DNA of 64,000 nt. Origin: Rhodospirillaceae bacterium SYSU D60007 (lineage in GTDB: Bacteria; Pseudomonadota; Alphaproteobacteria; Reyranellales; Reyranellaceae). The notes beneath the pieces were generated by a model that was not told the DNA's origin, made no database searches, and worked only from the letters and a program-made list of their open reading frames with translations. The position numbers and the translations under genes were made by a program. Within the stretch, counting starts at the first letter, position 1, and every line of letters begins with the position of its first letter. Location: the NCBI GenBank assembly GCA_003574685.1, contig QOCQ01000005.1, forward strand, positions 1 through 64,000, written 5' to 3'. Of the stretch, positions 1 to 64,000 are shown one piece after another.

Positions 1-162
1 GGACACGTAGACAGGTGTGGACACGTAGACAGGTGTGGACACGTAGACAGGTGTGGACACGTAGACAGGTGTGGACACGTAGACAGGTGTGGACACGTAG
101 ACAGGTGTGGACACGTAGGACAGGTGGAGACACTGGGAGACAGGTGGAGACACGGAGACAGC
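1..162. repeat. 18-bp tandem minisatellite, truncated by the window edge
   Basis: Six perfect head-to-tail copies of ggacacgtagacaggtgt start at 1, 19, 37, 55, 73 and 91. Degenerate units (ggacaggtggagacac type) follow to about 162. The array probably continues left of the window. A related array with the same gacaggtgtggacacgta core lies at 50842-51034. The open frames running through it are low-complexity and not genes. Bases 163-254 hold nothing recognisable. Confidence 0.9.
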
Positions 163-254
163 CGGTGACGCCGTTTAGGGACACCTTGAGACAGATAGCA
201 CAGCCGGCGACACCAGGATCAGGCGCGGAGCGAGCTGTTTGCCTCAGTGTTTGC

Positions 255-378
255 GTCGTCCTGAGCGAAACGAAGGACCCTGCGGTGGTTCGGATAGGAC
301 TGGCAGAATCGGTGATTCGCCGCCACCAGCGTTCACGGCTGGGACGACCGCAAGGTCCTTCGCTTCGCTCAGGACGAC
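255..378. repeat. Inverted repeat, 'cctgagcgaa' family
   Basis: An arm reading gtcgtcctgagcgaa at 255 returns in inverted form as ttcgcttcgctcaggacgac ending at 378, separated by about 70 bp of unique sequence. Such long imperfect hairpins are common intergenic repeats in alphaproteobacteria. A relative with the core cccgagcgaagcgaggg lies at 21528-21614. It lies just beyond the 3' end of the HxlR gene. Confidence 0.75.
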
Positions 379-402
379 GGCAATTCGCCGGATGACCGTT
401 TA

Positions 403-431
403 CTATTCATAATATATAGCATTATGGATAG
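403..431. promoter_or_regulatory. AT-rich near-perfect palindrome (possible operator)
   Basis: ctattcataat (403-413) and attatggatag (421-431) are inverted copies with one mismatch and a 7-bp spacer, in a sharply AT-rich pocket of an otherwise GC-rich window. It sits 12 bp past the stop of the HxlR regulator. HxlR dimers bind AT-rich palindromes, so this may be an operator for a leftward promoter beyond the window. It could instead act as a terminator. No gene start is seen next to it. Confidence 0.35.
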
Positions 432-442
432 TCAAGGCCGGA

Positions 443-967
443 TCAGCCGCGCGAGACGCGGCGGGTGGTGGCGCGTTCGAAGGCGAGCCGCTCGAAGAAG
501 CGGCGGGTTTCGGGCGTGGCGCCTTCGCCGGCAACGGCGCGCACGCTGCTGAGATCAAGCCGCCGGCCGCTGGGCAGATCGACCAGCGCCGGTTCGATCC
601 GGCGGCCGGTGGCGATGTTCTCCAGCTCCATCGGCCGGCCGTCCTGCACCGCGGCCCCGAAGCGGTCGCCCCATTCCTTCAGGCCGACGATCACCGGGAA
701 CAGGGCGGCGCCCTTGTCGCTCAGCCGGTATTCGTAGCGCACCGGCCGCTGCTGGTAGGCGATGCGCCGGAAGACGCCGGCCTCGACCAGCGCCTTCAGC
801 CGGGCCGTCAACACGTTGCGCGCGATACCGAGATTGGCCTGGAACTCGTCGAAGCGGCGCACGCCATACATTGCATCCCGCAGGATCAGAAGCGTCCACG
901 GATCGCCGACCACGTCGAGCGCGGCGGCAATCGAGCAATTCATGTGGGCAAAAGACGTGCGTCGCAT
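443..967 (-). CDS. HxlR-family winged-helix transcriptional regulator
   Basis: A 174-residue regulator of the HxlR/MarR-like family: small cytosolic DNA-binding dimers that often sense electrophiles or redox changes. The N-terminus has the family motif around Cys11 (CSIAAALDVVGDPWTLLILRD region) followed by a winged helix (about 15-105: RFDEFQANLGIARNVLTARL as recognition region, then a wing rich in Arg and Tyr). The C-terminal ~60 residues are a variable tail. An in-frame upstream ATG at 1027 would add 20 Pro/Arg-rich residues that family members lack, so 967 is preferred. Target genes are unknown. An AT-rich palindrome at 403-431 just downstream is a candidate binding site. Confidence 0.9.
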   Translation of the reverse strand: MRRTSFAHMNCSIAAALDVVGDPWTLLILRDAMYGVRRFDEFQANLGIARNVLTARLKALVEAGVFRRIAYQQRPVRYEYRLSDKGAALFPVIVGLKEWGDRFGAAVQDGRPMELENIATGRRIEPALVDLPSGRRLDLSSVRAVAGEGATPETRRFFERLAFERATTRRVSRG

Positions 968-1037
968 GCGCGCGAGTATACGACGGGGCGGCAGGGGTGC
1001 AATTGGCCGGCCCGGCACGCCGGCCATTCATGCACCA

Positions 1038-2228
1038 TCATGCGACGGTGAAAATCTCTACCGGTTCGGGCACGCCGCGCAGGCGATGACGACCCAGCGA
1101 GCGCATCGGCCGCGGACAGACTCGATGGAAGTCGGCCGAGGCCAGCACCGGCGCGCGCAGCACCTTGGTGAGACCCTCCAGCCGCGCGCATCGGTTGACG
1201 GCCGGGCCGATGACGGTGAAATCAAGCCGCTCTGCGGTGCCCACGTTGCCGAACGTCACCGGGCCGACATGCAGGCCGACACCGAAGCGGATCGGCTCGC
1301 GGCCTGCCTCGACGCGGCCGGCATTCACTTCCTCGATCGCCGACAGCGCATCGCGCGCCGCGTCAATGGCGCCCGCGGTGGCTTCCGGCAGGAACATGGC
1401 ATCGAGCACCGGAAAGATCGCCATTACGCCATCGCCGATGAACTTCAGGATTTCGCCACCGTGATTCTTGAGGGCAATGCCGATCGCCTCGAAGTACATG
1501 TTCACCATGTCCAGCAGCTCATCGGCCGGCAGGCGCTCGTTGAGACCGGTGAAGTCGCGCAGATCGGAGAACCACAGCACGGCATTGATGCGATCGCCAT
1601 CGCCGCGCCGGATCAGGCCGTGCAGGATGCGCTGGCCTGTCTCCCGCCCGAGATAGGTCTCGATCACGGTCGAGGCGATCAGCCGGTTGATGTGCATTTC
1701 GATCACGGCGCCGATGAGGTCGGGCAGCAGCGCCAGGTCGGCCAAGTCGGCATCGCTGAAGCCCGATGGCCGGTCGGTGGCGAAGGTGATGATGGGATTC
1801 GGCCTGCCGTCGCCGACCCGTATCGCCAGGCCGAAATAGTCGGTGCCGCCCGCGGCTTTCACCTCATGCAGGACAAGATGGTGCCCGTCGTTGAGGTCGT
1901 GCAGCCGGTAACGCACCGCGCTGCCACACTCGCGGATCTCCTGGACAGGGCTGCCGACATAGGCCGGTGACAGCTCGATGCCGTGCCGGCGCGGAATCTC
2001 CATCACCCGCACCTCCTGGTCGCGCTGCCAGACCAGCCCCATGGCCTGAAGCTGCGGGTGCATGAGCTGCATGCCGAGATAGACCCGCCATACCGGAATG
2101 CCGGCGCCCACGATGCGGTCCATCAGCGCGGCAAGGAAACGCTGCAGCCCCGCCTCGAGCCGCCCCTCGCGCGCGATCCAGTCGGCAACCGGCCCGAGCC
2201 GGCCTGCCGTGCCGGGCATGACATCCAT
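1038..2228 (-). CDS. Class III adenylate/guanylate cyclase
   Basis: A 396-residue soluble protein with a C-terminal class III cyclase catalytic domain (about 213-345) that makes cAMP or cGMP from NTP. The metal-binding motif FSDLRDFT places Asp222 and Asp266 (IGDGVMAIF) as the two metal ligands. The later GLHVGPVTFGNVG and VIGPAVNRCARLE stretches match the dimer active site. The N-terminal ~200 residues resemble a sensory domain seen in other proteobacterial cyclases, with no membrane segment. Substrate base cannot be decided by eye. It is separated from HxlR by 70 bp in the same orientation and probably has its own promoter. Confidence 0.9.
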   Translation of the reverse strand: MDVMPGTAGRLGPVADWIAREGRLEAGLQRFLAALMDRIVGAGIPVWRVYLGMQLMHPQLQAMGLVWQRDQEVRVMEIPRRHGIELSPAYVGSPVQEIRECGSAVRYRLHDLNDGHHLVLHEVKAAGGTDYFGLAIRVGDGRPNPIITFATDRPSGFSDADLADLALLPDLIGAVIEMHINRLIASTVIETYLGRETGQRILHGLIRRGDGDRINAVLWFSDLRDFTGLNERLPADELLDMVNMYFEAIGIALKNHGGEILKFIGDGVMAIFPVLDAMFLPEATAGAIDAARDALSAIEEVNAGRVEAGREPIRFGVGLHVGPVTFGNVGTAERLDFTVIGPAVNRCARLEGLTKVLRAPVLASADFHRVCPRPMRSLGRHRLRGVPEPVEIFTVA

Positions 2229-2325
2229 CGCAAGCCACCTCCGCGCGCGTGGTTAGCACAGGACGAAAGCAGGTTCGAGGTGAAGCGCCTTGCGCGGCAG
2301 AACTCGAAGCCGCGGGCAGATTATG

Positions 2326-2410
2326 CTTCATGGTGAGCCTGTCGAACCATGAAGCGACCCGCAGGGCGGCCGTGCCGACGCCTTCATGGTTCGACAGGCT
2401 CACCATGAAG
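2326..2410. repeat. Inverted repeat, 'cttcatggttcgac' family
   Basis: cttcatggtgagcctgtcga (2326 onward) is mirrored by tcgacaggctcaccatgaag ending at 2410, with a 27-bp middle. The same arms occur at 9131-9220 and 12563-12670, each between leftward genes. Here it lies between the SDR and cyclase genes and ends one base before the SDR stop codon. It may form an RNA hairpin. Confidence 0.85.
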
Positions 2411-2411
2411 G

Positions 2412-3302
2412 CTAACCCGCCAGTACAGCCTGCGATTCCTCGTTGGCGGTGCGGTAGGCGGTGTTGGTGGTGAGGTCGGCGATCCTGTCGATGTTGGCGG
2501 CGACATCGTCGATGGTGGGCTGGCCGGGAATGCGCACGCCCGGGCCTTCGCGGAACTCCACGCGCGAGAAATAGCCGACGCCCGCCGCCCAGATCTCGCC
2601 GGTGCGGGTGCACTGCTCGCTGCAGAGATAGCCCACCATCGGCGACACCAGCTCGGGCTTCATGCGTGCGATCAGCTCCGGCGGCATCAGGTCTTCCGTC
2701 ATGCGCGTGCCGGCCACAGGCGCCAGGGAATTCACCATGATGTTGTACTTCTGGCCCTCCAGCCGCAGCGTGTTCATGAACCCGACCAGTGCCAGCTTGG
2801 CAGCAGAATAGTTGGTCTGGCCGAAATTGCCGTACAGCCCCGAGCTGGACGAGGTGAGCACGACCCGGCCATACGCCTTGGCCCGCATGATCGGCCAGGC
2901 GGCGTGCGTGACATACACCGAGCCCATCAGGTGCACCTGCAGGACGAACAGGAAATCGTCCATCGACATGTTGGGAAACGACTTGTCCCGCAAGATGCCG
3001 GCGTTGTTCACGACGATATCGACGGTGCCGTACGCATCCATCGCCGTCTTCACGATATTGGCCGCTGCCGCCTGCTCGGCGACGCTGTCGTAATTGGCCA
3101 CGGCCTGCCCGCCGGCGGCCTTGATCTCGGCCACGACCTTGTCGGCGACGGCATTGTCGCCGCCGCGCCCGTCACGCGCGCCGCCGGGATCGTTCACCAC
3201 GACTTTCGCGCCGCGCGAGGCCAGCAGCAGCGCATGCGCGCGACCAAGGCCGTTGCCGGCGCCCGTCACGATGGCGACGCGGTTGTCGAAGCGGATGGTC
3301 AT
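2412..3302 (-). CDS. SDR oxidoreductase, MFE-2 (HSD17B4)-like 3-hydroxyacyl-CoA dehydrogenase type
   Basis: A 296-residue short-chain dehydrogenase/reductase. Rossmann motif TGAGNGLG lies at about 14-21, the NNAG motif follows with ILRD, and the catalytic Ser and YSAAK are in SSSSGLYGNFGQTNYSAAK. The long insert after the first strand (NDPGGARDGRGGDNAVADKV) and the 'ILRDKSF' stretch are typical of the D-3-hydroxyacyl-CoA dehydrogenase domain of multifunctional enzyme 2, so the likely job is NAD(P)-linked oxidation in fatty-acyl or steroid side-chain beta-oxidation. A ~60-residue C-terminal tail extends beyond the basic fold. It stands alone, and the substrate is not predictable. Confidence 0.85.
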   Translation of the reverse strand: MTIRFDNRVAIVTGAGNGLGRAHALLLASRGAKVVVNDPGGARDGRGGDNAVADKVVAEIKAAGGQAVANYDSVAEQAAAANIVKTAMDAYGTVDIVVNNAGILRDKSFPNMSMDDFLFVLQVHLMGSVYVTHAAWPIMRAKAYGRVVLTSSSSGLYGNFGQTNYSAAKLALVGFMNTLRLEGQKYNIMVNSLAPVAGTRMTEDLMPPELIARMKPELVSPMVGYLCSEQCTRTGEIWAAGVGYFSRVEFREGPGVRIPGQPTIDDVAANIDRIADLTTNTAYRTANEESQAVLAG

Positions 3303-3363
3303 GGTGCTCTCCCGGCATGAGGGACATCAGGGGCACCGGTTTTTCCACGCGGCGCGCCGCCGC

Positions 3364-5241
3364 TCAAGCCCTCGATCGCCGGCGGCGGCCGCCAAAAAGG
3401 TTCAGCAGCCGGCGCTCCGTCGCCGAAGGGGCAGCCGGGCGCGCAGTCGATGACCGCTTGCGCACGAGGCGGGCGCCCTCGGCCCCGCGCACCAGCATCA
3501 GGGTCCGGTCGTGATAGTCCTCGAGCCCCGGCCGGTGACCGATGCTGATGACGGCCGCTTCCGGAAGCTCGGTGCGCAACAGCGCCATCAGCATCGCCTG
3601 GTTCTCCTCGTCGAGGGCCGCCGTGGCCTCGTCCATCACGATCCAGCTCGGCCGCTGCAACAGCAGCCGGGCGAATGCCAGCTTCTGCTGTTCGCCGCCC
3701 GAGAGGATGTGATCCCAGCGCGCCTCCTCGTCGAGCCGGTCGGTCAGATTGGCCAGCTCGACACGCGCCAGCACTGATCGCAGCATCTCGTCGTCGAAGG
3801 CGTCCGGCGGCGACGGATACGCCAGCGCGGCGCGCAACGTGCCGAGCGGGATATAGGGCCGCTGCGGCAGGAACATGAAGCGGCTGTCCGGCGGCAAGGC
3901 GATGCTCCCCTGCCCCCACGGCCACAGCCCCGCGATGGCCCGCATGAGCGTGCTCTTGCCGACGCCGGACTCGCCTGTCACCAGCACACGTTCGCCCGGC
4001 CGGATCTCGCCATCCGCGCTGCTGACAACGACCGATCCGTCGGGATAGGCGATGTCGAGCTTGCGCAGTTGCAGCGACGCCTTGTCGTTCTCAATCAGCG
4101 CGATCCCCTCGCCCTGGGTCGTGTCCCGGTCGCGATCGAGGGCCGCAAGGGCATGGCGCAGGCCCGCGACGCGCTGCACGCAGGCCGACCACTCCGTGTA
4201 GCGCGAGAAATTGTCGACGAACCAGGAAAGTGCGCGTTGCACCTGGGCGAAGGCGCCGACCACCTGCATCAGCCCGCCCAGCGCGATGGCGCCGCTGAAA
4301 TACTGCGGCGCAGCCACCAGCACAGGCACGAAGGAGGCCAGGAGCGTGTAGCCGGTGGACAGCGCCGTCATGTCGCGCAGCCGCGCGATCATCTGCCGCC
4401 AGATGGCCACAACGCGATCGAAACCGCTGTCCAGCCCGGCGCGTTCGTCGCGTTCACCGCGCGAGAGGGCAATGGCCTCGGACTCTTCGCGCACGCGCAC
4501 CAGCCGGAAACGGAAATCGCCCTCGCGCGCCCACCGATTCATGTTGATGCGCACCAGCGGCAGACCCAGCCAGAAGACCATCAGCGAGCCGATGCCGGCA
4601 TAGAGCAATGCAAGCCACACCATGTAGCCTGGAATGTCGGCAGAGATCCCCGCCACGGTGAAGGAAAGCGTGCCGGAGATGGACCACAGGATGCCGATGA
4701 AGGTCAGCAGCAGCAGGAGATTCTCGGCGATGCCCTCGGCGAAATTTACCGCGTTCTCGCTTGCCAGCCTGACGTCGTCGGCAATGCGCTGGTCGGGATT
4801 GTCGTGCTCGCCATCCATGAACTTGAGCTGGTAGTGCCGCCCGGCATCGACCCAGTATCCGATCAGGTCGCGCGTGATCCACTGGCGCCACGATACCTGC
4901 AGGTTCATCCGCATGTGCAGTTGCAGCGTGGCCACGGCAATCGAGGCCGCCACCCAGCCGAGATAGATCACCGACTGGCGCCAGAATTCGCTCGCGTCCT
5001 TTCGCTCCAGCGCATTGAAGAAATCGACGTGCCAGAAATTGATCTGCGCCTGGACCCAGGTCTGGCCGCAAACCAGCAGCAGGAGCCCCCCGACGACGGC
5101 ACGGCGGGTCCATCGCCGCTCGCCACCAAAAAAGCCGCGCGCCAGCGACCACCAGGCCACGATCGTCGAAGAGCCCGGCCCCGGCACATCGCCACTGCCC
5201 GCGGGCCCCTCGGCGGGCTCCGGCGTGGATGCGCTCTCCAT
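3364..5241 (-). CDS. SbmA/BacA-YddA type ABC transporter (fused permease and ATPase)
   Basis: A 625-residue half-transporter: N-terminal membrane domain (about 45-390, several hydrophobic helices beginning RRAVVGGLLLLVCG) of the ABC_membrane_2/SbmA type, then an ATPase domain. Walker A GESGVGKST is at 423-431, signature LSGGEQQ at 513-519, Walker B WIVMDEATAALD at 533-544 and the H-loop His at about 569. Relatives import peptides, vitamin B12 or very-long-chain fatty acids; the substrate here is unknown. An in-frame ATG-less extension to 5499 would overlap the rightward gene at 5354, so the ATG at 5241 is chosen. The Arg-rich C-terminal tail (RRRRSRA) is unusual. Confidence 0.88.
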   Translation of the reverse strand: MESASTPEPAEGPAGSGDVPGPGSSTIVAWWSLARGFFGGERRWTRRAVVGGLLLLVCGQTWVQAQINFWHVDFFNALERKDASEFWRQSVIYLGWVAASIAVATLQLHMRMNLQVSWRQWITRDLIGYWVDAGRHYQLKFMDGEHDNPDQRIADDVRLASENAVNFAEGIAENLLLLLTFIGILWSISGTLSFTVAGISADIPGYMVWLALLYAGIGSLMVFWLGLPLVRINMNRWAREGDFRFRLVRVREESEAIALSRGERDERAGLDSGFDRVVAIWRQMIARLRDMTALSTGYTLLASFVPVLVAAPQYFSGAIALGGLMQVVGAFAQVQRALSWFVDNFSRYTEWSACVQRVAGLRHALAALDRDRDTTQGEGIALIENDKASLQLRKLDIAYPDGSVVVSSADGEIRPGERVLVTGESGVGKSTLMRAIAGLWPWGQGSIALPPDSRFMFLPQRPYIPLGTLRAALAYPSPPDAFDDEMLRSVLARVELANLTDRLDEEARWDHILSGGEQQKLAFARLLLQRPSWIVMDEATAALDEENQAMLMALLRTELPEAAVISIGHRPGLEDYHDRTLMLVRGAEGARLVRKRSSTARPAAPSATERRLLNLFGGRRRRSRA

Positions 5242-5353
5242 TGCTGTCTTACCTCGGGTTTGTGGGCCGCAGTCGGAGTCGGTCCGGCCGGGCCGCGCGC
5301 CATGGTAAAACGGCAATGAGAACCGCAGGTTCCGGCACCGGAAAGGGAGAGAC

Positions 5354-6466
5354 ATGTCCGACACGACCATCGCCGCGCTGCGCACGACGCTGCTGGAGAT
5401 TCCCTGGGCGGGCGAGCCGCCGGCCAACGGCATCATGCCGCCCACCCATCGCACGCTGCTGGTGCTGGAGATCGAGACGAAGGCCGGGCTGGTGGGCATG
5501 GGCTATCTTCAGCCCCTGCGCGGCGGCATGGAGACGCTCGACGCCTGCCTGCGCGAGATGATCGCGCCCATGGTGCTGGGGCGCGACGCTACGGAGATCG
5601 AGGCGATCTGGCAGGCGCTCTGGCGCGGCACCTACTGGATGGGTCGCGGCGGTGTCGCCACCTTCGCACAGTCAGCGGTCGACATCGCGCTGTGGGATAT
5701 TGTGGGCAAGCGTGCCGGCCTGCCCCTCTATCGTCTGTGGGGCGCATCGCGCGCCGAAGTCCCCGCCTACGGTTCGGGCGTCTGGCGCGGACTGGGCCGC
5801 GACGGCATGATCGACAAGGCCCGCCGCTTCACCGCCATGGGCCTCAAGGCCATCAAGATGCAGGCGGCGCACATCCGGCCCTGGCGCGAGGACGTGAAGA
5901 ACGTGCGCGCCATGCGCGATGCGCTGGGGCCTGACATCGAGATCATGATCGACGTCAACATGGGCTGGACGGCCGATACCGCGATCCAGGCCGGGCGCTA
6001 CTTCGACGAGCTCGATGTCTACTGGCTGGAGGAGCCGGTGGTGTGCGAGGACTTCTCGGGCTACCGGCGGGTGGCGCAGGCGCTGAAGACGCGCGTGGTC
6101 GGCGGCGAAAGCCATTTCACCCGCTTCGACCTGCGGCCCTTCTTCGAGCATCCCTCGACGCCGATCCTGCAGCCCGATCCGATGCGCGGCGGGCTCACCG
6201 AGCTGCGCAAGATCGCGGCCATTGCCGACACATGGGGCATCCAGATCGCACCGCACCTCTTCCACGAGCTGCTGGTGCACGTGCTGTGCTCGATCCCCAA
6301 CGCCAACTACGCCGAATACATGGACTGGAACGACGACCTTTGGGTCACGCCAGCCATTCCGGTGAACGGCACGCTGCGGCCGCGCGAGGAGCCCGGCCAC
6401 GGCCTGCGGTTCAAGCCGGAGATCCTGAAGGACTGCCGCACCGGCGGATTCGAGGTCAAGGCGTGA
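5354..6466 (+). CDS. Mandelate racemase/muconate lactonizing enzyme family (enolase superfamily)
   Basis: A 370-residue enolase-superfamily enzyme: N-terminal capping domain (1-125) and a TIM barrel. Metal ligands are Asp200 (MIDVNMGW), Glu226 (YWLEEP) and Glu252 (GGESHF). The His301/Asp275 dyad (IAPHLFHE, LQPDPMRGG) and Glu321 align with the mandelate racemase acid/base side. The usual KxK on the sixth-strand side reads Lys168-Met-Gln170, so the second, catalytic lysine is replaced by Gln. That argues against true mandelate racemase and for a dehydratase-like or divergent reaction. An excellent ribosome site (gaaagggagag) precedes the ATG. Divergent from the ABC transporter, sharing a 112-bp promoter region. 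Confidence 0.88.
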   Translation: MSDTTIAALRTTLLEIPWAGEPPANGIMPPTHRTLLVLEIETKAGLVGMGYLQPLRGGMETLDACLREMIAPMVLGRDATEIEAIWQALWRGTYWMGRGGVATFAQSAVDIALWDIVGKRAGLPLYRLWGASRAEVPAYGSGVWRGLGRDGMIDKARRFTAMGLKAIKMQAAHIRPWREDVKNVRAMRDALGPDIEIMIDVNMGWTADTAIQAGRYFDELDVYWLEEPVVCEDFSGYRRVAQALKTRVVGGESHFTRFDLRPFFEHPSTPILQPDPMRGGLTELRKIAAIADTWGIQIAPHLFHELLVHVLCSIPNANYAEYMDWNDDLWVTPAIPVNGTLRPREEPGHGLRFKPEILKDCRTGGFEVKA

Positions 6467-6489
6467 AGCCCGCGCATACGTGTCTCCTG

Positions 6490-6613
6490 CCTTCCCCCGG
6501 AGGGGGAAGGTGGCGCGCAGCGCCGGAAGGGGGATGCCTCAACCAGCACGACGCCGCAGGTGTTGGACCATCCCCCTTCCGCCCTTCGGGCACCTTCCCC
6601 CTCCGGGGGAAGG
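6490..6613. repeat. GC-rich double-hairpin intergenic repeat, family A copy 1
   Basis: ccttcccccggagggggaag opens the element, followed by a ggcgcgcagcgcc stem and gaagggggatg. After a short unique middle the whole outer half returns inverted (catcccccttccg ... ccctccgggggaagg). Five more copies occur in this window at 24862, 30958, 51036, 57972 and 61002. It lies between two convergent genes. Confidence 0.9.
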
Positions 6614-6620
6614 ACCAAGA

Positions 6621-7034
6621 TTACGGCTCGACGATCACCATCCACATGACGCCGAAGCGGTCGGCGACCATGCCGAAGCAGGGCGAGAAGAAGGTCTTGC
6701 CCAGCGGCATCTCGACCCGGCCGCCGTCGCTCAGCGCAGAGAACATGCGCTGGGCCTCGCCCTGGTCGGCGGCGCTCACCGAGAGCGCAAAGCCCTGGAA
6801 ATTCGTCTTGCCGCTGCAGCCGCCATCGGATGCCATCACGACCGTATTGCCGATCCGGAAGCTGGCGTGCATGACCTTGTTTTCCGATCCGGGCGGAACC
6901 ATGCCCGGCGGCGGCGGCTCGGGGCTGTCCTTGAAGCGCATGAGCATCTCGACCTCGGCGCCGAGCGCCTTGCGGTAGAATTCGATGGCCTCTTCGGCAC
7001 GGCCGTCGAAAAACAGATAAGGCTGGACTGGCAT
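6621..7034 (-). CDS. PhnB-like VOC-superfamily protein
   Basis: A 137-residue protein of the glyoxalase/VOC fold in the PhnB-like (3-demethylubiquinone methyltransferase-like) subfamily. Marks are the N-terminal QPYLFFDGRAEEAIEFYRKA, the central KVMHASFRIGNTVVMASDG strand pair and the C-terminal FGMVADRFGVMWMV. Most relatives have no proven activity; some are linked to phosphonate or methyl-transfer chemistry. A ribosome site (aaggagttcccc) precedes the ATG. It is convergent with the enolase-superfamily gene across a hairpin repeat. No operon partner is evident. Confidence 0.88.
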   Translation of the reverse strand: MPVQPYLFFDGRAEEAIEFYRKALGAEVEMLMRFKDSPEPPPPGMVPPGSENKVMHASFRIGNTVVMASDGGCSGKTNFQGFALSVSAADQGEAQRMFSALSDGGRVEMPLGKTFFSPCFGMVADRFGVMWMVIVEP

Positions 7035-7136
7035 GGGGAACTCCTTGAGGTTCGGCGCAGCGCTGGCGGATGCGGGCCCCGCGCCGCTGAGGGGCCCCTT
7101 GCGGTATGACGAACGAACGAAGGCGAAACCGACCGG

Positions 7137-7784
7137 CTATTGCGGAAGCATCGCGCGATAGGGTTCCGCTTCCTTCAGGACACGGGCAAACGAGGAACGC
7201 GCCGCGAGGCGAGCCAGATACGCTGCCGCGTTCGCATGCGTCTTGCCAAAGGGCGATACGAGATTGGCATAGTACATCGCCGGTGCGGCGGCGCAGTCGG
7301 CCATGCTGAAGTGATCGCCCGTCGCCCAGGCGCGGCCGGTCATGTCGCGTTCGACCATGTCCAGCGCCGTGCGCAGCAACGCTTTGGCCTCATCCACGCC
7401 CTGCGGATCGCGCTGGTGGGCGGGACGCAGCCGGTCCAACACGATCCTCTGCATCGGTACATTCAGGTAGAGATCGTAGAACCGGTCCTGCAGCCGTGTC
7501 CGCAACGCCGCGTCCGGTTCGGGCGGCAGAAGCGGCGTGCTGCCAGGGTAGCGCTGCGCCAGGTATTCGATGATGATCGTCGACTCGGGCACCAGCCGGT
7601 CCACCGCCTCATCACGCAGCACCGGAAAACGCCCGATCGGCCAGATCTTCCTGAACGCCGTGGCCTCGTCCGGGTCCATCAGGTTGACGATCTGCGGCAC
7701 GAACGGCGTGTCGTTCTCGTAAAGCGCAACAAGCACCTTCTGGCAGAAGGACGAGAGAGGATGAAAATAGAGTCTGAGGGACAT
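7137..7784 (-). CDS. Glutathione S-transferase family protein
   Basis: A 215-residue cytosolic GST: N-terminal thioredoxin-fold domain (1-80, LYFHPLSSFCQKVLVALYEN with Ser/Cys near the usual catalytic position; PVLRDEAVDRLVPESTIIIEYL as cis-Pro and glutathione-binding Glu-Ser) and an all-helical C-terminal domain ending in YLARLAARSSFARVL. It likely conjugates or reduces electrophiles with glutathione. It starts three bases after the natural stop of the SRPBCC gene (7788), so the two are probably cotranscribed leftward. Confidence 0.88.
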   Translation of the reverse strand: MSLRLYFHPLSSFCQKVLVALYENDTPFVPQIVNLMDPDEATAFRKIWPIGRFPVLRDEAVDRLVPESTIIIEYLAQRYPGSTPLLPPEPDAALRTRLQDRFYDLYLNVPMQRIVLDRLRPAHQRDPQGVDEAKALLRTALDMVERDMTGRAWATGDHFSMADCAAAPAMYYANLVSPFGKTHANAAAYLARLAARSSFARVLKEAEPYRAMLPQ

Positions 7785-7813
7785 TGATCACTCCTGTTTC
7801 TCGGCAAGAGCTT

Positions 7814-8341
7814 TCAGGCTGGCAAGTCCCGCTTCGAATTCCTGGCCGACCATGCTGTCGATTCCCACCGCAGGTCCATCACTTTCGTGATCAGCGGGCT
7901 GGGTCCGTACGTCGCCCAGGTAACTAAGGTGACTTCGCCGTTGCGGCGCAGGACGAACTCCGTCGTGTTGCTGGCCTCGAACGGACGAAGAAAGTCGAGC
8001 TTCATGACCACCTTTGACGGTGGTGAGGACTCCGTGATCTCCATGCGACCGGCACCGATGTCATCGTTGCCGTCCCAGGCATAGGCAGCACCCTTGCCGC
8101 TTGCCGGGCCGCTGTAGGTCCGCTTCATGCCGGGATCCTTCTTCTCCCAGGGCGACCACGAGCGATGACGCTGCAATTCGTTGACCAGGGGAAAGATCTT
8201 CTCCGGCGGTGCCTGAATGGCCGTCGTTCGCTCGACGCGGAAGGTATCCGGCCTGGTCGAAGCATACGCGAATACGGCGGCGATCGCGACGACCACAACC
8301 GCGACGATCGCGCCGACAATCCTTATCACTCTCTTCATCAT
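7814..8341 (-). CDS. SRPBCC (polyketide cyclase-like) protein with frameshifted C-terminus
   Basis: A 175-residue open frame: one N-terminal membrane anchor (IVGAIVAVVVVAIAAVFAYA, residues 8-27), then an SRPBCC/Bet v1-like lipid- or ligand-binding domain (RTTAIQAPPEKIFPLVNEL; SWSPWEKKDPGMKRTYSG). After VMDL (about residue 153) the frame reads a non-family tail and stops. Reading one base over restores the expected ending GIDSMVGQEFEAGLASLKAL to a TGA at 7788, three bases before the GST start. A lost G in cggtgggaatc near 7864-7872 explains it. So the ancestral gene is 7788-8341; whether this is a real mutation or a sequencing slip is open. Confidence 0.85.
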   Translation of the reverse strand: MMKRVIRIVGAIVAVVVVAIAAVFAYASTRPDTFRVERTTAIQAPPEKIFPLVNELQRHRSWSPWEKKDPGMKRTYSGPASGKGAAYAWDGNDDIGAGRMEITESSPPSKVVMKLDFLRPFEASNTTEFVLRRNGEVTLVTWATYGPSPLITKVMDLRWESTAWSARNSKRDLPA

Positions 8342-8366
8342 CGCCCTTCTCCCGGTCGTCAGCGGC

Positions 8367-9020
8367 TCAAGGTGCGCGTTCGAACTCGACGTCGAGGACG
8401 AGCTCGATCGGCTCCGTCATCAGCGGCGGCAGTCCGAACTCCTGGGGATTGATGCGCGCACGTGCCTGCACGCCCAGGCGCGGACGCCCCATGAAGCCCT
8501 TGCCCGCGCCAACGAGCGCGACATCGAAGGTGAGAGGCCGCGTCCTGCCCATCAACGTGAACTGGCCATCGACCTTGCCGTGCGTCGCATCGTCCGGACG
8601 GAAGGCGGTTGAGACGAACGTCGCCTGCGGAAAGGCGCCTGCCTTCAGGAACTTGTCGCCGGCGATATCGGCGGCGAAGCCCGGCACGTTTGTCGTCACC
8701 GAACCCGTCTCCACCGCGACCGACAGCTTCGACTGCGTGATCGCTGCCGGATCCCAGGCCAGCGATCCCTGCACCCGGTCAAAGCGGAAGACGCTCCACG
8801 AATAGCCCAGATGCGATACCCGGGCGAGGATAGAGGCGTGCTGGCCGTCCAGCGCATAGCTTCCGGCCGTGGCCAGCCTGATGTCGCGCTCGGCGGCAAA
8901 AACGCCCTCTGGGAGCGCCATCGGCGGCGATGTGGATTGGGCGGAAACGTCGCCCGTCAATGCGCATGAAAGGGCCAAGCCCAGCACGACCGCGGGCATT
9001 CTCGAAGCCGCTGCAGACAT
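8367..9020 (-). CDS. YceI-family periplasmic lipocalin-like protein
   Basis: A 217-residue exported protein: signal peptide in the first ~26 residues (MPAVVLGLALSCALTGDVSA), then a YceI domain that binds polyisoprenoids or amides in the periplasm. Family marks are LDGQHASILARVSHLGYSW, the FDRVQGSLAWDP strand, the KFLKAGAFPQATFVSTAF segment and VDGQFTLMGRTRPLTFDV. The start at 9020 has a caggag ribosome site; an upstream start at 9068 would give an implausible hydrophilic lead. It ends 25 bp before the SRPBCC gene, so the YceI, SRPBCC and GST genes are probably one leftward operon. Confidence 0.9.
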   Translation of the reverse strand: MSAAASRMPAVVLGLALSCALTGDVSAQSTSPPMALPEGVFAAERDIRLATAGSYALDGQHASILARVSHLGYSWSVFRFDRVQGSLAWDPAAITQSKLSVAVETGSVTTNVPGFAADIAGDKFLKAGAFPQATFVSTAFRPDDATHGKVDGQFTLMGRTRPLTFDVALVGAGKGFMGRPRLGVQARARINPQEFGLPPLMTEPIELVLDVEFERAP

Positions 9021-9130
9021 TTCACCAGGCTCCTGCGATGGAATTTCCGGCCGTTTGTCAGATCGCATCCTGAAGACGAACAGGACCCTCGCTTTCCGAC
9101 AACGACCTGTGAGGCAAAAAATGGCAAAAA

Positions 9131-9220
9131 GGCCTTCATGGTGAGCTCAGTCGAACCATGAAGGCCTCGCAGGACCGACGGTGCGGAGCGCTTCATGGTT
9201 CGACGGCGCTCACCATGAAG
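9131..9220. repeat. Inverted repeat, 'cttcatggttcgac' family copy 2
   Basis: ggccttcatggtgagc at 9131 and its partner gcgctcaccatgaag ending at 9220 form the arms; inside, each arm is itself near-palindromic (cttcatggt ... accatgaag). Same family as 2326-2410 and 12563-12670. It occupies most of the 216-bp gap between the YceI and DUF1428 genes. Confidence 0.85.
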
Positions 9221-9236
9221 CATCCTTTCTGGCGTC

Positions 9237-9596
9237 CTACAGATCGAGCATGACCTTGAAGCCGCCGTAGATCATGCGCTTGCCGTCGAAGGGCATTGCC
9301 TTGGGGTCCATCATGCTGGCCAGCCGCGGGTCCTTCATCACCTTGGCGTTGACCCGGTCGCGATGCGCGCGTGTCTTGTAGACGATCCATGAGAACACCA
9401 CGACTTCGCCGGCCTTGAGCTTGACGCTCTGCGGAAACGAGGTGTGCTTGCCCGGCTTCACGTCATCGGCCACGCATTCGCGATACTCCAGCGCACCATG
9501 CTCGCGCCAGATCTTGCCCGCCTTCTGCGCGATGCGGCGGTAGGCGGCCAGGTTCTTCTTCGGCACCGGCAGGACAAAGCCGTCGACGTAAGGCAT
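9237..9596 (-). CDS. DUF1428-family protein
   Basis: A 119-residue small cytosolic protein of the DUF1428 family (ferredoxin-like alpha/beta barrel dimers related to the EthD/ABM superfamily). Recognised by MPYVDGFVLPVPKKNLAAY at the start, the HGALEYRECVADDV centre and PFDGKRMIYGGFKVML at the end. The biochemical role is unknown. It follows the DUF899 gene by 12 bp with a good ribosome site (gaggagaaatttc), so the two are very likely cotranscribed; the same pairing with other small stress-type proteins is common in soil bacteria. Confidence 0.9.
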   Translation of the reverse strand: MPYVDGFVLPVPKKNLAAYRRIAQKAGKIWREHGALEYRECVADDVKPGKHTSFPQSVKLKAGEVVVFSWIVYKTRAHRDRVNAKVMKDPRLASMMDPKAMPFDGKRMIYGGFKVMLDL

Positions 9597-9608
9597 GAAA
9601 TTTCTCCT

Positions 9609-10340
9609 CTAGCCGCATTGACACGTCTGTTGACCATCGTAGCGGTCGTGGTGCTTCACCCAGTCGGTGAGATCGCCAGCGGGGCCGTTTTCTTCGCGCC
9701 CCCTGGGTGTGAGGTCGAGGTAGTTGTAGGTGCCCACGAGCAGCTCGTCACCCCGGCCGTAGGCGGAATAGGTGTGGTAAACGCTGCCCGCCTCGTCCTT
9801 GCAGAACACGCTGGTACCCGGCAACTCGTCGCTCTGCCAGTCGCGCCAGTCGAAATTGTAGAAGACCTTGCCGCGCCCCGCATCTTCGGGCGTGAACGAC
9901 ACGTTGAAATCGTAGTTGAAGTCGCTGCCGAACGAAGAAACCCATTTGAAGCGCCAGCCCATCCGCTTGCGGAAAGCTTCGATGCGCGGCCAGGGCGCAC
10001 GCGACACGGCAACGAATGTCACGTCGCGGTGCACGATATGCCACAGCACGCCATCCACGTGATCCGCCTGGAAGGAACAGCCGACGCAGCCCTCGCGCCA
10101 TTCCGGCCCGAACATGAAATGCTGCACGATGAGCTGGCTGCGGCCCTCGAACAGATCGGCCAGCGTCTGGGGTCCGTCCGGCCCGTCGAAGACGTAGGGC
10201 TTGTCGATTCGCACCCACGGCAAGGCGCGGCGCTCTGCGCTGACGCGGTCGCGCAGCCGCGTCAGCTCCTTTTCACGCGCCAGGAGCTGGCGTCGTGCCT
10301 CCAGCCACTCTTCCCGTGAAACGACCCGATGTGTCGTCAT
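9609..10340 (-). CDS. DUF899 thioredoxin-like protein
   Basis: A 243-residue DUF899 protein, a distant thioredoxin/peroxiredoxin fold. Key stretch: FMFGPEWREGCVGCSFQADH, with Cys85-x2-Cys88 as a possible redox pair, then VSRAPWPRIEAFRKRMGW and the C-terminal GVFHTYS-like motif VYHTYSAYGRG. Function is not established for the family. The frame is open far upstream to 10913, but the ATG at 10340 gives the normal N-terminus (THRVVSREEWLEAR), and the upstream part overlaps the GNAT gene in another frame. First gene of a pair with DUF1428. Confidence 0.9.
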   Translation of the reverse strand: MTTHRVVSREEWLEARRQLLAREKELTRLRDRVSAERRALPWVRIDKPYVFDGPDGPQTLADLFEGRSQLIVQHFMFGPEWREGCVGCSFQADHVDGVLWHIVHRDVTFVAVSRAPWPRIEAFRKRMGWRFKWVSSFGSDFNYDFNVSFTPEDAGRGKVFYNFDWRDWQSDELPGTSVFCKDEAGSVYHTYSAYGRGDELLVGTYNYLDLTPRGREENGPAGDLTDWVKHHDRYDGQQTCQCG

Positions 10341-10429
10341 CGCCCGCTCCTGCTCTTCGACAATCGCCGCAGCGATCAACCCAAGGACGCAGGAGCCCGC
10401 CTCATGCCGACTGTGGCTGCGCAGGTTTT

Positions 10430-11023
10430 TCAGCGGGCTGCCCGCAGCATCAGCACCAGCTCGGGCGACGAGCCGACCTGGATTACGCCCGTCCGCCGGA
10501 AGCCGTGGCGTTCGTACAGCGGGACATTGGCCGGGTTGCTGGACTCCAGATAGGCCGGCAGATGCTCGCGGTCGCACCGGGCAAGCGCGTGCCGCAGCAG
10601 CGCCGAGCCGAGTCCCCTGTGCTGATGCGCCGGATCGGCGCCGATCAACGGCAGATGCCAATGCGGCTCGCGGGGATGGTTGAGCCCCATCTGCTCGACC
10701 ACCGCCGCCACCTCGGATTGCCGCGCCGGCGGGACGCCCTCCCGCATGCCCTGCTCCAGCGCCGCTTCGTCCGGTTCCACCCCCGGCGGCATCCACACCG
10801 CCGCGGCGGCGTATCCGCCCGCCTGGTCCCCGACGCAGTGAATGGTGCCCCTGCTGGCGAAACCCCTCAGCATCGCGGAAAAAGAGGCAAAATATCGCTG
10901 GGGATCGGGCCATGACCAGCGCGCCATCGGGTCTGCGCCAAAAGCAAGTACGAGTGTCGGAAATACCCGCTCCAGCTCGGACGCCGGGATCTCGACAATT
11001 GCGGGTGATGTGATCGGGCTCAT
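10430..11023 (-). CDS. GNAT-family N-acetyltransferase
   Basis: A 197-residue acetyltransferase fold. The acetyl-CoA pyrophosphate loop is HQHRGLGSALLRHAL at about 142-156 (Q/RxxGxG/A signature), preceded by the HWHLPLIGADP strand and followed by LESSNPANVPLYERHGF, the usual end of the fold. The N-terminal half (FGADPMARWSWPD, SRGTIHCV) matches members often annotated as GNAT resistance-type enzymes acting on small amines. Substrate unknown. It is 89 bp upstream of the DUF899 gene in the same direction. Confidence 0.87.
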   Translation of the reverse strand: MSPITSPAIVEIPASELERVFPTLVLAFGADPMARWSWPDPQRYFASFSAMLRGFASRGTIHCVGDQAGGYAAAAVWMPPGVEPDEAALEQGMREGVPPARQSEVAAVVEQMGLNHPREPHWHLPLIGADPAHQHRGLGSALLRHALARCDREHLPAYLESSNPANVPLYERHGFRRTGVIQVGSSPELVLMLRAAR

Positions 11024-11108
11024 GGCCTGCCGCCTGTCGACGTGAAGGATACCTGAAAGACGTACAACAGGGCCGCCACCCGACCGGGCGAGGCGGAAAT
11101 ATCCGGCC

Positions 11109-11390
11109 TTACCTGATCTCCACGTCCTCCCAGAAGCCGATCCAGTGGTCGACCTGCTTCATTGAGGGACGCGGCGCCTCGTAGGACCACGCCGCGCGCG
11201 GACTGCGGGCTGCGGAAGCGGCAACGTCGTAGAACTGCACGCCGTGTGGGCACTTGAGATCGTTTTCAGTCTTCGGCGTCGATTGCAGCAGATCCATGCG
11301 CACGGCTTCGCGCGGGAAATAGCGATAACCACCAACCTCGAGCGTGCGATCGCTCTCGGCAATGACCTGTCCACGCCAGATAGCCTGCAT
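11109..11390 (-). CDS. DUF427-family protein
   Basis: A 93-residue DUF427 protein. The family pattern is visible: MQAIWRGQVIAESDRTLEV, then YRYFPREAVRMDLLQ, TENDLKCPHGVQFYDV with a Cys-Pro near the centre, and AAWSYEAPRPSMKQV ending in WIGFWEDVEI. DUF427 folds as a small beta-barrel and has no assigned enzymatic role. It starts 19 bp after the serine hydrolase gene ends, in the same orientation, so the two probably share a transcript. Confidence 0.92.
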   Translation of the reverse strand: MQAIWRGQVIAESDRTLEVGGYRYFPREAVRMDLLQSTPKTENDLKCPHGVQFYDVAASAARSPRAAWSYEAPRPSMKQVDHWIGFWEDVEIR

Positions 11391-11409
11391 GATACCCTCC
11401 TCCTGGCCG

Positions 11410-12534
11410 CTATTTGCGCAGCGACGCCAGCACCACCTCGGTGTACAACGCCAGCGGACCGTTGCGCTGGTCGGGCTGATCGTAGTTTCCGAACATCGTC
11501 ACCACCAGCATGTCCAGTGCCGGCAGGACATAGAGGCGCTGGCCGCCATTGCCGATGGCGCCCATCCAGCGCGGCGCGTTCGCCGACGCGAGGAGATACC
11601 AATGATAGCCGTAACGCAACGGCTCCTCGATGGTGACGCGCTCCTGCGCGATGATGTCGAGCCACGACGCGGGAGCGACGGCGCGGCCATTCCACTGGCC
11701 CTTCTGCAGCACGAGCTGGCCAATGCGTGCCAGATCGCGCGGCCGCAGGCGAAGGCCCGAGGCGGCCGAGGGCGTGCCGTCCGCGCCCCTGATCCATTCG
11801 AACTGGCTGATGCCGAGCGGTTCGAACAGGGCCGCGCGCGCGAAATCGGGCAACGCCTGTCCCGTGCCTTTGGCGATCAGCCGGCCCAGCAGGGCCGTGG
11901 CGCCGCCGCTGTATGTCCAGCGCGCGCCCGGCTCGCCGACGATCGGCCGGTCGAGAATGAAGCGATAGCGATCGGGCGCGGTTTCCATCGCAATCTCGCT
12001 GTTCAGCGGATTCGTATAGGGGATGGAGAGCTCGTCCCATTGCGTGCCCATGGTCATGCTGAGCACATGGCCGATGGTGATCTTGCGGCGGGCCGGATCG
12101 GCGGCGAGATCGGGATATTCGGGGAACTGCGCGACCAGCGTGGCATCGGGCGGTGGCACCTTGCCGTCAGTGAGCGCAATGCCGTAGAGCAGCGCCACCA
12201 CGCTCTTGGTCACCGATCGCAGGTCGTGCAGCGTGTCGGGCCCGAAGGCGACGCGCCCAAGCGGGCGTCCCCAACTCTGGTCCTCGCCCGCGAAATACCG
12301 CTCCAGCACGAGCTTGCCGCCGCGCGCTACCAGGACGGCGTGCAGGTTTGGCAGCTTGCCGGCGGCGATCGCCGCATCGAGCCGGACCGAAAGGTCGGGC
12401 GCAAACCCGGCATCCTCCGGCGCCATCGCGGCCCACTCGAAAGGCGCAGCCCGCGACGATGTCGGCATCTGGCTCATGACGATCCCTCCCGTAGCGAGCA
12501 GCAGCCGGCGGCGATGCAGTGCAACCGATGACAT
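11410..12534 (-). CDS. Exported serine hydrolase, class C beta-lactamase fold
   Basis: A 374-residue protein with a twin-arginine-like leader (HRRRLLLATGG, residues 7-17) and a beta-lactamase/DD-peptidase fold. Nucleophile motif SVTK is at 107-110, the tyrosine motif YSG at 208-210 and a GNGG stretch replaces the KTG triad near residue 335. Relatives are esterases or amidases as often as penicillin-interacting proteins, so antibiotic resistance should not be assumed. It acts in the periplasm. The DUF427 gene follows at a 19-bp distance. Upstream is a hairpin repeat at 12563-12670. Confidence 0.88.
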   Translation of the reverse strand: MSSVALHRRRLLLATGGIVMSQMPTSSRAAPFEWAAMAPEDAGFAPDLSVRLDAAIAAGKLPNLHAVLVARGGKLVLERYFAGEDQSWGRPLGRVAFGPDTLHDLRSVTKSVVALLYGIALTDGKVPPPDATLVAQFPEYPDLAADPARRKITIGHVLSMTMGTQWDELSIPYTNPLNSEIAMETAPDRYRFILDRPIVGEPGARWTYSGGATALLGRLIAKGTGQALPDFARAALFEPLGISQFEWIRGADGTPSAASGLRLRPRDLARIGQLVLQKGQWNGRAVAPASWLDIIAQERVTIEEPLRYGYHWYLLASANAPRWMGAIGNGGQRLYVLPALDMLVVTMFGNYDQPDQRNGPLALYTEVVLASLRK

Positions 12535-12562
12535 GGCACGCTCCCTCTCAACCAGCAGACCG

Positions 12563-12670
12563 CTTCATGGTGAGCACAGGTGGATGCCAGCATCCACCGG
12601 GTCGAACCATGAAGCAGTCGGCACTGGCGGCTCTGCGACGCCTTCATGGTTCGACAAGCTCACCATGAAG
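12563..12670. repeat. Inverted repeat, 'cttcatggttcgac' family copy 3
   Basis: cttcatggtgagcac at 12563 pairs with the inverted copy ending caccatgaag at 12670. In the first half the hairpin tip carries a small inserted palindrome (ggtggatgccagcatccacc) absent from the other two copies. It fills the gap between the serine hydrolase start and the ECF42 sigma gene end. Confidence 0.85.
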
Positions 12671-12713
12671 GTTATTCCGGCACTGTTCCTGGCCATATAC
12701 GAGCGTTCTGCCT

Positions 12714-14003
12714 TCACCCTTGGCGCTGGTGCGCGGATGCCTTTTTGGTGCTGCGCGGCTTGCCCTCGCGTTGCATGCGGTCGAGATGCAGACGGATATG
12801 CGCGGCCTCGGCGGGCGTATGAGCCAGCGCAATGGCGCGGTTGAAGGCATCGCGCGCTTCCGCGTCGCGGCCGAGCTGCATCAGCAGCGCACCCTTCAGG
12901 CCGTGGAAATGAAAGTATCCGGCCAGCGGCTGCGCAAGACCCTCAATCATCTCCAGCGCCGCCACCGGCCCCTGCACCTTCGACACCGCAACGGCACGGT
13001 TCAGCGTAACCACCGGCGAAGGCTGCAGCGTTTCGAGAATGGCGTATTGCCGGTCGATCTCGGCCCAGTCGGTCTGCTCCGGCCGCGGGGCGCGGGCATG
13101 CACCGCCGCGATGGCGGCTTGAATTTGGTACGGCCCGGGACGACGGTGCCGCAGCGCCTTTTCCACCAGCGCCAGGCCCTCGTCGATCATCTCACGGTCC
13201 CACAGGCTGCGGTCCTGGTCGTCCAGCAGCACGATGGCGCCCTCTGAATCGAGCCGTGCCGGCGCACGCGCATGCTGCAGCAGCAACAACGCCAGCAGCC
13301 CCATGATCTCGGGCTCCGCGGGGAACAGCCGCAGCAGCAGGCGGGCCAGCCGGATCGCTTCCTCGCACAGCGGCACCCGCACATGCACATCGCCGCCGCT
13401 GGCAGAGTAGCCCTCGTTGAACAGCAGGTAGAGCATGGCGGCGACAGCGGCGAGCCGCTGCGCCCGCTCCGGCGCACCGGGTGTCTCGAACGGCACGTCG
13501 GCGGCACCCACCCGCCGCTTGGCGCGCGTGATGCGCTGCTCCATCGCCGCTTCGCTGACGAGGAAAGCGCGCGCGATCTCTTTCACGTACAGGCCCGACA
13601 CGATGCGCAAGGCCAGCGCGATCTGCTGCGTGGCGGGCAGCTCGGGGTGGCAGCAGATGAACAGCAGGCGCAGCACGTCGTCGCGGTAATGCGCGTTGTC
13701 GAGCCGCTCGGCAACGTTCGCCTCGGCATCTTCCAGATCGGAGATGACGTCGTCCGGCGGCAGCGCCTCCTGCCGGCTGCGGCGGCGCACATGATCCAGC
13801 GCCACATTGCGGCCGACCAGGATCAGCCACGCGGCCGGATCACGCGGCGGACCGTTCAGCGGCCAGTGCTTCAGGGCCCGCAGGCAGGCCTCCTGGAAAG
13901 CCTCCTCCGCCGTGTCGAGGTCGCGGAAGTATCGCAGCAGCGCCGCCACCGCCTGCGGACGGGCGGCCGTGAGCGCGGCGTCGATCCAGCCGATGTCGTT
14001 CAC
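12714..14003 (-). CDS. ECF42-type RNA polymerase sigma factor (DUF6596)
   Basis: A 429-residue ECF sigma factor with the long C-terminal TPR-like extension that defines group ECF42. Region 2 (about 10-75: QAVAALLRYFRDLDTAEEAF, AWLILVGRNVALDHVRRRSR) and region 4 (LPATQQIALALRIVSGL, VKEIARAFLVSEAAMEQRI) come first, then ~230 residues of helices (LYLLFNEGYSAS, LALVEKALRH). The GTG at 14003 overlaps the DGPF gene stop by four bases (GTGA), typical translational coupling, and is preferred to the ATG at 14024. ECF42 factors are regulated with DGPF proteins rather than a classical anti-sigma factor. Confidence 0.92.
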   Translation of the reverse strand: MNDIGWIDAALTAARPQAVAALLRYFRDLDTAEEAFQEACLRALKHWPLNGPPRDPAAWLILVGRNVALDHVRRRSRQEALPPDDVISDLEDAEANVAERLDNAHYRDDVLRLLFICCHPELPATQQIALALRIVSGLYVKEIARAFLVSEAAMEQRITRAKRRVGAADVPFETPGAPERAQRLAAVAAMLYLLFNEGYSASGGDVHVRVPLCEEAIRLARLLLRLFPAEPEIMGLLALLLLQHARAPARLDSEGAIVLLDDQDRSLWDREMIDEGLALVEKALRHRRPGPYQIQAAIAAVHARAPRPEQTDWAEIDRQYAILETLQPSPVVTLNRAVAVSKVQGPVAALEMIEGLAQPLAGYFHFHGLKGALLMQLGRDAEARDAFNRAIALAHTPAEAAHIRLHLDRMQREGKPRSTKKASAHQRQG

Positions 14004-14380
14004 TTCAGGCTGCCTCCCGTCCATGACATCGCGACCGGCCGGATCTCCAGCGCGCCGGCGCCGCCATGCGCGATGCGCGGACCCAGCAGCCGCTGCCCCA
14101 CTTCGATCGCCTCGTCGAAGTTGGCGCACTCGATGACGTAGAAGCCGAGAAGCTGCTCCTTCGTCTCGGCAAAGGGGCCGTCCAGCACCACCGTCTCCTT
14201 GCCGTAGCGCAAGGTGGTCGCGGCCGTGGTCGGCATCAGCCGCAGATGAGGGCCGAGCTTGCCTTCGTCGCAGAGCTGACGCTGCACCGGTTCGAGATCG
14301 GCCAGCAGCGCATCATCCTGCGCCTTGGGCTTGGCCCGCGTCGCGACCTCATCGCTGTAGCAGAGAATGGCGTAGAGCAT
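14000..14380 (-). CDS. DGPF/YCII-related protein 2 of the ECF42 operon
   Basis: A 126-residue YCII-fold protein with the signature LDGPFAETKEQLLGFYVIE (about 66-84). It has a dimeric alpha-beta barrel fold like YciI. Members accompany ECF42 sigma factors and are thought to be their conserved targets or partners, with no proven reaction. It overlaps the sigma factor start by four bases and follows the first DGPF gene by 14 bp. About half of its residues match that neighbour, indicating tandem duplication. Confidence 0.93.
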   Translation of the reverse strand: MLYAILCYSDEVATRAKPKAQDDALLADLEPVQRQLCDEGKLGPHLRLMPTTAATTLRYGKETVVLDGPFAETKEQLLGFYVIECANFDEAIEVGQRLLGPRIAHGGAGALEIRPVAMSWTGGSLK

Positions 14381-14394
14381 CCGCGATCTCCCTG

Positions 14395-14769
14395 TCAGGC
14401 GCCGGCGGGGAAGTATGCGGCCAGCGGCCGGATCTCAAGCGCACCGGGCAGCCCCGCCGCACGCCTCGGCGCTGTCAACTGTTGGGCCGCGTCGATGGCG
14501 TCCTGCAGCGTCTCGCAATTGACAATGTAGAACCCGAGAAGCTGCTCCTTCGTCTCGGCGAAGGGACCATCGAGGACGACCGTTTCGGTCGCGCGCCTTA
14601 CTGTCGTCGCCGCAGGTGTCGGCATCAGCCGGGCCACGGGGCCGAGCTTGCCTTCCGCGGACAGCTTCCGGCGCACCTCGGCCAGCTCCGCCATCATCGC
14701 GGCATCCTGCTCCTTGCTCAGGGCATCGACCGCCGGTTCGGGCTCGTAGGCAAAAATCGCGTAGTACAT
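14395..14769 (-). CDS. DGPF/YCII-related protein 1 of the ECF42 operon
   Basis: A 124-residue YCII-fold protein with LDGPFAETKEQLLGFYIVN (about 66-84), MYYAIFAYEPEP at the start and GALEIRPLAAYFPA at the end. First gene of a three-gene leftward operon (two DGPF proteins, then ECF42). It shares its central motif almost residue for residue with the next gene. Its upstream region holds a candidate ECF-type promoter (14795-14825). The role is unknown beyond the link with the sigma factor. Confidence 0.93.
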   Translation of the reverse strand: MYYAIFAYEPEPAVDALSKEQDAAMMAELAEVRRKLSAEGKLGPVARLMPTPAATTVRRATETVVLDGPFAETKEQLLGFYIVNCETLQDAIDAAQQLTAPRRAAGLPGALEIRPLAAYFPAGA

Positions 14770-14794
14770 TGACCGTCCCTTGTGAAACCTTCCT

Positions 14795-14825
14795 CAAGGA
14801 CGCGCGACTATGCCCGATCCCGACA
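14795..14825 (-). promoter_or_regulatory. Candidate ECF-type promoter for the DGPF-ECF42 operon
   Basis: On the minus strand, TGTCGG (14825-14820) is followed after 17 bases by CGTC, about 30 bases before the first DGPF start codon. The TGTCG-type -35 with CGTC-type -10 is, from memory, like motifs described upstream of ECF42 operons. It would make the operon self-controlled. Only two short matches support it. Confidence 0.4.
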
Positions 14826-14970
14826 GCGGCGCCTGCGCAAAAGAAGGGTGCAGGGACCCTCAATTGACTGCAACGCCGCCCTGCACCTTCGCCATTGCGT
14901 TTGCCGCGGCCACGACGCACTCTGTCGCCTGTATGAACGATTGTTTACCAATCGCGCAGGAGAACCGGCC

Positions 14971-16245
14971 ATGAAGCTGATGTGGTTCCACCTGATGCCG
15001 TATACGGAGCTGCCCGACGACTTCAACAAGAAGCACCCGTCGGTGTGGGTCGATATCCATTCCTCGCTGTTCGACCCGAAGCGCGCGCATCACATGTACA
15101 ACGACTTCATGGACGAGCTGGAGTTCGCGGCCGAGTGCGGCTTCGACGCGGTCTGCGTCAATGAGCATCACTCCAACGGGTATGGCCTGATGCCGTCGCC
15201 CAACCTGATCGCTTCGTCGCTGGCGCGGCGCACTACCGACACGGCGCTCTGCGTGATGGGCAACAGCCTCGCGCTCTACAATCCGCCGACGCGCGTAGCC
15301 GAAGAGTTCGCGATGATCGACTGCATCTCCGGCGGCCGGCTGATCGCCGGCTTCCCGGTCGGCTCGCCGATGGACACCTGCTACGCCTACGGCCAGAACC
15401 CGAGCTTGCTGCGCGAGCGCTATTACGAGGCGCATGATCTGGTGAAGCGGGCATGGACCGAGAAGGACACCTTCGCCTTCTCCGGCCGCTTCAACCAGCA
15501 GCGCTACGTCAACATCTGGCCGCGGCCGATCCAGAACGATCCGCACCCGCCGATCTGGATTCCCGGCGGCGGCTCGATCGAGACATGGCGCTGGTGCGCC
15601 GAGATGGACTACGTCTATTGCTACCTGTCCTACTACGGCTACAAGGCCGGGCTGTCGACGATGCAGGGCTTCTGGCGCGAGATGGAGAAGCTCGGCAAGG
15701 ACCGCAATCCCTACCGTGCCGGCTTCCTGCAGTTCGTCGGCGTCGCGGAGAGTCGCGAGCAGGCGCTGGAGCTCTACACCGAGCCGGCAGAGTACTTCTA
15801 CGGCCGCTGCCTGCACGTCGATGCCCGCTTCGCCACACCGCCGGGCTACACAACCGAGGCGACACAGCGCGCCGGCATCCAGGGCATGGTGGCGCAGGCG
15901 GCCAACGCTGCGAGCGCCGGCGGTGACAAGAAGAAGTATCGCGCGCGGGAGATGAAGGAGATTGTCGATGATGGCTATGTCATCATCGGCTCACCCGACG
16001 AGGTGATCGAGCAGGTGCGCCACGTCGCCACCAGCCTCAATGTCGGGCATCTCATGCTGCTGCTGCAGTACGGCAACATGAGCAAGGACCTTACCAAGTA
16101 CAACACGCGGCTGTTCGCCGAGAAGGTGATGCCGCACGTCAAGGACCTGTTCTCCGAATGGGAGGACCGCTGGTGGCCCAGGCCGATGGCGCAGGGCCAG
16201 CGCGCAGCCGTTCCCGCCTTCCAGCCGCGGCTCGCCGCCGAATAG
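14971..16245 (+). CDS. LLM-class flavin-dependent oxidoreductase (luciferase-like)
   Basis: A 424-residue bacterial luciferase-like monooxygenase: TIM barrel using F420 or reduced FMN. Marks are LEFAAECGFDAVCVNEHHS at about 50, LMPSPNLIASSLARRTT, ISGGRLIAGFPVGSPMD and NIWPRPIQNDPHPPIWIPG. The EHH motif and 'GRLIAG' segment are typical of the group that oxygenates small organic substrates. The start at 14971 has a good site (gcaggaga). The alpha/beta hydrolase begins 15 bp after the stop, so oxygenation and hydrolysis are probably two steps of one pathway. Divergent from the ECF42 operon. Confidence 0.9.
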   Translation: MKLMWFHLMPYTELPDDFNKKHPSVWVDIHSSLFDPKRAHHMYNDFMDELEFAAECGFDAVCVNEHHSNGYGLMPSPNLIASSLARRTTDTALCVMGNSLALYNPPTRVAEEFAMIDCISGGRLIAGFPVGSPMDTCYAYGQNPSLLRERYYEAHDLVKRAWTEKDTFAFSGRFNQQRYVNIWPRPIQNDPHPPIWIPGGGSIETWRWCAEMDYVYCYLSYYGYKAGLSTMQGFWREMEKLGKDRNPYRAGFLQFVGVAESREQALELYTEPAEYFYGRCLHVDARFATPPGYTTEATQRAGIQGMVAQAANAASAGGDKKKYRAREMKEIVDDGYVIIGSPDEVIEQVRHVATSLNVGHLMLLLQYGNMSKDLTKYNTRLFAEKVMPHVKDLFSEWEDRWWPRPMAQGQRAAVPAFQPRLAAE

Positions 16246-16260
16246 ACCGCGGAGTTTCTT

Positions 16261-17040
16261 GTGAGCGAACCGCAGACGCTGACGGTCGACGTCAACGGCT
16301 TTCCCTGCCGCATATGGCGCAAGGGCAGCGGCCCGAAGCTGGGCTTTCTTGCCGGCTTCGGCGGCCTGCCGCGCTGGGTGCCTTTCCTCGACCGTCTGGC
16401 GGAGAAGCGCACGGTGATCGTGCCGTCGCTGCCGGGCTTTCCCGGCGCGACGGGCCATACCATGCTGGACAATCATCTCGACTGGCTGGTTGCCGTTCAT
16501 CAGCTCCTGCGCCAGGCCGACCTCGCGGGTGCCGATCTGGTCGGCAGCTCGGTGGGCGGTGCCTTTGCCGCCGACATGGCCGCCGTCTTTCCCGGCCTGG
16601 TAAAGCGGCTGGTGCTGATGGCGCCCTTCGGTCTGTTCGACGAGAGGGATCCTGCCACCGATCCCTGGGCGCAGCGCGGAGACAATGTCGCGGGGCTCAT
16701 GTGCGCCGAACCGGAGAACTGGAAGAAGCTGGTGGAAATGCCGGCCGGCGCAAACTCGATCGAGTGGCCGATCGAGATGACGCGTGCCAGCGAGGCCGCG
16801 GCCCGCGCGCTCTGGCCCCTGGGCAACACCCAGCTCGTCAAGCGGCTGAAGCTGATCGAGGTGCCCACGCTGATCCTCTGGGGCGACCAGGATCGGATCA
16901 TGCCTCAGGGCTACGCAAAGATTCTCTCGCGCGAAATCAGGGCCGAGAGCCGGGTCCAGACCATCGCCGGCGCCGGCCATCTCGCCTGGCTCGACCAGCC
17001 GCAGAAGACCGCCGAGGCCATAGAGGCCTTTCTCGCCTGA
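16261..17040 (+). CDS. Alpha/beta hydrolase
   Basis: A 259-residue alpha/beta hydrolase with a GTG start. Nucleophile elbow GSSVG places Ser97, with Asp211 (LWGDQDRIMP) and His240 (GAGHLAWLD) completing the triad. The oxyanion region is AGFGGLPRW near 31-39. The 15-bp gap to the luciferase-like gene implies one operon. Such pairs often degrade cyclic or ester compounds (Baeyer-Villiger-like oxygenation, then hydrolysis), but the substrate cannot be read from the sequence. Confidence 0.88.
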   Translation: MSEPQTLTVDVNGFPCRIWRKGSGPKLGFLAGFGGLPRWVPFLDRLAEKRTVIVPSLPGFPGATGHTMLDNHLDWLVAVHQLLRQADLAGADLVGSSVGGAFAADMAAVFPGLVKRLVLMAPFGLFDERDPATDPWAQRGDNVAGLMCAEPENWKKLVEMPAGANSIEWPIEMTRASEAAARALWPLGNTQLVKRLKLIEVPTLILWGDQDRIMPQGYAKILSREIRAESRVQTIAGAGHLAWLDQPQKTAEAIEAFLA

Positions 17041-17090
17041 GCCGAGAACACTAGAGTACGCCCGAAGCCAGGTGTGGGGGAGGTTCGGGC

Positions 17091-17891
17091 GTGCCCATGA
17101 GCCGTGCGCAGTGGGGGATTCCGACGGCCATGCTCACCCGTCGTGGTGTGCTGGCGGTCGCCGTGATGTGCGCCACCGCCTCGATCGTGCAAGCGGCGCC
17201 GGCCATCCCGCCTGTCGTCACGCCGCCCGTCCACATCGTCGTGATCGGCGATTCGCTGGCGCAGGGTGTGTGGGGCAGCCTTTACAGGCGCTTATACCGC
17301 ACCCGTGCGATCCGCGTCGTGAACGCCACGACGGCTTCAACGGGATTCAATCGGACACCCTATGAGGACACACTGCGTGACGTGCTGGCCCGGCATCCCA
17401 TCGAGCTGCTGGTGATGCTGACCGGCGCCAACGATGCGCAGGACGCTTGGGGGCTGGATGGCGGCGCACCGGCTGCCTTCGGAACCGAGAGCTGGCGCAG
17501 CCTTTATGAACGACGCGTTCGCAGGTTTCTCGATCCGGTGCGCGAGCATGGCCTGAACCTGATCTGGCTCGGCCTGCCGGTCATGGGCAGCCCCGGTTTC
17601 GAATCCCGGATCGCGCGGGTGCGCGCGGTGCATCGCGAGCTGTGCACCGAATACGCGGTGCCGTATTTCGACCTCGCCGCCATCACCCGGGATGCCGAGG
17701 GCGCCTACACCAACGTCAGGCAGGACGATGCCGGCCGCGCCCGGCTGCTGCGCTTCGAGGACGGCGTGCACTTCACCGAGTACGGCAACGACGTGGTCGG
17801 CGAGATGATCCTCTACTACGTGCTGGACACCCGCCCGCCCTGGCTAAGCCCGGAGATCGAACAGCTCATCCTGCCACCGGCAAGATCATAG
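17091..17891 (+). CDS. Exported SGNH/GDSL hydrolase (DUF459-like)
   Basis: A 266-residue SGNH hydrolase with a leader (LTRRGVLAVAVMCATASIVQAAPA, about 15-38) containing a twin-arginine-like pair. Catalytic blocks: GDSLAQG with Ser55, Gly81 region, GAND with Asn114, and DGVHFTEYG with Asp224 and His227. Members act on O-acetyl groups of sugars or on lipids in the periplasm. A GTG at 17091 has a gggggagg site at good spacing; the ATG at 17097 is the alternative. It is 50 bp downstream of the hydrolase above and convergent with DUF7002, meeting it end to end at 17891/17892. Confidence 0.87.
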   Translation: MPMSRAQWGIPTAMLTRRGVLAVAVMCATASIVQAAPAIPPVVTPPVHIVVIGDSLAQGVWGSLYRRLYRTRAIRVVNATTASTGFNRTPYEDTLRDVLARHPIELLVMLTGANDAQDAWGLDGGAPAAFGTESWRSLYERRVRRFLDPVREHGLNLIWLGLPVMGSPGFESRIARVRAVHRELCTEYAVPYFDLAAITRDAEGAYTNVRQDDAGRARLLRFEDGVHFTEYGNDVVGEMILYYVLDTRPPWLSPEIEQLILPPARS

Positions 17892-18515
17892 CTACCTGGC
17901 TTCGCCAGCCGCCTGGCGTACATCGACCACGAAGCTGAGAGCGTCAGGCACGGCCCAGTCGACAGCGAGCTCGGCGGGTGGATGGCTGCGCGGCCTCGAT
18001 CGCGTACCGAGGGCGGCCGACTCGTGCACCCAACCCGACTGCTGCCACGTCACGTAGGGCACGAAGGTTGCCGCGCCGCGTGGTGCCGGCCGGCGCCGGG
18101 CATTGCCGGTGTTGAACGGCGACACCGCAGCTTGCGCACCGTGACGTGCCAGCAGGCGTTCGGCATCGAGCACCATCACCACCTGCGGATTGCGCCCACA
18201 GGCGCGCAGGTGACGGTTCAGGCGCTCGGCATCGGTCCAGAAGAACACCTTGCCATTGAGCAGTTTGTACCATTGTTCCGGCGTCATGCCGTGCAGACAG
18301 CGCTGCAAGGCCGCAGGCGGCATCGGTCCCTGGTCACGCACGACCGTGCCGTCCGACAGCACGGTACGCGTTGCGCGATGACACGCGACGCGCGTGCGAT
18401 CGGCGTCCGTGATGCCGGGCCGCATCAGCAAGGCCGTCGCACTCAACAGGCCGTCCCTCTCGATGGAGGCCCAGTTCTCGGCCTCTGCGAGGTGAAAGAC
18501 GCGTGTGAGCGTCAT
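17892..18515 (-). CDS. DUF7002-family protein
   Basis: A 207-residue protein matching the DUF7002 pattern: MTLTRVFHLAEAENWASIER then GLLSATALLM, TLSDGTVVRDQGPMP-like centre and LNGKVFFWTDAERLNRHLRA. The fold resembles the RES/DarT-like ADP-ribosyl group of 'HLT' proteins (inference from the FHLAEAxNWxSI opening), with no assigned activity. It starts 7 bp downstream of cysS and is probably cotranscribed with it. The frame is open further upstream, but that part lies inside cysS in another frame. No toxin-antitoxin partner is seen. Confidence 0.8.
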   Translation of the reverse strand: MTLTRVFHLAEAENWASIERDGLLSATALLMRPGITDADRTRVACHRATRTVLSDGTVVRDQGPMPPAALQRCLHGMTPEQWYKLLNGKVFFWTDAERLNRHLRACGRNPQVVMVLDAERLLARHGAQAAVSPFNTGNARRRPAPRGAATFVPYVTWQQSGWVHESAALGTRSRPRSHPPAELAVDWAVPDALSFVVDVRQAAGEAR

Positions 18516-18522
18516 CGGAAAC

Positions 18523-19902
18523 TCACGCGCGTTTCCAGGTGGTACCCTTCGGACCGTCTTCCAGAACGATCCCCTGCTCTGCCAGGGCGGCCCGGATGCG
18601 ATCAGCCTCGGCGAAGTTGCGGGCCTTGCGCGCTGCCTGGCGGGCGGCAATCGCAGCCTCGATCTCGGCTTCGCCCGGTCCGCCGGCATCGGGACTCCAG
18701 CGGAACCACACCTCCGGATCGCCTTCCAGCAGACCCAGCGCGCTGCCGGCCGCCAGCAGCGCCGCTTTCGCGCGCGCCTTCTCGTCATGCGTCGTGGCGC
18801 GATTGAGATCGGCGGCCAGCTCGTGCAAGTGCGCAAGCGCCAGCGGCGTGTTCAGATCGGACTCCAGCGCGTTAACGATGCTGGCCGGCACCTCGTCATC
18901 CGGCGGCACGACGACATCGGCCGCGTTACGCAGCGCCTGGTACAGCCGATCAAGCTGGGTCTTCGCAGCGCGCAAGCCGTCTTTGGTGAAGTCGAGCGGT
19001 TGGCGGTAGTGGGCCGACAGCAGCAGCAGGCGCAGTGCTTCGCCGGGAAACTCCTGCAGCAGCTCGTGCACGGTGAAGAAGTTGCCCAGCGACTTCGCCA
19101 TCTTCTCGCCGTTGGCGGTGATGAAGCCGTTGTGCATCCAGTACTTCGCCATGAAGGGCGTGCCAAACGCCGAGCGCGACTGCGCGATCTCGTTCTCATG
19201 GTGCGGGAAGATCAGGTCGAGCCCCCCGGCATGAATGTCGAAGGTTTCGCCCAGGTGCTGCAGGCTCATCGCCGAGCACTCGATATGCCAGCCCGGCCGG
19301 CCGCGGCCCCAGGGGCTTTCCCAGCCCGGCTGCTCCGCCGTCGAGGGCTTCCACAGCACGAAGTCGGCCGGATCCTTCTTGTACGGCGCCACATCGACAC
19401 GCGCGCCGGCCACCAGCTCGTCACGGCTATGGCGCGAGAGCTGGCCGTACTCCGCCATGCTGGGTACCGAGAACAGCACGTGGCCATCGGCGGCATAGGC
19501 ATGGCCGCGCCCGATCAGCCCCTCGATAATGGCGATCATCGGCGCGATGTATCCGGTGGCGCGCGGCTCGATGTCCGGCGCCAGCGCGTTCAGCCGGCGC
19601 ATGTCGCGCTGGTAGAATTCGGCAGTGCGTCTGGTCAGCGCGTCGATCGGTTCACCCGATCCGCGCGCCCGCTCGATGATCTTGTCGTCGATGTCGGTGA
19701 TATTGCGCACGTAGGTGACGCGCGGGTACCGCCGCTTCAGCAGGCGATAGAGCACATCAAAGACGACGACCGGCCGGGCGTTGCCGATATGCACATGGTC
19801 GTAAACCGTCGGGCCGCAGACATACATGCGGACATGCGCCGGATCGAGCGGTGCGAATGCCTCCTCGCGGCGCGTCAGGGTATTGTAGACGACGAGGGAC
19901 AT
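18523..19902 (-). CDS. cysS: Cysteinyl-tRNA synthetase
   Basis: A 459-residue class I synthetase that charges tRNA-Cys. Zinc ligands start with Cys29 (MYVCGPTVYDHVHIGNAR, HIGN at 38-41), with Cys and His in GWHIECSAMS and IFPHHENEIAQS. The KMSKS loop reads GEKMAKSLGN. Length and order are standard. The ATG at 19902 is 5 bases after a run that allows an upstream extension to 20085 lacking family similarity. The DUF7002 gene follows at 7 bp. Confidence 0.96.
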   Translation of the reverse strand: MSLVVYNTLTRREEAFAPLDPAHVRMYVCGPTVYDHVHIGNARPVVVFDVLYRLLKRRYPRVTYVRNITDIDDKIIERARGSGEPIDALTRRTAEFYQRDMRRLNALAPDIEPRATGYIAPMIAIIEGLIGRGHAYAADGHVLFSVPSMAEYGQLSRHSRDELVAGARVDVAPYKKDPADFVLWKPSTAEQPGWESPWGRGRPGWHIECSAMSLQHLGETFDIHAGGLDLIFPHHENEIAQSRSAFGTPFMAKYWMHNGFITANGEKMAKSLGNFFTVHELLQEFPGEALRLLLLSAHYRQPLDFTKDGLRAAKTQLDRLYQALRNAADVVVPPDDEVPASIVNALESDLNTPLALAHLHELAADLNRATTHDEKARAKAALLAAGSALGLLEGDPEVWFRWSPDAGGPGEAEIEAAIAARQAARKARNFAEADRIRAALAEQGIVLEDGPKGTTWKRA

Positions 19903-20087
19903 GGCCCCCTCACTCCCCAAAGGACGATGGCAAGCACGATGGTTCGGCCGTACCGGGGCCGGCGGCTCACATACATCGTGCACTGGCCCGAGGCCAGCGC
20001 CGGGAGGAAGGGAACGCGGGTGCCATGGATGATTTTTAGCACCAATCCTGCAAGTCGGCGCCCGGCGAATTGTCACGAATGCCATGA

Positions 20088-20107
20088 CCTTCCCCGAAGG
20101 GGGAAGG
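20088..20107 (-). terminator. Hairpin downstream of gltX
   Basis: ccttccccgaagggggaagg folds as a near-perfect stem beginning 10 bases past the gltX stop. The same sequence forms the end of the family A repeats, so it may be a lone half-element acting as a terminator. No clear U-tract follows. Confidence 0.45.
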
Positions 20108-20116
20108 AACTACAAG

Positions 20117-21469
20117 TCAAGCGGTTTCACCGCGCAGGCGCGCGGCAGTGCGTGTGCGGCCGATCAGGGGCAGCAGGGCCGCCATCTCGGGGCCCTGCTC
20201 GCGGGCCGTAAGCGCCCGCCGCAGCGGATGAAACAGCGCGCGGCCTTTCCGGCCGGTGCTGGCGGACAAGGCCGAAGTCCAGGCCTTCCAGGTCGCGCCG
20301 GTCCACGGCTCGGGTGGCAGGAGAGCCGCGGCCTGCTCGAGAAAGGCGGGATCCTCGATTGCCGGCTGCATTGGCCCCTGCACGATGGGGACCCAGTCCG
20401 CGGCATCGGCCACGCGCGCAATATTGCCGCGTATCGCCAGCCAGAAAGCCTCGCCCAGGGCGGCCGCGGCCGGATCAAGCCGCGGCTTCACGGCTGCAAA
20501 GGAGAGCCCGTGGACCGTACGCTGACTGAGCGCGCGCAGCTCCTCCTCGGCGAAGCGCGCGGCGGCGCGGCCCACACGCCCGAGATCGACGGAGTCGACC
20601 AACGTCTGAAGCGAGTCGACCGGCTCCACCGGATCGGCCGTGCCCAGACGCGCCAGCAGCGCGCAAACGGCCAGCGCTTCGATCCCCTGCGCGCGCAGGT
20701 CTGCCAGCGACAGCGAGCCCAGGCGCTTGCTGAGGCTGCGTCCGTCGGCGCCGGTCAGCAGCGGCAGGTGCGCGAATGCGGGCGGCTCTGCGCCCAGCGC
20801 ACGAAAGAGCTGGATCTGCGCGCCGGTATTGGTGACGTGATCCTCGCCGCGGATCACGTGTGTGATGCCGAAAGCAATGTCATCGACGACGGACGGCAGC
20901 GTGTAGAGATACGTTCCATCCGCGCGGATCAGCACAGGATCGCTCTGGCTCGACTCGTCAATGTGCTGCGGGCCGCGCACAAGATCGTTCCAGCGCACGT
21001 CACCCGATTCGAGCAGGAAGCGCCAGTGTGGCTTGCGGCCCTCGGCCTCAAGCCGCGCACGGTCCGCATCGGTCAGCCTGAGGGCGGCGCGGTCGTACAC
21101 GGGCGGCCGCCCTCGCGCCAGCAGCCGCTTGCGGCGGAACTCCAGCTCCTCCGGCGTCTCGTAGCAAGGATAGAGACGGCCGGCGGCCACCAGCCGGTCG
21201 CGCGCGGCATCATAGTCCGCAAAGCGGGCGGACTGGCGTTCCAGCCGGTCCCAGTGCAGCCCCAGCCAGCGCAGATCCTCCTCGATGTCTCGCGCGAACG
21301 CCTCGGTCGAACGCTCGCGGTCGGTATCGTCGAGTCGCAGGATGAACGACCCGCCATGGCGGCGCGCGAACAGCCAGTTCAGCAACGCCGCGCGCGCGTT
21401 GCCGACATGCAGCCGCCCGGTCGGGCTGGGGGCAAAACGGACGACGGGCAGGGCGGCGACGGTATTCAT
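20117..21469 (-). CDS. gltX: Glutamyl-tRNA synthetase (or GluX-like paralogue)
   Basis: A 450-residue class I synthetase. HIGH-type motif is HVGN at 21-24 in [15 protein letters not shown] and the KMSKS-type loop is SLSKRLGS near 246. [20 protein letters not shown] and the Glu-recognition residues are normal. Alphaproteobacteria lack GlnRS and often carry two GltX copies, one charging tRNA-Gln with Glu for later amidation; which copy this is cannot be told here. Transcribed leftward towards cysS, with a hairpin between, so probably not one transcript. A 5' inverted repeat (21528-21614) lies upstream. Confidence 0.93.
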
Positions 21470-21527
21470 GCGGAGCGCTAGATGCCCCGTCCACCCCGCC
21501 GGGGCAAGCACGACATCCAGAACACTC

Positions 21528-21614
21528 CTGTCATCCCGAGCGAAGCGAGGGATCTTTCGGGACCGCCAACTATGCACCGCCGCCAAAGATCCCTCGCTTC
21601 GCTCGGGATGACAG
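21528..21614. repeat. Inverted repeat, 'cccgagcgaagcgaggg' family
   Basis: ctgtcatcccgagcgaagcg (21528 onward) returns inverted as cgcttcgctcgggatgacag ending at 21614, around a 30-bp middle. It lies between gltX and nadE. The design is like the 255-378 element but with a different core base. Confidence 0.85.
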
Positions 21615-21636
21615 CAGCTACTGCCGGGACACGAAC

Positions 21637-23295
21637 TTAACCCCTGAACGCGTTGGTGATGGGGTAGCGGCGGTCGCGCGAAACCGCGCGGCCAGTGATC
21701 TTGACGCCTGGCGGCGCCTGCCGGCGCTTGTACTCGGCCATCTCCAGCATGCGCCAGACACGCTGCACCGTAGCCGCGTCATGGCCCTCGGCCGCCAGTT
21801 CCTCGACGCCAAGGTCGCGCTCGATCAGGCCTTCCAGGATCTTGTCCAGCAGGTCGTACGGCGGCAGCGTGTCCTGGTCCTTCTGGTCCGGCTTCAGCTC
21901 GGCGGAGGGCGGCTTGGTGATGATGCGTTCGGGGATCACCTCTCCGCCGGGACCCATGGCCCCAAGCGGCTGATGGGCGTTGCGCCACCGTGCCAGCGCG
22001 AAGACGGTGGTCTTGTAGACATCCTTCAGCGCGTTATAGCCGCCGCACATGTCGCCGTAGAGCGTCGAGTAGCCCACGGCCATCTCCGACTTGTTGCCGG
22101 TGGTCACCACCATGTGGCCGAACTTGTTGGAGATCGCCATCAGTGTGACACCGCGGGCGCGCGCCTGGATGTTCTCCTCGGTCGTGTCGGCGGCGCGGTT
22201 GCCGAACACGGGCCGCAGCATCTCGGCAAACGCCTTCATCGCCGGCTCGATCGAGACGATGTCGTAGCGCACGCCCAGCGCCCCGGCGCATTGCGCGGCA
22301 TCCTCCAGGCTGTCGCGGCTGGTATAGGGCGAGGGCATCATTACGGTACGCACCCGGTCGGCACCGAGCGCATCCACCGCCACCGCTGCCGTCAGCGCCG
22401 AGTCGATACCGCCGGACAGGCCGATGATCACACCCGAAAAGCGGTTCTTGTTCACATAGTCGCGCAGACCCAGCACCATCGCCTGATAGATCGATTCCAG
22501 GCGTGGCAGCACCGGCACCACCGTGCCCGGCATGCAATCCCACTTGCCGCCGGCGCCGCGGCGCCATTGCGTGGCGACGACGGCTTCCCTGAAGCTGGGC
22601 AGCGAAACGCGCAGCTTGCGGTCGGCGCCGATCACGAAGGAGCCGCCGTCGAAGATCAGCTCGTCCTGGCCGCCGACCTGGTTGACGTAGCAGAACGGCA
22701 GGCCGCTCTCGACCACGCGCGCCACGCCCAGCTGCATGCGCCGCTCGGTCTTGTCCACCTCGTAGGGCGAACCGTTGGGCACCAGGATGAGTTCGCCACC
22801 GGTTTCGGCGATGCACTCCACCACATCAGGCGTCCAGACATCCTCGCAGATGGGAACGCCGATGCGCACGTCGCGGAAGACCAGCGGGCCGGGCATGGGT
22901 CCCGGCGCGAACACGCGCTTTTCGTCGAACACGCCGTAATTCGGCAGGTCGACCTTGAAGCGCTTGCCGACGATCTCGCCGCGGTCGAGCAGCAGGATGG
23001 CGTTGTGCAGCTTGTCGGCCTCGCGCCATGGCGTGGTCACGAACAGGGCAGGTCCGCCATCGGCGGTGTCGGCGCGCAATTCCTCGACGGCTTCGTGCAG
23101 GCGCCGCTGGAAGGCCGGCTTCAGCACCAGGTCTTCCGGCGGATAGCCCGACAGCATCAGCTCCGAGAACACGACCACGTCGGATCCCAGCTTCGCCGCC
23201 TCGGCCCGCGCGGCACGTACCCTGGCGACGTTGCCGGCCACGTCGCCGACGGTCGGATTAAGCTGGGCAATGGCGATATTCAGGGCGTCGGTCAT
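21637..23295 (-). CDS. nadE: Glutamine-dependent NAD+ synthase
   Basis: A 552-residue two-domain enzyme that makes NAD+ from deamido-NAD+, ATP and glutamine in the cytosol. The N-terminal nitrilase-like glutaminase has the Glu45 ([14 protein letters not shown]), Lys114 ([16 protein letters not shown]) and Cys150 (GVPICEDVW) triad. The synthetase domain has the PP-loop SGGIDS at 294-299, with [16 protein letters not shown] later. Length is normal for the long NadE. The gene downstream of the probable selenoprotein, 115 bp away and in the same direction. Confidence 0.96.
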
Positions 23296-23410
23296 CCCGT
23301 CACTCTACCGCGTCGGCACGCGCCAACAATGACGCACCGGCTATACACCGGCGCTGTCGGGCTGACCATCCGGGACGCCGCATCCCGCTTATGCTTATTT
23401 GGAGTATATC

Positions 23411-24484
23411 CTACCGCCCGACTCCCGGCAGGTCGGGTGGCGGGTAGTATGGCTTGTCGCCCAGCGCCTGTACGCGGGCCCAGAACTCCGGTCCGCTGGC
23501 CTTGCCGACTTCCTGCAGGTCGGCGGCCTGGCGCCAGATGTTCCAGGAGTCCGGATGCAGACGGGAAGCCTCGGCGAGATGATGGTCCCCCTCTTCCGCC
23601 TTGCCATGGTGGCGAAGCCAGGTGCCGAGCCGGAAATGGGCATGTGCGCGGGCAATGTCATCGGTGATGCGCGGCTGGCTGCGGCGCGCCGCGTCGGGCG
23701 GCAGCGCATGCCTGCCGGTCAACACCCACTCCTTCACCGCGTCGAGATAGGCCTTGCGCGCCGCCAGCCGTGCCGCCTGGTCCTCCGGCGACATGGTGCG
23801 CGTCGTCAGATCCATGCGGCGGAAATGGTCGGTGGAGCCGGCCGTCTCCGCGGGCCGCACGATGCGGCCGGCTTCGTCGATCCACACCGATTGCGGCACA
23901 TTGACCATGCCGTACAGATCGGCCACGCGGTGGTCAGTATCGACCAGGCACCAGTAGGCGGGTTTCGCCTGCTCGATCCACTGGCGGGCCTGGTCGGCGC
24001 CGCGGCTCTCCTCGGCCACGGCGACGATCATGAAATTGCGATCCTTCAGCTCGTCATACAGTAACTGCCACACGGGCAAGTCGAACCGGCAGCCTCACCA
24101 ACTGGCCCATGTGGCGAGGAACACCTTGCGGCCGCGCAACGCCGAGAGCGTATGCGGCACGCCGTCGAGGTCGGGCAAGGTAAAGTCGGGCGCGTCCAGA
24201 CCGGCCAGCGCCGCGTTGCGCGCATCGGCACCGATGCCCAGCACCCAGGTTTCGCGCGCTTCGTCGTGCAGCACGGGATGGCCCAGCCGCTGCCAGAAGG
24301 CCACAACATCGACCTTGCCATCGCGCGCCTCGCTGGCCGGCAGCGGCACGCAGGCTTCGTCGCGGCACATGCCCTCGGGCTTCAGCGTCCAGCCGGTGGC
24401 GCGCTCGGCTTCCGCCGCAGAGAGCCACAACCCGTCCGCCGCGGCGACGCGATGCTCGCCGGTTTCGCTCAAGATGATGGCCAT
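23411..24484 (-). CDS. Redoxin-domain protein, probable UGA-encoded selenoprotein
   Basis: Read through one in-frame TGA (24097-24095) this is a single 357-residue protein. Residues 1-95 form an N-terminal domain with Cys40 and Cys45. APDFTLPDLDGVPHTLSALRG begins a TlpA/ResA-like thioredoxin fold, whose strand ends VFLATWASW (129), then Sec130-Gly-Cys132-Arg and DLPVWQLLYDEL. The redox motif is thus U-x-C where relatives have Cys. The second half (NVPQSVWIDEAG with the cis-Pro loop; a helical tail to 357) has no start of its own other than a TTG. The frame is unbroken apart from the TGA. It lies just upstream of nadE. A nonsense mutation or sequencing error is the alternative. Confidence 0.72.
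24065..24097 (-). promoter_or_regulatory. UGA codon and SECIS-like hairpin
   Basis: The TGA occupies 24097-24095. Two bases later CTGCC (24092-24088) pairs with GGCAG (24069-24065) around 18 bases; GG just before and TT just after can extend the stem by wobble pairs, and an inner GGT/GCC or CGG/CCG stem shortens the loop, which contains a G. A hairpin directly after the UGA is what bacterial SelB needs. Folding was done by eye only. Confidence 0.45.
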
Positions 24485-24505
24485 CGGCCGCCTCCCTGCG
24501 CCGCG

Positions 24506-24841
24506 CTATGTCAGCGGCACGAAATCGTATTCGCCGATCCCCTGCAGGACAAGGAAGGTGGCGGAGCGGTCGCCATCGTTCACGACAAGGTGCGGGCGGC
24601 CCGGTCGCGCCGTGAAAGTTTCACCCGGACCGAGGCGAACATCCTCCTTGGGATCCTGCAGGAAGACGCGGATGCGCCCGTCGAGCACGTAGAAGGTGTC
24701 GGCGACGTTCGTGTGGTAGTGCCACGGCACCTTCTGGGTCGGGCTGATCTGCAGCTCGCTGATACGAAAGCCCGGCCGCTCCGCATGACGCGCCCGCCGC
24801 TCGACCTCGTACAGGTGGCTGGCATCCTTCACGGCATCCAT
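24506..24841 (-). CDS. Cupin-domain protein
   Basis: A 111-residue single cupin barrel. The metal motif is in VPWHYHTNVADTFYVLDGRI (two His, then a later Glu-less second motif) and FTARPGRPHLVVNDGD provides the third His. Small cupins bind ligands or metal and often serve as sensors or isomerases; no substrate can be named. It is 21 bp upstream of the probable selenoprotein in the same direction, so the two may share a transcript. Confidence 0.88.
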   Translation of the reverse strand: MDAVKDASHLYEVERRARHAERPGFRISELQISPTQKVPWHYHTNVADTFYVLDGRIRVFLQDPKEDVRLGPGETFTARPGRPHLVVNDGDRSATFLVLQGIGEYDFVPLT

Positions 24842-24861
24842 GTACGCCTCCTTTCATGAGT

Positions 24862-24999
24862 CTTCCCCCGGAGGGGGAAGGTGGCGCGCAGCGCCGGAAG
24901 GGGGATGCCGCGGCAAGCACGGCGTTTAGATGCGAGACGCCGCGCGCGTTGAGGCATCCCCCTTCCGCCCTTCGGGCACCTTCCCCCTCCGGGGGAAGG
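24862..24999. repeat. Family A double-hairpin repeat, copy 2
   Basis: Starts cttcccccggagggggaagg and ends ccctccgggggaagg, with the ggcgcgcagcgcc stem in the left half and a 40-bp middle not shared with other copies. It lies between the cupin and GYD genes. Confidence 0.9.
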
Positions 25000-25038
25000 A
25001 ATGCGGTGCATTGGCCTTCGCGGGGAGAAGGCAAAATA

Positions 25039-25323
25039 CTAACCGGCGGCTTTCTGGACCGCCTTCTCGAAGCTCTGGGAGTCGAACGCGGGCAGGCTCT
25101 GGATGCGGCCCAGGCCTTGCGCGGCGTACCAGACGGAAAAGGCAAGCATCGCCTCGGCGTCGGGCGCATCGACCACGTCGACGAAATCGTACGGTCCCTG
25201 CGTGTAGTGGATCGACTCCAGCTTGATGCCGAGCTTGTCCAGCCTGGCCCGCGCCTTGGCGGTGCGCTCCGCCTGCTTGCCGGCCCAATCAACGCTGAGC
25301 GTGCCGAGAAGAACATACTTCAT
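25039..25323 (-). CDS. GYD-domain protein
   Basis: A 94-residue protein of the GYD family: KYVLLGTLSVDWAG at the start, then YTQGPYDFVDVVDAPDAEAM (the G-x-Y-D core) and SVWYAAQGLGRIQSLPAF. The fold is a ferredoxin-like dimer related to the EthD/ABM group, with unknown function. It stands between a hairpin repeat and nicotinate phosphoribosyltransferase, leftward. Confidence 0.92.
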   Translation of the reverse strand: MKYVLLGTLSVDWAGKQAERTAKARARLDKLGIKLESIHYTQGPYDFVDVVDAPDAEAMLAFSVWYAAQGLGRIQSLPAFDSQSFEKAVQKAAG

Positions 25324-25412
25324 GACGGCCCTCCTTCGCGTAGCTCACTTCGGGTGACGCGGGGGTCCTTATACGCCCGCCCTGCCTCGCCTGCCAGCCG
25401 GGGTCCGCGGGC

Positions 25413-26555
25413 TTACAAGGCCGGCACCCTGGCGGTGCGGTTACGATGCAGGAACTCGCGGCCGACCTTCACGCGCGGCACGCCGTCATATTCGACGATG
25501 TCGGCGGTGGCGTAGGTCTCCGTCCAGTTGGAGGGCAGGAACGAGCCCGAGCCCACGACGTCGATGGGCGCGCCGGCTTCGGCCATCACCCGGCACTTGG
25601 CCGGCCCGAAACCGGACGAGGCGACAATGCGCACCTTGTCGAAGCCCTCGGCATCCAGCCGCTCGCGCAGATGGAACAGGGCCGCCGCCGACACACCGGT
25701 GCCCACGAGATGGCGCAGTTCGTCGTCGGTGCGATAGCCGCGGATCGCCTCCGGTGCGTGGCGCTCCATCACGGCATACGATGCCTGCGGATCGAGCCCT
25801 TCGACGTACCGGCCGCCCGTCGTGTCGAGCCGCACCGAGAGCTGGCCAGCCGAAGCCAGTTCCGGGAACCGCCGCGCCACGGCCAGCGAGTCGCTGACCT
25901 CGCGCGCGAAATAGTCGACCAGCACCGTCATCGGCTCGCCGGGAAACGTCTCGTGATACATTTCCGCCGCGCGCAGGGTCGATCCGGCGTAGCCGATCAG
26001 TGCATGCGGCATCGTGCCCATGCCCTGGTCGCGACCAAAGAAATGCGCCGTGCTGTGGGTGGCATTGCCGATGAAGCCCACGGCGTTCAGCTTGCGCCGG
26101 GCGCGGGCCGAACCGACCGAGGCGGCGTAGGCCATCATCTCCGCCATCTCCGCGCCGGCGCAGTGGCGCGCATCCATGGCGAGAAACGCCGTCTTCGGCA
26201 TCTCCGCGCACATGGTGTAGGCGTTGTAGGCCGCGACGCAGGCGGGCCCCAGCTTCTGCAGGAAAATCGTTTCGAGGTCGACGAGGTGATAAAAGGAGCC
26301 GGTGATGTACATGATCGGCTCGCCCGCGCCGACCCATTTGCCCTCCGGATAGCGCAGATCGACCTCGACCTTCGTGCCGCGCGCCTCGGTCAGCGCATGC
26401 AGCCAGTCGAGCGCCAGGCGCGGTGCGTTCACCACCGGCCGACGCATGAAGATCGCGTAGGTGACCGTGCAGTCGCCGAACTTGCCGATCACGCCCTTCG
26501 TGCGGTTGAAGTAGTGATCGGTGTAGCGCGAAACGTCCGGATTTGCCGGATGCAT
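25413..26555 (-). CDS. Nicotinate phosphoribosyltransferase (NAPRTase-like)
   Basis: A 380-residue type II PRTase-fold enzyme of the NAD salvage pathway, expected to join nicotinate and PRPP. Seen: TDHYFNRTKGVIGKFGDCTV at the start, the FIGNATHSTAHFFGRDQGMGTMPHA active-site segment with its conserved His, the SDSLAVARRFPEL-type D-S-x-x-R loop and IVASSGFGPAKCRVM. It shares NAD metabolism with nadE in this block. It follows the DAHP synthase by 44 bp; a six-base-pair hairpin (aggcgcgatggcgcct, 26585-26600) lies between. Confidence 0.87.
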   Translation of the reverse strand: MHPANPDVSRYTDHYFNRTKGVIGKFGDCTVTYAIFMRRPVVNAPRLALDWLHALTEARGTKVEVDLRYPEGKWVGAGEPIMYITGSFYHLVDLETIFLQKLGPACVAAYNAYTMCAEMPKTAFLAMDARHCAGAEMAEMMAYAASVGSARARRKLNAVGFIGNATHSTAHFFGRDQGMGTMPHALIGYAGSTLRAAEMYHETFPGEPMTVLVDYFAREVSDSLAVARRFPELASAGQLSVRLDTTGGRYVEGLDPQASYAVMERHAPEAIRGYRTDDELRHLVGTGVSAAALFHLRERLDAEGFDKVRIVASSGFGPAKCRVMAEAGAPIDVVGSGSFLPSNWTETYATADIVEYDGVPRVKVGREFLHRNRTARVPAL

Positions 26556-26599
26556 CGTGCATTCCTCCCCAGGATGAAAGGATCAGGCGCGATGGCGCC

Positions 26600-28042
26600 T
26601 CACTTTGCCGGCGACCCGTTGCGGTCGCGCGCCCCACGTTCGGTCTTAAGCCCTTCGGCCAGCAGGAAGGCCAGCTCCAGCACCTGGCTGGCGTTGAGCC
26701 GCGGATCGCACTGCGTCTCGTACCGCGCCGTCAGCCCGTCCACGGTAATGTCCACGGCGCCACCGACGCACTCGGTCACCTCCTGCCCCGTCATCTCGAA
26801 ATGCACGCCGCCGGGATGCGTGCCCTCGGCGCGATGCGCGGCGAAGAAGGCGCGCACCTCGCGCAGGATGGCATCGAAATGCCGGGTCTTGAGCCCGTTG
26901 GCCGCCTTGACCGTGTTGCCGTGCATGGGATCGCACGACCACACCACCTTGCGGCCCTCGCGCCGGATGGCCCGCAGCAGCGGCGGCAGCTTGTCCGCCA
27001 CCGCATCGGCGCCCATGCGGGTGATGACCGTGATGCGGCCGGCCTCGTTGCGCGGATTGAGCACGTCGAGCAGGCGCAGCACGTCGTCGGGCGAGATGTC
27101 GGGCCCGGCCTTGAAACCCAGCGGGTTCTTGACGCCGCGCAGGAACTCCACATGCGCGCCATCGGCCTGGCGCGTGCGTTCACCGATCCACAGCATATGC
27201 GCGCTGCAATCGTACCAGTCGCCGCTGGTCGAATCGACGCGGGTCAGCGCCTGCTCGTAGGGCAGCAGCAGGGCCTCGTGGCTGGTGAAGAAATCGGTTT
27301 CGGCGATCTGGGGCGTCGTGGCCGAGGTCAGCCCGCACGCCGCCATGAAAGTCAGGGTTTCGTCCAGCCGTCCCGCGAGGTCTTCGTACCGCGTACCCGC
27401 CGGCGAGCTGGAGACGAAATCGAGGTTCCAGCGATGCACCTCATGCAGGTCGGCATAGCCGCCCTGGGCGAAGGCGCGCAGCAGGTTCAGCGTCGCGGCC
27501 GACTGGTTGTAGGCCTGCACCATACGCTCGGGATCGGGCCGGCGCGCCTCGGGCGTGAACTCGAAGCCGTTGACGTTGTCGCCGCGATAGCTCGGCAGCT
27601 CGACGCCGTCGATGACCTCCGTATCGGAGGAGCGCGGCTTGGCGAACTGGCCGGCGATACGGCCGACCTTCACCACCGGCATGCCGGCGCCGAAAGTGAG
27701 CACGACCGCCATCTGCAGCAGCACCCGGAACATGTCGCGGATGTTGTTGGCGGTGAAGTCGGCGAAGCTCTCGGCGCAATCGCCGCCCTGCAACAGGAAG
27801 GCATGGCCCTCGGCGACGCGGCCCAGCGCCGCTTTCAGCCGCCGTGCCTCACCCGCGAACACCAGGGGCGGGTAGCGTCGCAGCCGGGCTTCCGCCGCCT
27901 CCAGGGCCGCGCGGTCCTCGTAGACCGGCATCTGACGGGCCGGGAAGTTCCGCCAGGAATCGGGCGACCACGCAAACGCAGCCACGCCACCCGGCCGTCC
28001 GTCGGTCGGCTTGCGCTGCGCCGTTGCCTGGTTCGCACTCAT
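26600..28042 (-). CDS. Class II 3-deoxy-7-phosphoheptulonate (DAHP) synthase
   Basis: A 480-residue plant/Mycobacterium-type (class II) DAHP synthase, first enzyme of the shikimate pathway, condensing phosphoenolpyruvate and erythrose 4-phosphate. Metal ligands align as Cys89 ([11 protein letters not shown]), His374 (CDPMHGNT), Glu416 (HFEMTGQEV) and Asp446 ([10 protein letters not shown]). The [10 protein letters not shown] segment and the long N-terminal extension are normal for class II. Regulation by a chorismate mutase partner is known in Actinobacteria but no such gene is next to it. Upstream is a terminator-like hairpin at 28059-28080. Confidence 0.94.
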
Positions 28043-28058
28043 GACTTCCCCTCCTCAG

Positions 28059-28080
28059 GGCCGTCCGGAAGGGGACGGCC
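28059..28080 (-). terminator. Perfect GC hairpin between hydrolase and DAHP synthase
   Basis: ggccgtcc (28059-28066) and ggacggcc (28073-28080) form an 8-bp perfect stem with a 6-base loop, 65 bases after the hydrolase stop and 17 before the DAHP synthase start (minus strand). No long U-tract follows, so it may be a weak terminator or attenuator. Confidence 0.4.
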
Positions 28081-28144
28081 AGCCCGCGGGCCGGCCCGGT
28101 TCTACGCTTTTTCCACAGACCCTGCCAAGCGGCACGAAGCCCCC

Positions 28145-28939
28145 TTATGCGACGGCTTTCAGGGCCTCCAGGGTTTCGTCCGGACGCTCCACCATCATGA
28201 AATGGCCGCACGCCTGCAGGACTGTCATGCGACTGCCGGGGATGGCATCGGCCAGCGGCCGGCACTTGGCGGCGGGGGTCATCTGGTCGCCGTCGCCGCA
28301 GACAAAGGCCGTGGGGCATTTCACCGCGGCAGCCCGCGCTGGTGCGTCCTTGTAGACATTGCAGGCAGAGAGGTCAGCGTGGATGACCGCCGATGCCGCC
28401 TTGTCCAGCACGGCCAGCGACTCGCGTGTGAGCCACAGGCCCGGGGTCACCATACCGCCCACCTGATGCGCCCGGCCCAGGCCCCAGAAGGTCATCAGCT
28501 CGCGCACCTTCGCGGTCCCTGCTTTGGCCGATTCCAGCATCTCCGGATGGACCGGCATTTCGGCGGCGATGCCGCACAGTCCTAACGCCGAGACGCGGTC
28601 GGGATAGCGGCCAGCCGCGTCGAGCGCAACCAGCCCGCCCATCGAGTGGCCGACCAGGGCCGCGCGGCGCACCTCTGCCGCGTCCAGCAGCCGTAGCGTC
28701 CAGTCGGCCATGGCGGCGATGCTGGTGAGCGGCGCGCCGCCGGAGCGGCCATGGCCCGGCAGGTCCACGGCCAGCACCGAGCGGCCGTGATTCGCGAACC
28801 ACCGGGTCTGCAAGCGCCACACCGTGCGGTCAAAGCCGGCACCGTGGAGGAAGACGACCACCGGCTTGCGGGCATCGAACGGCATGCCGCCGGTGGTGGC
28901 GAACACCTCGTGCCCGTCGATCCTGAACGTCGCGGTCAT
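28145..28939 (-). CDS. Alpha/beta hydrolase
   Basis: A 264-residue alpha/beta hydrolase. Oxyanion motif HGAGFDRTVW (32-41), nucleophile elbow GHSMG with Ser99, Asp218 (CGDGDQMTP) and His246 (ACGHFMMVERP). It starts five bases past the stop of metY, so the two genes are cotranscribed. A role in sulfur amino-acid metabolism is only a neighbour-based guess; homologues are carboxylesterases or dehalogenase-like enzymes. Confidence 0.88.
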   Translation of the reverse strand: MTATFRIDGHEVFATTGGMPFDARKPVVVFLHGAGFDRTVWRLQTRWFANHGRSVLAVDLPGHGRSGGAPLTSIAAMADWTLRLLDAAEVRRAALVGHSMGGLVALDAAGRYPDRVSALGLCGIAAEMPVHPEMLESAKAGTAKVRELMTFWGLGRAHQVGGMVTPGLWLTRESLAVLDKAASAVIHADLSACNVYKDAPARAAAVKCPTAFVCGDGDQMTPAAKCRPLADAIPGSRMTVLQACGHFMMVERPDETLEALKAVA

Positions 28940-28943
28940 GACA

Positions 28944-30239
28944 TCAGCCCTTCAGTGCGGCGCGCAGCGCCGGCGCAAGGTCGTCGATCAGGTCGTCCGC
29001 ATCCTCGAGGCCGACCGACAGGCGCACCATGCCTTCCCCGACGCCGGTCGCGGCGAGTTGCTCGGCGGTGAGCTGCGCGTGCGTCGTCGAGGCGGGGTGG
29101 ATCACCAGCGACTTGGCATCGCCGACATTGGCCAGATGCGAGAACAGCCGCAGCCGCTCGATAAAGCGCTTGCCCGCTTCCCGTCCGCCCTTGAGGTCGA
29201 AAGCAAAGATGGCGCCGCTGCCGTGCGGTAGCAGCGTCTTCGCCAGCGCATGATCGGGGTGGCTCGGCAAGTCGGGATAGAGCACGCGCTCGACCGCCGG
29301 GTTCTCGGCCAGGAACTGCGCCAGCTTGCGCGCGTTGGCCACATGCTGGCGCATGCGCAGCGGAAGGGTTTCCAGGCCTTGCAGCAGATAGAAGGCGTTC
29401 TGCGGCGACAGGGCAGGACCGAAATCGCGCAGCCCTTCGGCGCGGGCCCGCATGATGAAGGCCTGCGGCCCGAACTCGGCCGCGAAATCGATGCCGTGAT
29501 AGCCGGCATAGGGCTCGGTGAGCGTCGGGAACTTGCCGGACGCGCGCCAGTCGAAGCGGCCGGCATCGACCAGCACGCCGGCAATCGCCAGACCATGGCC
29601 GCCGATGAACTTGGTGGCCGAGTGCATGACGATATCGGCCCCGTGCTCCAGCGGATTGCACAGCGCCGGCGAGGCGAAGGTGTTGTCGATCATCAGCGGC
29701 ACACCGGCGTCATGCGCAACCTTCGCCACCGCCGGCAGGTCGAGCACCTCGCCGCCGGGATTGCCGATGGTTTCGCCGAACAGCAGGCGCGTCTCGGGAC
29801 GGATGGCCTTGCGCATGCCCTCGAGATCGCGCGGATCGACGAACGTCGTGGTGATGCCGAAGCGCGGCAGGGTCAGGCCCATCAGGTTGCGGCTGCCGCC
29901 ATAAAGCGAGGCCGAGGCCACGATGTGGCCGCCCTGCCCCATTAGCGTGGCGATGGCGATGTGCAGCGCCGCCTGGCCGCTGGCCACGGCGAGCGCGCCC
30001 GTCCCCTTCTCCAGCGCCGCGACGCGTTCCTCCAGCACGGCAACCGTGGGGTTGGAGATGCGCGAGTAGATGTGCCCGCCGACCTCGAGGTTGAACAGGC
30101 TGGCGGCGTGCTCGACGTCGCGGAACACGAAGCTGGTGGTCTGGTAGATCGGCACGGCCCGCGCGCCGGTGACCGGATCGGGCTGCTGTCCGGCATGCAG
30201 CGCCAGCGTGTCGAATTTCAGGAATTTCGCGTCAGGCAT
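28944..30239 (-). CDS. metY: O-acetylhomoserine aminocarboxypropyltransferase / sulfhydrylase (Cys/Met PLP enzyme)
   Basis: A 431-residue cystathionine-gamma-synthase-family PLP enzyme that makes homocysteine from O-acetylhomoserine and sulfide. The PLP lysine is Lys210 ([12 protein letters not shown]), [10 protein letters not shown] and [13 protein letters not shown] match the OAH-sulfhydrylase subgroup, and [25 protein letters not shown] is the classic start. The ATG at 30239 gives this start; a longer frame to 30332 has no similarity. I looked in the 133-bp leader for a SAM-II riboswitch and saw no match. The alpha/beta hydrolase follows at 4 bp. Confidence 0.93.
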
Positions 30240-30372
30240 TATACTGCTCCGCATTCCGGAACGACGATCGGCCCGGCTGCTGGTGTGCGAGACTAGACGA
30301 GGGCAGCGGGCGCGCAACGACAAACGCGGCATCAGACCGCGTCAGGCAACGACAAGAACCGGAGGGCCCGTC

Positions 30373-30909
30373 ATGCGATTCCCTCAAGCGCTCGGCCTTT
30401 GTCTACTGCTTGCCGCTGTTAGCGGGTCCTCGCCCGCGCTGGCCAGCGACGAGCATCCCACTACGCGGTTGATCTGCACGCCCAAGGCGCTGGGCCTGGT
30501 GTGCTCCACGACCAATATCCGCGCCGCAGTGACGGCGGGCGGCGAGGGCCGCTCGCAAACGCTGACGGCCGCACCCTATCCGCCCTACATACCGCCGCGC
30601 GGCCGCGTGCTGGCCGGCTTCGATGTCGACCTCACGCTCTACGCCAGCCGCAGCGAGGGCGGCCGCATCTTCCTGATGGTGGATATCGGTGGCGACGCCC
30701 ACGTCTTCGATCTGACCGACAAGGTTGAGCCCGGGCGGGGCGGCATCCGCTTCCTGCGCTTCAGCACCGACCGTGCCCTGATCGCCGAAAATGCGTCGGT
30801 GGAAGGTGGCAGCCGGCTGCCGATGCACCTGCTGCTGACCGCGCAGACCCGCGCCCCCGCCGACACCGCCCGCCTCGACGTCATCGAGATCGAAGTGCGT
30901 CCGCGGTAG
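30373..30909 (+). CDS. Hypothetical exported protein
   Basis: A 178-residue protein with a cleavable signal peptide (MRFPQALGLCLLLAAVSGSSPALA, cut near 24-26) and a beta-rich remainder: DLTLYASRSEGGRIFLMVDI, GGIRFLRFSTDRALI, RLDVIEIEVRP. Cys35 and Cys44 are the only cysteines in the mature part. No family is recognised. Divergent from metY, sharing a 133-bp promoter region, with a gaaccggagg site in good position. Periplasmic or envelope location is inferred from the leader only. Confidence 0.75.
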   Translation: MRFPQALGLCLLLAAVSGSSPALASDEHPTTRLICTPKALGLVCSTTNIRAAVTAGGEGRSQTLTAAPYPPYIPPRGRVLAGFDVDLTLYASRSEGGRIFLMVDIGGDAHVFDLTDKVEPGRGGIRFLRFSTDRALIAENASVEGGSRLPMHLLLTAQTRAPADTARLDVIEIEVRPR

Positions 30910-30957
30910 CTCCTGTTCCGCAAATTAGTCACGTCCTGCACATGGCATCTTCATATC

Positions 30958-31082
30958 CCTTCCCCCGAAGGGGGAAGGTGGCGCGCCAGCGCCGGAAGGG
31001 GGATGCCTCAACAAGCGCGACGCCGCAGATGTTGCACCATCCCCCTTCCGCCCTTCGGGCACCTTCCCCCTCCGGGGGAAGG
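30958..31082. repeat. Family A double-hairpin repeat, copy 3
   Basis: Opens ccttcccccgaagggggaag and closes with the inverted arm at 31082. The left-half stem reads ggcgcgccagcgcc, one base longer than other copies. It fills the space between two convergent genes. Confidence 0.9.
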
Positions 31083-31121
31083 AAGTTTCTTCCTTCCGCG
31101 GGGAGAAGGACTGGACTGCGG

Positions 31122-31844
31122 CTACCGGCAGCGCAGGTAGGCGCCTTCGTTGTAGACGGCGGCGCCGCGGGGGCAGGTGCGCAGGTCGAGCGAGGCATCG
31201 CGCATCTCGCCGTTCGCCTTGGGGCACGTCGCCATCAGCAGGTAGCCGTTGACGATGCGCTCGCGCCGGCACTGATAGCGATAAGGGCCCGGCGGCAGGC
31301 CATAGCCGTGATTTCCGCCGCCGCCTCCGCCGACACTCGGGCCGAACCAGCCGGTGCTGGCGCCGCATTTCAGATAGGCACCATCGTTATACACTGCCGA
31401 GCCGCGCGGGCAGGTGCGCAGGTCCAGCGAGGCGTCGCGCATCTCGCCATCGTGCTTGGGACAGGTCGCACGCAGCAGGTAGCCCTCGATGCGTTCGTGA
31501 CGGCATTCCTGCCGCCAGGGGCCGGGCGGCAGCGGATAGCCGCCATAGCCCGGATGGTAGCCGCCACCGGTATTGTAACCGCCGCCGCTGCCGCATTTCA
31601 GGTAGGCGCCGTCGTTGTAGACTGGCGCGCCTCGTGGACAGGTGCGCAGGTCGAGCGAGGCGTCGCGCATTTCGCCGTTGTGCTTGGGGCAGGTGGCCAT
31701 CAGCAGGTAACCGTTGACGATGCGCTCATTGCGGCATTCGCCACGATAGGGGCCCGGCGGCAATCCGTAGTAGTCGCGCGCCACCGCCTCTCCCGCCATC
31801 AGCGCCGCCAGCATCGCCGCTGCGATCGCTACACCCCGCCTCAT
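31122..31844 (-). CDS. Secreted protein with three tandem CVNH-like repeats
   Basis: A 240-residue protein: signal peptide (MRRGVAIAAAMLAALMAGEAVA), then three near-identical ~55-residue units at about 28-84, 105-160 and 183-240, joined by Gly/Tyr/Pro-rich linkers (GGGYNTGGGYHPGYGGY). Each unit reads LPPGPxRxxCRxxR, YLLxATCPKxxGEMRDASLD, LRTCPRG, YNxGAYLxC. The C-x(~14)-TC-x(~15)-DLxxC spacing matches the cyanovirin-N homology (CVNH) fold of carbohydrate-binding proteins. Four Cys per unit can pair in the oxidising periplasm. Probably a secreted lectin-like protein; ligand unknown. No partner gene. Confidence 0.82.
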   Translation of the reverse strand: MRRGVAIAAAMLAALMAGEAVARDYYGLPPGPYRGECRNERIVNGYLLMATCPKHNGEMRDASLDLRTCPRGAPVYNDGAYLKCGSGGGYNTGGGYHPGYGGYPLPPGPWRQECRHERIEGYLLRATCPKHDGEMRDASLDLRTCPRGSAVYNDGAYLKCGASTGWFGPSVGGGGGGNHGYGLPPGPYRYQCRRERIVNGYLLMATCPKANGEMRDASLDLRTCPRGAAVYNEGAYLRCR

Positions 31845-31876
31845 GCCGCCCTCCCCCTCAGCACACGGCGATAATC

Positions 31877-32662
31877 CTACTGCGCCGTCCAGCCGCCGTC
31901 GCTCACCAGTTGCGCGCCCTGCATATTGACAGCGGCCGGCGTGCAGAGGAACACAGCCAGCGCTGCGAGCTGTTCCGGCGTCGTGAACTGGAGCTGCGGC
32001 TGCTTCTCGCCCAAGAGCGCCTTGCGCGCCGTCTCGACGCTGATCTTTTCCGCCGCGGCGCGCGCCTCGATCTGCTTCTGCACCAGCGGCGTCAGCACCC
32101 AGCCGGGGCAGATGGCGTTGCAGGTGACGCCGGTATCGGCACACTCCAGTGCTACCGTCTTGGTCAGGCCGATCACGCCGTGCTTGGCCGCGACGTAGGC
32201 CGCCTTCTGTGCCGAGGCCACCAGCCCGTGGGTGGACGCGATATTGATGATGCGGCCCCAGCCGGCCTTCTTCATCAGCGGCAGCGCCGCTCGGATGGTG
32301 TGGAAGCTGCTCGACAGGTTGATGGCGATGATCGCATCCCAGCGCTCGACGGGGAATTCCTCCACCGCCGCCACGTGCTGGATGCCGGCATTGTTCACCA
32401 GCACATCCACCGAACCCAGCGTGCGGGCGGTCGTGGCCACCAGATCGGCGATCTCGGCCGGCTTGCTCATGTCGGCGGGATGATATGCCGTCTTGCCCGG
32501 CCCCATCTCCGCGATCTCCTTGCGGATCTGCTCGATGGCCGTCGGCTCGCCGAAGCCGTTGAGCATGACATGCGCGCCCTCGGCGGCCAGCGCCCGGGCA
32601 ATGCCCAGGCCGATACCGCTGGTGGAGCCGGTAACGATGGCGGTCTTGTTGGCAAGGATCAT
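31877..32662 (-). CDS. bdhA: 3-hydroxybutyrate dehydrogenase (SDR)
   Basis: A 261-residue SDR of the D-3-hydroxybutyrate dehydrogenase type, interconverting 3-hydroxybutyrate and acetoacetate in PHB or ketone-body use. TGSTSGIGLGIA (11-22) binds NAD, NNAGIQHVAAVEEF is diagnostic, and the Ser/Tyr/Lys triad is in NIASTHGLVASAQKAAYVAAKHG. LGEKQPQLQFTTPEQ near the C-terminus is also typical of the group. DUF1192 lies 22 bp upstream in the same direction. Confidence 0.92.
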   Translation of the reverse strand: MILANKTAIVTGSTSGIGLGIARALAAEGAHVMLNGFGEPTAIEQIRKEIAEMGPGKTAYHPADMSKPAEIADLVATTARTLGSVDVLVNNAGIQHVAAVEEFPVERWDAIIAINLSSSFHTIRAALPLMKKAGWGRIINIASTHGLVASAQKAAYVAAKHGVIGLTKTVALECADTGVTCNAICPGWVLTPLVQKQIEARAAAEKISVETARKALLGEKQPQLQFTTPEQLAALAVFLCTPAAVNMQGAQLVSDGGWTAQ

Positions 32663-32684
32663 CAGCTCATCTCCGCGTCAGGTG

Positions 32685-32873
32685 TCATCGCTTGAAGAAC
32701 GACTGTGCTGCCGCGGCATGCGCCTGCTTGGCCTTGATCTGCTCCTCGGCGCGCGCGATCTCGGCTTTCAGACCGGCGATGTAGTCGCGCAGTTCTTCCA
32801 CCGACATCGGCTCGAGGTTCTTTGGCTGAGGCTTTTTCGTGCGCGGTTCCAGGTCGTCATCATCGCGCGCCAT
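32685..32873 (-). CDS. DUF1192-family small protein
   Basis: A 62-residue DUF1192 protein: a charged N-terminus (MARDDDDLEPRTKK), then LEPMSVEELRDYIAGLKAEIARAEEQIKAK, a helical coiled-coil region, and a terminal SFFKR. The family is nearly restricted to alphaproteobacteria and has no known role. In many of these genomes it lies beside a quinone oxidoreductase, as here (divergent, 98 bp). It precedes bdhA by 22 bp. Confidence 0.93.
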   Translation of the reverse strand: MARDDDDLEPRTKKPQPKNLEPMSVEELRDYIAGLKAEIARAEEQIKAKQAHAAAAQSFFKR

Positions 32874-32971
32874 GGTCGTCCTCCCTGGAAGACGGCAGCC
32901 CTCAATGGACGGTCTGCCTGCCGCCGGGCTATAGCAGCCGTCCCTGACCGCCGAAACAGCCGGAGAGTCGC

Positions 32972-33970
32972 ATGAGCGCCCTGCCCACGACCATGACCTG
33001 CATCGAGATCAGTCAGCCGGGCGTCCCGGAGGTGCTGAAACCGGCAACACGGCCGTTGCCGGCGCCGCAGGAGGGCGAGGTGCTGATCAAGGTGGCGGCC
33101 GCGGGCGTGAACCGCCCCGACCTGGCGCAGCGCGCCGGTGTGTACCCGCCGCCGCCGGGCGCGTCCGACCTGCCCGGCCTGGAATGCGCCGGCACCATCG
33201 CGGCGCTGGGTGCCGGCGTGAGCGACTGGAAGGTCGGCGATGCCGTCTGCGCGCTGACGCCGGGCGGCGCCTATGCGGAATATTGCCGGGTGCCCGCGCC
33301 GCAATGCCTGCCGGTGCCGCAGGGGCTGGACATGATCCAGGCCGCGGCACTGCCGGAAACGTACTTCACGGTCTGGCACAATCTCTTCGAGCGCGGCCGT
33401 CTGGCGGCGGGCGAGAGCGTGCTGATCCATGGCGGCGCCAGCGGCATCGGCACCACCGCCATCCTGCTGGCAAGAGCGCTGGGCTCGACCGTGTTCACCA
33501 CCGTGCGCAACGCCGACAAGGCTGCCGCCGTCAAGAAGCTGGGGGCGCACTATGCCATTCTCTACAAGGACAACGACTGGGCGGCCGAGGTGAAACGGCT
33601 GAGCGACGGCCAGGGCGTCGATGTCGTGCTCGACATGGTGGCCGGCGACTACATTCCCAAAAATCTTCAATTGCTGAAGCCGGAGGGACGGCTGGTGATC
33701 ATCGCCGTGCAGGGCGGCGCCACGGCGTCGATCAACGCTGCGTACGTGATGATGAACCGTCTTACCGTCACCGGCTCGACCATGCGGCCGCAGAGCGTGG
33801 CCAACAAGGGCCGCATGGCGGCAGGGTTGCGCCAGAAGGTCTGGCCGCTGCTTGAGAAGGGCGTCATCAAGCCGGTGATCTTCAAGACCTTCCCCCTGGC
33901 CAACGCCGCCGCCGCCCATGCCGAGCTGGAGCGCGCCGACCACGTCGGCAAGATCATGCTGACGGTTTAG
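32972..33970 (+). CDS. NAD(P)H-quinone oxidoreductase (zinc-free MDR, PIG3-like)
   Basis: A 332-residue medium-chain dehydrogenase without zinc ligands, like quinone oxidoreductase/PIG3. N-terminal catalytic domain (AAAGVNRPDLAQRAGVYPPP, GLECAGTIAALG), then a Rossmann domain with ESVLIHGGASGIGTTAILLA as the cofactor loop. It likely reduces quinones by one or two electrons. ATG at 32972 follows a gccggagagtc site; Met8 is a weaker alternative. Divergent from DUF1192. Confidence 0.92.
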   Translation: MSALPTTMTCIEISQPGVPEVLKPATRPLPAPQEGEVLIKVAAAGVNRPDLAQRAGVYPPPPGASDLPGLECAGTIAALGAGVSDWKVGDAVCALTPGGAYAEYCRVPAPQCLPVPQGLDMIQAAALPETYFTVWHNLFERGRLAAGESVLIHGGASGIGTTAILLARALGSTVFTTVRNADKAAAVKKLGAHYAILYKDNDWAAEVKRLSDGQGVDVVLDMVAGDYIPKNLQLLKPEGRLVIIAVQGGATASINAAYVMMNRLTVTGSTMRPQSVANKGRMAAGLRQKVWPLLEKGVIKPVIFKTFPLANAAAAHAELERADHVGKIMLTV

Positions 33971-33978
33971 AAGGCCAA

Positions 33979-34070
33979 CCACAGAGGCACAGAGACACAG
34001 AGGAAGGCAGACATCGACGCGCGCCGACGGCGCGCAATCGGTTCTCTCTGTGATCTCTGTGTCTCTGTGG
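33979..34070. repeat. Inverted repeat with 'cacagag' units
   Basis: ccacagaggcacagagacac (33979 onward) returns as gtctctgtggt-type sequence ending at 34070, in inverted orientation, flanking 40 bp with a short gcgcgccgacggcgcgc hairpin. It lies between the convergent quinone oxidoreductase and acyl-CoA dehydrogenase genes and could stop transcription from both sides. Confidence 0.75.
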
Positions 34071-34088
34071 TAAATCTCTTTGCGCGGC

Positions 34089-35297
34089 TCAGAGTCCGAG
34101 CACGCCCTTGGCGATGATGTTGCGCTGGATCTCGTTGGAACCGGCGTAGATGGTGGCGGCACGGTTGTTGAGGTAGAGCGGCATGGCCGTGATGCCGTAA
34201 TCGGGCGCCACGGTGGGTGCGTTCCAGCCGGGGGTACGGGCTTCGGGCTCGAATGGCGCGCCATACCAGGCCAGCGCCTCGACGCCCAGCCCGTCGATCT
34301 TCTGCAGCGTCTCCGAGCCGCGGATTTTCATGGCCGAGGAGATCGCGCCCGGATTGCGGCCGCGGCTGAGGTCGCTCAGCACCTGCAGCTCGATCGTCTC
34401 CAGCGCCTGGATCTCGATTTCCGCTGCCGCCAGCCGTTCCGAGAAGTCCCGCATCTCGATCAGCCTGCTGCCGTCGTCGGCGCGTTCCTCGCGCGCGATC
34501 CGGCGCACATCCTCCAGCCGTGCGTAGAGGTTGGGCGTGTAGGCCTCGCCGCCACGCTCGTACTCAAGCAGGTATTTCGCGACCGTCCAGCCCTCGTTCT
34601 CGGCGCCAAGGCGGTTGCTTCTGGGCACGCGCACATTGTCGAAGAACACCTGGTTGACCTCGTGGTCGCCGGCCATGGTGATGATCGGCTTCACGGTCAG
34701 CCCGGGCGTCTTCATGCTGTCGATCAGCAGGAAGGTGATGCCATCCTGCGGCTTGCCCTCGGCCCGGGTGCGCACCAGCAGGAACATGTGATTGGCGTGG
34801 TGCGCGAAGGTGGTCCAGATCTTGGTGCCGTTGATCACGTAATCATCGCCGTCGGGCTCGGCGCGGGTCCTGAGCGACGCCAGATCGGAACCCGACCCCG
34901 GTTCCGAATAGCCCTGGCAGAAGACGATGTCGCCCGACACGATGCCGGGCAGATACTTCGCCTTCTGCTCGGGCGTGCCGAACTTCATCACCACAGGCCC
35001 GACCATGCGCACGCCCATGTTGAAGACGCGCGGCGCGTCGACCGCAACACATTCGCGCGCGAAGATATAGCGCTGCGTCGCTGTCCAGCCGGGCCCGCCA
35101 TGCTCCTTCGGCCAGGTCGTCGCCGACCAGCCGCGCCGCGCCAGGATGCGATGCCAGCGCAAGCCCGCTTCCATCTCGGCAAACACGCCACCGGTGCGCA
35201 TGCCGGCCTGCCGCAACTCCGGCGTGAGGTTGTCCCGCAAGAACGCATGCACCTCCTCCTGAAAGGCGCGATCCTCGGGGCCAAGGGCGAGATCCAT
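34089..35297 (-). CDS. Acyl-CoA dehydrogenase
   Basis: A 402-residue FAD-dependent acyl-CoA dehydrogenase. Signature GYSEPGSGSDLASLRTRA (about 135-152) contacts FAD; INGTKIWTTFAHHANHMFLL, LEYERGGEAYTPNL and the C-terminal IYAGSNEIQRNIIAKGVLGL follow in order. Subgroup resembles the ACAD enzymes of steroid or branched-chain catabolism rather than straight-chain ones. A TTG at 35312 is possible, but the ATG at 35297 has a GGAAGGAACC site. Convergent with the quinone oxidoreductase. Confidence 0.93.
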   Translation of the reverse strand: MDLALGPEDRAFQEEVHAFLRDNLTPELRQAGMRTGGVFAEMEAGLRWHRILARRGWSATTWPKEHGGPGWTATQRYIFARECVAVDAPRVFNMGVRMVGPVVMKFGTPEQKAKYLPGIVSGDIVFCQGYSEPGSGSDLASLRTRAEPDGDDYVINGTKIWTTFAHHANHMFLLVRTRAEGKPQDGITFLLIDSMKTPGLTVKPIITMAGDHEVNQVFFDNVRVPRSNRLGAENEGWTVAKYLLEYERGGEAYTPNLYARLEDVRRIAREERADDGSRLIEMRDFSERLAAAEIEIQALETIELQVLSDLSRGRNPGAISSAMKIRGSETLQKIDGLGVEALAWYGAPFEPEARTPGWNAPTVAPDYGITAMPLYLNNRAATIYAGSNEIQRNIIAKGVLGL

Positions 35298-35564
35298 GGC
35301 GGTTCCTTCCAACAGCTCACGTTTGTCACGTCAATAAATCTGGGAAGTCAAGCCCTTGTCAACACACGGAAAATCGCCACTTGCCCAACTTTTCCGCCCT
35401 TCCGATGGCCGTTAGACAGGCCGGTTTCGGTAACAGACGGCCTTGCGATGGAGGCTCGGCGGACGAGGATGGCGCGATCAGCCGCGACGCGCCACGCTGG
35501 GCCGCGGCTGACAATGGCACCGTTCGCGTTATCTCCTGTTGTCCCAAATCCTGCTTGAGGGGGT

Positions 35565-35816
35565 TCAGCTTCGGCCGGGGCGCCCGCAGCTCGCTCGCCC
35601 CCTGGGCTCGCGCAGGCTCTCCTCGAAATCCGGCCGGCGCTGGCGCAGCTTGGTCCGCGCCCGTGTCGCGTGCAGCGCCTTCGCCAGCAACAGGCGCTTC
35701 TCGGGCGACAGCCGGCCTTTGAGCAACGCCTCCAGCTTCGACTCGATCTTCAACAGCGCGTTCAGTTGCTCGCCCATCGCCGGCCTCGCTGCCATCATAG
35801 CATCGGCCGCCTCCAT
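35565..35816 (-). CDS. Hypothetical small helical protein
   Basis: An 83-residue basic frame rich in Ala, Leu and Arg: MGEQLNALLKIESKLEALLKGRLSPEKRLLLAKALHATRARTKLRQRR looks helical. The reading frame also continues upstream without a stop, in a Glu/Ala-rich stretch, so the true start may lie earlier at a non-ATG codon. No family recognised. It lies in a small cluster of leftward short genes (35565-36949). Its coding status is uncertain. Confidence 0.4.
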   Translation of the reverse strand: MEAADAMMAARPAMGEQLNALLKIESKLEALLKGRLSPEKRLLLAKALHATRARTKLRQRRPDFEESLREPRGRASCGRPGRS

Positions 35817-35916
35817 TTCAGCCCATATCCGTTCCAGCGTTTCCAGCGAGGCAGCTTCCAGCTCGGGCTCGGCCGCTGCTTCGCCCTGGCACCGGCTGCG
35901 ATGAGGAGGGTGCGAT

Positions 35917-36177
35917 CTAGCGGGTGGTCCATCCCCACGGCGACGGATCGTGCCGCCGCTCCAGGCGGTCGAGGCGCTCCTCGGTGCGATCCATGCGGTA
36001 TTCCAGATCGAGCGGCATGGCCGGCGGCGGCTTCAACACCTCGAACAACTGTTGCCGATCGAGCTCGTTGCGGCGCTGAATGCGCTGATTCTCGGCGCGG
36101 ATCATGTCCTCATAGCGCCGCGCGGGATCGTAGTATTGCGCCTGCGCAGCGCCGCCGACCAACAGGACGGCGGCCAT
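35917..36177 (-). CDS. Hypothetical small exported protein, probably frameshifted near its start
   Basis: An 86-residue frame: MAAVLLVGGAAQA (too short for a full leader), then QYYDPARRYEDMIRAENQRIQRRNELDRQQL, helical and charged, and RMDRTEERLDRLERRHDP. A strong site (aaaggag) lies before an ATG at 36194, whose frame starts MFRQLS and would join this one if one base were added. The 17-base offset suggests a single-base loss within the signal peptide. If so the gene is 35917-36194 and needs repair for export; alternatively translation starts at 36177 without a good site. Confidence 0.5.
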   Translation of the reverse strand: MAAVLLVGGAAQAQYYDPARRYEDMIRAENQRIQRRNELDRQQLFEVLKPPPAMPLDLEYRMDRTEERLDRLERRHDPSPWGWTTR

Positions 36178-36354
36178 GATAATTGTCTGAACATCTGTCG
36201 TTGGCTCCTTTGAACCCTGATGCCGGTCATGGCCGGCGCTGCATCGTAGGCGTTGCCGGCCGGCCGGTCTTTGCGCGCGCTTCCAGCGCCTCCAGTGCCA
36301 GCGTGAACCACGGCCCCGGCCTGTGCGGCTTGGCGGGTGTTCTGGACGGCACGG

Positions 36355-36651
36355 CTAGTCGGGCCGGCGCTGCGCGTGTTCCAGAAGGGAAACGCGATCT
36401 TCCAGCCGCTGGAGGCGGTCATCGGCCCTGACGTAGTGGCCCAGCACGGCCGCGTTGTCCTCGTGAAGGTTGGCAACCGTCTGGTGCAGGCCGGCGAGCT
36501 CCTGATGCAGGCCGGCGAGCTCCTGCGCCAGGCCGGCAACCCGCTTTTCCAGGCGCTCGAAACGCTCATCATGCTGGCGCAGCTTGCCGTCAACGTCATC
36601 GAAGCGCCGCACCATGGCATCGTGCAGGGCCTGCAAGGTGATGTCGCTCAT
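36355..36651 (-). CDS. Hypothetical coiled-coil protein
   Basis: A 98-residue protein with heptad pattern throughout: MVRRFDDVDGKLRQHDERFERLEKRV, then a 7-residue repeat ELAGLHQ twice (DNA direct repeat near 36487-36530), then TVANLHEDNAAVLGHYV and RLQRLEDRVSLLEHAQ. It should form a parallel coiled coil. No family can be assigned; similar short coiled-coil proteins accompany phages and signalling genes. Probable leftward neighbour of the RMF-like gene at 20 bp. Confidence 0.6.
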   Translation of the reverse strand: MSDITLQALHDAMVRRFDDVDGKLRQHDERFERLEKRVAGLAQELAGLHQELAGLHQTVANLHEDNAAVLGHYVRADDRLQRLEDRVSLLEHAQRRPD

Positions 36652-36670
36652 TGTCCTAGCACCGTCGTCT

Positions 36671-36949
36671 CTAAATTAGGGGGCCGCGGCTGTTCGTGTC
36701 GAGGGCGATCGGCTCCACTTCGGCGAGCAATTCGCCCTGGCGGGTGAGTGCCAGCAGCGCCACAAGCCGGGTCAGCTTGTCGGTGCTGGCGGGCCGCGCC
36801 GGCCGGCCGGCGGCGCGATCGGCCTTGCCGAGCTCAAAGGCCAGATGCTCGGCGGTGGCCACGATGCCGGGTGCGGCGCCCTGGTAGGGGTTGGCGCCGG
36901 CCATGGTGTAGCCGCGGCGGTAGGCGGCGCGGGCGGATTTAGTCACCAT
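36671..36949 (-). CDS. Small protein with ribosome-modulation-factor-like motif
   Basis: A 92-residue frame starting at the ATG at 36949 (MVTKSARAAYRRGYTMAGANPYQG). The A-x-x-x-GY-x-x-AG-x-NPY pattern recalls the ribosome modulation factor motif seen in phage and chromosome-borne RMF-like proteins, though the Trp-x-x-G ending is replaced. The C-terminal half (LTRLVALLALTRQGELLAEVEP) is helical. A TTG 11 codons upstream is possible. Role uncertain; may belong with the coiled-coil gene 19 bp away. Confidence 0.5.
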   Translation of the reverse strand: MVTKSARAAYRRGYTMAGANPYQGAAPGIVATAEHLAFELGKADRAAGRPARPASTDKLTRLVALLALTRQGELLAEVEPIALDTNSRGPLI

Positions 36950-37165
36950 CAAAGGCCGTCCCGCACGGAACTCGTCGGCCAACCGGGGAGGATTGTCAGA
37001 GCCAAACGGCCAACCGTTACATGCTGATATTCAAAGATACGACCTCACCAAACCGTGTCACAGCATATGAACATCAATTCATGGCTGTGAAGTGCGCGCC
37101 GCGCTGGACAGCCATCGGCGGGAGCGTATCCTTTCGCTTGTCGATGCGGCACCTGGAGGCAATGC

Positions 37166-38095
37166 ATGGTCCCCGGTCGCGTGCGTTCGAGTGGTGCGGC
37201 CGCGCGCAGCAAGCTGGCTGCCGTCGGCGGGTTCTGTCTTGCCGCCATCCTTCTCGGCTCCGCCGCCGCCCAGGAACCGAAGGAAGTCGACCTTTCGCTG
37301 GCGCTGGCTGTCGACATCTCCGGCAGCATTGACCCCGACGAGGCTGAGCTGCAGCGCGAAGGCTATGTGCGCGCCTTCAATGACCGGCAGGTCCGCAGAG
37401 CGATCCTGGGCGGCTACAGCGGCCGCATCGCGGTGGCGTATTTCGAATGGTCCGATTCGTGGCGGCAGCAGATCCTGGCCGACTGGACCCTGCTCGACAG
37501 CGAGGCGGCGATCGACGCCTTCGCCAACCGGCTGGCCGCGCAGCCGGTGACGGTGCTGACCCGCACCTCGATCAGCGGCGCCATCCGCTTTGCCATCCCG
37601 CTGTTTGAGCGCAACCCCTACGCCAGCGAGCGCAAGGTGCTCGATATTTCCGGCGATGGCGCCAACAATGACGGCGGGCTGATCACGCTGGCGCGCGACG
37701 AGGCGCTCTCCCGCAAGATCACCATCAACGGCCTGCCGATCATGAATGGCAGGCCCAACAAGTACGGCTTCCCGCCCGATCCCGATCTCGACAAGTATTA
37801 CGAGGGCTGCGTGATCGGCGGGCCGCGCTCCTTCATCGTGGTGGCCAACAGCTTCGCCGAGTTCCACGAGGCCGTGCGCAAGAAGCTGCTACTGGAGATC
37901 GCCGGTGCCAGTCCGGGCGGCAAATATCAGGCTGCAAACGTGCGGCAGCAGCGGCCCGGAACGCGAGGCCTGCACCATCTCGCGCAATCCATCGAAGGCT
38001 CCATGCCGGCGCCCGGCAAGCGGCCCTATGATCTTGGCTGCGACATCGGCGAACGCCGCTCGCGCGAGTTCTGGCAACGCCGCTTCCAGCAGTAG
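37166..38095 (+). CDS. DUF1194 exported von Willebrand-like protein
   Basis: A 309-residue exported protein: signal peptide (about 1-36, KLAAVGGFCLAAILLGSAAA), then a DUF1194 vWA-like domain with the MIDAS motif DISGS (Asp50, Ser52, Ser54), the long RIAVAYFEWSDSWRQQIL strand and SISGAIRFAIPLF. Metal-dependent ligand binding is expected in the periplasm. The C-terminal ~80 residues (GGKYQAANVRQQRPGTRG) are variable. A ggagg site sits 7 bases before the ATG. It is convergent with hrpB by one base. Confidence 0.92.
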   Translation: MVPGRVRSSGAAARSKLAAVGGFCLAAILLGSAAAQEPKEVDLSLALAVDISGSIDPDEAELQREGYVRAFNDRQVRRAILGGYSGRIAVAYFEWSDSWRQQILADWTLLDSEAAIDAFANRLAAQPVTVLTRTSISGAIRFAIPLFERNPYASERKVLDISGDGANNDGGLITLARDEALSRKITINGLPIMNGRPNKYGFPPDPDLDKYYEGCVIGGPRSFIVVANSFAEFHEAVRKKLLLEIAGASPGGKYQAANVRQQRPGTRGLHHLAQSIEGSMPAPGKRPYDLGCDIGERRSREFWQRRFQQ

Positions 38096-38096
38096 A

Positions 38097-40595
38097 TCAG
38101 CGCGGGCGGGGGCGGGTGCGGGCGGTGGGCTCGGCGATGAGGGGATCGTCGGGCCAGTAGTGCCGCGGGTAGCGGCCTTTCAGCTCGGCCTTCACGGCGC
38201 GGTAGCCTGTCGCCCAGAAGCTTGCGAGATCGCGAGTCACCTGCACCGGCCTGCGCGCCGGCGACAACAGGTGGATCAGCAGCGGCACCCGGCCGCCGGC
38301 AATGCGCGGCGTCTCCGCCAGGCCGAACATCTCCTGCAAGCGCACCGCCAGCACCGGTTCCTCGGGATTGCTGTAGTCGATCGGCACCCGTGAGCCGCTG
38401 GGCACCACAACATGGGTCGGCGCCAGCTCGTCCAGCTTCTGGCGCAGCGACCAGTCGAGTTGTCCCTGCAGGGCGGCGACCAGATCGATGCGGTCCAGGC
38501 GCGCGCGGCGCGACACGCCGTCGAGGTACGGCCCCAGCCAGTCGTGCAGCGTGGCCAGCAAGGCTGCGTCGGACAGATCCGGCCACGGTTCCCCAAGATG
38601 CCGCCGCAGGAACGCAACGCGCTGCCGCCAGCCGTGCAGCGCACCGGTCCAGGGCAGGCTCTCCAGCCCCATGGTCCGTATGCCCTGGAGCATTGCCGCG
38701 CGCACTGCTTCGCGATCCGGCTCGGGCAGTGGCCGCTCCTCTAACACCAGCGCGCCCAGCCGGCGCTGCCGACGCGCGGCGACAGCCTGTTCGCGCGCAT
38801 CCCAGCGCAGCACGTCGCGCTCGACCAGCCGCGCCTCGAACAGCGATTCGATGTCGGCCAGCGCGATCGGTGCGGCAAGGAAAATGCGGGCGTCCTGACC
38901 GGCCTCGTCAAGCTCGGCCACGGCCAGCCAGTCCGCGCTGGCCAGCGGGTCGGCTTCGGGCAGTGCTGCGCCGCGACCGCTGCTCAGGAGGTATCGTCCG
39001 CCGCCCGCGCGGCGTCGCGCGACACGGTCAGGATACGCCATCGCCACCAGGCGGCCCGTGGCGCGGCTGTCGGGGATGTCCATGTCGCGCACGCCGAGGC
39101 GGCGGCGCAGGTCGCACGCGCTCTGACGTACCGCCGCCAGCGCGCCGCGATCGAGCACGGCGCCGCCGGGCGGCTCGCTCCTTGTCAGAACCATATCGAC
39201 ACGGTGCCTGAGGTCCGGGTCGCGCTGGCCGGGCGGAAAGCGCAGCAGATCGCGCTCGAAGAGCAGTGCGGCAACGATGCAGGCCAATGCGCCGAGCCCC
39301 TCCTCGCAGCCGCGCACCAGCATATGCGCCAGTCGGGGATGGGTCCCGAGACCCGCCATCGCGCGGCCATGCGCCGTCAGGGCGCCCTCGTCGTCCAGTG
39401 CGCCGAGGTCAGCCAGCAAGGCCTGCGCCGCCGCCAGCGCCGCTGCCGGCGGGGGCGTCAGCCACGGCAGCGACTGCGCGTCGCGCGCACCCCAGACCGC
39501 CAGCTCCAGCGCCAGCGGCGCAAGATCGGCGTCGAGGATTTCAGGTGCGCCGTAGGGGCGAAGCCCGCGCTGCGTCGCCTCGCTCCAGAGCCGATAGCAG
39601 ACACCGGGCTCCAGCCGCCCGGCGCGGCCCCGCCGCTGGTCCGCCGAAGCCTGCGTCACCCGCACGGTTTCCAGCCGCTGCATGCCGGTGCGCGGCGAAA
39701 ACCGCGGCACCCGCATGTAGCCGGCGTCGATCACGACCCGCACGCCATCGATGGTGAGGCTGGTTTCGGCGATGGCGGTTGCCAACACCACCTTGCGACG
39801 CCCCGGCGCGGCGGGGCGGATGGCCCGATCCTGCTCGGCTGCAGTCAGGTCGCCATACAGCGGCACCAGATCCGTATCGTCCGGCAGGACGCCCTCCAGA
39901 CGCCCGGCAACGCGGCGGATTTCGCCGACCCCCGGGAGGAAGGCCAGAAGGCTGCCGCGCTCCGCTGCCACGGCGCGCCTGACCGCCGATGCCGCCGCCT
40001 CCTCGATGCGCCTTTCGGGATCGCGCTCCAGATAGCGGGTTTCCACCGGAAACATGCGGCCGGCGCTTTCCACGACCGCGGCGTCGTCAAGTACGCGCGT
40101 CACCGCTGCGACGTCCAGCGTGGCCGACATGGCGATGACGCGCAGGTCTTCGCGCAGGGCGCGTTGCGCCTCCCGCACTAGCGCCAGGGCCAGATCGCTT
40201 TCCAGCCCACGTTCGTGCAGCTCGTCGAAGATCACGCAGCCCACGCCGTCCAGCGAGGGATCAGCCTGCAGCCGGCGCAGAAGCAGCCCGTCGGTCACGA
40301 CTTCCACGCGCGTGGCGGGCCCGACGCGGCTGTCCAGACGAACCCGGTAGCCGACGGTCGCCCCGACCGGCTCGCCCAGCATCTCGGCCATGCGCCGGGC
40401 AGCGGCGCGTGCGGCAACGCGGCGCGGCTCCTGCACAAGAATCTTGCGGCCGGCCAGCCACGGCGCATCGAGCAGCGCCAGCGGCACCCGTGTGGTCTTG
40501 CCGGCCCCGGGCGGCGCCACCAGGACGGCGGATCGGCCCCCGTCCAACGCGCAATACAGCGCCGGCAGCGCCGCCTCTATCGGCAAATCGTTCAT
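38097..40595 (-). CDS. hrpB: ATP-dependent RNA helicase HrpB (DEAH-box)
   Basis: An 832-residue DEAH/RHA-type helicase of the bacterial HrpB family. Walker A PPGAGKTT (28-35), DELH (123-126) and the SATLD motif near 155 are followed by the helicase C domain (VVLATAIAETSLTIDGVRVV) and QRRGRAGRLEPG. The HrpB-specific C-terminal domain ends with FWATGYRAVKAELKGRYPRHYWPDDP. The ATG at 40595 gives the normal start. This is unrelated to type III secretion HrpB. Function: RNA remodelling; non-essential in most hosts. Confidence 0.95.
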   Translation of the reverse strand: MNDLPIEAALPALYCALDGGRSAVLVAPPGAGKTTRVPLALLDAPWLAGRKILVQEPRRVAARAAARRMAEMLGEPVGATVGYRVRLDSRVGPATRVEVVTDGLLLRRLQADPSLDGVGCVIFDELHERGLESDLALALVREAQRALREDLRVIAMSATLDVAAVTRVLDDAAVVESAGRMFPVETRYLERDPERRIEEAAASAVRRAVAAERGSLLAFLPGVGEIRRVAGRLEGVLPDDTDLVPLYGDLTAAEQDRAIRPAAPGRRKVVLATAIAETSLTIDGVRVVIDAGYMRVPRFSPRTGMQRLETVRVTQASADQRRGRAGRLEPGVCYRLWSEATQRGLRPYGAPEILDADLAPLALELAVWGARDAQSLPWLTPPPAAALAAAQALLADLGALDDEGALTAHGRAMAGLGTHPRLAHMLVRGCEEGLGALACIVAALLFERDLLRFPPGQRDPDLRHRVDMVLTRSEPPGGAVLDRGALAAVRQSACDLRRRLGVRDMDIPDSRATGRLVAMAYPDRVARRRAGGGRYLLSSGRGAALPEADPLASADWLAVAELDEAGQDARIFLAAPIALADIESLFEARLVERDVLRWDAREQAVAARRQRRLGALVLEERPLPEPDREAVRAAMLQGIRTMGLESLPWTGALHGWRQRVAFLRRHLGEPWPDLSDAALLATLHDWLGPYLDGVSRRARLDRIDLVAALQGQLDWSLRQKLDELAPTHVVVPSGSRVPIDYSNPEEPVLAVRLQEMFGLAETPRIAGGRVPLLIHLLSPARRPVQVTRDLASFWATGYRAVKAELKGRYPRHYWPDDPLIAEPTARTRPRPR

Positions 40596-40766
40596 CCGTC
40601 CGGTTCCCAGGCTCCGTATGCCTTGCATGGCGCCGGTACGAAACCGGGTAAATCATCGCGGCGGACAGTGAATTTCCGATTTCCTGCCGACCTTTTGTCG
40701 GTAGACTGTCAGTAATTCAGCTTTGACAGGGTGGCTCCCGGCGTCGCCGCTGGCGGGCTCGCAGGC

Positions 40767-42035
40767 ATGAAAAGGCATAAGGTGACCATCGTGTCGTCGC
40801 TGCTGCTGCTGGCAGCGGGCGGCGGTGCCTGGTGGTGGTTCAACGAAGGGCCGGGATCGCGCGGCGCGACCGCGCCCGGCGGCCAGGTCGCCGGCGCCCA
40901 GGCATCGGATGTGCCGCGGGCGGCGGGTACGCCTGCGCCGGTGTTCGTGGAAGCCACCAGGGTCACGGTGGGCACCAGCCGCCAGACGGTCGAGGCGGTG
41001 GGCACCTTCCGCTCCAACGAATCGGTCATGATCCGGCCGGAGTTGGCCAGCCGGGTGGTATCCTTCAATTTCACCGAAGGCCAGCGGGTCTCCAAGGGCC
41101 AGGTGCTGGTCAAGCTTGACGCCTCTCTGGACGAGGCATTGCTGGCCCAGGCCGAAGCCGCCCTGGTGCTGTCCCAGGCCAATTATGAACGCGCCAGATC
41201 GCTGCTCCACCGCCAGGCCGGGACGGAAAAGGCTGTGGACGAGGCGCGTGCCGCGCTGCGCCGCGACGAGGCTATCGTGGCCCTCAGCCGCGCCCGGGTC
41301 GAAAAGGCGACGCTGGTGGCACCATTTGATGGCGTGATCGGGCTGCGCAAGGTATCGGTCGGCAGCTACCTGCAAGCCGGCGCCGACATTGTGAACCTCG
41401 AACAGATCGATCCGCTGAAGGTCGATTTCCGCGTGCCGGAGATCTTTCTCCCGGCGGTCGGGGTCGGCCAGCTCATCGCGCTGACGGTGGACGCATTTGC
41501 CGGGCGGCAGTTCGCAGGCCGCGTCTATGCCATTGATCCCCTCATCGACGAGGCCGGCCGCTCGATCCTGGTCCGTGCCCGCGTCGACAACCCCGGCGAC
41601 GTCCTGCGGCCTGGGGTTTTCGCTCGCGTAACCCTGACGCTGGCCACACGCGAGAATGCGATCTTCGTTCCCGAACAGGCGATCGTGCCCGTGGGCGAGC
41701 AGCTTCAGGTGTACCGGGTCGTTGACGGCAAGTCGGTACCCACCTTCGTGAAGGTGGGGCAGCGCGAGAAAGGCCAGGTCGAAATCGTCCAGGGCCTGAC
41801 CCCCGACGATGTGGTGATCACCGCCGGACATCTGAAACTGCCCCGGCCCGGTATGCCGGTGACAGTCGTTCCGCCCGGCGGCGGACGTTCGGGCTCTACG
41901 CCGGCAGCCGGCACGACACCGGCCGACACGACGGCCTCCACGGCTGGCGACGGGGCGCCGGCAAATCAGATGCCGCCGGCAGCGCCGCCAGCGGGCGCCA
42001 GGGCGCCGGCTGGCGGCCGTGGCCGCGGCAGCTAG
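40767..42035 (+). CDS. RND-type periplasmic adaptor (membrane-fusion protein)
   Basis: A 422-residue membrane-fusion protein: one N-terminal membrane segment (VTIVSSLLLLAAGGGAWWWF, about 6-25), a lipoyl-like half (VVSFNFTEGQRVSKGQVLVKLDAS), a short coiled-coil hairpin (LAQAEAALVLSQANYERARSLL) and beta-barrel regions (LRPGVFARVTLTLATRENAI). It would bridge an inner-membrane RND pump and an outer-membrane channel, but no pump gene follows. The tail is low-complexity Ala/Pro/Gly. The ATG at 40767 is preferred to a GTG at 40731. Confidence 0.88.
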   Translation: MKRHKVTIVSSLLLLAAGGGAWWWFNEGPGSRGATAPGGQVAGAQASDVPRAAGTPAPVFVEATRVTVGTSRQTVEAVGTFRSNESVMIRPELASRVVSFNFTEGQRVSKGQVLVKLDASLDEALLAQAEAALVLSQANYERARSLLHRQAGTEKAVDEARAALRRDEAIVALSRARVEKATLVAPFDGVIGLRKVSVGSYLQAGADIVNLEQIDPLKVDFRVPEIFLPAVGVGQLIALTVDAFAGRQFAGRVYAIDPLIDEAGRSILVRARVDNPGDVLRPGVFARVTLTLATRENAIFVPEQAIVPVGEQLQVYRVVDGKSVPTFVKVGQREKGQVEIVQGLTPDDVVITAGHLKLPRPGMPVTVVPPGGGRSGSTPAAGTTPADTTASTAGDGAPANQMPPAAPPAGARAPAGGRGRGS

Positions 42036-42067
42036 CGCCGCTCGCAGACCAGCGCAAATCACCATCC

Positions 42068-42670
42068 ATGTCGAAGCCGGTCGTCGCCTTCTGGTACGAA
42101 TTTGCGAGCACCTACTCCTACCTTGCCGCCGAGCGGATCGAGGGTGTCGCGCGCGTGATGGAAGTGGAGGTGCGCTGGCGTCCCTTCCTGCTGGGGCCGA
42201 TCTTCGCCGCCCAGGGCTGGACCACCTCGCCCTTCAATCTCTATCCGGCCAAGGGCGCCAACATGTGGCGCGACATCGAGCGCACGGCGGCCCGCTATCA
42301 CATCGCGTGGCACCGGCCCACGACCCTGCCCCGCAACAGCCTGCTGGCCTCACGTGTGGCGCTGCTCGGCGCCGACGAGGGCTGGATCGCCAATTTCTCG
42401 CGCGCTGTCTTCCGCGCCAACTTCGTCGAGGATCGCGACATCGGCGATGCCGCGGTGCTTGCCGACATCCTCGCCCGGCTCGGACTGGATCCCGCGCTGA
42501 TCGAACGCGCCAACGCGGCCGACAACAAGGCGCGGCTGCGGGCCCAGACCGATGAGGCGATTGCGCTGGGCGTCTATGGCGCACCGTCATTCACGGTTGG
42601 GGAAGAACTCTTCTGGGGCCATGACCGCATGGAGCAGGCCTTTCTCTGGGCCAAGGCGCCGTGGATGTGA
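42068..42670 (+). CDS. 2-hydroxychromene-2-carboxylate isomerase-like (DsbA fold, GST kappa)
   Basis: A 200-residue protein of the HCCA isomerase/GST-kappa group. VVAFWYEFASTYSYLAAERI has a Ser at position 14 in place of the DsbA cysteine; EDRDIGDAAVLADILARLG and FTVGEELFWGHDRMEQAF are typical of the group. HCCA isomerases act with glutathione in naphthalene breakdown, but many relatives have other substrates. The gap to the preceding gene is 32 bp; it may be part of an operon with the hydrolase that follows at 39 bp. Confidence 0.9.
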   Translation: MSKPVVAFWYEFASTYSYLAAERIEGVARVMEVEVRWRPFLLGPIFAAQGWTTSPFNLYPAKGANMWRDIERTAARYHIAWHRPTTLPRNSLLASRVALLGADEGWIANFSRAVFRANFVEDRDIGDAAVLADILARLGLDPALIERANAADNKARLRAQTDEAIALGVYGAPSFTVGEELFWGHDRMEQAFLWAKAPWM

Positions 42671-42709
42671 TGTAGTGTTCCCGCGCAGCAGAAGCGATCA
42701 GGAGCAGAC

Positions 42710-43840
42710 ATGTCCTTTCCGTTGCCCAGTGACGATGCCGCCGCTCTCGGTTTCCGGGTCGATCAGCTCAACCGTCTTGTGGCGCTGATCGAGAAGCACA
42801 TCGCCGAGGGACACTATCCCGGCTGCCAGATCGCGCTGGCGCGCAACGGCAAGCTGGCGATGCAGCGCACGTTCGGCAATGCCGCCACTCAGCCGGACCG
42901 GCGCCGGGCGACGGACGACACGCTGTGGCTGCTCTATTCCAACACCAAGGTGATCGTCGCCGCGACGATGTGGGCCCTGGCCGAACAAGGCGCGTTCCGC
43001 TTTGCCGACCGCGTGTCTGACCATGTCCCCGAGTTCAAGAAGAACGGCAAGGCCGGCATCACGCTGCTGCAATTGCTGACGCATCAGGGCGGGTTTCCCA
43101 ATGCCATCGTGCCGAAGGACGCCTGGGACGACCACGCGCGGCTGCGGCAGGTCGTCTGCGATTTCAGCCTCGAATGGACACCGGGCTCGAAGGTCCACTA
43201 TCACGGCCTCTCCGCGCACTGGGTGGCTGCTGTCGTCATCGAAGCGGTGACGGGCAAGGACTTCCGCGATGTCGTGCGCGGGCTCGTGATCGAGCCGCTG
43301 GGTCTGGGCAATGACCTCTTCATGGGCGTCGGGCCGGCGCAAGCCTCGCGCGTCTCCGACATGCACTACCCGCCGCCGCTGGGCGGTGCGCCGCAAAACG
43401 ACCCCGACAACAACACGCCGGAATGGCGGCGCGCCGGCATCCCCGGCGGTGGCGCCTACGGCACCGCGCGCGGCATGGCGGCGCTGTACCAGATGATGCT
43501 GGCCGGCGGCGTGCTCAACAATCACCGTCTGGCTTCACCTCGTACGCTGCAATACGCGATCCGCAACTGGACCGGCGACCGGATCGACGAGTTCATGGGC
43601 ATGCCCATGCATCGCGGCATCGGCCCGCACCTGCGCGGCACCACCGAGACGATCCGCGGCCTGGGCTCGATGGCATCGCCGCGCGCTTTCGGCCATGGCG
43701 GTGTCGGCACGTCGTACTGCTGGGGCGATCCCGATTCCGGCGTTTCCTTCGCCTACATCACCAACAACCGCATTCCCGATCCCTGGCATAGCTGGCGGCT
43801 GGATCACATCGCCAACCTCGTACACACCGCGATCCTGTAG
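42710..43840 (+). CDS. Serine hydrolase, class C beta-lactamase fold (esterase-like)
   Basis: A 376-residue protein without a signal peptide. Nucleophile SNTK (77-80), tyrosine Tyr164 in VHYHGLSAHW and a GHGGVGTSYCWG stretch in place of the KTG motif, together typical of EstB-like cytosolic esterases rather than beta-lactamases. Its position, 39 bp after the HCCA isomerase-like gene, implies a shared transcript. It is convergent with the MFS transporter, whose stop lies one base away. Confidence 0.88.
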   Translation: MSFPLPSDDAAALGFRVDQLNRLVALIEKHIAEGHYPGCQIALARNGKLAMQRTFGNAATQPDRRRATDDTLWLLYSNTKVIVAATMWALAEQGAFRFADRVSDHVPEFKKNGKAGITLLQLLTHQGGFPNAIVPKDAWDDHARLRQVVCDFSLEWTPGSKVHYHGLSAHWVAAVVIEAVTGKDFRDVVRGLVIEPLGLGNDLFMGVGPAQASRVSDMHYPPPLGGAPQNDPDNNTPEWRRAGIPGGGAYGTARGMAALYQMMLAGGVLNNHRLASPRTLQYAIRNWTGDRIDEFMGMPMHRGIGPHLRGTTETIRGLGSMASPRAFGHGGVGTSYCWGDPDSGVSFAYITNNRIPDPWHSWRLDHIANLVHTAIL

Positions 43841-43841
43841 C

Positions 43842-45062
43842 CTACATGCGCTCCCGCGCGCGGGCCTCGAAGACCAGTGGAACCGCGGCCAGCACCAGCG
43901 CGACCAGCGACAGGATGAACGCGCCGCGGTAGCCACCGGTCAGGTCGTGCGCCAGACCGCCGAGCCAGGCACCGAGCGCGGCACCGGCGCCCATGCCGCA
44001 GGTGATGAGCCCGTAGATGCGGCCCATATGGGCGCCGCGGTAGCGCAGCGTGGCCAGCGTGGAGATCATTGGCCCGCGCGAGCCCATAGTGCTGCCGAAA
44101 AGCACCACGAATGCGCCGATCAGCCAGACATCTGTCGGTCCTTCCACCAGCCAGAGCGCGATGATGCCCAGCCCGGTGCCGCAATAGGCAGCCACGGCGC
44201 CCAACACGCGCCCGCCGCGATCGGCCAGCCAGTTGAAACCGATCATGCCCAGCGGCATGAGCACGGAGGTGATGGCCCAGATTTGCGCCGCGGTCGCTGC
44301 GTCGAGGCCATGATCGATGAGGTAGGCGTTGATCTGCGGCGCAAGGCTATAGATCGCTACTGATGTGAACGCGAACGCCCATGTCAGCGCCCAGAACGGC
44401 GGATCGCGCAGCGCCATGGCAACCGTCGGTCCATAGCCCGACACCGCGGTGCCCGAGCGCGCCGGCACGATCGCCGGATCACCCGCCGCAATGCGGCGCC
44501 ACGGCAACAGGGCTGCCGGCACTGCAAGGACCAGCACGCCGGCACCGGCACAAAGCCAGGCGAAGCGCCAGTCCTCTGCCGCGATCAGGGCCTGCAGCAG
44601 CGGCGCCATGATCATCACGCCAATGCCGTTGGCTGACCAGACGACCGCAAGCGCGGTACCCAGCCGCGCCGAGAACCAGCGTCCCAGCAGGGCGGCATAG
44701 AAAACGCTGCCCAGCGCGGCGCAGGCCAGGCCGAACACCAGCCCCAGACCTGCATAGAGTTGCCAGATGGCGGTTGCCTGCGACGCGAGCAGCAGGCCTG
44801 CGCCGGCAGTGGTCAGCCCAACGAGCGCCACGCCTCGTGGCCCGAGTCGGTCCAGCAACCATCCCGCGAATGGCCCTCCCAGGCCGATAGCCAGCATTCC
44901 CAGGCCATAAACACCAGTGATGGCCGCGCGCTCGACCATGAACGCCGCCTCGAGCGAGGGTACGAACACACCGAACGATTCGCTGATGCCGCGCGTGGCC
45001 ACCGCCAGAATGAAGCACAGCGCCACCAGACTATAGGGCAGCCACGCAGCCCGGTGCGACAC
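43842..45062 (-). CDS. MFS transporter
   Basis: A 406-residue transporter of the major facilitator superfamily with about 12 membrane helices, related to oxalate/formate or monocarboxylate-type members (GIGMLAIGLGGPFAGWLLDRLGPR loop). The aggagg site abuts an ATG at 45068 and cannot serve it; a GTG at 45062 sits six bases on, with the normal MFS N-terminus, and is preferred. No substrate can be named. It is divergent from the hotdog protein at 45279, with 216 bp between them that hold no obvious gene. Confidence 0.85.
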   Translation of the reverse strand: MSHRAAWLPYSLVALCFILAVATRGISESFGVFVPSLEAAFMVERAAITGVYGLGMLAIGLGGPFAGWLLDRLGPRGVALVGLTTAGAGLLLASQATAIWQLYAGLGLVFGLACAALGSVFYAALLGRWFSARLGTALAVVWSANGIGVMIMAPLLQALIAAEDWRFAWLCAGAGVLVLAVPAALLPWRRIAAGDPAIVPARSGTAVSGYGPTVAMALRDPPFWALTWAFAFTSVAIYSLAPQINAYLIDHGLDAATAAQIWAITSVLMPLGMIGFNWLADRGGRVLGAVAAYCGTGLGIIALWLVEGPTDVWLIGAFVVLFGSTMGSRGPMISTLATLRYRGAHMGRIYGLITCGMGAGAALGAWLGGLAHDLTGGYRGAFILSLVALVLAAVPLVFEARARERM

Positions 45063-45278
45063 GCGCATCCTCCTGTCGTCAATGTGGCAACGCTCGAATG
45101 CGGTTGTGACGTTCGTGCAGGCCTGGCGCAACCCGATCGGTCCGGGCGGTTCCGCTGTTCAATGCCGCAACCGCGCTGATCCGGCGTGCAGATTGCTGGA
45201 AGCGGACTTGCACAGCGCAGGCTTGCGATCGCGCAGGCAGCCGGACACGGTGGCGCCGCACACGGGAGAAGGACAGGC

Positions 45279-45992
45279 ATGCAGCAACGCAGCATCACCA
45301 TCGAGGGCCGGTTCAACGGACCGCCGATGTCGGGCAATGGCGGCTACGTGGCCGGCGTGCTCGCGCAGCATGTCGATCCTCACGGTCCGGTCGAGGTGAC
45401 CTTGCGCGCACCCGTGCCGGTCGATACGCCGATGGCGCTGGTGCGCGATGGCGATGCGCGGCATCTGCTGAAGCACGGCGAGCGGCTGATCTGCGACGCA
45501 CGGCCCGCGAAGCTCGATCTGCAGCCGCCTGGTGTTCAGGACTGGGCGACGGCCGAACGTCTGTCTGCGGCGGGCGGCAGCGAGGCCGACTCCGACTTCC
45601 ACCAGTGCCTCGTCTGCGGACGCGGCCGCGCTGTCGGCGACGGGCTGCGTGTGCTGGGCCAGCGTGTCAATGACCGGCCGATGTCGCTGTCGCTCTACAT
45701 GCCGCATGCCGCACATGCGGACGAAGAGGGGTGCATCGGCGTGCCGTTCATCTGGGGCACACTCGATTGTCCCGGCGCGTGGGCGGTGCAGGAGCCGCAC
45801 GACGCAAGGACAGCGATGACCGGCCGCATGACCGGGCAGGTCTTTTCCCGACCCGCGCCCGGCGAGCCGTGCATGGTGGTTGGCTGGCGCATCGGTGCCG
45901 AGGGACGAAAACTGTTTGCCGGCACGGCCCTCTACACGAAGGCCGGGAAGCTGTGCGCAATGGCAGCAACGACCTGGATTGTCGTGGACTGA
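45279..45992 (+). CDS. Hotdog-fold thioesterase-like protein
   Basis: A 237-residue protein with two half-domains in the hotdog style: GRFNGPPMSGNGGYVAGVLAQ at 7-27 and CLVCGRGRAVGDGLRVLG followed by FIWGTLDCPGAWAV. It resembles PaaI/4HBT-like thioesterases but no catalytic residue can be fixed by eye. A CxxC pair occurs near residue 110. An acyl-CoA substrate is likely by fold. The start has a gggagaagg site. It is upstream of the NYN gene, with 175 bp between. Confidence 0.65.
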   Translation: MQQRSITIEGRFNGPPMSGNGGYVAGVLAQHVDPHGPVEVTLRAPVPVDTPMALVRDGDARHLLKHGERLICDARPAKLDLQPPGVQDWATAERLSAAGGSEADSDFHQCLVCGRGRAVGDGLRVLGQRVNDRPMSLSLYMPHAAHADEEGCIGVPFIWGTLDCPGAWAVQEPHDARTAMTGRMTGQVFSRPAPGEPCMVVGWRIGAEGRKLFAGTALYTKAGKLCAMAATTWIVVD

Positions 45993-46167
45993 TATTGGCA
46001 CGGCTGCCCGCGACAACTTTGCGCACCGGCGGCGCTTCCCGAAAAGCGGCATTGCTGTATGTAGCGGCCCGCGCGCCGAGGCACGGTTGCGCGCCTCAAC
46101 AACAAGGGATGCCGGCTGCGGCCCTTCGCGCAGATCCGGCTCGATATGTCAGGGATATCCGTTTCTT

Positions 46168-46785
46168 ATGGCCACCGGTATGATGAAAACCGTCGTTCTG
46201 CTCGACGGGGGCAACTTGCGCAAGAGCGCGCAGGAAATCGGCTTCCAGTACAATAATGATTTCGTCGAGCGCTTCGCGTGGTCGTGCATCGACCATGATC
46301 ACGAGCACGTGGTGCGCATCCTCTACTATGACTGCCCACCCTTTGCCGGCGAGGTCGTGCTGCCCATCTCGGGCGAGCGGCGCGTCTTCGAGTCGGGCGA
46401 TGGCTGGCTGCGCGATCTGGCGCAGCGCGAGCGCTTCGCCGTGCGGCGCGGGATTCTCAAGTTCCGAGGTTTCCGCCTGCGGCGCGGCACCGCCGCGGCA
46501 CCCGGCCAGCCGCTGACCGACGACGACTTCGCGCCCGATTTCGAGCAGAAGGGCGTCGACGTGCGCATTGCGCTCGACATCGCCTCCTATGCGCACCTCT
46601 CCGACATGGACCAGCTCATCCTCGCGTCGCAGGACACGGATCTGGTGCCGGCGATGAAGTACGCGCGCCGGCTGGGCAAGCAGATGGTGGTGGCGTCGCT
46701 GGGCAACATGCGGCGTCTGCCACCCGAGCTCTACGAGCACTCCGACGATGCGCGCACGATCCTGCCGGAGCGCCTCCGGCCGTAG
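46168..46785 (+). CDS. NYN-domain (LabA-like) protein
   Basis: A 205-residue PIN-like NYN domain protein. VVLLDGGNLRKSAQEIG puts Asp13 and Asn16 at the start of the acidic metal site; GVDVRIALDIASYAHLSDMD and ILASQDTDLVPAMKYARRLG add the others. NYN proteins are usually single-stranded RNA nucleases, often involved in regulation or defence; activity here is inferred. Two starts (ATG 46168 and ATG 46180) are possible. It is just upstream of the MacB remnant, which is on the opposite strand. Confidence 0.88.
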   Translation: MATGMMKTVVLLDGGNLRKSAQEIGFQYNNDFVERFAWSCIDHDHEHVVRILYYDCPPFAGEVVLPISGERRVFESGDGWLRDLAQRERFAVRRGILKFRGFRLRRGTAAAPGQPLTDDDFAPDFEQKGVDVRIALDIASYAHLSDMDQLILASQDTDLVPAMKYARRLGKQMVVASLGNMRRLPPELYEHSDDARTILPERLRP

Positions 46786-46797
46786 TCGGCGCAATGC

Positions 46798-47436
46798 CTA
46801 TTCGTGGCGCAGCGCCTCGGCGACAATGGCCGAGCCGCCCGCACCGAGCAGAACGCCCACGGCCCCGCCGATGGCCGCCAGCGTCGTGGCCTCGATCAGG
46901 AACTGGTTCAGGATGTCGCGCCGGCGCGCGCCGATCGCCAGCCGCAGCCCGACCTCGCGCGTGCGCTCCGTCACCGAGACCAGCATGATGTTCATGATGC
47001 CGATGCCGCCGACCAGCAGCGACGCGCCTGCCACGGCCGCCAGCAGCAGCGCCAGCGCGCGGGAAGATGCAAGCTGCGTGTTGGCGACTTCGGTCAGGTT
47101 GCGGATCCAGAAATCGTCGTCCTGGGTGGCGGTCAGGCGGTGGCGCTGGTGCAGCACTTCCCGCATCTGCCGTTCCGCGTCGGCCATATCCTCGCCGTCC
47201 CGCACCTTCACCAGCAACGCCGCCACGGCACGGGCGTTGGCGCGGCTGGTGCCGATCTGGCCCTTGCGCGCCAGCACGCCCACCACGGTGAACGGCGTGG
47301 CGCGTACCCGGATGCCCTGCCCGACCGGATCGATTCCCTCGCCGATGACGCGCCGATGTGATCCGATGCCTGCTCGCCACACTAATGTCGCGGGTCTCAA
47401 TTCTTGAGCCGCTGTGGATTGCTGGTATTGCGCCAA
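46798..47436 (-). pseudogene. Decayed MacB-type ABC permease
   Basis: The 212-residue frame keeps pieces of a MacB/FtsX permease: [40 protein letters not shown], then [40 protein letters not shown] and the closing EALRHE. Missing parts are the N-terminal ~400 residues, about 40 residues between KGQIG and the VRDGED block, and about 50 before EALRHE (normally a full membrane helix and the FYPARKAA motif). Several separate deletions in one frame point to decay. Upstream (47440-47590) the sequence is AT-rich and uninterpretable. Confidence 0.8.
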
Positions 47437-47828
47437 TGACGGTCACTGTTTTGATGCGAGTATATCGTGCCAAACGACTCTAGATTACACGTCAATGATT
47501 GATTGCTGCTTGGCCGGGCAATGAATACTTTCCCTATTGCCGTTGCGTGAGACTCCTGTTCTTCAGGAAGTTAATTGCTCGAATTCATAGATTTGTTGAA
47601 GTGAACCAACCGCCTGCGTGTGGTGCATGGCGGGCAGGCATCCGCGCGCCGGACCTCAGCCGCGGTAACGATGGGCTGTCGATCGGGTGAGGTCCGGTCA
47701 CGTGGCGTTGAGCACGGCACGCGGGGTTGTGCGGCCGCAAAGTAGTGATGTGCCTGGCGTTCGTCAGACATCGCTGCTCCAGGCCGGGCTCGCATGTCCT
47801 CGAAAGCTGCATCTTGTCGCGAGGGCGC
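47437..47828. other. Non-coding, AT-rich stretch
   Basis: 392 bp without a plausible gene. Bases 47440-47590 are clearly poorer in GC (under half by eye) than the rest of the window, and the remaining part returns to normal. It ends at the small Tat protein. No repeat, tRNA or insertion-sequence end was seen. Confidence 0.6.
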
Positions 47829-48206
47829 ATGATCAAGCACGTAGTTCGGCGGCGGGATCTTCTGGCGCTGCTGGCCGCATTGTTCCCGTCGCCGCTCGCC
47901 GCCGCTGTGGCGCCGAGCGGAGGCCCGATAGCGGGCCTGCTACGCCACATAAAGGCCGCACGCGCCGTTGGCGTGGCCTACCTCGCGATCGCACCGCAAG
48001 AAAGATCCGCGGCAATGCTTTCGCAGCTGCTGTTCGGCGGAATGTCGACGAACGGACCCAACTCCGACGTGCACACACAGCAGCTCCGGCAGGCCATCGA
48101 GGCGCGAAGACAGCGGGATTTTGCCAATGGCGAGACAGTCATCCTCGACGGCTGGTTGATGGCGCGAACAGAAGCGCGCCTGTGCGCCCTGGCGGCCCTG
48201 ACCTGA
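47829..48206 (+). CDS. Small Tat-exported protein paired with the GMC oxidoreductase
   Basis: A 125-residue protein whose leader has a twin-arginine motif (VVRRRDLLALLAALFPSPLAA, about 5-25). The mature part reads AVGVAYLAIAPQERSAAMLS and ends DGWLMARTEARLCALAAL. This C-terminal pattern is typical of short Tat-signal proteins found next to GMC oxidoreductases. Function is unknown but an export chaperone or small subunit role is likely. It ends 7 bp before the GMC gene, so translation is coupled. No cytochrome c partner is seen. Confidence 0.78.
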   Translation: MIKHVVRRRDLLALLAALFPSPLAAAVAPSGGPIAGLLRHIKAARAVGVAYLAIAPQERSAAMLSQLLFGGMSTNGPNSDVHTQQLRQAIEARRQRDFANGETVILDGWLMARTEARLCALAALT

Positions 48207-48212
48207 CGGCTG

Positions 48213-49790
48213 GTGGTCACCGTGTTCCAGGATTTTCGCCAGCGCGAAGACGGCGCCACCATCGAGACGGACATATGTGTCGTCGGCGGCGGTGCCGCCG
48301 GTATTACGCTGGCACTTGAACTTGCCGGCTCGCAGCGCGGCGTGTGCCTGGTGGAAAGCGGCGGCCTGGAGCCCGATCCCGATACCCTGGCCCTCAACAA
48401 CGGCGAGATCGTCGGACTGCCTTATCCACCTCTTCAGGTGGTACGGCTGCGCTACTTCGGCGGGACGACCAATCATTGGGGCGGACATTGCCGGCCGCTC
48501 GATCCGATCGACTTCACGAAGCGGCCCTGGATTCCTCACAGCGGCTGGCCCATCGACCGTGAGGAGCTTGAACCCTTCTACCGGCGGGCGCAGCTCATCT
48601 GCGAACTCGGCCCTTATGAATACCATACGGATGCCTGGCGCGCCGGCCTGCCGGGCGTCTTCGACTTCGCACCGCAGCGCCTGCAAAGCCGACCCTGGCT
48701 TGTCAGTACACCGACACGCTTCGGCGAGCGTTACCGCGACGATCTGGGCCGGGCGTCCAACGTGGAAGTTCTCCTGAACGCCAACGTCACGGAGATCGTG
48801 GCGAGCGATGATGCACGCAGAGTGGTGGCGGTACGACTGAAAACCCTCGGGGGCAAGACGGGGATCGTTCGTGCCAAGGTGGTGGTCCTGGCTGGCGGCG
48901 GCATCGAGAATCCGCGCCTGCTTCTGGCCTCCAATCGCGTCATGACAGCAGGCCTCGGCAACGGCCGCGACCTGGTCGGCCGCTTTTTCCTGGAGCATCC
49001 CTCGGCGATGATCGGCTTCGCCGTGGCGTCCGAGGACATCCAGCGGTGGATCGGCTATTTCCGCTATGTGCCGGTCACCATCCCGGCCGGCAAGGGCGGC
49101 GTCCGCTTGTCGCCCATGCTGAGCGAGGCGCTGCAACACGAAAAGCAGTTGCTGAACTGTGCCATCACCCTCGGCTCGGGATACGACCGGAGCGCCGGAT
49201 ACCTCGCGCTGCGGGACGCCGGAAAGAGACTCGGGCGTGGCGAACTGTCGGGCGAGCTCGGCGATTCTGTGCTTGCCGTGCTGGGTGACCTGGATGGTGC
49301 GGCAGAGGGCGTATATCGCCGTATCACGGGCGAGCAGGTCCTCTGGTTTTGCACCAACGTCGAACAGGCCCCGAACCCCGACAGCCGGGTAACCTTGAGC
49401 AATGAGCGTGATGCGCTGGGCTCGCCGCAGGCACGCCTCGACTGGCGCCTGACGAGCCTGGAAAAGCGCACGACCCGCTTCGCCTGCCGGTTGCTGGGAG
49501 AAGAGCTCGCCCGGCTGGGCATCGCGCGCATGCGCATCGACCCCTGGTTGCTGGCCGACGACACAAGCTGGCCCGACATCGACATCCGCTATCACCAGAT
49601 GGGGACGACACGCATGAGCAGTGACGCCGCTCAAGGTGTCGTCGATGCCAATTGCCGGGTTCATGGCATCGAGAACCTCTACGTCGCCGGCAGTTCGGTC
49701 TTTCCGACCGGAGGCTGCGCCAACCCGACACTCACCATCGTGGCCCTGGCGGTGCGACTGGCCGACCATCTGAAGCAGGACCATGCATAG
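48213..49790 (+). CDS. GMC-family FAD oxidoreductase
   Basis: A 525-residue GMC oxidoreductase: FAD fingerprint ICVVGGGAAGITLALEL (21-37), FGGTTNHWGGHCRP near 90, and the C-terminal catalytic pair His461 (RYHQMGTTRMSS) and Asn504 (GGCANPTL), oxidising an alcohol or sugar hydroxyl. No own signal peptide is seen; it could be carried out by the preceding Tat protein. A GTG at 48213 is the best start, as no ATG occurs nearby. The upstream gene is 7 bp away. Substrate unknown. Confidence 0.88.
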   Translation: MVTVFQDFRQREDGATIETDICVVGGGAAGITLALELAGSQRGVCLVESGGLEPDPDTLALNNGEIVGLPYPPLQVVRLRYFGGTTNHWGGHCRPLDPIDFTKRPWIPHSGWPIDREELEPFYRRAQLICELGPYEYHTDAWRAGLPGVFDFAPQRLQSRPWLVSTPTRFGERYRDDLGRASNVEVLLNANVTEIVASDDARRVVAVRLKTLGGKTGIVRAKVVVLAGGGIENPRLLLASNRVMTAGLGNGRDLVGRFFLEHPSAMIGFAVASEDIQRWIGYFRYVPVTIPAGKGGVRLSPMLSEALQHEKQLLNCAITLGSGYDRSAGYLALRDAGKRLGRGELSGELGDSVLAVLGDLDGAAEGVYRRITGEQVLWFCTNVEQAPNPDSRVTLSNERDALGSPQARLDWRLTSLEKRTTRFACRLLGEELARLGIARMRIDPWLLADDTSWPDIDIRYHQMGTTRMSSDAAQGVVDANCRVHGIENLYVAGSSVFPTGGCANPTLTIVALAVRLADHLKQDHA

Positions 49791-49828
49791 GCCCTCTCCT
49801 GTTGGTCGTTCGCGGCGCAGCGCTTCAC

Positions 49829-50800
49829 CTACATCGTCAGCACGATCTTGCCGAAATGGGCGTTGGCGCGCATGTGGGCGAGCGCATCGGCGACCTGCTC
49901 CAGCGGGAAGGTGCGGTCGATCGGCAGGGTGAGCCTGCCGGCCTCGACGGCGGCCCAGAGGTCGGCGCGCATCAGCCGGTTGATCTCGCGCACCTCCTCG
50001 GGCGTGCGGGTGCGGAAGGTGACACCGATATAGTCGATGCGCTTCATGGCGTGCAGGTCGAAGTCGAACTCGCCCTTCATGCCGCCCAGCCGGCCGACAT
50101 TGACGATGCGCCCCAGCACCGAAGCCGCCTGCAGGTTCTGGTTGGCAACCCCGCCCGAAACCTGGTCGACGATCAGGTCGACGCCCTTGCCGCCAGTTGC
50201 CTTCTTCACCGCCTCGGGCCAGGCCGGATCGGTTGAATCCAGCGCCAGATCGGCGCCGAACTCCTTCAGCCGCGCCCGCCGCCCGGCATGGGTCGAGGTG
50301 CCCATCACCACGGACGCGCCCATCAGCTTCGCGATCTGCAGGCCCATCAGGCCGACGCCGGAGCTGGCGCCCTGGATCAGCACGCTCTCGCCCGGCTTCA
50401 GCCGCCCGGCGGTGACGACGGCGTTGTGCATGGTCTGCAGCGCCACGGGATAGCAGGCCGCCTGCTCGAAGGTCATGTTGTTGGCCGGGATGCGATGCAC
50501 CCGGCCCCAGTCGGTGACGGCGTACTCGGCATAGCCACCCGGCGCGGAGCTCATCACCCGGTCGCCGGGCTTGATCCCCGACACCTCGGCCCCGACCTCG
50601 ACCACCTCGCCGGCGCATTCCAGCCCCAGCCGCGCGCCCACCCCGCCGACCGGCCCGTGCTGGCGGCCGGACGCCACCAGCAAATCGGCCCGGTTGAGAC
50701 TGGACGCGCGCACCCGGATCAGCACCTCGTTGGGCTTCGGCGTCGGCTTCGGCACATCCTGGATCCCGACGCCCTTCTCTCCCAGTACGGCGGCCTTCAT
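49829..50800 (-). CDS. Zinc-free quinone-oxidoreductase-like MDR protein
   Basis: A 323-residue medium-chain dehydrogenase without zinc. RASSLNRADLLVASGRQHGP and GLECAGEVVEVGAEVSG are in the N-terminal domain; ESVLIQGASSGVGLMGLQIAK is the NADPH loop. It resembles the quinone oxidoreductase at 32972 only distantly. An upstream frame extends into the repeat array but lacks similarity. The ATG at 50800 follows a ribosome site (aaggaggaaacgac). Convergent with the GMC gene. Confidence 0.9.
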   Translation of the reverse strand: MKAAVLGEKGVGIQDVPKPTPKPNEVLIRVRASSLNRADLLVASGRQHGPVGGVGARLGLECAGEVVEVGAEVSGIKPGDRVMSSAPGGYAEYAVTDWGRVHRIPANNMTFEQAACYPVALQTMHNAVVTAGRLKPGESVLIQGASSGVGLMGLQIAKLMGASVVMGTSTHAGRRARLKEFGADLALDSTDPAWPEAVKKATGGKGVDLIVDQVSGGVANQNLQAASVLGRIVNVGRLGGMKGEFDFDLHAMKRIDYIGVTFRTRTPEEVREINRLMRADLWAAVEAGRLTLPIDRTFPLEQVADALAHMRANAHFGKIVLTM

Positions 50801-50841
50801 GTCGTTTCCTCCTTGTAGCCGGCCGGGTTGGCGCCCGCCGG

Positions 50842-51034
50842 GAGACAGTTTGAGACAGTTTGAGACAGTTTGAGACAGTTTGAGACAGTTTGAGACAGGT
50901 AGACAGCCTGAGACAGTGGACAGTGGGAGACAGGTGGACAGGTGTAGACACGTAGGACAGGTGTGGACACGTAGGACAGGTGTGGACACGTAGGACAGGT
51001 GGAGACACGTAGGACAGGTGGAGACACGTAGACA
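50842..51034. repeat. Two adjoining tandem arrays (10-bp and 19-bp units)
   Basis: First a 10-bp unit gagacagttt in five copies from 50842, then a mixed stretch, then ~19-bp units of the form gtaggacaggtgtggacac repeated about four times to 51034. The second core matches the 18-bp array at 1-162, 50 kb away. It lies immediately upstream of the MDR gene start. Confidence 0.9.
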
Positions 51035-51035
51035 A

Positions 51036-51173
51036 CCTTCCCCCGGAGGGGGAAGGTGCCCGAAGGGCGGAAGGGGGATGGTGCAACGCCTACGGCGTCT
51101 CGCTATTAACGCCGTGCCCATTGAGGCATCCCCCTTCCGGCGCTGCGCGCCACCTTCCCCCTCCGGGGGAAGG
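51036..51173. repeat. Family A double-hairpin repeat, copy 4
   Basis: Starts ccttcccccggagggggaag and closes at 51173. In this copy the left half is the gtgcccgaagggcgg type and the right half the ggcgctgcgcgcc type, i.e. inverted relative to copies 1-3. It follows the tandem array without a gap. Confidence 0.9.
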
Positions 51174-51215
51174 AAAGCAGACACTTGCGGAGCACGAGAG
51201 AACTTGCGCCGTCTC

Positions 51216-51365
51216 CCTTCTCCCCGCGCAGGCGGGGAGAAGGTGGCGCGCAGCGCCGGATGAGGGGCTTGGCGGCGTTGCAACAAGCACAATGCCTGGA
51301 GGTGAGGCCGCGAAGCCCCTCATCCGCCCTTCGGGCACCTTCTCCCCGCCTTCGCGGGGAGAAGG
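51216..51365. repeat. Related double-hairpin repeat with 'ttctccccgc' arms
   Basis: cccttctccccgcgcaggcg (51216) opens; the partner arm ccgccttcgcggggagaagg ends at 51365. Inner parts ggcgcgcagcgccgga and tccgcccttcgggcacc match family A, so the two families share a centre but differ in the outer arms. It lies in the gap upstream of the tandem arrays and downstream of the acyl-CoA synthetase. Confidence 0.85.
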
Positions 51366-51408
51366 ATTCTTCTCAATACATAATATTCACCTTATGAAAA
51401 ATCAAGCA

Positions 51409-52950
51409 CTACACGAGGCGGCTGTGGCGGCCGGACCAGTAGCGGTCGCGCAGGAGGCGCTTGTAGAGCTTCCCGGTGGGATGGCGCGGCAGCTCAGCCT
51501 CGAAATCGACCGAGCGCGGGCATTTGATCGGCGACAAATGCTGCCGGCAATAGGCCATCAGCTCCTCGGCCAGCGCGGCGTCCGCCTCGGCCATGTCGCG
51601 CGGCTGCACCACCGCCTTCACCTCCTCGCCGAACTCCTCGTGGGGTACGCCGAACACCGCCACATCCACCACCTTCGGGTGATTGATCAGCACGTTCTCG
51701 GCCTCCTGCGGATAGATGTTCACCCCGCCCGAGATGATCATGAAGGCCTTGCGGTCGGTCAGGTACAGGAACCCGTCGGCATCGACGTAGCCGACGTCGC
51801 CCAGCGTCGTCCAACCCCTGGGGTGGCGCGACTCGGCCGTCTTCTTCGCATCATTGTGGTAGGCGAACTCGCGTCCCTCCGCGAAGTAGACCGTGCCCGC
51901 CTCCCCCGCCGGCAGCTCCTCGCCTTTCTCGCCGACAATCTTGATCTTGCCCACGACGGCGCGCCCCACCGTGCCCTTGTGCGCCAGCCATTCCTGCGGG
52001 TTGGCCATGGTGAGCCCGTTGCCCTCGGTGCCGCCGTAATACTCGTGCAGGATCGGCCCCCACCACGCCATCATCTGCTCCTTCACCGGGATCGGACACG
52101 GCGCGGCGGCGTGGATGGCGCATTTCAGGCTCGAGACGTCGTAGCGGCGGCGCACGTCCTCGGGCAGCTTCAGCATGCGCACGAACATGGTGGGCACGAG
52201 CTGGGTGTGGGTCGCGCGATGCTTCTGCACCAGCCGCAGGAAGTCCTCGGCATCGAAATGCTCCATGATCACGCAGGTGCCGCCCTGGCGCATGATGGTC
52301 ATGTTGAAGCGCAGCGGCGCTGCATGATAAAGCGGCGCCGGCGAGAGATAGACGGTATTGGCGTCCACGCCATAGATCTGGCTGGTGAGCTGCAGCAGCG
52401 GGCTGACCGCATCGATGGGATCCATCGCCTGCGGCACCATCACGCCCTTGGGCCGCCCCGTCGTGCCGGACGAATAGAGCATGTCCTGGCCCGCGACCTC
52501 ATCGGCGATGCGCGTGGCGGGATAGCGCGCCACGGCCTCTTCGAACGGCTCGTAGCCGGCGATGGTGCCGCCGATCATCAGCCGCGTCGCCACGCCGGAC
52601 ATCAGCGGCGCCAGCCCGGCGGCGGTCTTCTCCAGGTATTTCGAGGTGATGAACAGCTTCGCGCCGCAATCGCCCGTGATGTAGCCGACCTCGGCCGCGG
52701 TCAGCCGCGAGCTCACCGCGGTGTAGATCAGGCCGGCCCGCTGCGCGCCCCAGCAGACCTCGAAGAAGCGGGGATGGTTCTCGAGGAAGAGCGCGATGTG
52801 GTCGCCCGGCTTCAGGCCCTGTGCACGAAAGAGCTGCGCGATGCGGTTGGACCGCGCTTCAAGCTGGCCATAGGTCACGGTCTCGCCGCTGCCGGCCATG
52901 ATGTAGGCCGGCTTGTCCGGCGTCCGGCCGGCGTGGATACAGGGGTGCAC
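51409..52950 (-). CDS. Acyl-CoA synthetase (AMP-forming, FadD-like)
   Basis: A 513-residue ANL-superfamily enzyme that activates a carboxylic acid with ATP and CoA. AMP-binding P-loop LYSSGTTGRPKGVM (about 168-181), HEYYGGTEGNGLTM and GDVGYVDADGFLYLTDR follow; the C-terminal lysine is in PRHPTGKLYKR. A GTG at 52950 with a gagagga site gives the usual N-terminus (HPCIHAGRTPDKPAYI). The acid is not predictable; the group resembles fatty-acid or bile-acid type ligases. Convergent repeats lie downstream and a tRNA gene upstream. Confidence 0.9.
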   Translation of the reverse strand: MHPCIHAGRTPDKPAYIMAGSGETVTYGQLEARSNRIAQLFRAQGLKPGDHIALFLENHPRFFEVCWGAQRAGLIYTAVSSRLTAAEVGYITGDCGAKLFITSKYLEKTAAGLAPLMSGVATRLMIGGTIAGYEPFEEAVARYPATRIADEVAGQDMLYSSGTTGRPKGVMVPQAMDPIDAVSPLLQLTSQIYGVDANTVYLSPAPLYHAAPLRFNMTIMRQGGTCVIMEHFDAEDFLRLVQKHRATHTQLVPTMFVRMLKLPEDVRRRYDVSSLKCAIHAAAPCPIPVKEQMMAWWGPILHEYYGGTEGNGLTMANPQEWLAHKGTVGRAVVGKIKIVGEKGEELPAGEAGTVYFAEGREFAYHNDAKKTAESRHPRGWTTLGDVGYVDADGFLYLTDRKAFMIISGGVNIYPQEAENVLINHPKVVDVAVFGVPHEEFGEEVKAVVQPRDMAEADAALAEELMAYCRQHLSPIKCPRSVDFEAELPRHPTGKLYKRLLRDRYWSGRHSRLV

Positions 52951-53135
52951 GGGGTTCCTCTCGATGCCGCGGCGCGGAACGCCCGCCGGCGCCCGCATTT
53001 CGGGCGCGGATCAAAGCACGCCGCTCGCGCGCGGCTCAAGCCGGCCGGATGTCGCGTTTCGCCGGCCGCAGCGCACGGCCGCGATTGACCGCGCGCGCAC
53101 TCTCGGCTTTATTCGCCGGCGCTACCACCGAGCGT

Positions 53136-53222
53136 GCCCCTGTGGCGGAATTGGTAGACGCGGCAGACTCAAAATCTGTTGCCCGCAAGGGCGTGTTGGT
53201 TCGAGTCCGACCAGGGGCACCA
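53136..53222 (+). tRNA. tRNA-Leu (anticodon CAA)
   Basis: 87 nt including CCA. Acceptor arms gcccctg (53136) and caggggc (53212-53218), discriminator A and encoded CCA (53220-53222). Anticodon stem caga/tctg encloses ctcaaaa, giving CAA. A long variable arm (tgcccgcaagggcg) and ggttcgagtcc T-arm fit tRNA-Leu. The 3' side is followed by low-GC sequence with gene remnants. Confidence 0.96.
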
Positions 53223-53366
53223 AAAATCATCTCTCATTCCGAGGCGCTCTTCATCTTTCCATAAGCATGGTAGGAAAGCACCAGCGATACGGTTTGCGCT
53301 TCCAATCTCCCTTATTGACGGTTGCGATAGAAAAGAAGCCTCCGCAGCTCAAATCGGCAGGTGCAC

Positions 53367-53507
53367 ATGCGTTACCCCGCGTTCGATGAACTCCCTTTCA
53401 ACGCTAGGCCTGACCTTACGCCCTATCTGATTCACCTGACCAAGAACACAAAAACCAAGGATAGATATTCGTCCCTAATCTTTTTTCTTAAGCCCTCGAC
53501 CGTATAG
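53367..53507 (+). pseudogene. N-terminal fragment of an abortive-infection-like protein
   Basis: A 46-residue frame from an ATG: MRYPAFDELPFNARPDL, TPYLIHLTKNTKTKDRYSSL, then a tail that shows no family pattern. The opening resembles, from memory, that of larger proteins found in defence islands (PAFDELPF-type start); this is only a visual match. The frame ends where the opposite-strand MBL fragment also ends, so a deletion seems to have removed both 3' ends. Confidence 0.4.
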
Positions 53508-53821
53508 TTGCCGTGGAAATTGTTGATGATCTCCCCGCAATAGAGCCATGGACGATTCATCCACAATGCGCCTACGTTGAAACTTTCCAGCACTGCCTTG
53601 AGGCCGCCGGCGTGGTCCCGATCGGCGTGAGACAGCACGACGTTGTCGATGAACGTAGGACTGCCATAGTACATCTTGATGTGATCGACGACAATCTGAC
53701 CTGTGTCTACATATCCTCCGTCAACGACGTGGATTTTGTACGCGCCAGGCGTGCCATAGCGAATACAGATGGCATCCCCATTGCTGTCGCCAACGGGCAG
53801 AAAATCAAGTTCGTATCCCAT
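53432..53821 (-). pseudogene. Truncated metallo-beta-lactamase-fold hydrolase
   Basis: A 129-residue frame: MGYELDFLPVGDSNGDAICI, IHVVDGGYVDTGQIVVDHIK and VVLSHADRDHAGGLKAVLES with the H-x-D-x-D-H set (His65, Asp67, Asp69, His70). MBL hydrolases of this type are normally about 350 residues, so the rest is missing after EGLRKKIRDEYLS. A short non-homologous tail follows to the stop. Codon use and GC content are lower than its neighbours. Probably the 5' half of a gene lost by deletion. Confidence 0.75.
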
Positions 53822-54215
53822 ACGCTCCAGTCTCCGCGTGAACCCTGAGCGCGTCCGTCTCACTGGGACGTCGATGTCTTGCAACCAAAGTTAGAAATAT
53901 GCATGATGATTTCAAGTTAAAATGTGACTATTTTGCCGTTTTCTCGAACCTTTGCTCGTCGCAAGGCGCCCACCCCAACGGAACTGCTTGACGCTCTCAC
54001 GCCGGCTGGTCGCCCTCCCCTTCGCTGCGGGCGATGCGCCACTGGAGTGGCGCGCTCCCGGCAGAGAATGATGCGTTGCAGCTTGAGAAATGCGGGCCAA
54101 CTGTCATGCAGTGTGAGACACGATTGGGCACAAATTGATTTCGAGGAAGCGCCGGTCCGGAGGACTGGACGGCGGTGGCGGCTGGCGTATCCTCTGGATG
54201 CACGCGGAGGCGCGA

Positions 54216-54628
54216 ATGACCAGCTCGACCGAAGGCGCGGAGCTCACCCGGACCGGTCCCGGCACGGCCATGGGGCAGCTCATGCGCGAATACTGGATTC
54301 CCCGGCGCTCAAGTCTTCCGAGGTCGCGCGCGACGGCGCTCCGGTGCGCCTGATGCTGCTGGGCGAGAAGCTGATCGCGTTTCGCGACAGTGCCGGGCGG
54401 GTCGGCGTCATGGACCATCGCTGCCCGCATCGCTGCGCCTCGCTGCTTCTCGGACGCAACGAGGAAGGCGGCATACGCTGCCTTTATCACGGTTGGAAAT
54501 TCGACGTGTCGGGACAGTGCGTCGACATGCCGAGCGTGCCGCCGCACCAGGACTTCAAGCACAAGGTCAAGGCCCGCGCGTACCGCACGCTCGAACGCGC
54601 GGGACTGGTCTGGGTCCAACGAAGCTGA
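54216..54628 (+). pseudogene. Truncated, frameshifted copy of the Rieske oxygenase gene
   Basis: From the ATG at 54216 the sequence is nearly identical to the first 400 bases of the gene at 58238 (about 20-25 differences by eye). Two bases are added near 54297-54304 (ggattccccgg here, ggatgccgg there), so the frame shifts after REYW; the shifted frame keeps the CPHRC and CLYHGW Rieske residues. Similarity ends at about 54618 and a stop follows at 54628. Homology starts upstream at about 54157. It lacks the whole catalytic domain. Confidence 0.9.
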
Positions 54629-54686
54629 CGTTATGCGTTTTCGCGACGAAGCCGCAAGGCAGCACGCGAACAGCGGTTCCGCATCT

Positions 54687-55562
54687 TCAGGCTTTTGCGT
54701 ACTCCAGACGGAAGCCGTCGCCCCAGCGCTTGATATGGCCGACCGAAGGCGACGGGAAGTGCATCGTACAGCACAACGTGTCGGTGTCGCAGTAGCGCTC
54801 GAGGAAATTCCGGCGTGTCCGGACAGCCTGGTCGCGGTCAGTGTCGACGCGCATGACCAGGTCGGGATAGCGGGCCTGGATCGGCGAATGGATCAGATCG
54901 CCGGTGAACACCGCGGCGTCGCCGCCCTTGCCGGCGCAGACCGCGAAATGGTCGGGCGTGTGGCCCGGGGTCGGCCTCAATCGGATATGGTCATTGAGCG
55001 CATGATCGCTGCTAACCAGTTCGGCACGGTTGGCCTCGATGATCGGCAGCACGCTGTCGGTGATCTGGTCGAGCGGCGTCTTCTGGTGGATCTCGCTCCA
55101 ATAGGTGTACTCCTTTCTCGAAAACAGGTAGCGCGCCTTCGGGAAGGTCGGGACCCAGCGGCCATTCTCCAGCCTGGTGTTCCAGCCGACGTGATCGCCG
55201 TGCAGATGCGTGCACATCACGAAATCGATGTCCTCGACCCCGAGGCCGGCAGCCTTCAATGCCGTCATCCAGTTGCCGTCGTTCTTCTTGTTCCAGGCAG
55301 GCCGGAGCGGGAAGTTCTTGTCGTTGCCGATGCAGCTATCGACCAGGATGTTATGGTGCGGCGTCCTGACGACATACGACTGGAAGCACAACACGACATT
55401 CCCGCTCGCGCTGTCATAGCCGCCGGGCGCCAGCCAGGCGAGGTTCTCGTCGAGGGTTTCTTTCGACAATGTCGGCAAGAAGTCGAGCATCGGCGTGAAG
55501 CCGCTCTCCTGCTCGACGATCCGGTGGATGGTCATGTCGTTGACAGAAAAGCTCGTGCGCAT
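54687..55562 (-). CDS. MBL-fold metallo-hydrolase
   Basis: A 291-residue MBL hydrolase: His119-x-His121-x-Asp123-His124 (CTHLHGDHVGW), the later His in PTPGHTPDHFAV and Asp in AVFTGDLIHSP complete the dinuclear zinc site. It resembles lactonase/quorum-quenching or thioesterase-like members acting on cyclic esters. It is the first of the genes between the two Rieske copies and may hydrolyse a product of the oxygenases. A ribosome site (ggagacgcc) lies before the ATG. Confidence 0.9.
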   Translation of the reverse strand: MRTSFSVNDMTIHRIVEQESGFTPMLDFLPTLSKETLDENLAWLAPGGYDSASGNVVLCFQSYVVRTPHHNILVDSCIGNDKNFPLRPAWNKKNDGNWMTALKAAGLGVEDIDFVMCTHLHGDHVGWNTRLENGRWVPTFPKARYLFSRKEYTYWSEIHQKTPLDQITDSVLPIIEANRAELVSSDHALNDHIRLRPTPGHTPDHFAVCAGKGGDAAVFTGDLIHSPIQARYPDLVMRVDTDRDQAVRTRRNFLERYCDTDTLCCTMHFPSPSVGHIKRWGDGFRLEYAKA

Positions 55563-55617
55563 GGCTGGCGTCTCCTCACCCGCAGGCTATCCGAACTAGC
55601 ACGTCGTGATCAGATTC

Positions 55618-56838
55618 TCAGACCGTTGCGGGCGCCGGCCGTGCGCCCGACGGCGTACGGGAGGGGCCGCCGAACAGGATCTGCACGATGCCGGCTATGA
55701 TGCCGATGCATACGCCGAAGCGCCAGGCGAGATCGTAATTGCCGAACATGTCGAAGATCATCCCGCCGCCCCAGGCACCGATGACCGAACCCATCTGGTG
55801 GACGACGAACGAAACGCCCAGCAGCGTGGCCATGTTGCGCGTGCCGAACAGGTCGGCGACATAGCCCGACACCAGCGGAATGACGCCCAGCCACATCATC
55901 CCCATCGCCGCGGCGAAGAGGATCGTCGTCGTGGGGGTCGGGGGCAGCAGGAAATAGACCATCAGCACGGCGGACCGGCCGAGATAGGTCAGGCCCAGCA
56001 GGACGTTCTTGAGGTAACGCTGCCCGAGGTAGCCGGCCAGCAGGCAGCCGGCGATGTTGATGCCGCCGATGATGGCCAGCGCCGTGGCGCCAAGCATCGG
56101 GTCCTGGCCGCACAGCGCCAGGTAGTTCGGCAGGTGCGTGTTGATGAAGATGAGCTGCAGCCCGCAGACGAAATGCGTGCAGCACAACACGACGAAGCGG
56201 CGATTGCGCAGCGCCTCTCCGATCGCCCCGGTGGCCGACGCACGCTGCAGCGACGGCTGGGGCAGGCGGTCGACCCGGCCGCTGACCATCGCGGCCGGCA
56301 CCATCGCCATCGCCAGGATCACGAACAGCGCCGCTCCCCATCGCCAGTCCCACACGCCGAGAAGCGCCTGCAGGGCGGGCGCGAGCACGAGCGTGCCGAC
56401 CGACGAGAAAGCGCCGACGATCCCGAGGATCACGCTGCGCCGCTCGGGCGAGGCGGCGCGCGCGGTCGCGGTCATCGCCAGCGACGATCCGGTGCAGGCG
56501 ATGCCGATGCCAATCAACGTCTGCGCCAATACGAACGTCCAGAGACCGGTGGTGGCGGTCATGGTCGCCATCGCGGCGACATACGCCATCGCCCCCAGCA
56601 CCATGACCGGACGCAACCCCCAGCGATCGGCCACCGCCCCCAGTGGGGCCTGCACCAGGCCCCAGACGATGTTCTGCACCGCGATCGCGAAGGTGAAATC
56701 TGAAGCCGACAAGGCAAGCGCATGCGTCATCGGTGGCAGGAAAAGCCCCAGGCACTGGCGCATGCCCATCGCAAGACTCATCATCACCGAGGCGGCGATC
56801 AGGATGGGCAACGCGTTCGCGCGGTTCGCAGCGGTCAT
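55618..56838 (-). CDS. MFS transporter
   Basis: A 406-residue transporter of the major facilitator superfamily with about 12 helices (FGLFLPPMTHALALSASD; GLVQAPLGAVADRWGLRPVMVLG loop). The large open frame to 57918 is not coding beyond 56838. The ATG at 56838 follows a weak site (gaaacgtgcc). Likely importer for the compound handled by the oxygenases nearby, an inference from position only. Downstream is the MBL hydrolase, 55 bp on and in the same direction. Confidence 0.85.
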   Translation of the reverse strand: MTAANRANALPILIAASVMMSLAMGMRQCLGLFLPPMTHALALSASDFTFAIAVQNIVWGLVQAPLGAVADRWGLRPVMVLGAMAYVAAMATMTATTGLWTFVLAQTLIGIGIACTGSSLAMTATARAASPERRSVILGIVGAFSSVGTLVLAPALQALLGVWDWRWGAALFVILAMAMVPAAMVSGRVDRLPQPSLQRASATGAIGEALRNRRFVVLCCTHFVCGLQLIFINTHLPNYLALCGQDPMLGATALAIIGGINIAGCLLAGYLGQRYLKNVLLGLTYLGRSAVLMVYFLLPPTPTTTILFAAAMGMMWLGVIPLVSGYVADLFGTRNMATLLGVSFVVHQMGSVIGAWGGGMIFDMFGNYDLAWRFGVCIGIIAGIVQILFGGPSRTPSGARPAPATV

Positions 56839-57027
56839 GACTGGCACGTTTCCTCTTTTGCGCCAGCCTGCCCGGATTGAGCCCGGGGTCAAGAGTCGCT
56901 CAACGGACGCGCCCCTGCCCGACATGCATCGGTCGAATGCAAGGGATGCGCCGGACGCCGCATCCGGTGCGCCGCAGCGTCTGCGTGTTCGGTAGCCTCT
57001 GCGGCACGAACCCAACGGGGCGAGTCC

Positions 57028-57873
57028 ATGCGCAACAGGCGTCTCAATATTGGTCTGCTCTCCGGGGCCGGCGGTGCGGAGATTTCCGGCGTTGACGTGG
57101 CGCAGGATCTCGACGACGAAACCATCGGTGAGATCCGCGACGCGTTGAACGAACACTGCGTGGTGTTCTTCCGGAATCAGGAGCTCGACGTCGCCCGACA
57201 CAAGGCCTTCGCCCGTCGGTTTGGCGAGATCTTCATCCATCCCAACTATGTCGGCATGAGCGACGATCCCGAGATCGTCATGGTCCGCCGCGAGCCCGGC
57301 GACACCGGCTACGTCGGCGAGGACTGGCACGCCGACACCACCATGTGCGCCGAGCCGCCGATGGGCGCCATCCTCTATGGTATCGACATCCCGCCCTGGG
57401 GCGGGGACACCATGTTCGCCAACCAATACCTCGCCTATGAGGCGCTCTCCGAAGGCATGAAGGAGATGCTCAACGGGCTGCGCGCTGTGCACAGCGACAT
57501 CATGGTGGCGGGGCCGCAGGCCGGGAAGAACAAGGGCCGCTCGACCAAACATCGCGACGGCGCGGACTGGCAGGAGACGCGCAACGCCCATCCGGTGGTG
57601 CGCACCAATCCCGAGACAGGCCGCAAGATGCTGTTCGTCAACAAGTCCTATACGGTCGCGTTCGAAGGGATGACCGAGGCCGAAAGCCGGCCGTTGCTCG
57701 ATTTCCTGTTCGAACACGGCAACCGGCCGGAATTCACCTTCCGCTACCGGTGGCAGAAAGGCTCCATCGCCTTCTGGGACAATCGCAGCGTCAAGCATAT
57801 CGCGCTCGGCGACACCGGACCGTTCCGCCGCCTGCTGCGGCGCATCCAGATCTGCGGCGACAAGCCGATGTGA
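57028..57873 (+). CDS. TauD/TfdA-family alpha-ketoglutarate-dependent dioxygenase
   Basis: A 281-residue non-haem Fe(II)/2-oxoglutarate dioxygenase. Facial triad: His101 and Asp103 (EDWHADTT) with His257 (NRSVKHIALGD); Arg near 268-272 (FRRLLRRIQ) binds 2-oxoglutarate. Family members include taurine and 2,4-D dioxygenases; VVFFRNQELDVARHKAFARRFG is the usual opening. The start at 57028 has a ggggcgag site. It is divergent from the MFS gene and is 364 bp upstream of the Rieske gene in the same direction. Confidence 0.93.
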   Translation: MRNRRLNIGLLSGAGGAEISGVDVAQDLDDETIGEIRDALNEHCVVFFRNQELDVARHKAFARRFGEIFIHPNYVGMSDDPEIVMVRREPGDTGYVGEDWHADTTMCAEPPMGAILYGIDIPPWGGDTMFANQYLAYEALSEGMKEMLNGLRAVHSDIMVAGPQAGKNKGRSTKHRDGADWQETRNAHPVVRTNPETGRKMLFVNKSYTVAFEGMTEAESRPLLDFLFEHGNRPEFTFRYRWQKGSIAFWDNRSVKHIALGDTGPFRRLLRRIQICGDKPM

Positions 57874-57971
57874 TGACCCCGCTGCGGGCGATGCGCCACT
57901 GGAGTTTGCCATCGGCAATGCCGACCCTCGGGTATGAAACCGATCGGCCGGCAGTGACTGATGTTCTTCTT

Positions 57972-58095
57972 CCTTCCCCCGGAGGGGGAAGGTGGCGCGC
58001 AGCGCCGGAAGGGGGATGCCTCAACCAGCACGACGCCGCAGGTGTTGCACCATCCCCCTTCCGCCCTTCGGGCACCTTCCCCCTCCGGGGGAAGG
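57972..58095. repeat. Family A double-hairpin repeat, copy 5
   Basis: Opens ccttcccccggagggggaag and ends ccctccgggggaagg. It lies inside the segment (57906-58141) that separates gcgccactggagt from agtggcgcgct; at 54036 these halves are joined. The gene-free 57874-58237 otherwise holds the duplicated leader of the Rieske gene. Confidence 0.9.
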
Positions 58096-58237
58096 CGAAG
58101 TCAGGCGCTCCGGCCGCACGTTTCCTACCCTTGTTCTTGTTAGTGGCGCGCTGTCGGCAACGCATGAGGCGCGTCAGCCCGGAGGGCTGGACGGCGGTGG
58201 CGGCGGGGGTATCCTCTGGATGCACCTGGAGGCGCGA

Positions 58238-59572
58238 ATGACCAGCTCGACGGAAGGCGCGGAGCTCACCCGGACCGGCCCCGGCACGGCCATGGGGCAG
58301 CTCATGCGCGAATACTGGATGCCGGCGCTCAAGTCCTCCGAGCTCGCGCGCGACGGCGATCCGGTGCGCCTCATGCTGCTGGGCGAGAAGCTGATCGCGT
58401 TTCGCGACAGTGGCGGGCGGGTCGGCGTCATGGACCATCGCTGCCCGCATCGCTGCGCCTCGCTGTTTCTCGGACGCAACGAGGAAGGCGGCATACGCTG
58501 CCTCTATCACGGCTGGAAGTTCGACGTATCAGGGCAGTGCGTCGACATGCCGAGCGTGCCGCCCGAGCAGGACTTCAAGCACAAGGTGAAGGCCCGCGCG
58601 TACCGGACGCTCGAACGCGCCGGGCTCGTGTGGGTGTACATGGGCTCGCGCGCCGAGGCGCCGCTCCTGCCGGCGCTGCAAATCCTCGATGCGCCCGACG
58701 ACGAGATCAACGTCAGCATGATCCAGCGCGATTGCAACTACCTGCAGGCGATCGAGGGCGAGATCGACACCGCGCATTTCGGCTACCTGCATGGCGGCCA
58801 CGTCGATCCCGCGCGGCTAACGGAAGACGAGCCGCTCTATCACACAGTGGCGAACCGGGCGCCGCAGTACCGCGTTGCCGACACGCCCTGGGGCACGCAG
58901 TACGGCGCCTATCGGCCGGCGGGTCCCGGCCGCACCTACTGGCGCTTCGCCAACTTCCTTTTTCCCTTCTGGACGCAGGCGCCCAACGGCGAATTCGACA
59001 GCCATGCCCATGGCCGCGCCTGGGTGCCGCTGGACGATCACCACACGATGTATGTCTTCATCTGGTGGAAGCGCGCCACCTCGGCCATGTCGTTGCCCCA
59101 GCCCGCCTACAGGGACGGTACGCCCATCGGCGGCACGGGCCGCGGCAACACGCTGCTGCCCAACACCACCGGCTGGCTCGGCCGCTGGCGCATGGCGCAC
59201 AACGAAAGCAACGACTGGGGCATGGACCGCGCGGCGCAACGCAGCAACGCGATCTATAGCGGCATCGACGGCATCCATCTGCAGGACCAGGCGATCACCG
59301 AAAGCATGGGACCGGTCCTCGATCACACGCTGGAACATCTCGGGCCATCGGACCAGATGATCACCCGCACGCGCCGCCGCCTGCTGATGGCGGTGCGCGC
59401 GCTGCGCACGTCAGGCACCCTGCCGCCCGGAGTCGAGGACGCCAGCGTCTATCATGGCGCGCGCAGCGGCTACTTTGTGAGCGACGACGAGGGCGAGTGG
59501 CGCGCGATCTATGACCGCAGGCTTGCGGCAGCGCTGTGCCCGGCGCGGACACCGGCGCGCGCGGCGGAGTAG
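58238..59572 (+). CDS. Rieske [2Fe-2S] aromatic-ring-hydroxylating oxygenase, alpha subunit
   Basis: A 444-residue oxygenase: the Rieske cluster ligands are Cys69-Pro-His71 and Cys88-x2-His91 (CLYHGW), then the mononuclear iron site Asp177-x2-His180-x4-His185 (IDTAHFGYLHGGH) with a later acidic ligand. Phthalate-dioxygenase-like, single-subunit type; a separate reductase is expected elsewhere. It makes a cis-diol or O-demethylates an aromatic or ring compound. The start at 58238 has a ctggagg site. A partial copy is at 54216-54628. The next gene begins 4 bp later. Confidence 0.93.
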   Translation: MTSSTEGAELTRTGPGTAMGQLMREYWMPALKSSELARDGDPVRLMLLGEKLIAFRDSGGRVGVMDHRCPHRCASLFLGRNEEGGIRCLYHGWKFDVSGQCVDMPSVPPEQDFKHKVKARAYRTLERAGLVWVYMGSRAEAPLLPALQILDAPDDEINVSMIQRDCNYLQAIEGEIDTAHFGYLHGGHVDPARLTEDEPLYHTVANRAPQYRVADTPWGTQYGAYRPAGPGRTYWRFANFLFPFWTQAPNGEFDSHAHGRAWVPLDDHHTMYVFIWWKRATSAMSLPQPAYRDGTPIGGTGRGNTLLPNTTGWLGRWRMAHNESNDWGMDRAAQRSNAIYSGIDGIHLQDQAITESMGPVLDHTLEHLGPSDQMITRTRRRLLMAVRALRTSGTLPPGVEDASVYHGARSGYFVSDDEGEWRAIYDRRLAAALCPARTPARAAE

Positions 59573-59576
59573 GGCC

Positions 59577-61001
59577 ATGGATGGCGCGCATCTGAAGCAT
59601 TTTGTCGGGTCCTTCTGGCAGGACTCCATCCTGCCTTCCATCACCGAGTACATCCGCATTCCCAACAAATCGCCGGCCTATGATCCGCAATGGGCCGAGC
59701 ACGGCTACATGGAAGACGCCGTCAGGCTGATGGAGGGCTGGGCACGCCAGCAGCTTGCGGGCTTTGCCGGCGCTACGCTGGAGGTGGTGCGCCTGCCCGG
59801 CCGTACACCGCTACTGTTCATGGACATGCCGGGGGACAGCCCGGACACGGTGCTGCTCTATGGCCATCTCGACAAGCAGCCGGAGATGAAGGGATGGTCG
59901 GACGGGCTGGGTCCGTGGCAGCCCGTGCTCCGGGGCGACAGGCTCTATGGCCGCGGCGGCGCCGATGACGGCTATGCGATGTATGCCTGCCTTGCCGCAC
60001 TGCGGGCGCTGCGGGAGCAGGGCGTGCCGCGCGGGCGATGCGTCATCATGATCGAGGCGTGCGAGGAGTCCGGCAGCTACGACCTGCCCTACTACGTCGA
60101 CCATCTCATCGAGCGCATTGGCGATCCCTCGCTGGTCGTCTGCCTCGACTCCGGATGCGGCGACTATGAGCGGCTGTGGCTGACGACGTCCTTGCGCGGG
60201 ATCGCGGCGGGCACGCTCACGGTGCGCGTGCTGACCGAGGGCGTGCATTCGGGCGATGCGTCGGGCGTCGTGCCTTCCTCTTTCCGCATCCTGCGTGCCC
60301 TGCTGTCGCGCATCGAGGACGAGACCACGGGCGAGATCAGGCTGCCCGAGCTCTATGTGCAGATCCCGCCGCAGCGCATCGCGCAGGCGCAACAGGCGGC
60401 GCAGGTGCTGGGAAGCGCGGTCTACGATCGCTTCCCCTTTGCCGGATCGACGCGGCCCATGATCGACGACAGGAGCCAGCTCGTGCTCAACCGCACCTGG
60501 CGGCCGCAGCTTGCGACGGTGGGCATGGACGGATTCCCCGCGCCGGACAACGCCGGCAACGTGCTGCTGCCCTTCTCGACAGCGAAGCTCAGCGTGCGCA
60601 CGCCGCCAACGCTCGACGCCGAGGCCGCGGTCCAGACGATCAAGCGGGCGCTGGAAGCCGATCCGCCCTACGGCGCGACGGTGGAGTTCGCGGCCGAAGG
60701 CGGACAGAGCGGCTGGAACGCGCCGCCGCTGGCGCCATGGCTGGAGAAGGCGGTGGCGCGCGCGTCGGAGGAAGCGTTCGGAAAGCCCGCGGCCTATATG
60801 GGCGAAGGCGGCAGCATTCCCTTCATGGGCATGCTGGGCGAGAAATTCCCCCACACGCAGTTCGTCATCACCGGCGTGCTGGGCCCGCACTCCAATGCCC
60901 ATGGCCCCAACGAGTTCCTGCACATCCCCACCGCCAAATGCGTCACCATGGCGGCGGCAAGCCTGATCGCAGCGCATCACGAGCGGAATGAAAAAGGATA
61001 G
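59577..61001 (+). CDS. M20-family metallopeptidase/amidohydrolase
   Basis: A 474-residue M20 (carboxypeptidase/dipeptidase) enzyme. Zinc sites: His and Asp in LLYGHLDKQPE and RGGADDGYAMY, Glu-Glu in IEACEESGSYD, Asp in VVCLDSGCGDYER and a late His. It removes a peptide or amide bond. It starts 4 bp after the Rieske gene stop, an operon with it, so it probably works on the same compound. The signal is cytosolic. Downstream is a family A repeat and the convergent HyuB gene. Confidence 0.92.
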   Translation: MDGAHLKHFVGSFWQDSILPSITEYIRIPNKSPAYDPQWAEHGYMEDAVRLMEGWARQQLAGFAGATLEVVRLPGRTPLLFMDMPGDSPDTVLLYGHLDKQPEMKGWSDGLGPWQPVLRGDRLYGRGGADDGYAMYACLAALRALREQGVPRGRCVIMIEACEESGSYDLPYYVDHLIERIGDPSLVVCLDSGCGDYERLWLTTSLRGIAAGTLTVRVLTEGVHSGDASGVVPSSFRILRALLSRIEDETTGEIRLPELYVQIPPQRIAQAQQAAQVLGSAVYDRFPFAGSTRPMIDDRSQLVLNRTWRPQLATVGMDGFPAPDNAGNVLLPFSTAKLSVRTPPTLDAEAAVQTIKRALEADPPYGATVEFAAEGGQSGWNAPPLAPWLEKAVARASEEAFGKPAAYMGEGGSIPFMGMLGEKFPHTQFVITGVLGPHSNAHGPNEFLHIPTAKCVTMAAASLIAAHHERNEKG

Positions 61002-61125
61002 CCTTCCCCCGCAGGGGGAAGGTGCCCGAAGGGCGGAAGGGGGATGGTGCAACACCTGCGATATCGCGCTTGCTGAGGCATCCCCCTTCCGGCGCTGCGC
61101 GCCACCTTCCCCCTCCGGGGGAAGG
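61002..61125. repeat. Family A double-hairpin repeat, copy 6
   Basis: Opens ccttcccccgcagggggaag (one base different from other copies) and ends at 61125. Orientation as in copy 4. It separates the M20 and HyuB genes, which converge. Confidence 0.9.
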
Positions 61126-61126
61126 T

Positions 61127-62779
61127 CTATCCGTACGTCTTCTCGGCTTCCGCGGGCGTTACGTAGCCGTAGTCGACGTCGCGCTGGACCAGCTTGCGGT
61201 CGCGCTCGGCGGGGTTGCCGTAACCGCCGCCGCCGGGCATTTCGACGATCAGCCGGTCGCCGCCGGGGACGATGTGCAGGCCCTTGTCGGGGAACTCGGC
61301 GCCTGACTTCAGGCGAACCCGCCCCAGCGCCCCGTTCCTGCCGCCGGCGCGGCCGCGCGCGGGAAAATGCACGCGCTCGAAGCGCTGGTAGATGCCCATG
61401 GGCGAGCCGTCGCGGTTGCTGACCTCCATGATCTGGCCGAGCCCGCCGCGCTGCCGGCCGGCGCCGCCGGAGTCGGGCCGCAGCTCCTTGCGCCAGATCA
61501 CCAGCGGCGTGATCGATTCGGTCACCTCGACCGGCACGTTGCGCACGCCGCTGGGGAATGGTGTTGCCGACAAGCCATCCAGCATGGGCCGTGCGCCGGC
61601 ACCACCGGAATGAAACGACGTGACGTTGAACGGCGTGCGGATCTCGTCGGCGCGGCCGGTGAGCCCGTGCGCGGCGACGAGGCTGAGGTTCCACAGCGAG
61701 GACGTGCCTTCGGCCGGCATGGTGCCGGGCATGGCCTGGTCGAGGCAGCCGAAGACGAGGTCCGGCATCATGTGGCCGATGATCGAGCGGGCATAGACGG
61801 CCGCCGGATGCAGGGCGTTGACGATGCAGTTGTCGGGCGCGGTCACGGTCACCGCGTCGAGCGTTCCGGCGTTGTTGGGGATCCACGGCGCAAGGGCGCA
61901 TTTGACGCCGAAGGCCGTATAGGCCTCGGTGTAGCAAAGCGGGCAGTTGATGGCGAAACTCGAGACTCCCGACGTGCCGCTGTAGTCGACCATGATCCGG
62001 TCGTCCGCGATCGAGAGCGTGGCCACGAGCTCCACCGGCGCCTCGAAACCGTCGATGGTCATGCGCGCCGTCCAGCTTCCGGGCGGCAGCGTGCGGATCG
62101 CCTCCGCCATGGCGCGGCGGCTGCGCGCGATGATCGTCTCCGACAAGTTGTCGAGATCCGTCAGGCCGAACTCGTCCATCATATCGACCAGCCGCGCACT
62201 GCCCGTGTCGTTGCAGGCGGCAAGGCCGTAGATGTCGCCCACCACCTGCACCGGCTCGCGCACATTGGTCCTGACGATGCGCAGCAGGTCCCCGTTCATC
62301 CTGCCTTCGCGCGCCAGATGCATCATCGGGATCTGCAGGCCCTCGTGATACACCTGCTTGCCGGCCGGGCTCTGGCCGATGCCGCCGATATCGACGACAT
62401 GCGTCGTGCTGGCGAACAGGGCCACCGCGCGGCCCTTGTGGAAGGTCGGGCTCACGACGGTGAGGTCGAACAGATGTCCCGTCCCCTTCCACGGATCGTT
62501 GGTGATCAGCGCATCGCCGGGCTTCAGCGTGTCGATGGGGTACTCCTTCAGGAAATGCGCGACCGAGCGCGCCATGGAGTTCACGTGTCCAGGCGTGCCC
62601 GTCACGGCCTGCGCCAGCATGCGGCCCTGGCGGTCGAACACGCCGGCTGAAATGTCGCCCGCCTCCCGTGCCGAGGTGCTGAAGGCGGTGCGGATCAGGG
62701 TCTGCGCCTGCTCCTCGACCACGGAGATCAGCCGGTTCCACAGCACCTGGCTTTCGATCTCGCCAATGCGCGCGCTCAT
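61127..62779 (-). CDS. Hydantoinase/oxoprolinase subunit B (HyuB)
   Basis: A 550-residue HyuB-type protein: N-terminal EIESQVLWNRLISVVEEQAQ, the RQGRMLAQAVTGTPGHVNSM segment, ITNDPWKGTGHLFDLTVV and the C-terminal EMPGGGGYGNP. Works with subunit A in ATP-driven ring opening of hydantoins, 5-oxoproline or, in some relatives, acetone carboxylation. The four-base ATGA overlap with subunit A shows translational coupling. It converges on the M20 gene across a repeat. Confidence 0.93.
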   Translation of the reverse strand: MSARIGEIESQVLWNRLISVVEEQAQTLIRTAFSTSAREAGDISAGVFDRQGRMLAQAVTGTPGHVNSMARSVAHFLKEYPIDTLKPGDALITNDPWKGTGHLFDLTVVSPTFHKGRAVALFASTTHVVDIGGIGQSPAGKQVYHEGLQIPMMHLAREGRMNGDLLRIVRTNVREPVQVVGDIYGLAACNDTGSARLVDMMDEFGLTDLDNLSETIIARSRRAMAEAIRTLPPGSWTARMTIDGFEAPVELVATLSIADDRIMVDYSGTSGVSSFAINCPLCYTEAYTAFGVKCALAPWIPNNAGTLDAVTVTAPDNCIVNALHPAAVYARSIIGHMMPDLVFGCLDQAMPGTMPAEGTSSLWNLSLVAAHGLTGRADEIRTPFNVTSFHSGGAGARPMLDGLSATPFPSGVRNVPVEVTESITPLVIWRKELRPDSGGAGRQRGGLGQIMEVSNRDGSPMGIYQRFERVHFPARGRAGGRNGALGRVRLKSGAEFPDKGLHIVPGGDRLIVEMPGGGGYGNPAERDRKLVQRDVDYGYVTPAEAEKTYG

Positions 62780-64000
62780 GGCGGCCTCCTCTCCATGACG
62801 ATATGGCCGGCGCGGTTAAGTAAGGCGACAAACCCGGTCGGTACCAGCGTCGAGGTTTCGGCTTCGGTGATGATGGCCGGTCCGGAAACCGGCGCGCCCG
62901 GCTCAAGCAGGTCGCGCGGATAGACAACCGCGTCGATGGCCATGCCAGTGCCGGGATCAACCAGCCTGCGCTTGCCCTGCGCAGCGGGTGCCGGGCGCGC
63001 GGGCGCAGGCTCCACCCGCGACGGCAGTTGCTTCTGCTCCGCCAGCGACAAGGTCCAGCTCACTGCCTCGACCTCCAGCCGCGGAATCGTGCGGCCGTAC
63101 AGCGCCTGATAGACGTCCTCGAAGGCTGATCGCAGCGCGTCCGCCCCGCCGCCGGCGAGCGCGGCGGCCGGCACGGGGACGCGCACCTCGTGCCCCTGCC
63201 CGCGATAGCGCATGTAGGCGATCCGCTCCTCGTGCAGGGTGGTGCCCGGCGCGGCGAGGCAGACCACGCTCTCCGCCTCCGCCCGCATGTCGTCGAACAG
63301 CGCCGCCACCATGTCCGGCGCATAGTCGTCCAGCGACACCAGCCGCGTGCGCACGACTTCATAGGAGATCGGCGCCTGCAGGAAGCCGTGCGCCGAGCCC
63401 ACGCCCGCACCGGCCGGCACCAGCACGCGCGCGATGCCCAGCTTCTGCGCGAGGCGCGCGGCATGCAGCGGCGCCGCGCCGCCGAAAGCGATCAGGGTGC
63501 GCCCCGCCATGTCCTTGCCGTTCTCGACCACGTGGACGCGGGCTGCGCTGGCCATCGTTTCGGTCACGAGCTCGGTGATGCCGTAGGCCGATCGCTCAAG
63601 GTCGAGGCCCGTCGCTTGCGAGATCGCCGTGTCGATCGCCTTCTCCGCCGCACCCGGCACCAGGTCGATATGGCCGCCTGCGAAATTCGCGGGGTCGAGC
63701 CAGCCCAGCAGCAGATCAGCATCGGTCACCGTCGGCATGGTGCCGCCGCGTCCGTAGGCAGCCGGCCCCGGCATCGAGCCGGCGCTGTCCGGCCCCACCG
63801 TGATGCGGCCCAGCGGATCGACGCGCGCGATGGAACCGCCGCCGGCGCCGATCTCCACCATGTCGATCACCGGGATGCGGATGGGAATGCCGCTCCCCTT
63901 CACGAACCGCGCGGCGCGGGCAATCTCGAAATGCCGCGACTGCTGCGCGCGCAGATTGTCGATCAGCGTGATCTTGGCGGTGGTGCCGCCCATGTCGAAC
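62776..64000 (-). CDS. Hydantoinase/oxoprolinase subunit A (HyuA), partial
   Basis: The 3' part of a HyuA-type gene; it runs off the window at 64000. The visible ~408 residues begin with FDMGGTTAKI, the second phosphate loop of the ASKHA-type ATPase fold, which lies near mid-protein, so about a third to half is missing. IVDMVEIGAGGGSIARVDPLG, AGSMPGPAAYGRGG and IAFGGAAPLHAARLAQKLG follow. It overlaps subunit B by four bases. The upstream start and any further operon members cannot be seen. Confidence 0.93.
   Translation of the reverse strand, partial: FDMGGTTAKITLIDNLRAQQSRHFEIARAARFVKGSGIPIRIPVIDMVEIGAGGGSIARVDPLGRITVGPDSAGSMPGPAAYGRGGTMPTVTDADLLLGWLDPANFAGGHIDLVPGAAEKAIDTAISQATGLDLERSAYGITELVTETMASAARVHVVENGKDMAGRTLIAFGGAAPLHAARLAQKLGIARVLVPAGAGVGSAHGFLQAPISYEVVRTRLVSLDDYAPDMVAALFDDMRAEAESVVCLAAPGTTLHEERIAYMRYRGQGHEVRVPVPAAALAGGGADALRSAFEDVYQALYGRTIPRLEVEAVSWTLSLAEQKQLPSRVEPAPARPAPAAQGKRRLVDPGTGMAIDAVVYPRDLLEPGAPVSGPAIITEAETSTLVPTGFVALLNRAGHIVMERRPP

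Follow-up and report, generated by a model that had tools for sequence, protein, structure and literature searches.

A redoxin gene with one in-frame UGA in Rhodospirillaceae bacterium SYSU D60007 very probably encodes a selenoprotein and may bear on the upkeep of selenocysteine decoding in its order

The window considered here, a stretch of 64,000 nucleotides from Rhodospirillaceae bacterium SYSU D60007 (contig QOCQ01000005.1, positions 1 to 64,000), raises the question of whether a TGA triplet within a redoxin gene terminates translation or is decoded as selenocysteine. When read with translation table 11, the minus strand offers two frames, 24095-24484 (129 aa, starting with ATG) and 23411-24079 (222 aa, the first available start being a TTG). 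Both share one frame and merge into a single frame of 357 residues, 23411-24484, if the TGA at 24095-24097 is read as sense. An earlier note, written from the sequence alone, had joined the two leftward frames through this TGA, had granted the downstream half a TTG start at best and had proposed selenocysteine at the site of a catalytic cysteine. The junction and the TTG were found as described there, and we consider it very probable that the gene encodes a selenoprotein, a soluble redoxin of three domains into which SelB and a hairpin direct selenocysteine at residue 130. The features of the gene itself are as follows.

24491-24497, minus strand: Shine-Dalgarno-like AGGGAGG, 6 nt upstream of the ATG, as seen in the sequence
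23411-24484, minus strand: coding sequence through one UGA for a 357-aa WAxxUGC redoxin, very probably a selenoprotein (NF041054, 316.2 bits against a cut-off of 300)
24095-24097, minus strand: TGA, very probable selenocysteine codon, residue 130 (TGA in 79 and TGC in one of 80 homologous loci, the best 80 of 90)
24089-24091, minus strand: codon of Cys132, the presumed resolving cysteine of the U-G-C motif, invariant in 25 members

About 57 nt past the redoxin stop codon lies a terminator-like hairpin of 8 pairs (window 23334-23354, minus strand). Such hairpins occurred at three sites in the 1.75 kb scanned, against 0.8 expected, and a promoter scan of 23250-25000 returned no site.

The family to which the protein belongs had been left unplaced in the earlier note. 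It is NCBIfam NF041054, 'ResA-like WAxxUGC motif-containing protein' (WAxxUGC_long), and residues 21-350 align with positions 8-352 of the 354 positions of the profile, the motif being present as WASWUGC with the TGA as U. The match, above the cut-off when Cys is written for U, means that the family is already curated and carries the U in its name. A six-frame search gave 309.7 bits, 6.5 bits less, such that some borderline members would pass the cut-off if they were Sec-translated. The nearest named relative, as judged from the redoxin protein, is Reyranella.

Within the order, for which we analyzed 76 genomes including that of the window (redoxin matches at E <= 1e-50), the matches to NF041054 fall into two classes. 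One class scores 486-501 bits and is represented by one gene each in G015, G046 and G049. The window-type class scores about 270-317 bits when complete and stays mostly under the cut-off, which was exceeded in seven of the 76 genomes, in G015, G046 and G049 through the 486-501-bit gene. The window's gene is thus set apart from the best scorers of its family. In a quick tree, in which long branches meet, the three high scorers together with L113 and L114 sit behind a branch with a length of 1.82 changes per site. The 25 members of our alignment match NF041054 with a best E of 1.6e-96, so that none of them belongs to the 486-501-bit class. Two UGA-bearing family matches each were present in G002, G006, G015, G045, G046, G059, G165, G197 and G300; some of these pairs may be fragments of one gene, and those in G015 and G046 belong to both score classes.

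Related proteins have appeared in print under other names. The redoxin fits a selenoprotein that the GOS survey of 2008 entered as 'Prx-like (UGC-containing), pfam00578' and found to be more abundant in non-marine samples (PMC2398784). The likeness is one of description, as both have UGC in an AhpC-TSA (pfam00578) protein, whereas the multi-domain layout of the redoxin is absent from the survey's description in the part accessible to us (PMC2398784). A UGC-containing Prx-like selenoprotein is also listed elsewhere (PMC9312934), and a 'UGC-containing TlpA disulfide reductase family protein' is listed in a 2026 review (PMC13188914), whose main text does not contain the name NF041054. We found no paper that uses the motif name WAxxUGC, and none of the publications retrieved for selenoproteins with Reyranella treats a UGC redoxin, as judged by title and abstract.

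The distribution of the UGA among relatives bears directly on the possibility that the gene is a pseudogene or the product of a sequencing error, that is, a plain Cys redoxin whose TGC has turned into TGA. The two codons are one base apart and one homologue indeed has TGC. A scan of species genomes yielded 90 stretches encoding a relative, the best 80 of which were kept as loci, mainly from Alphaproteobacteria but also from records assigned to Burkholderiales, SAR324, Chloroflexota and Actinomycetota. Of these best 80 loci, 79 have TGA at the codon aligned to residue 130 and one has TGC. This codon was aligned exactly for the 80 and for ten fetched genes, while elsewhere the statement is that a TGA lies within the match. 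In a sample of 289 genomes of the class, in which the redoxin was sought with a 25-row profile at E <= 1e-40, all 21 matching places have a TGA inside (the one in G053 also lists a TAG). The part following the UGA aligns in 25 of 25 chosen members (L087 and L088 end early), in agreement with the earlier note, which had seen the frame stay open there. Conservation of the TGA across several phyla, together with the conserved flanks, practically refutes the pseudogene and the sequencing error. The relatives carry either TGA or a cysteine codon at this site and their downstream part is conserved; decay of that part behind some other codon, which the earlier note had named as an outcome that would speak against it, was not seen. 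Reading the UGA as selenocysteine is supported by these counts.

The single Cys homologue among the best 80 of 90 loci, L076, is a truncated metagenome-assembled gene that carries cysteine at the site of residue 130, where the first cysteine of C-x-x-C redoxins aligns as well; the earlier placement of the TGA at a catalytic-cysteine site was therefore borne out. L076 reads CCGGCCTGG instead of CCCGTGTGG, and the CGUGU loop discussed below is absent from it. In the quick tree it sits on a fairly long branch within the 67-row window-type clade and, being nested there, looks like a change from Sec to Cys. On sequence grounds it is a candidate for such a change outside FdhA and SelD. Another relative, L060, stems from a metagenome bin titled Klebsiella pneumoniae, while its family gene groups with alphaproteobacterial rows on a long branch; the title of this record may be wrong.

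The AlphaFold2 model of the 357-aa protein, computed with 25 sequences (pLDDT 93.8, pTM 0.91), comprises a beta-rich N-terminal domain, a thioredoxin fold and a C-terminal helical part.

24209-24484, minus strand: N-terminal beta-rich domain, about residues 1-92, with Cys40 and Cys45 invariant in the 25-member alignment
24350-24367, minus strand: C-x4-C motif, residues 40-45, invariant columns
23858-24202, minus strand: thioredoxin-fold (AhpC-TSA/ResA-like) domain, residues 95-209 (PF00578; VIA Z of about 16 with DsbE and ResA)
23465-23788, minus strand: C-terminal helical part, perhaps TPR-like, residues 233-340 (AlphaFold2 helices)

U130 and C132 are invariant in the 25 members, as is the C40/C45 pair of the N-terminal domain. 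The cis-Pro loop that the earlier note had assigned to the downstream half is present as NVPQ, with P197 nearly invariant among the 25. Residues of about 92-257 match structures of ResA and DsbE best, the top Foldseek match being ResA 2f9s (E 4e-11). With VIA, the thioredoxin part gave a Z of 16.5 with 3gl3 (rmsd 2.1 over 140 residues) and of 16.4 with ResA 1st9 (2.2 over 136 residues). The N-terminal domain, when modelled alone (pLDDT 89.7), found no Foldseek match in the PDB at E <= 0.001 and reached a VIA Z of 4.4 at best, and no known fold was assigned to it; a suspected likeness to the copper-amine-oxidase N domain was supported by no search. For the C-terminal part, TPR_14 matches stayed under the cut-off and designed TPR proteins gave weak repeat-like matches. 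The first residues, MAIILSETGEHRV, contain no membrane anchor or export signal that we could see by eye.

This architecture has consequences for the idea that the UGA is a real stop and that separate polypeptides of 129 and 222 residues are made, the second from the TTG. It is true that both halves are open and that the TTG follows the UGA by only 15 nt. According to the model, however, the split would cut through the thioredoxin fold and part U130 from C132. Moreover, no Shine-Dalgarno-like sequence was seen by eye before the TTG, and this triplet forms the beginning of the 5' arm of the apical hairpin described below. We regard two separate polypeptides as extremely improbable and retain the single selenoprotein.

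What reaction the selenoprotein would catalyze is a separate matter. With ResA, TlpA and DsbE it has in common the thioredoxin-fold domain, the WASW before the nucleophile and the cis-Pro loop, but in place of the C-x-x-C of ResA and TlpA it has U-G-C, one residue fewer than, e.g., in WASWCGPC. It also adds the N- and C-terminal parts to what these proteins possess and lacks, by eye, an export signal. The same selenoprotein might instead act mainly as a peroxidase of the peroxiredoxin type. The Pfam matches of the redoxin to PF00578 (AhpC-TSA, 61.7 bits) and PF08534 (Redoxin, 48.3 bits) point in this direction and PrxQ and AhpE structures align too, albeit with a VIA Z of about 13 as compared to about 16 for DsbE and ResA. 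Peroxiredoxins are characterized by the motif P-x-x-x-(T/S)-x-x-C/U. In the redoxin the residue three positions before U is Ala127 instead of Thr or Ser, and this alanine is nearly invariant in the 25 members. We thus deem a mainly peroxidatic role unlikely, and the redoxin is most likely a soluble thiol-disulfide oxidoreductase. From motif and fold we infer the following chemistry for a cytoplasmic enzyme. The central thioredoxin-fold domain would bear the U-G-C redox centre, in which the selenolate of Sec130 would attack the substrate, a disulfide or a peroxide, and Cys132 would resolve the intermediate via a selenenylsulfide. The N-terminal domain with its Cys40/Cys45 pair may relay electrons; docking of partners may be a task of the C-terminal helical part.

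Incorporation of selenocysteine at an internal UGA calls attention to the sequence that follows it, in which two hairpins compete.

24065-24079, minus strand: probable SECIS apical hairpin UUGCC-[CGUGU]-GGCAG (nt 19-33, the U of the UGA being nt 1)
24088-24092, minus strand: CTGCC, left arm of the hairpin noted first, competing for the right arm 24065-24069

The earlier note had pointed at the second of these, a CTGCC/GGCAG hairpin starting two bases past the TGA. The inverted repeat exists (24088-24092 with 24065-24069). Another left arm, TTGCC at 24075-24079, can pair with that right arm and is conserved better than CTGCC; the likelier SECIS is the hairpin at 24065-24079, because it is under stronger synonymous constraint; the range suggested for inspection, 24040-24100, covers both. 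In the apical hairpin the five pairs 19-23/29-33 all form in 63 of 63 distinct rows, and a sixth pair that we tried (nt 18-34) forms in 40% of the rows. The codons for Leu136, Pro137, Val138 and Gln140 make up this structure including its CGUGU loop. TTG is used at Leu136 by 59 of 74 rows, as compared with 8.5% of the Leu codons elsewhere in these genes; for CCC at Pro137 the count is 62 of 62 (34.6% elsewhere), for GTG at Val138 73 of 74 (49.4% elsewhere) and for CAG at Gln140 71 of 71 (80.6% elsewhere). When 312 codon columns are taken eight at a time, codons 135-142 show the strongest excess of synonymous conservation, while as single columns Ser74 and Ser160 elsewhere are as constrained as the best of the hairpin. 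One row of the L061 clade has C21-G31 for G21-C31, which is synonymous on the Leu side; the compensatory change thus amounts to one distinct row. The CTGCC hairpin is paired in 97.1% of cells, with more variation at its wobble positions (among 63 rows, nt 6 differs in 7 and nt 9 in 15). The codons CCC GTG TGG are kept in seven of eight more distant family genes, L115 and L116 being without the outermost pair, and in the distant family gene L112 the same stem closes a loop AGGUU.

Folding energies for the 48 nt past the UGA were no better than those of codon-shuffled controls (z of +1.15 for the window, mean of +0.18 for 81 rows, L076 included), and five single hairpins, with z between -0.2 and -1.2 against their controls, were uninformative for a SECIS. 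The case for the element hence rests on comparison. The bacterial SECIS has been described with a small apical loop containing G (PMC1088965), and a stem of 5 bp closed by CGUGU downstream of the UGA corresponds to this description. Judging from the aligned sequences, the SECIS is probably the hairpin at 24065-24079. In two same-genus relatives, the sequence past the fdoG Sec codon is able to form a stem with a loop AGUUU when the structure is read by eye; RNAfold drew it otherwise. Both this stem and the apical hairpin resemble the SECIS of E. coli fdhF, with its bulged U17 and G23-U24 in the loop.

Whether the organism can decode UGA as selenocysteine follows from its gene content. The genome to which the window belongs (5.34 Mb, 58 contigs, 99.8% complete) encodes all four components for which the earlier note had advised looking, on one contig (C7) and within 9 kb: tRNA-Sec at 24090-24181 (75.6 bits; tRNA-SeC with anticodon tca according to ARAGORN), selB at 24262-26145 (449.7 bits), selA at 26178-27518 (566.8 bits) and selD at 32000-32917 (286.9 bits, no internal stop). 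Two further matches to the tRNA-Sec model above the cut-off are tRNA-Ser according to ARAGORN. SelB, carrying Sec-tRNA-Sec and guided by the hairpin at nt 19-33, would insert selenocysteine at residue 130.

Redoxin and SelB co-occur in the class sample. The redoxin family is present in 18 and SelB (E <= 1e-60) in 41 of the 289 genomes, and all 18 fall within the 41, an overlap with a hypergeometric chance of 1.1e-17 when uncorrected for phylogeny and shared ancestry. In the order, a redoxin match with an internal TGA was found in 71 of 76 genomes, the other five (G001, G033, G048, G056 and G057) being all 60-85% complete, and SelB above the cut-off in 72, with none found in G001, G017, G033 and G043. 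G017 (89% complete) and G043 (96% complete) contain the redoxin and count against a strict linkage with SelB, unless selB was lost in assembly. That redoxin presence tracks SelB in the class sample speaks against the two-polypeptide reading, too. It is also relevant to the possibility that read-through of the UGA places a standard amino acid (Trp or Cys) at this site. Low-level read-through does occur in bacteria and would fit such a reading, but the presence and co-distribution of the Sec machinery stand against it. So does the constrained hairpin with a G in a small apical loop (PMC1088965). We consider insertion of Trp or Cys very improbable and selenocysteine by far the most probable reading of the codon.

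The genes around the redoxin in the window are rarely found near its relatives. In the best 80 of 90 loci, with flanks of up to 3 kb, NadE and a cupin occurred once each, nicotinate phosphoribosyltransferase twice and GYD-domain and GltX genes in none. Of these best 80 loci, 37 have an ORF cluster with a CoxE-like VWA gene upstream and 32 have one with a 2Fe-2S small-subunit gene downstream, both clusters being named after Pfam matches in L020 only; in L020 (4210-6844) the 2Fe-2S small-subunit gene is followed by that for a molybdopterin-binding subunit. As this neighbourhood may reflect shared ancestry, we did not use it for assigning a function. The window also contains a dispersed palindromic repeat, CTTCCCCCnnnGGGGGAAGG, in six pairs of copies spaced about 103-118 bp (6490-6613, 24861-24999, 30958-31082, 51036-51173, 57972-58095 and 61002-61125) and in a lone imperfect copy at 20088. 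With up to three mismatches there are 25 strand matches as opposed to 0.03 expected by chance, and by its sequence the repeat is a REP- or MITE-like element. An Rfam search of 22000-26000 (E <= 5) returned six matches over this repeat, all to miRNA families and far below their gathering scores.

The surroundings of the Sec genes raise the further point of what keeps the decoding apparatus in place. According to a survey from 2006, every selenoproteome contained FdhA or SelD, one or both of which largely maintain the trait, and fdhA was the only selenoprotein gene of Sec-using Alphaproteobacteria (PMC1794560). In Helicobacter mustelae, a Sec-containing SelD is the sole selenoprotein, and the trait outlived formate dehydrogenase (PMC4607533). 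Alternatives such as SelD may maintain it according to the 2026 review as well (PMC13188914). In the window's genome, selC-selB-selA are followed by fdhE- and fdoI-like genes, as read from the translations and still open frames, and by a remnant of fdoH (contig C7, about 29346-29765; L099 9766-9347). The remnant covers residues 152-291 of the 299-residue FdoH of a same-genus relative and is 92% identical to it, and the FdoG of that relative found no match in the 16-kb sel stretch. Further selenoproteins were sought across the genome with two formate dehydrogenase models and SelD. TIGR01553 gave 15 matches, none above 125 bits and all free of internal stops. TIGR01591 matched at 13 places, likewise free of internal stops, and one of these scored above the cut-off (937 bits); a formate dehydrogenase without UGA may therefore well be present.

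Across the order, formate dehydrogenase was sought with TIGR01553 only (E <= 1e-100, the best nine candidates at most being scored per genome). It was found in 51 of 76 genomes, mostly with a UGA. The 25 genomes without a match are that of the window and 24 of the 75 others, and 21 of them have SelB and a UGA redoxin. Completeness reaches 90% or more in 17 of these 21, among them G050 and G053, each a single contig. Of the remaining four, G001 yielded neither gene, G043 the redoxin but not SelB, and G056 and G057 SelB but not the redoxin. The persistence of both genes in 21 of 25 genomes in which no UGA-type formate dehydrogenase was found suggests that the redoxin may maintain Sec decoding, and makes it a further candidate for keeping the trait. 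It is conceivable, though we put this forward tentatively and at somewhat less than even chances, that in this order the UGC redoxin, rather than formate dehydrogenase or a Sec-containing SelD, maintains Sec decoding, that it is perhaps the only selenoprotein of the window's genome, in which fdoG was not found, fdoH is truncated and SelD lacks an in-frame UGA, and that it represents a clade distinct from the best scorers of NF041054 and largely under the cut-off of that family.

The family as such is known already; what may be new is the persistence of UGA redoxin and SelB where a UGA-type formate dehydrogenase was not found. The standard code splits such genes in two, and the NF041054 cut-off misses most window-type members in the order. 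If it is true that the redoxin keeps selA-selB-selC after loss of the Sec-containing formate dehydrogenase, this would contradict the generalization drawn in the 2006 survey (PMC1794560), and maintenance of decoding by the redoxin would be testable by removal of the gene in cultured relatives.
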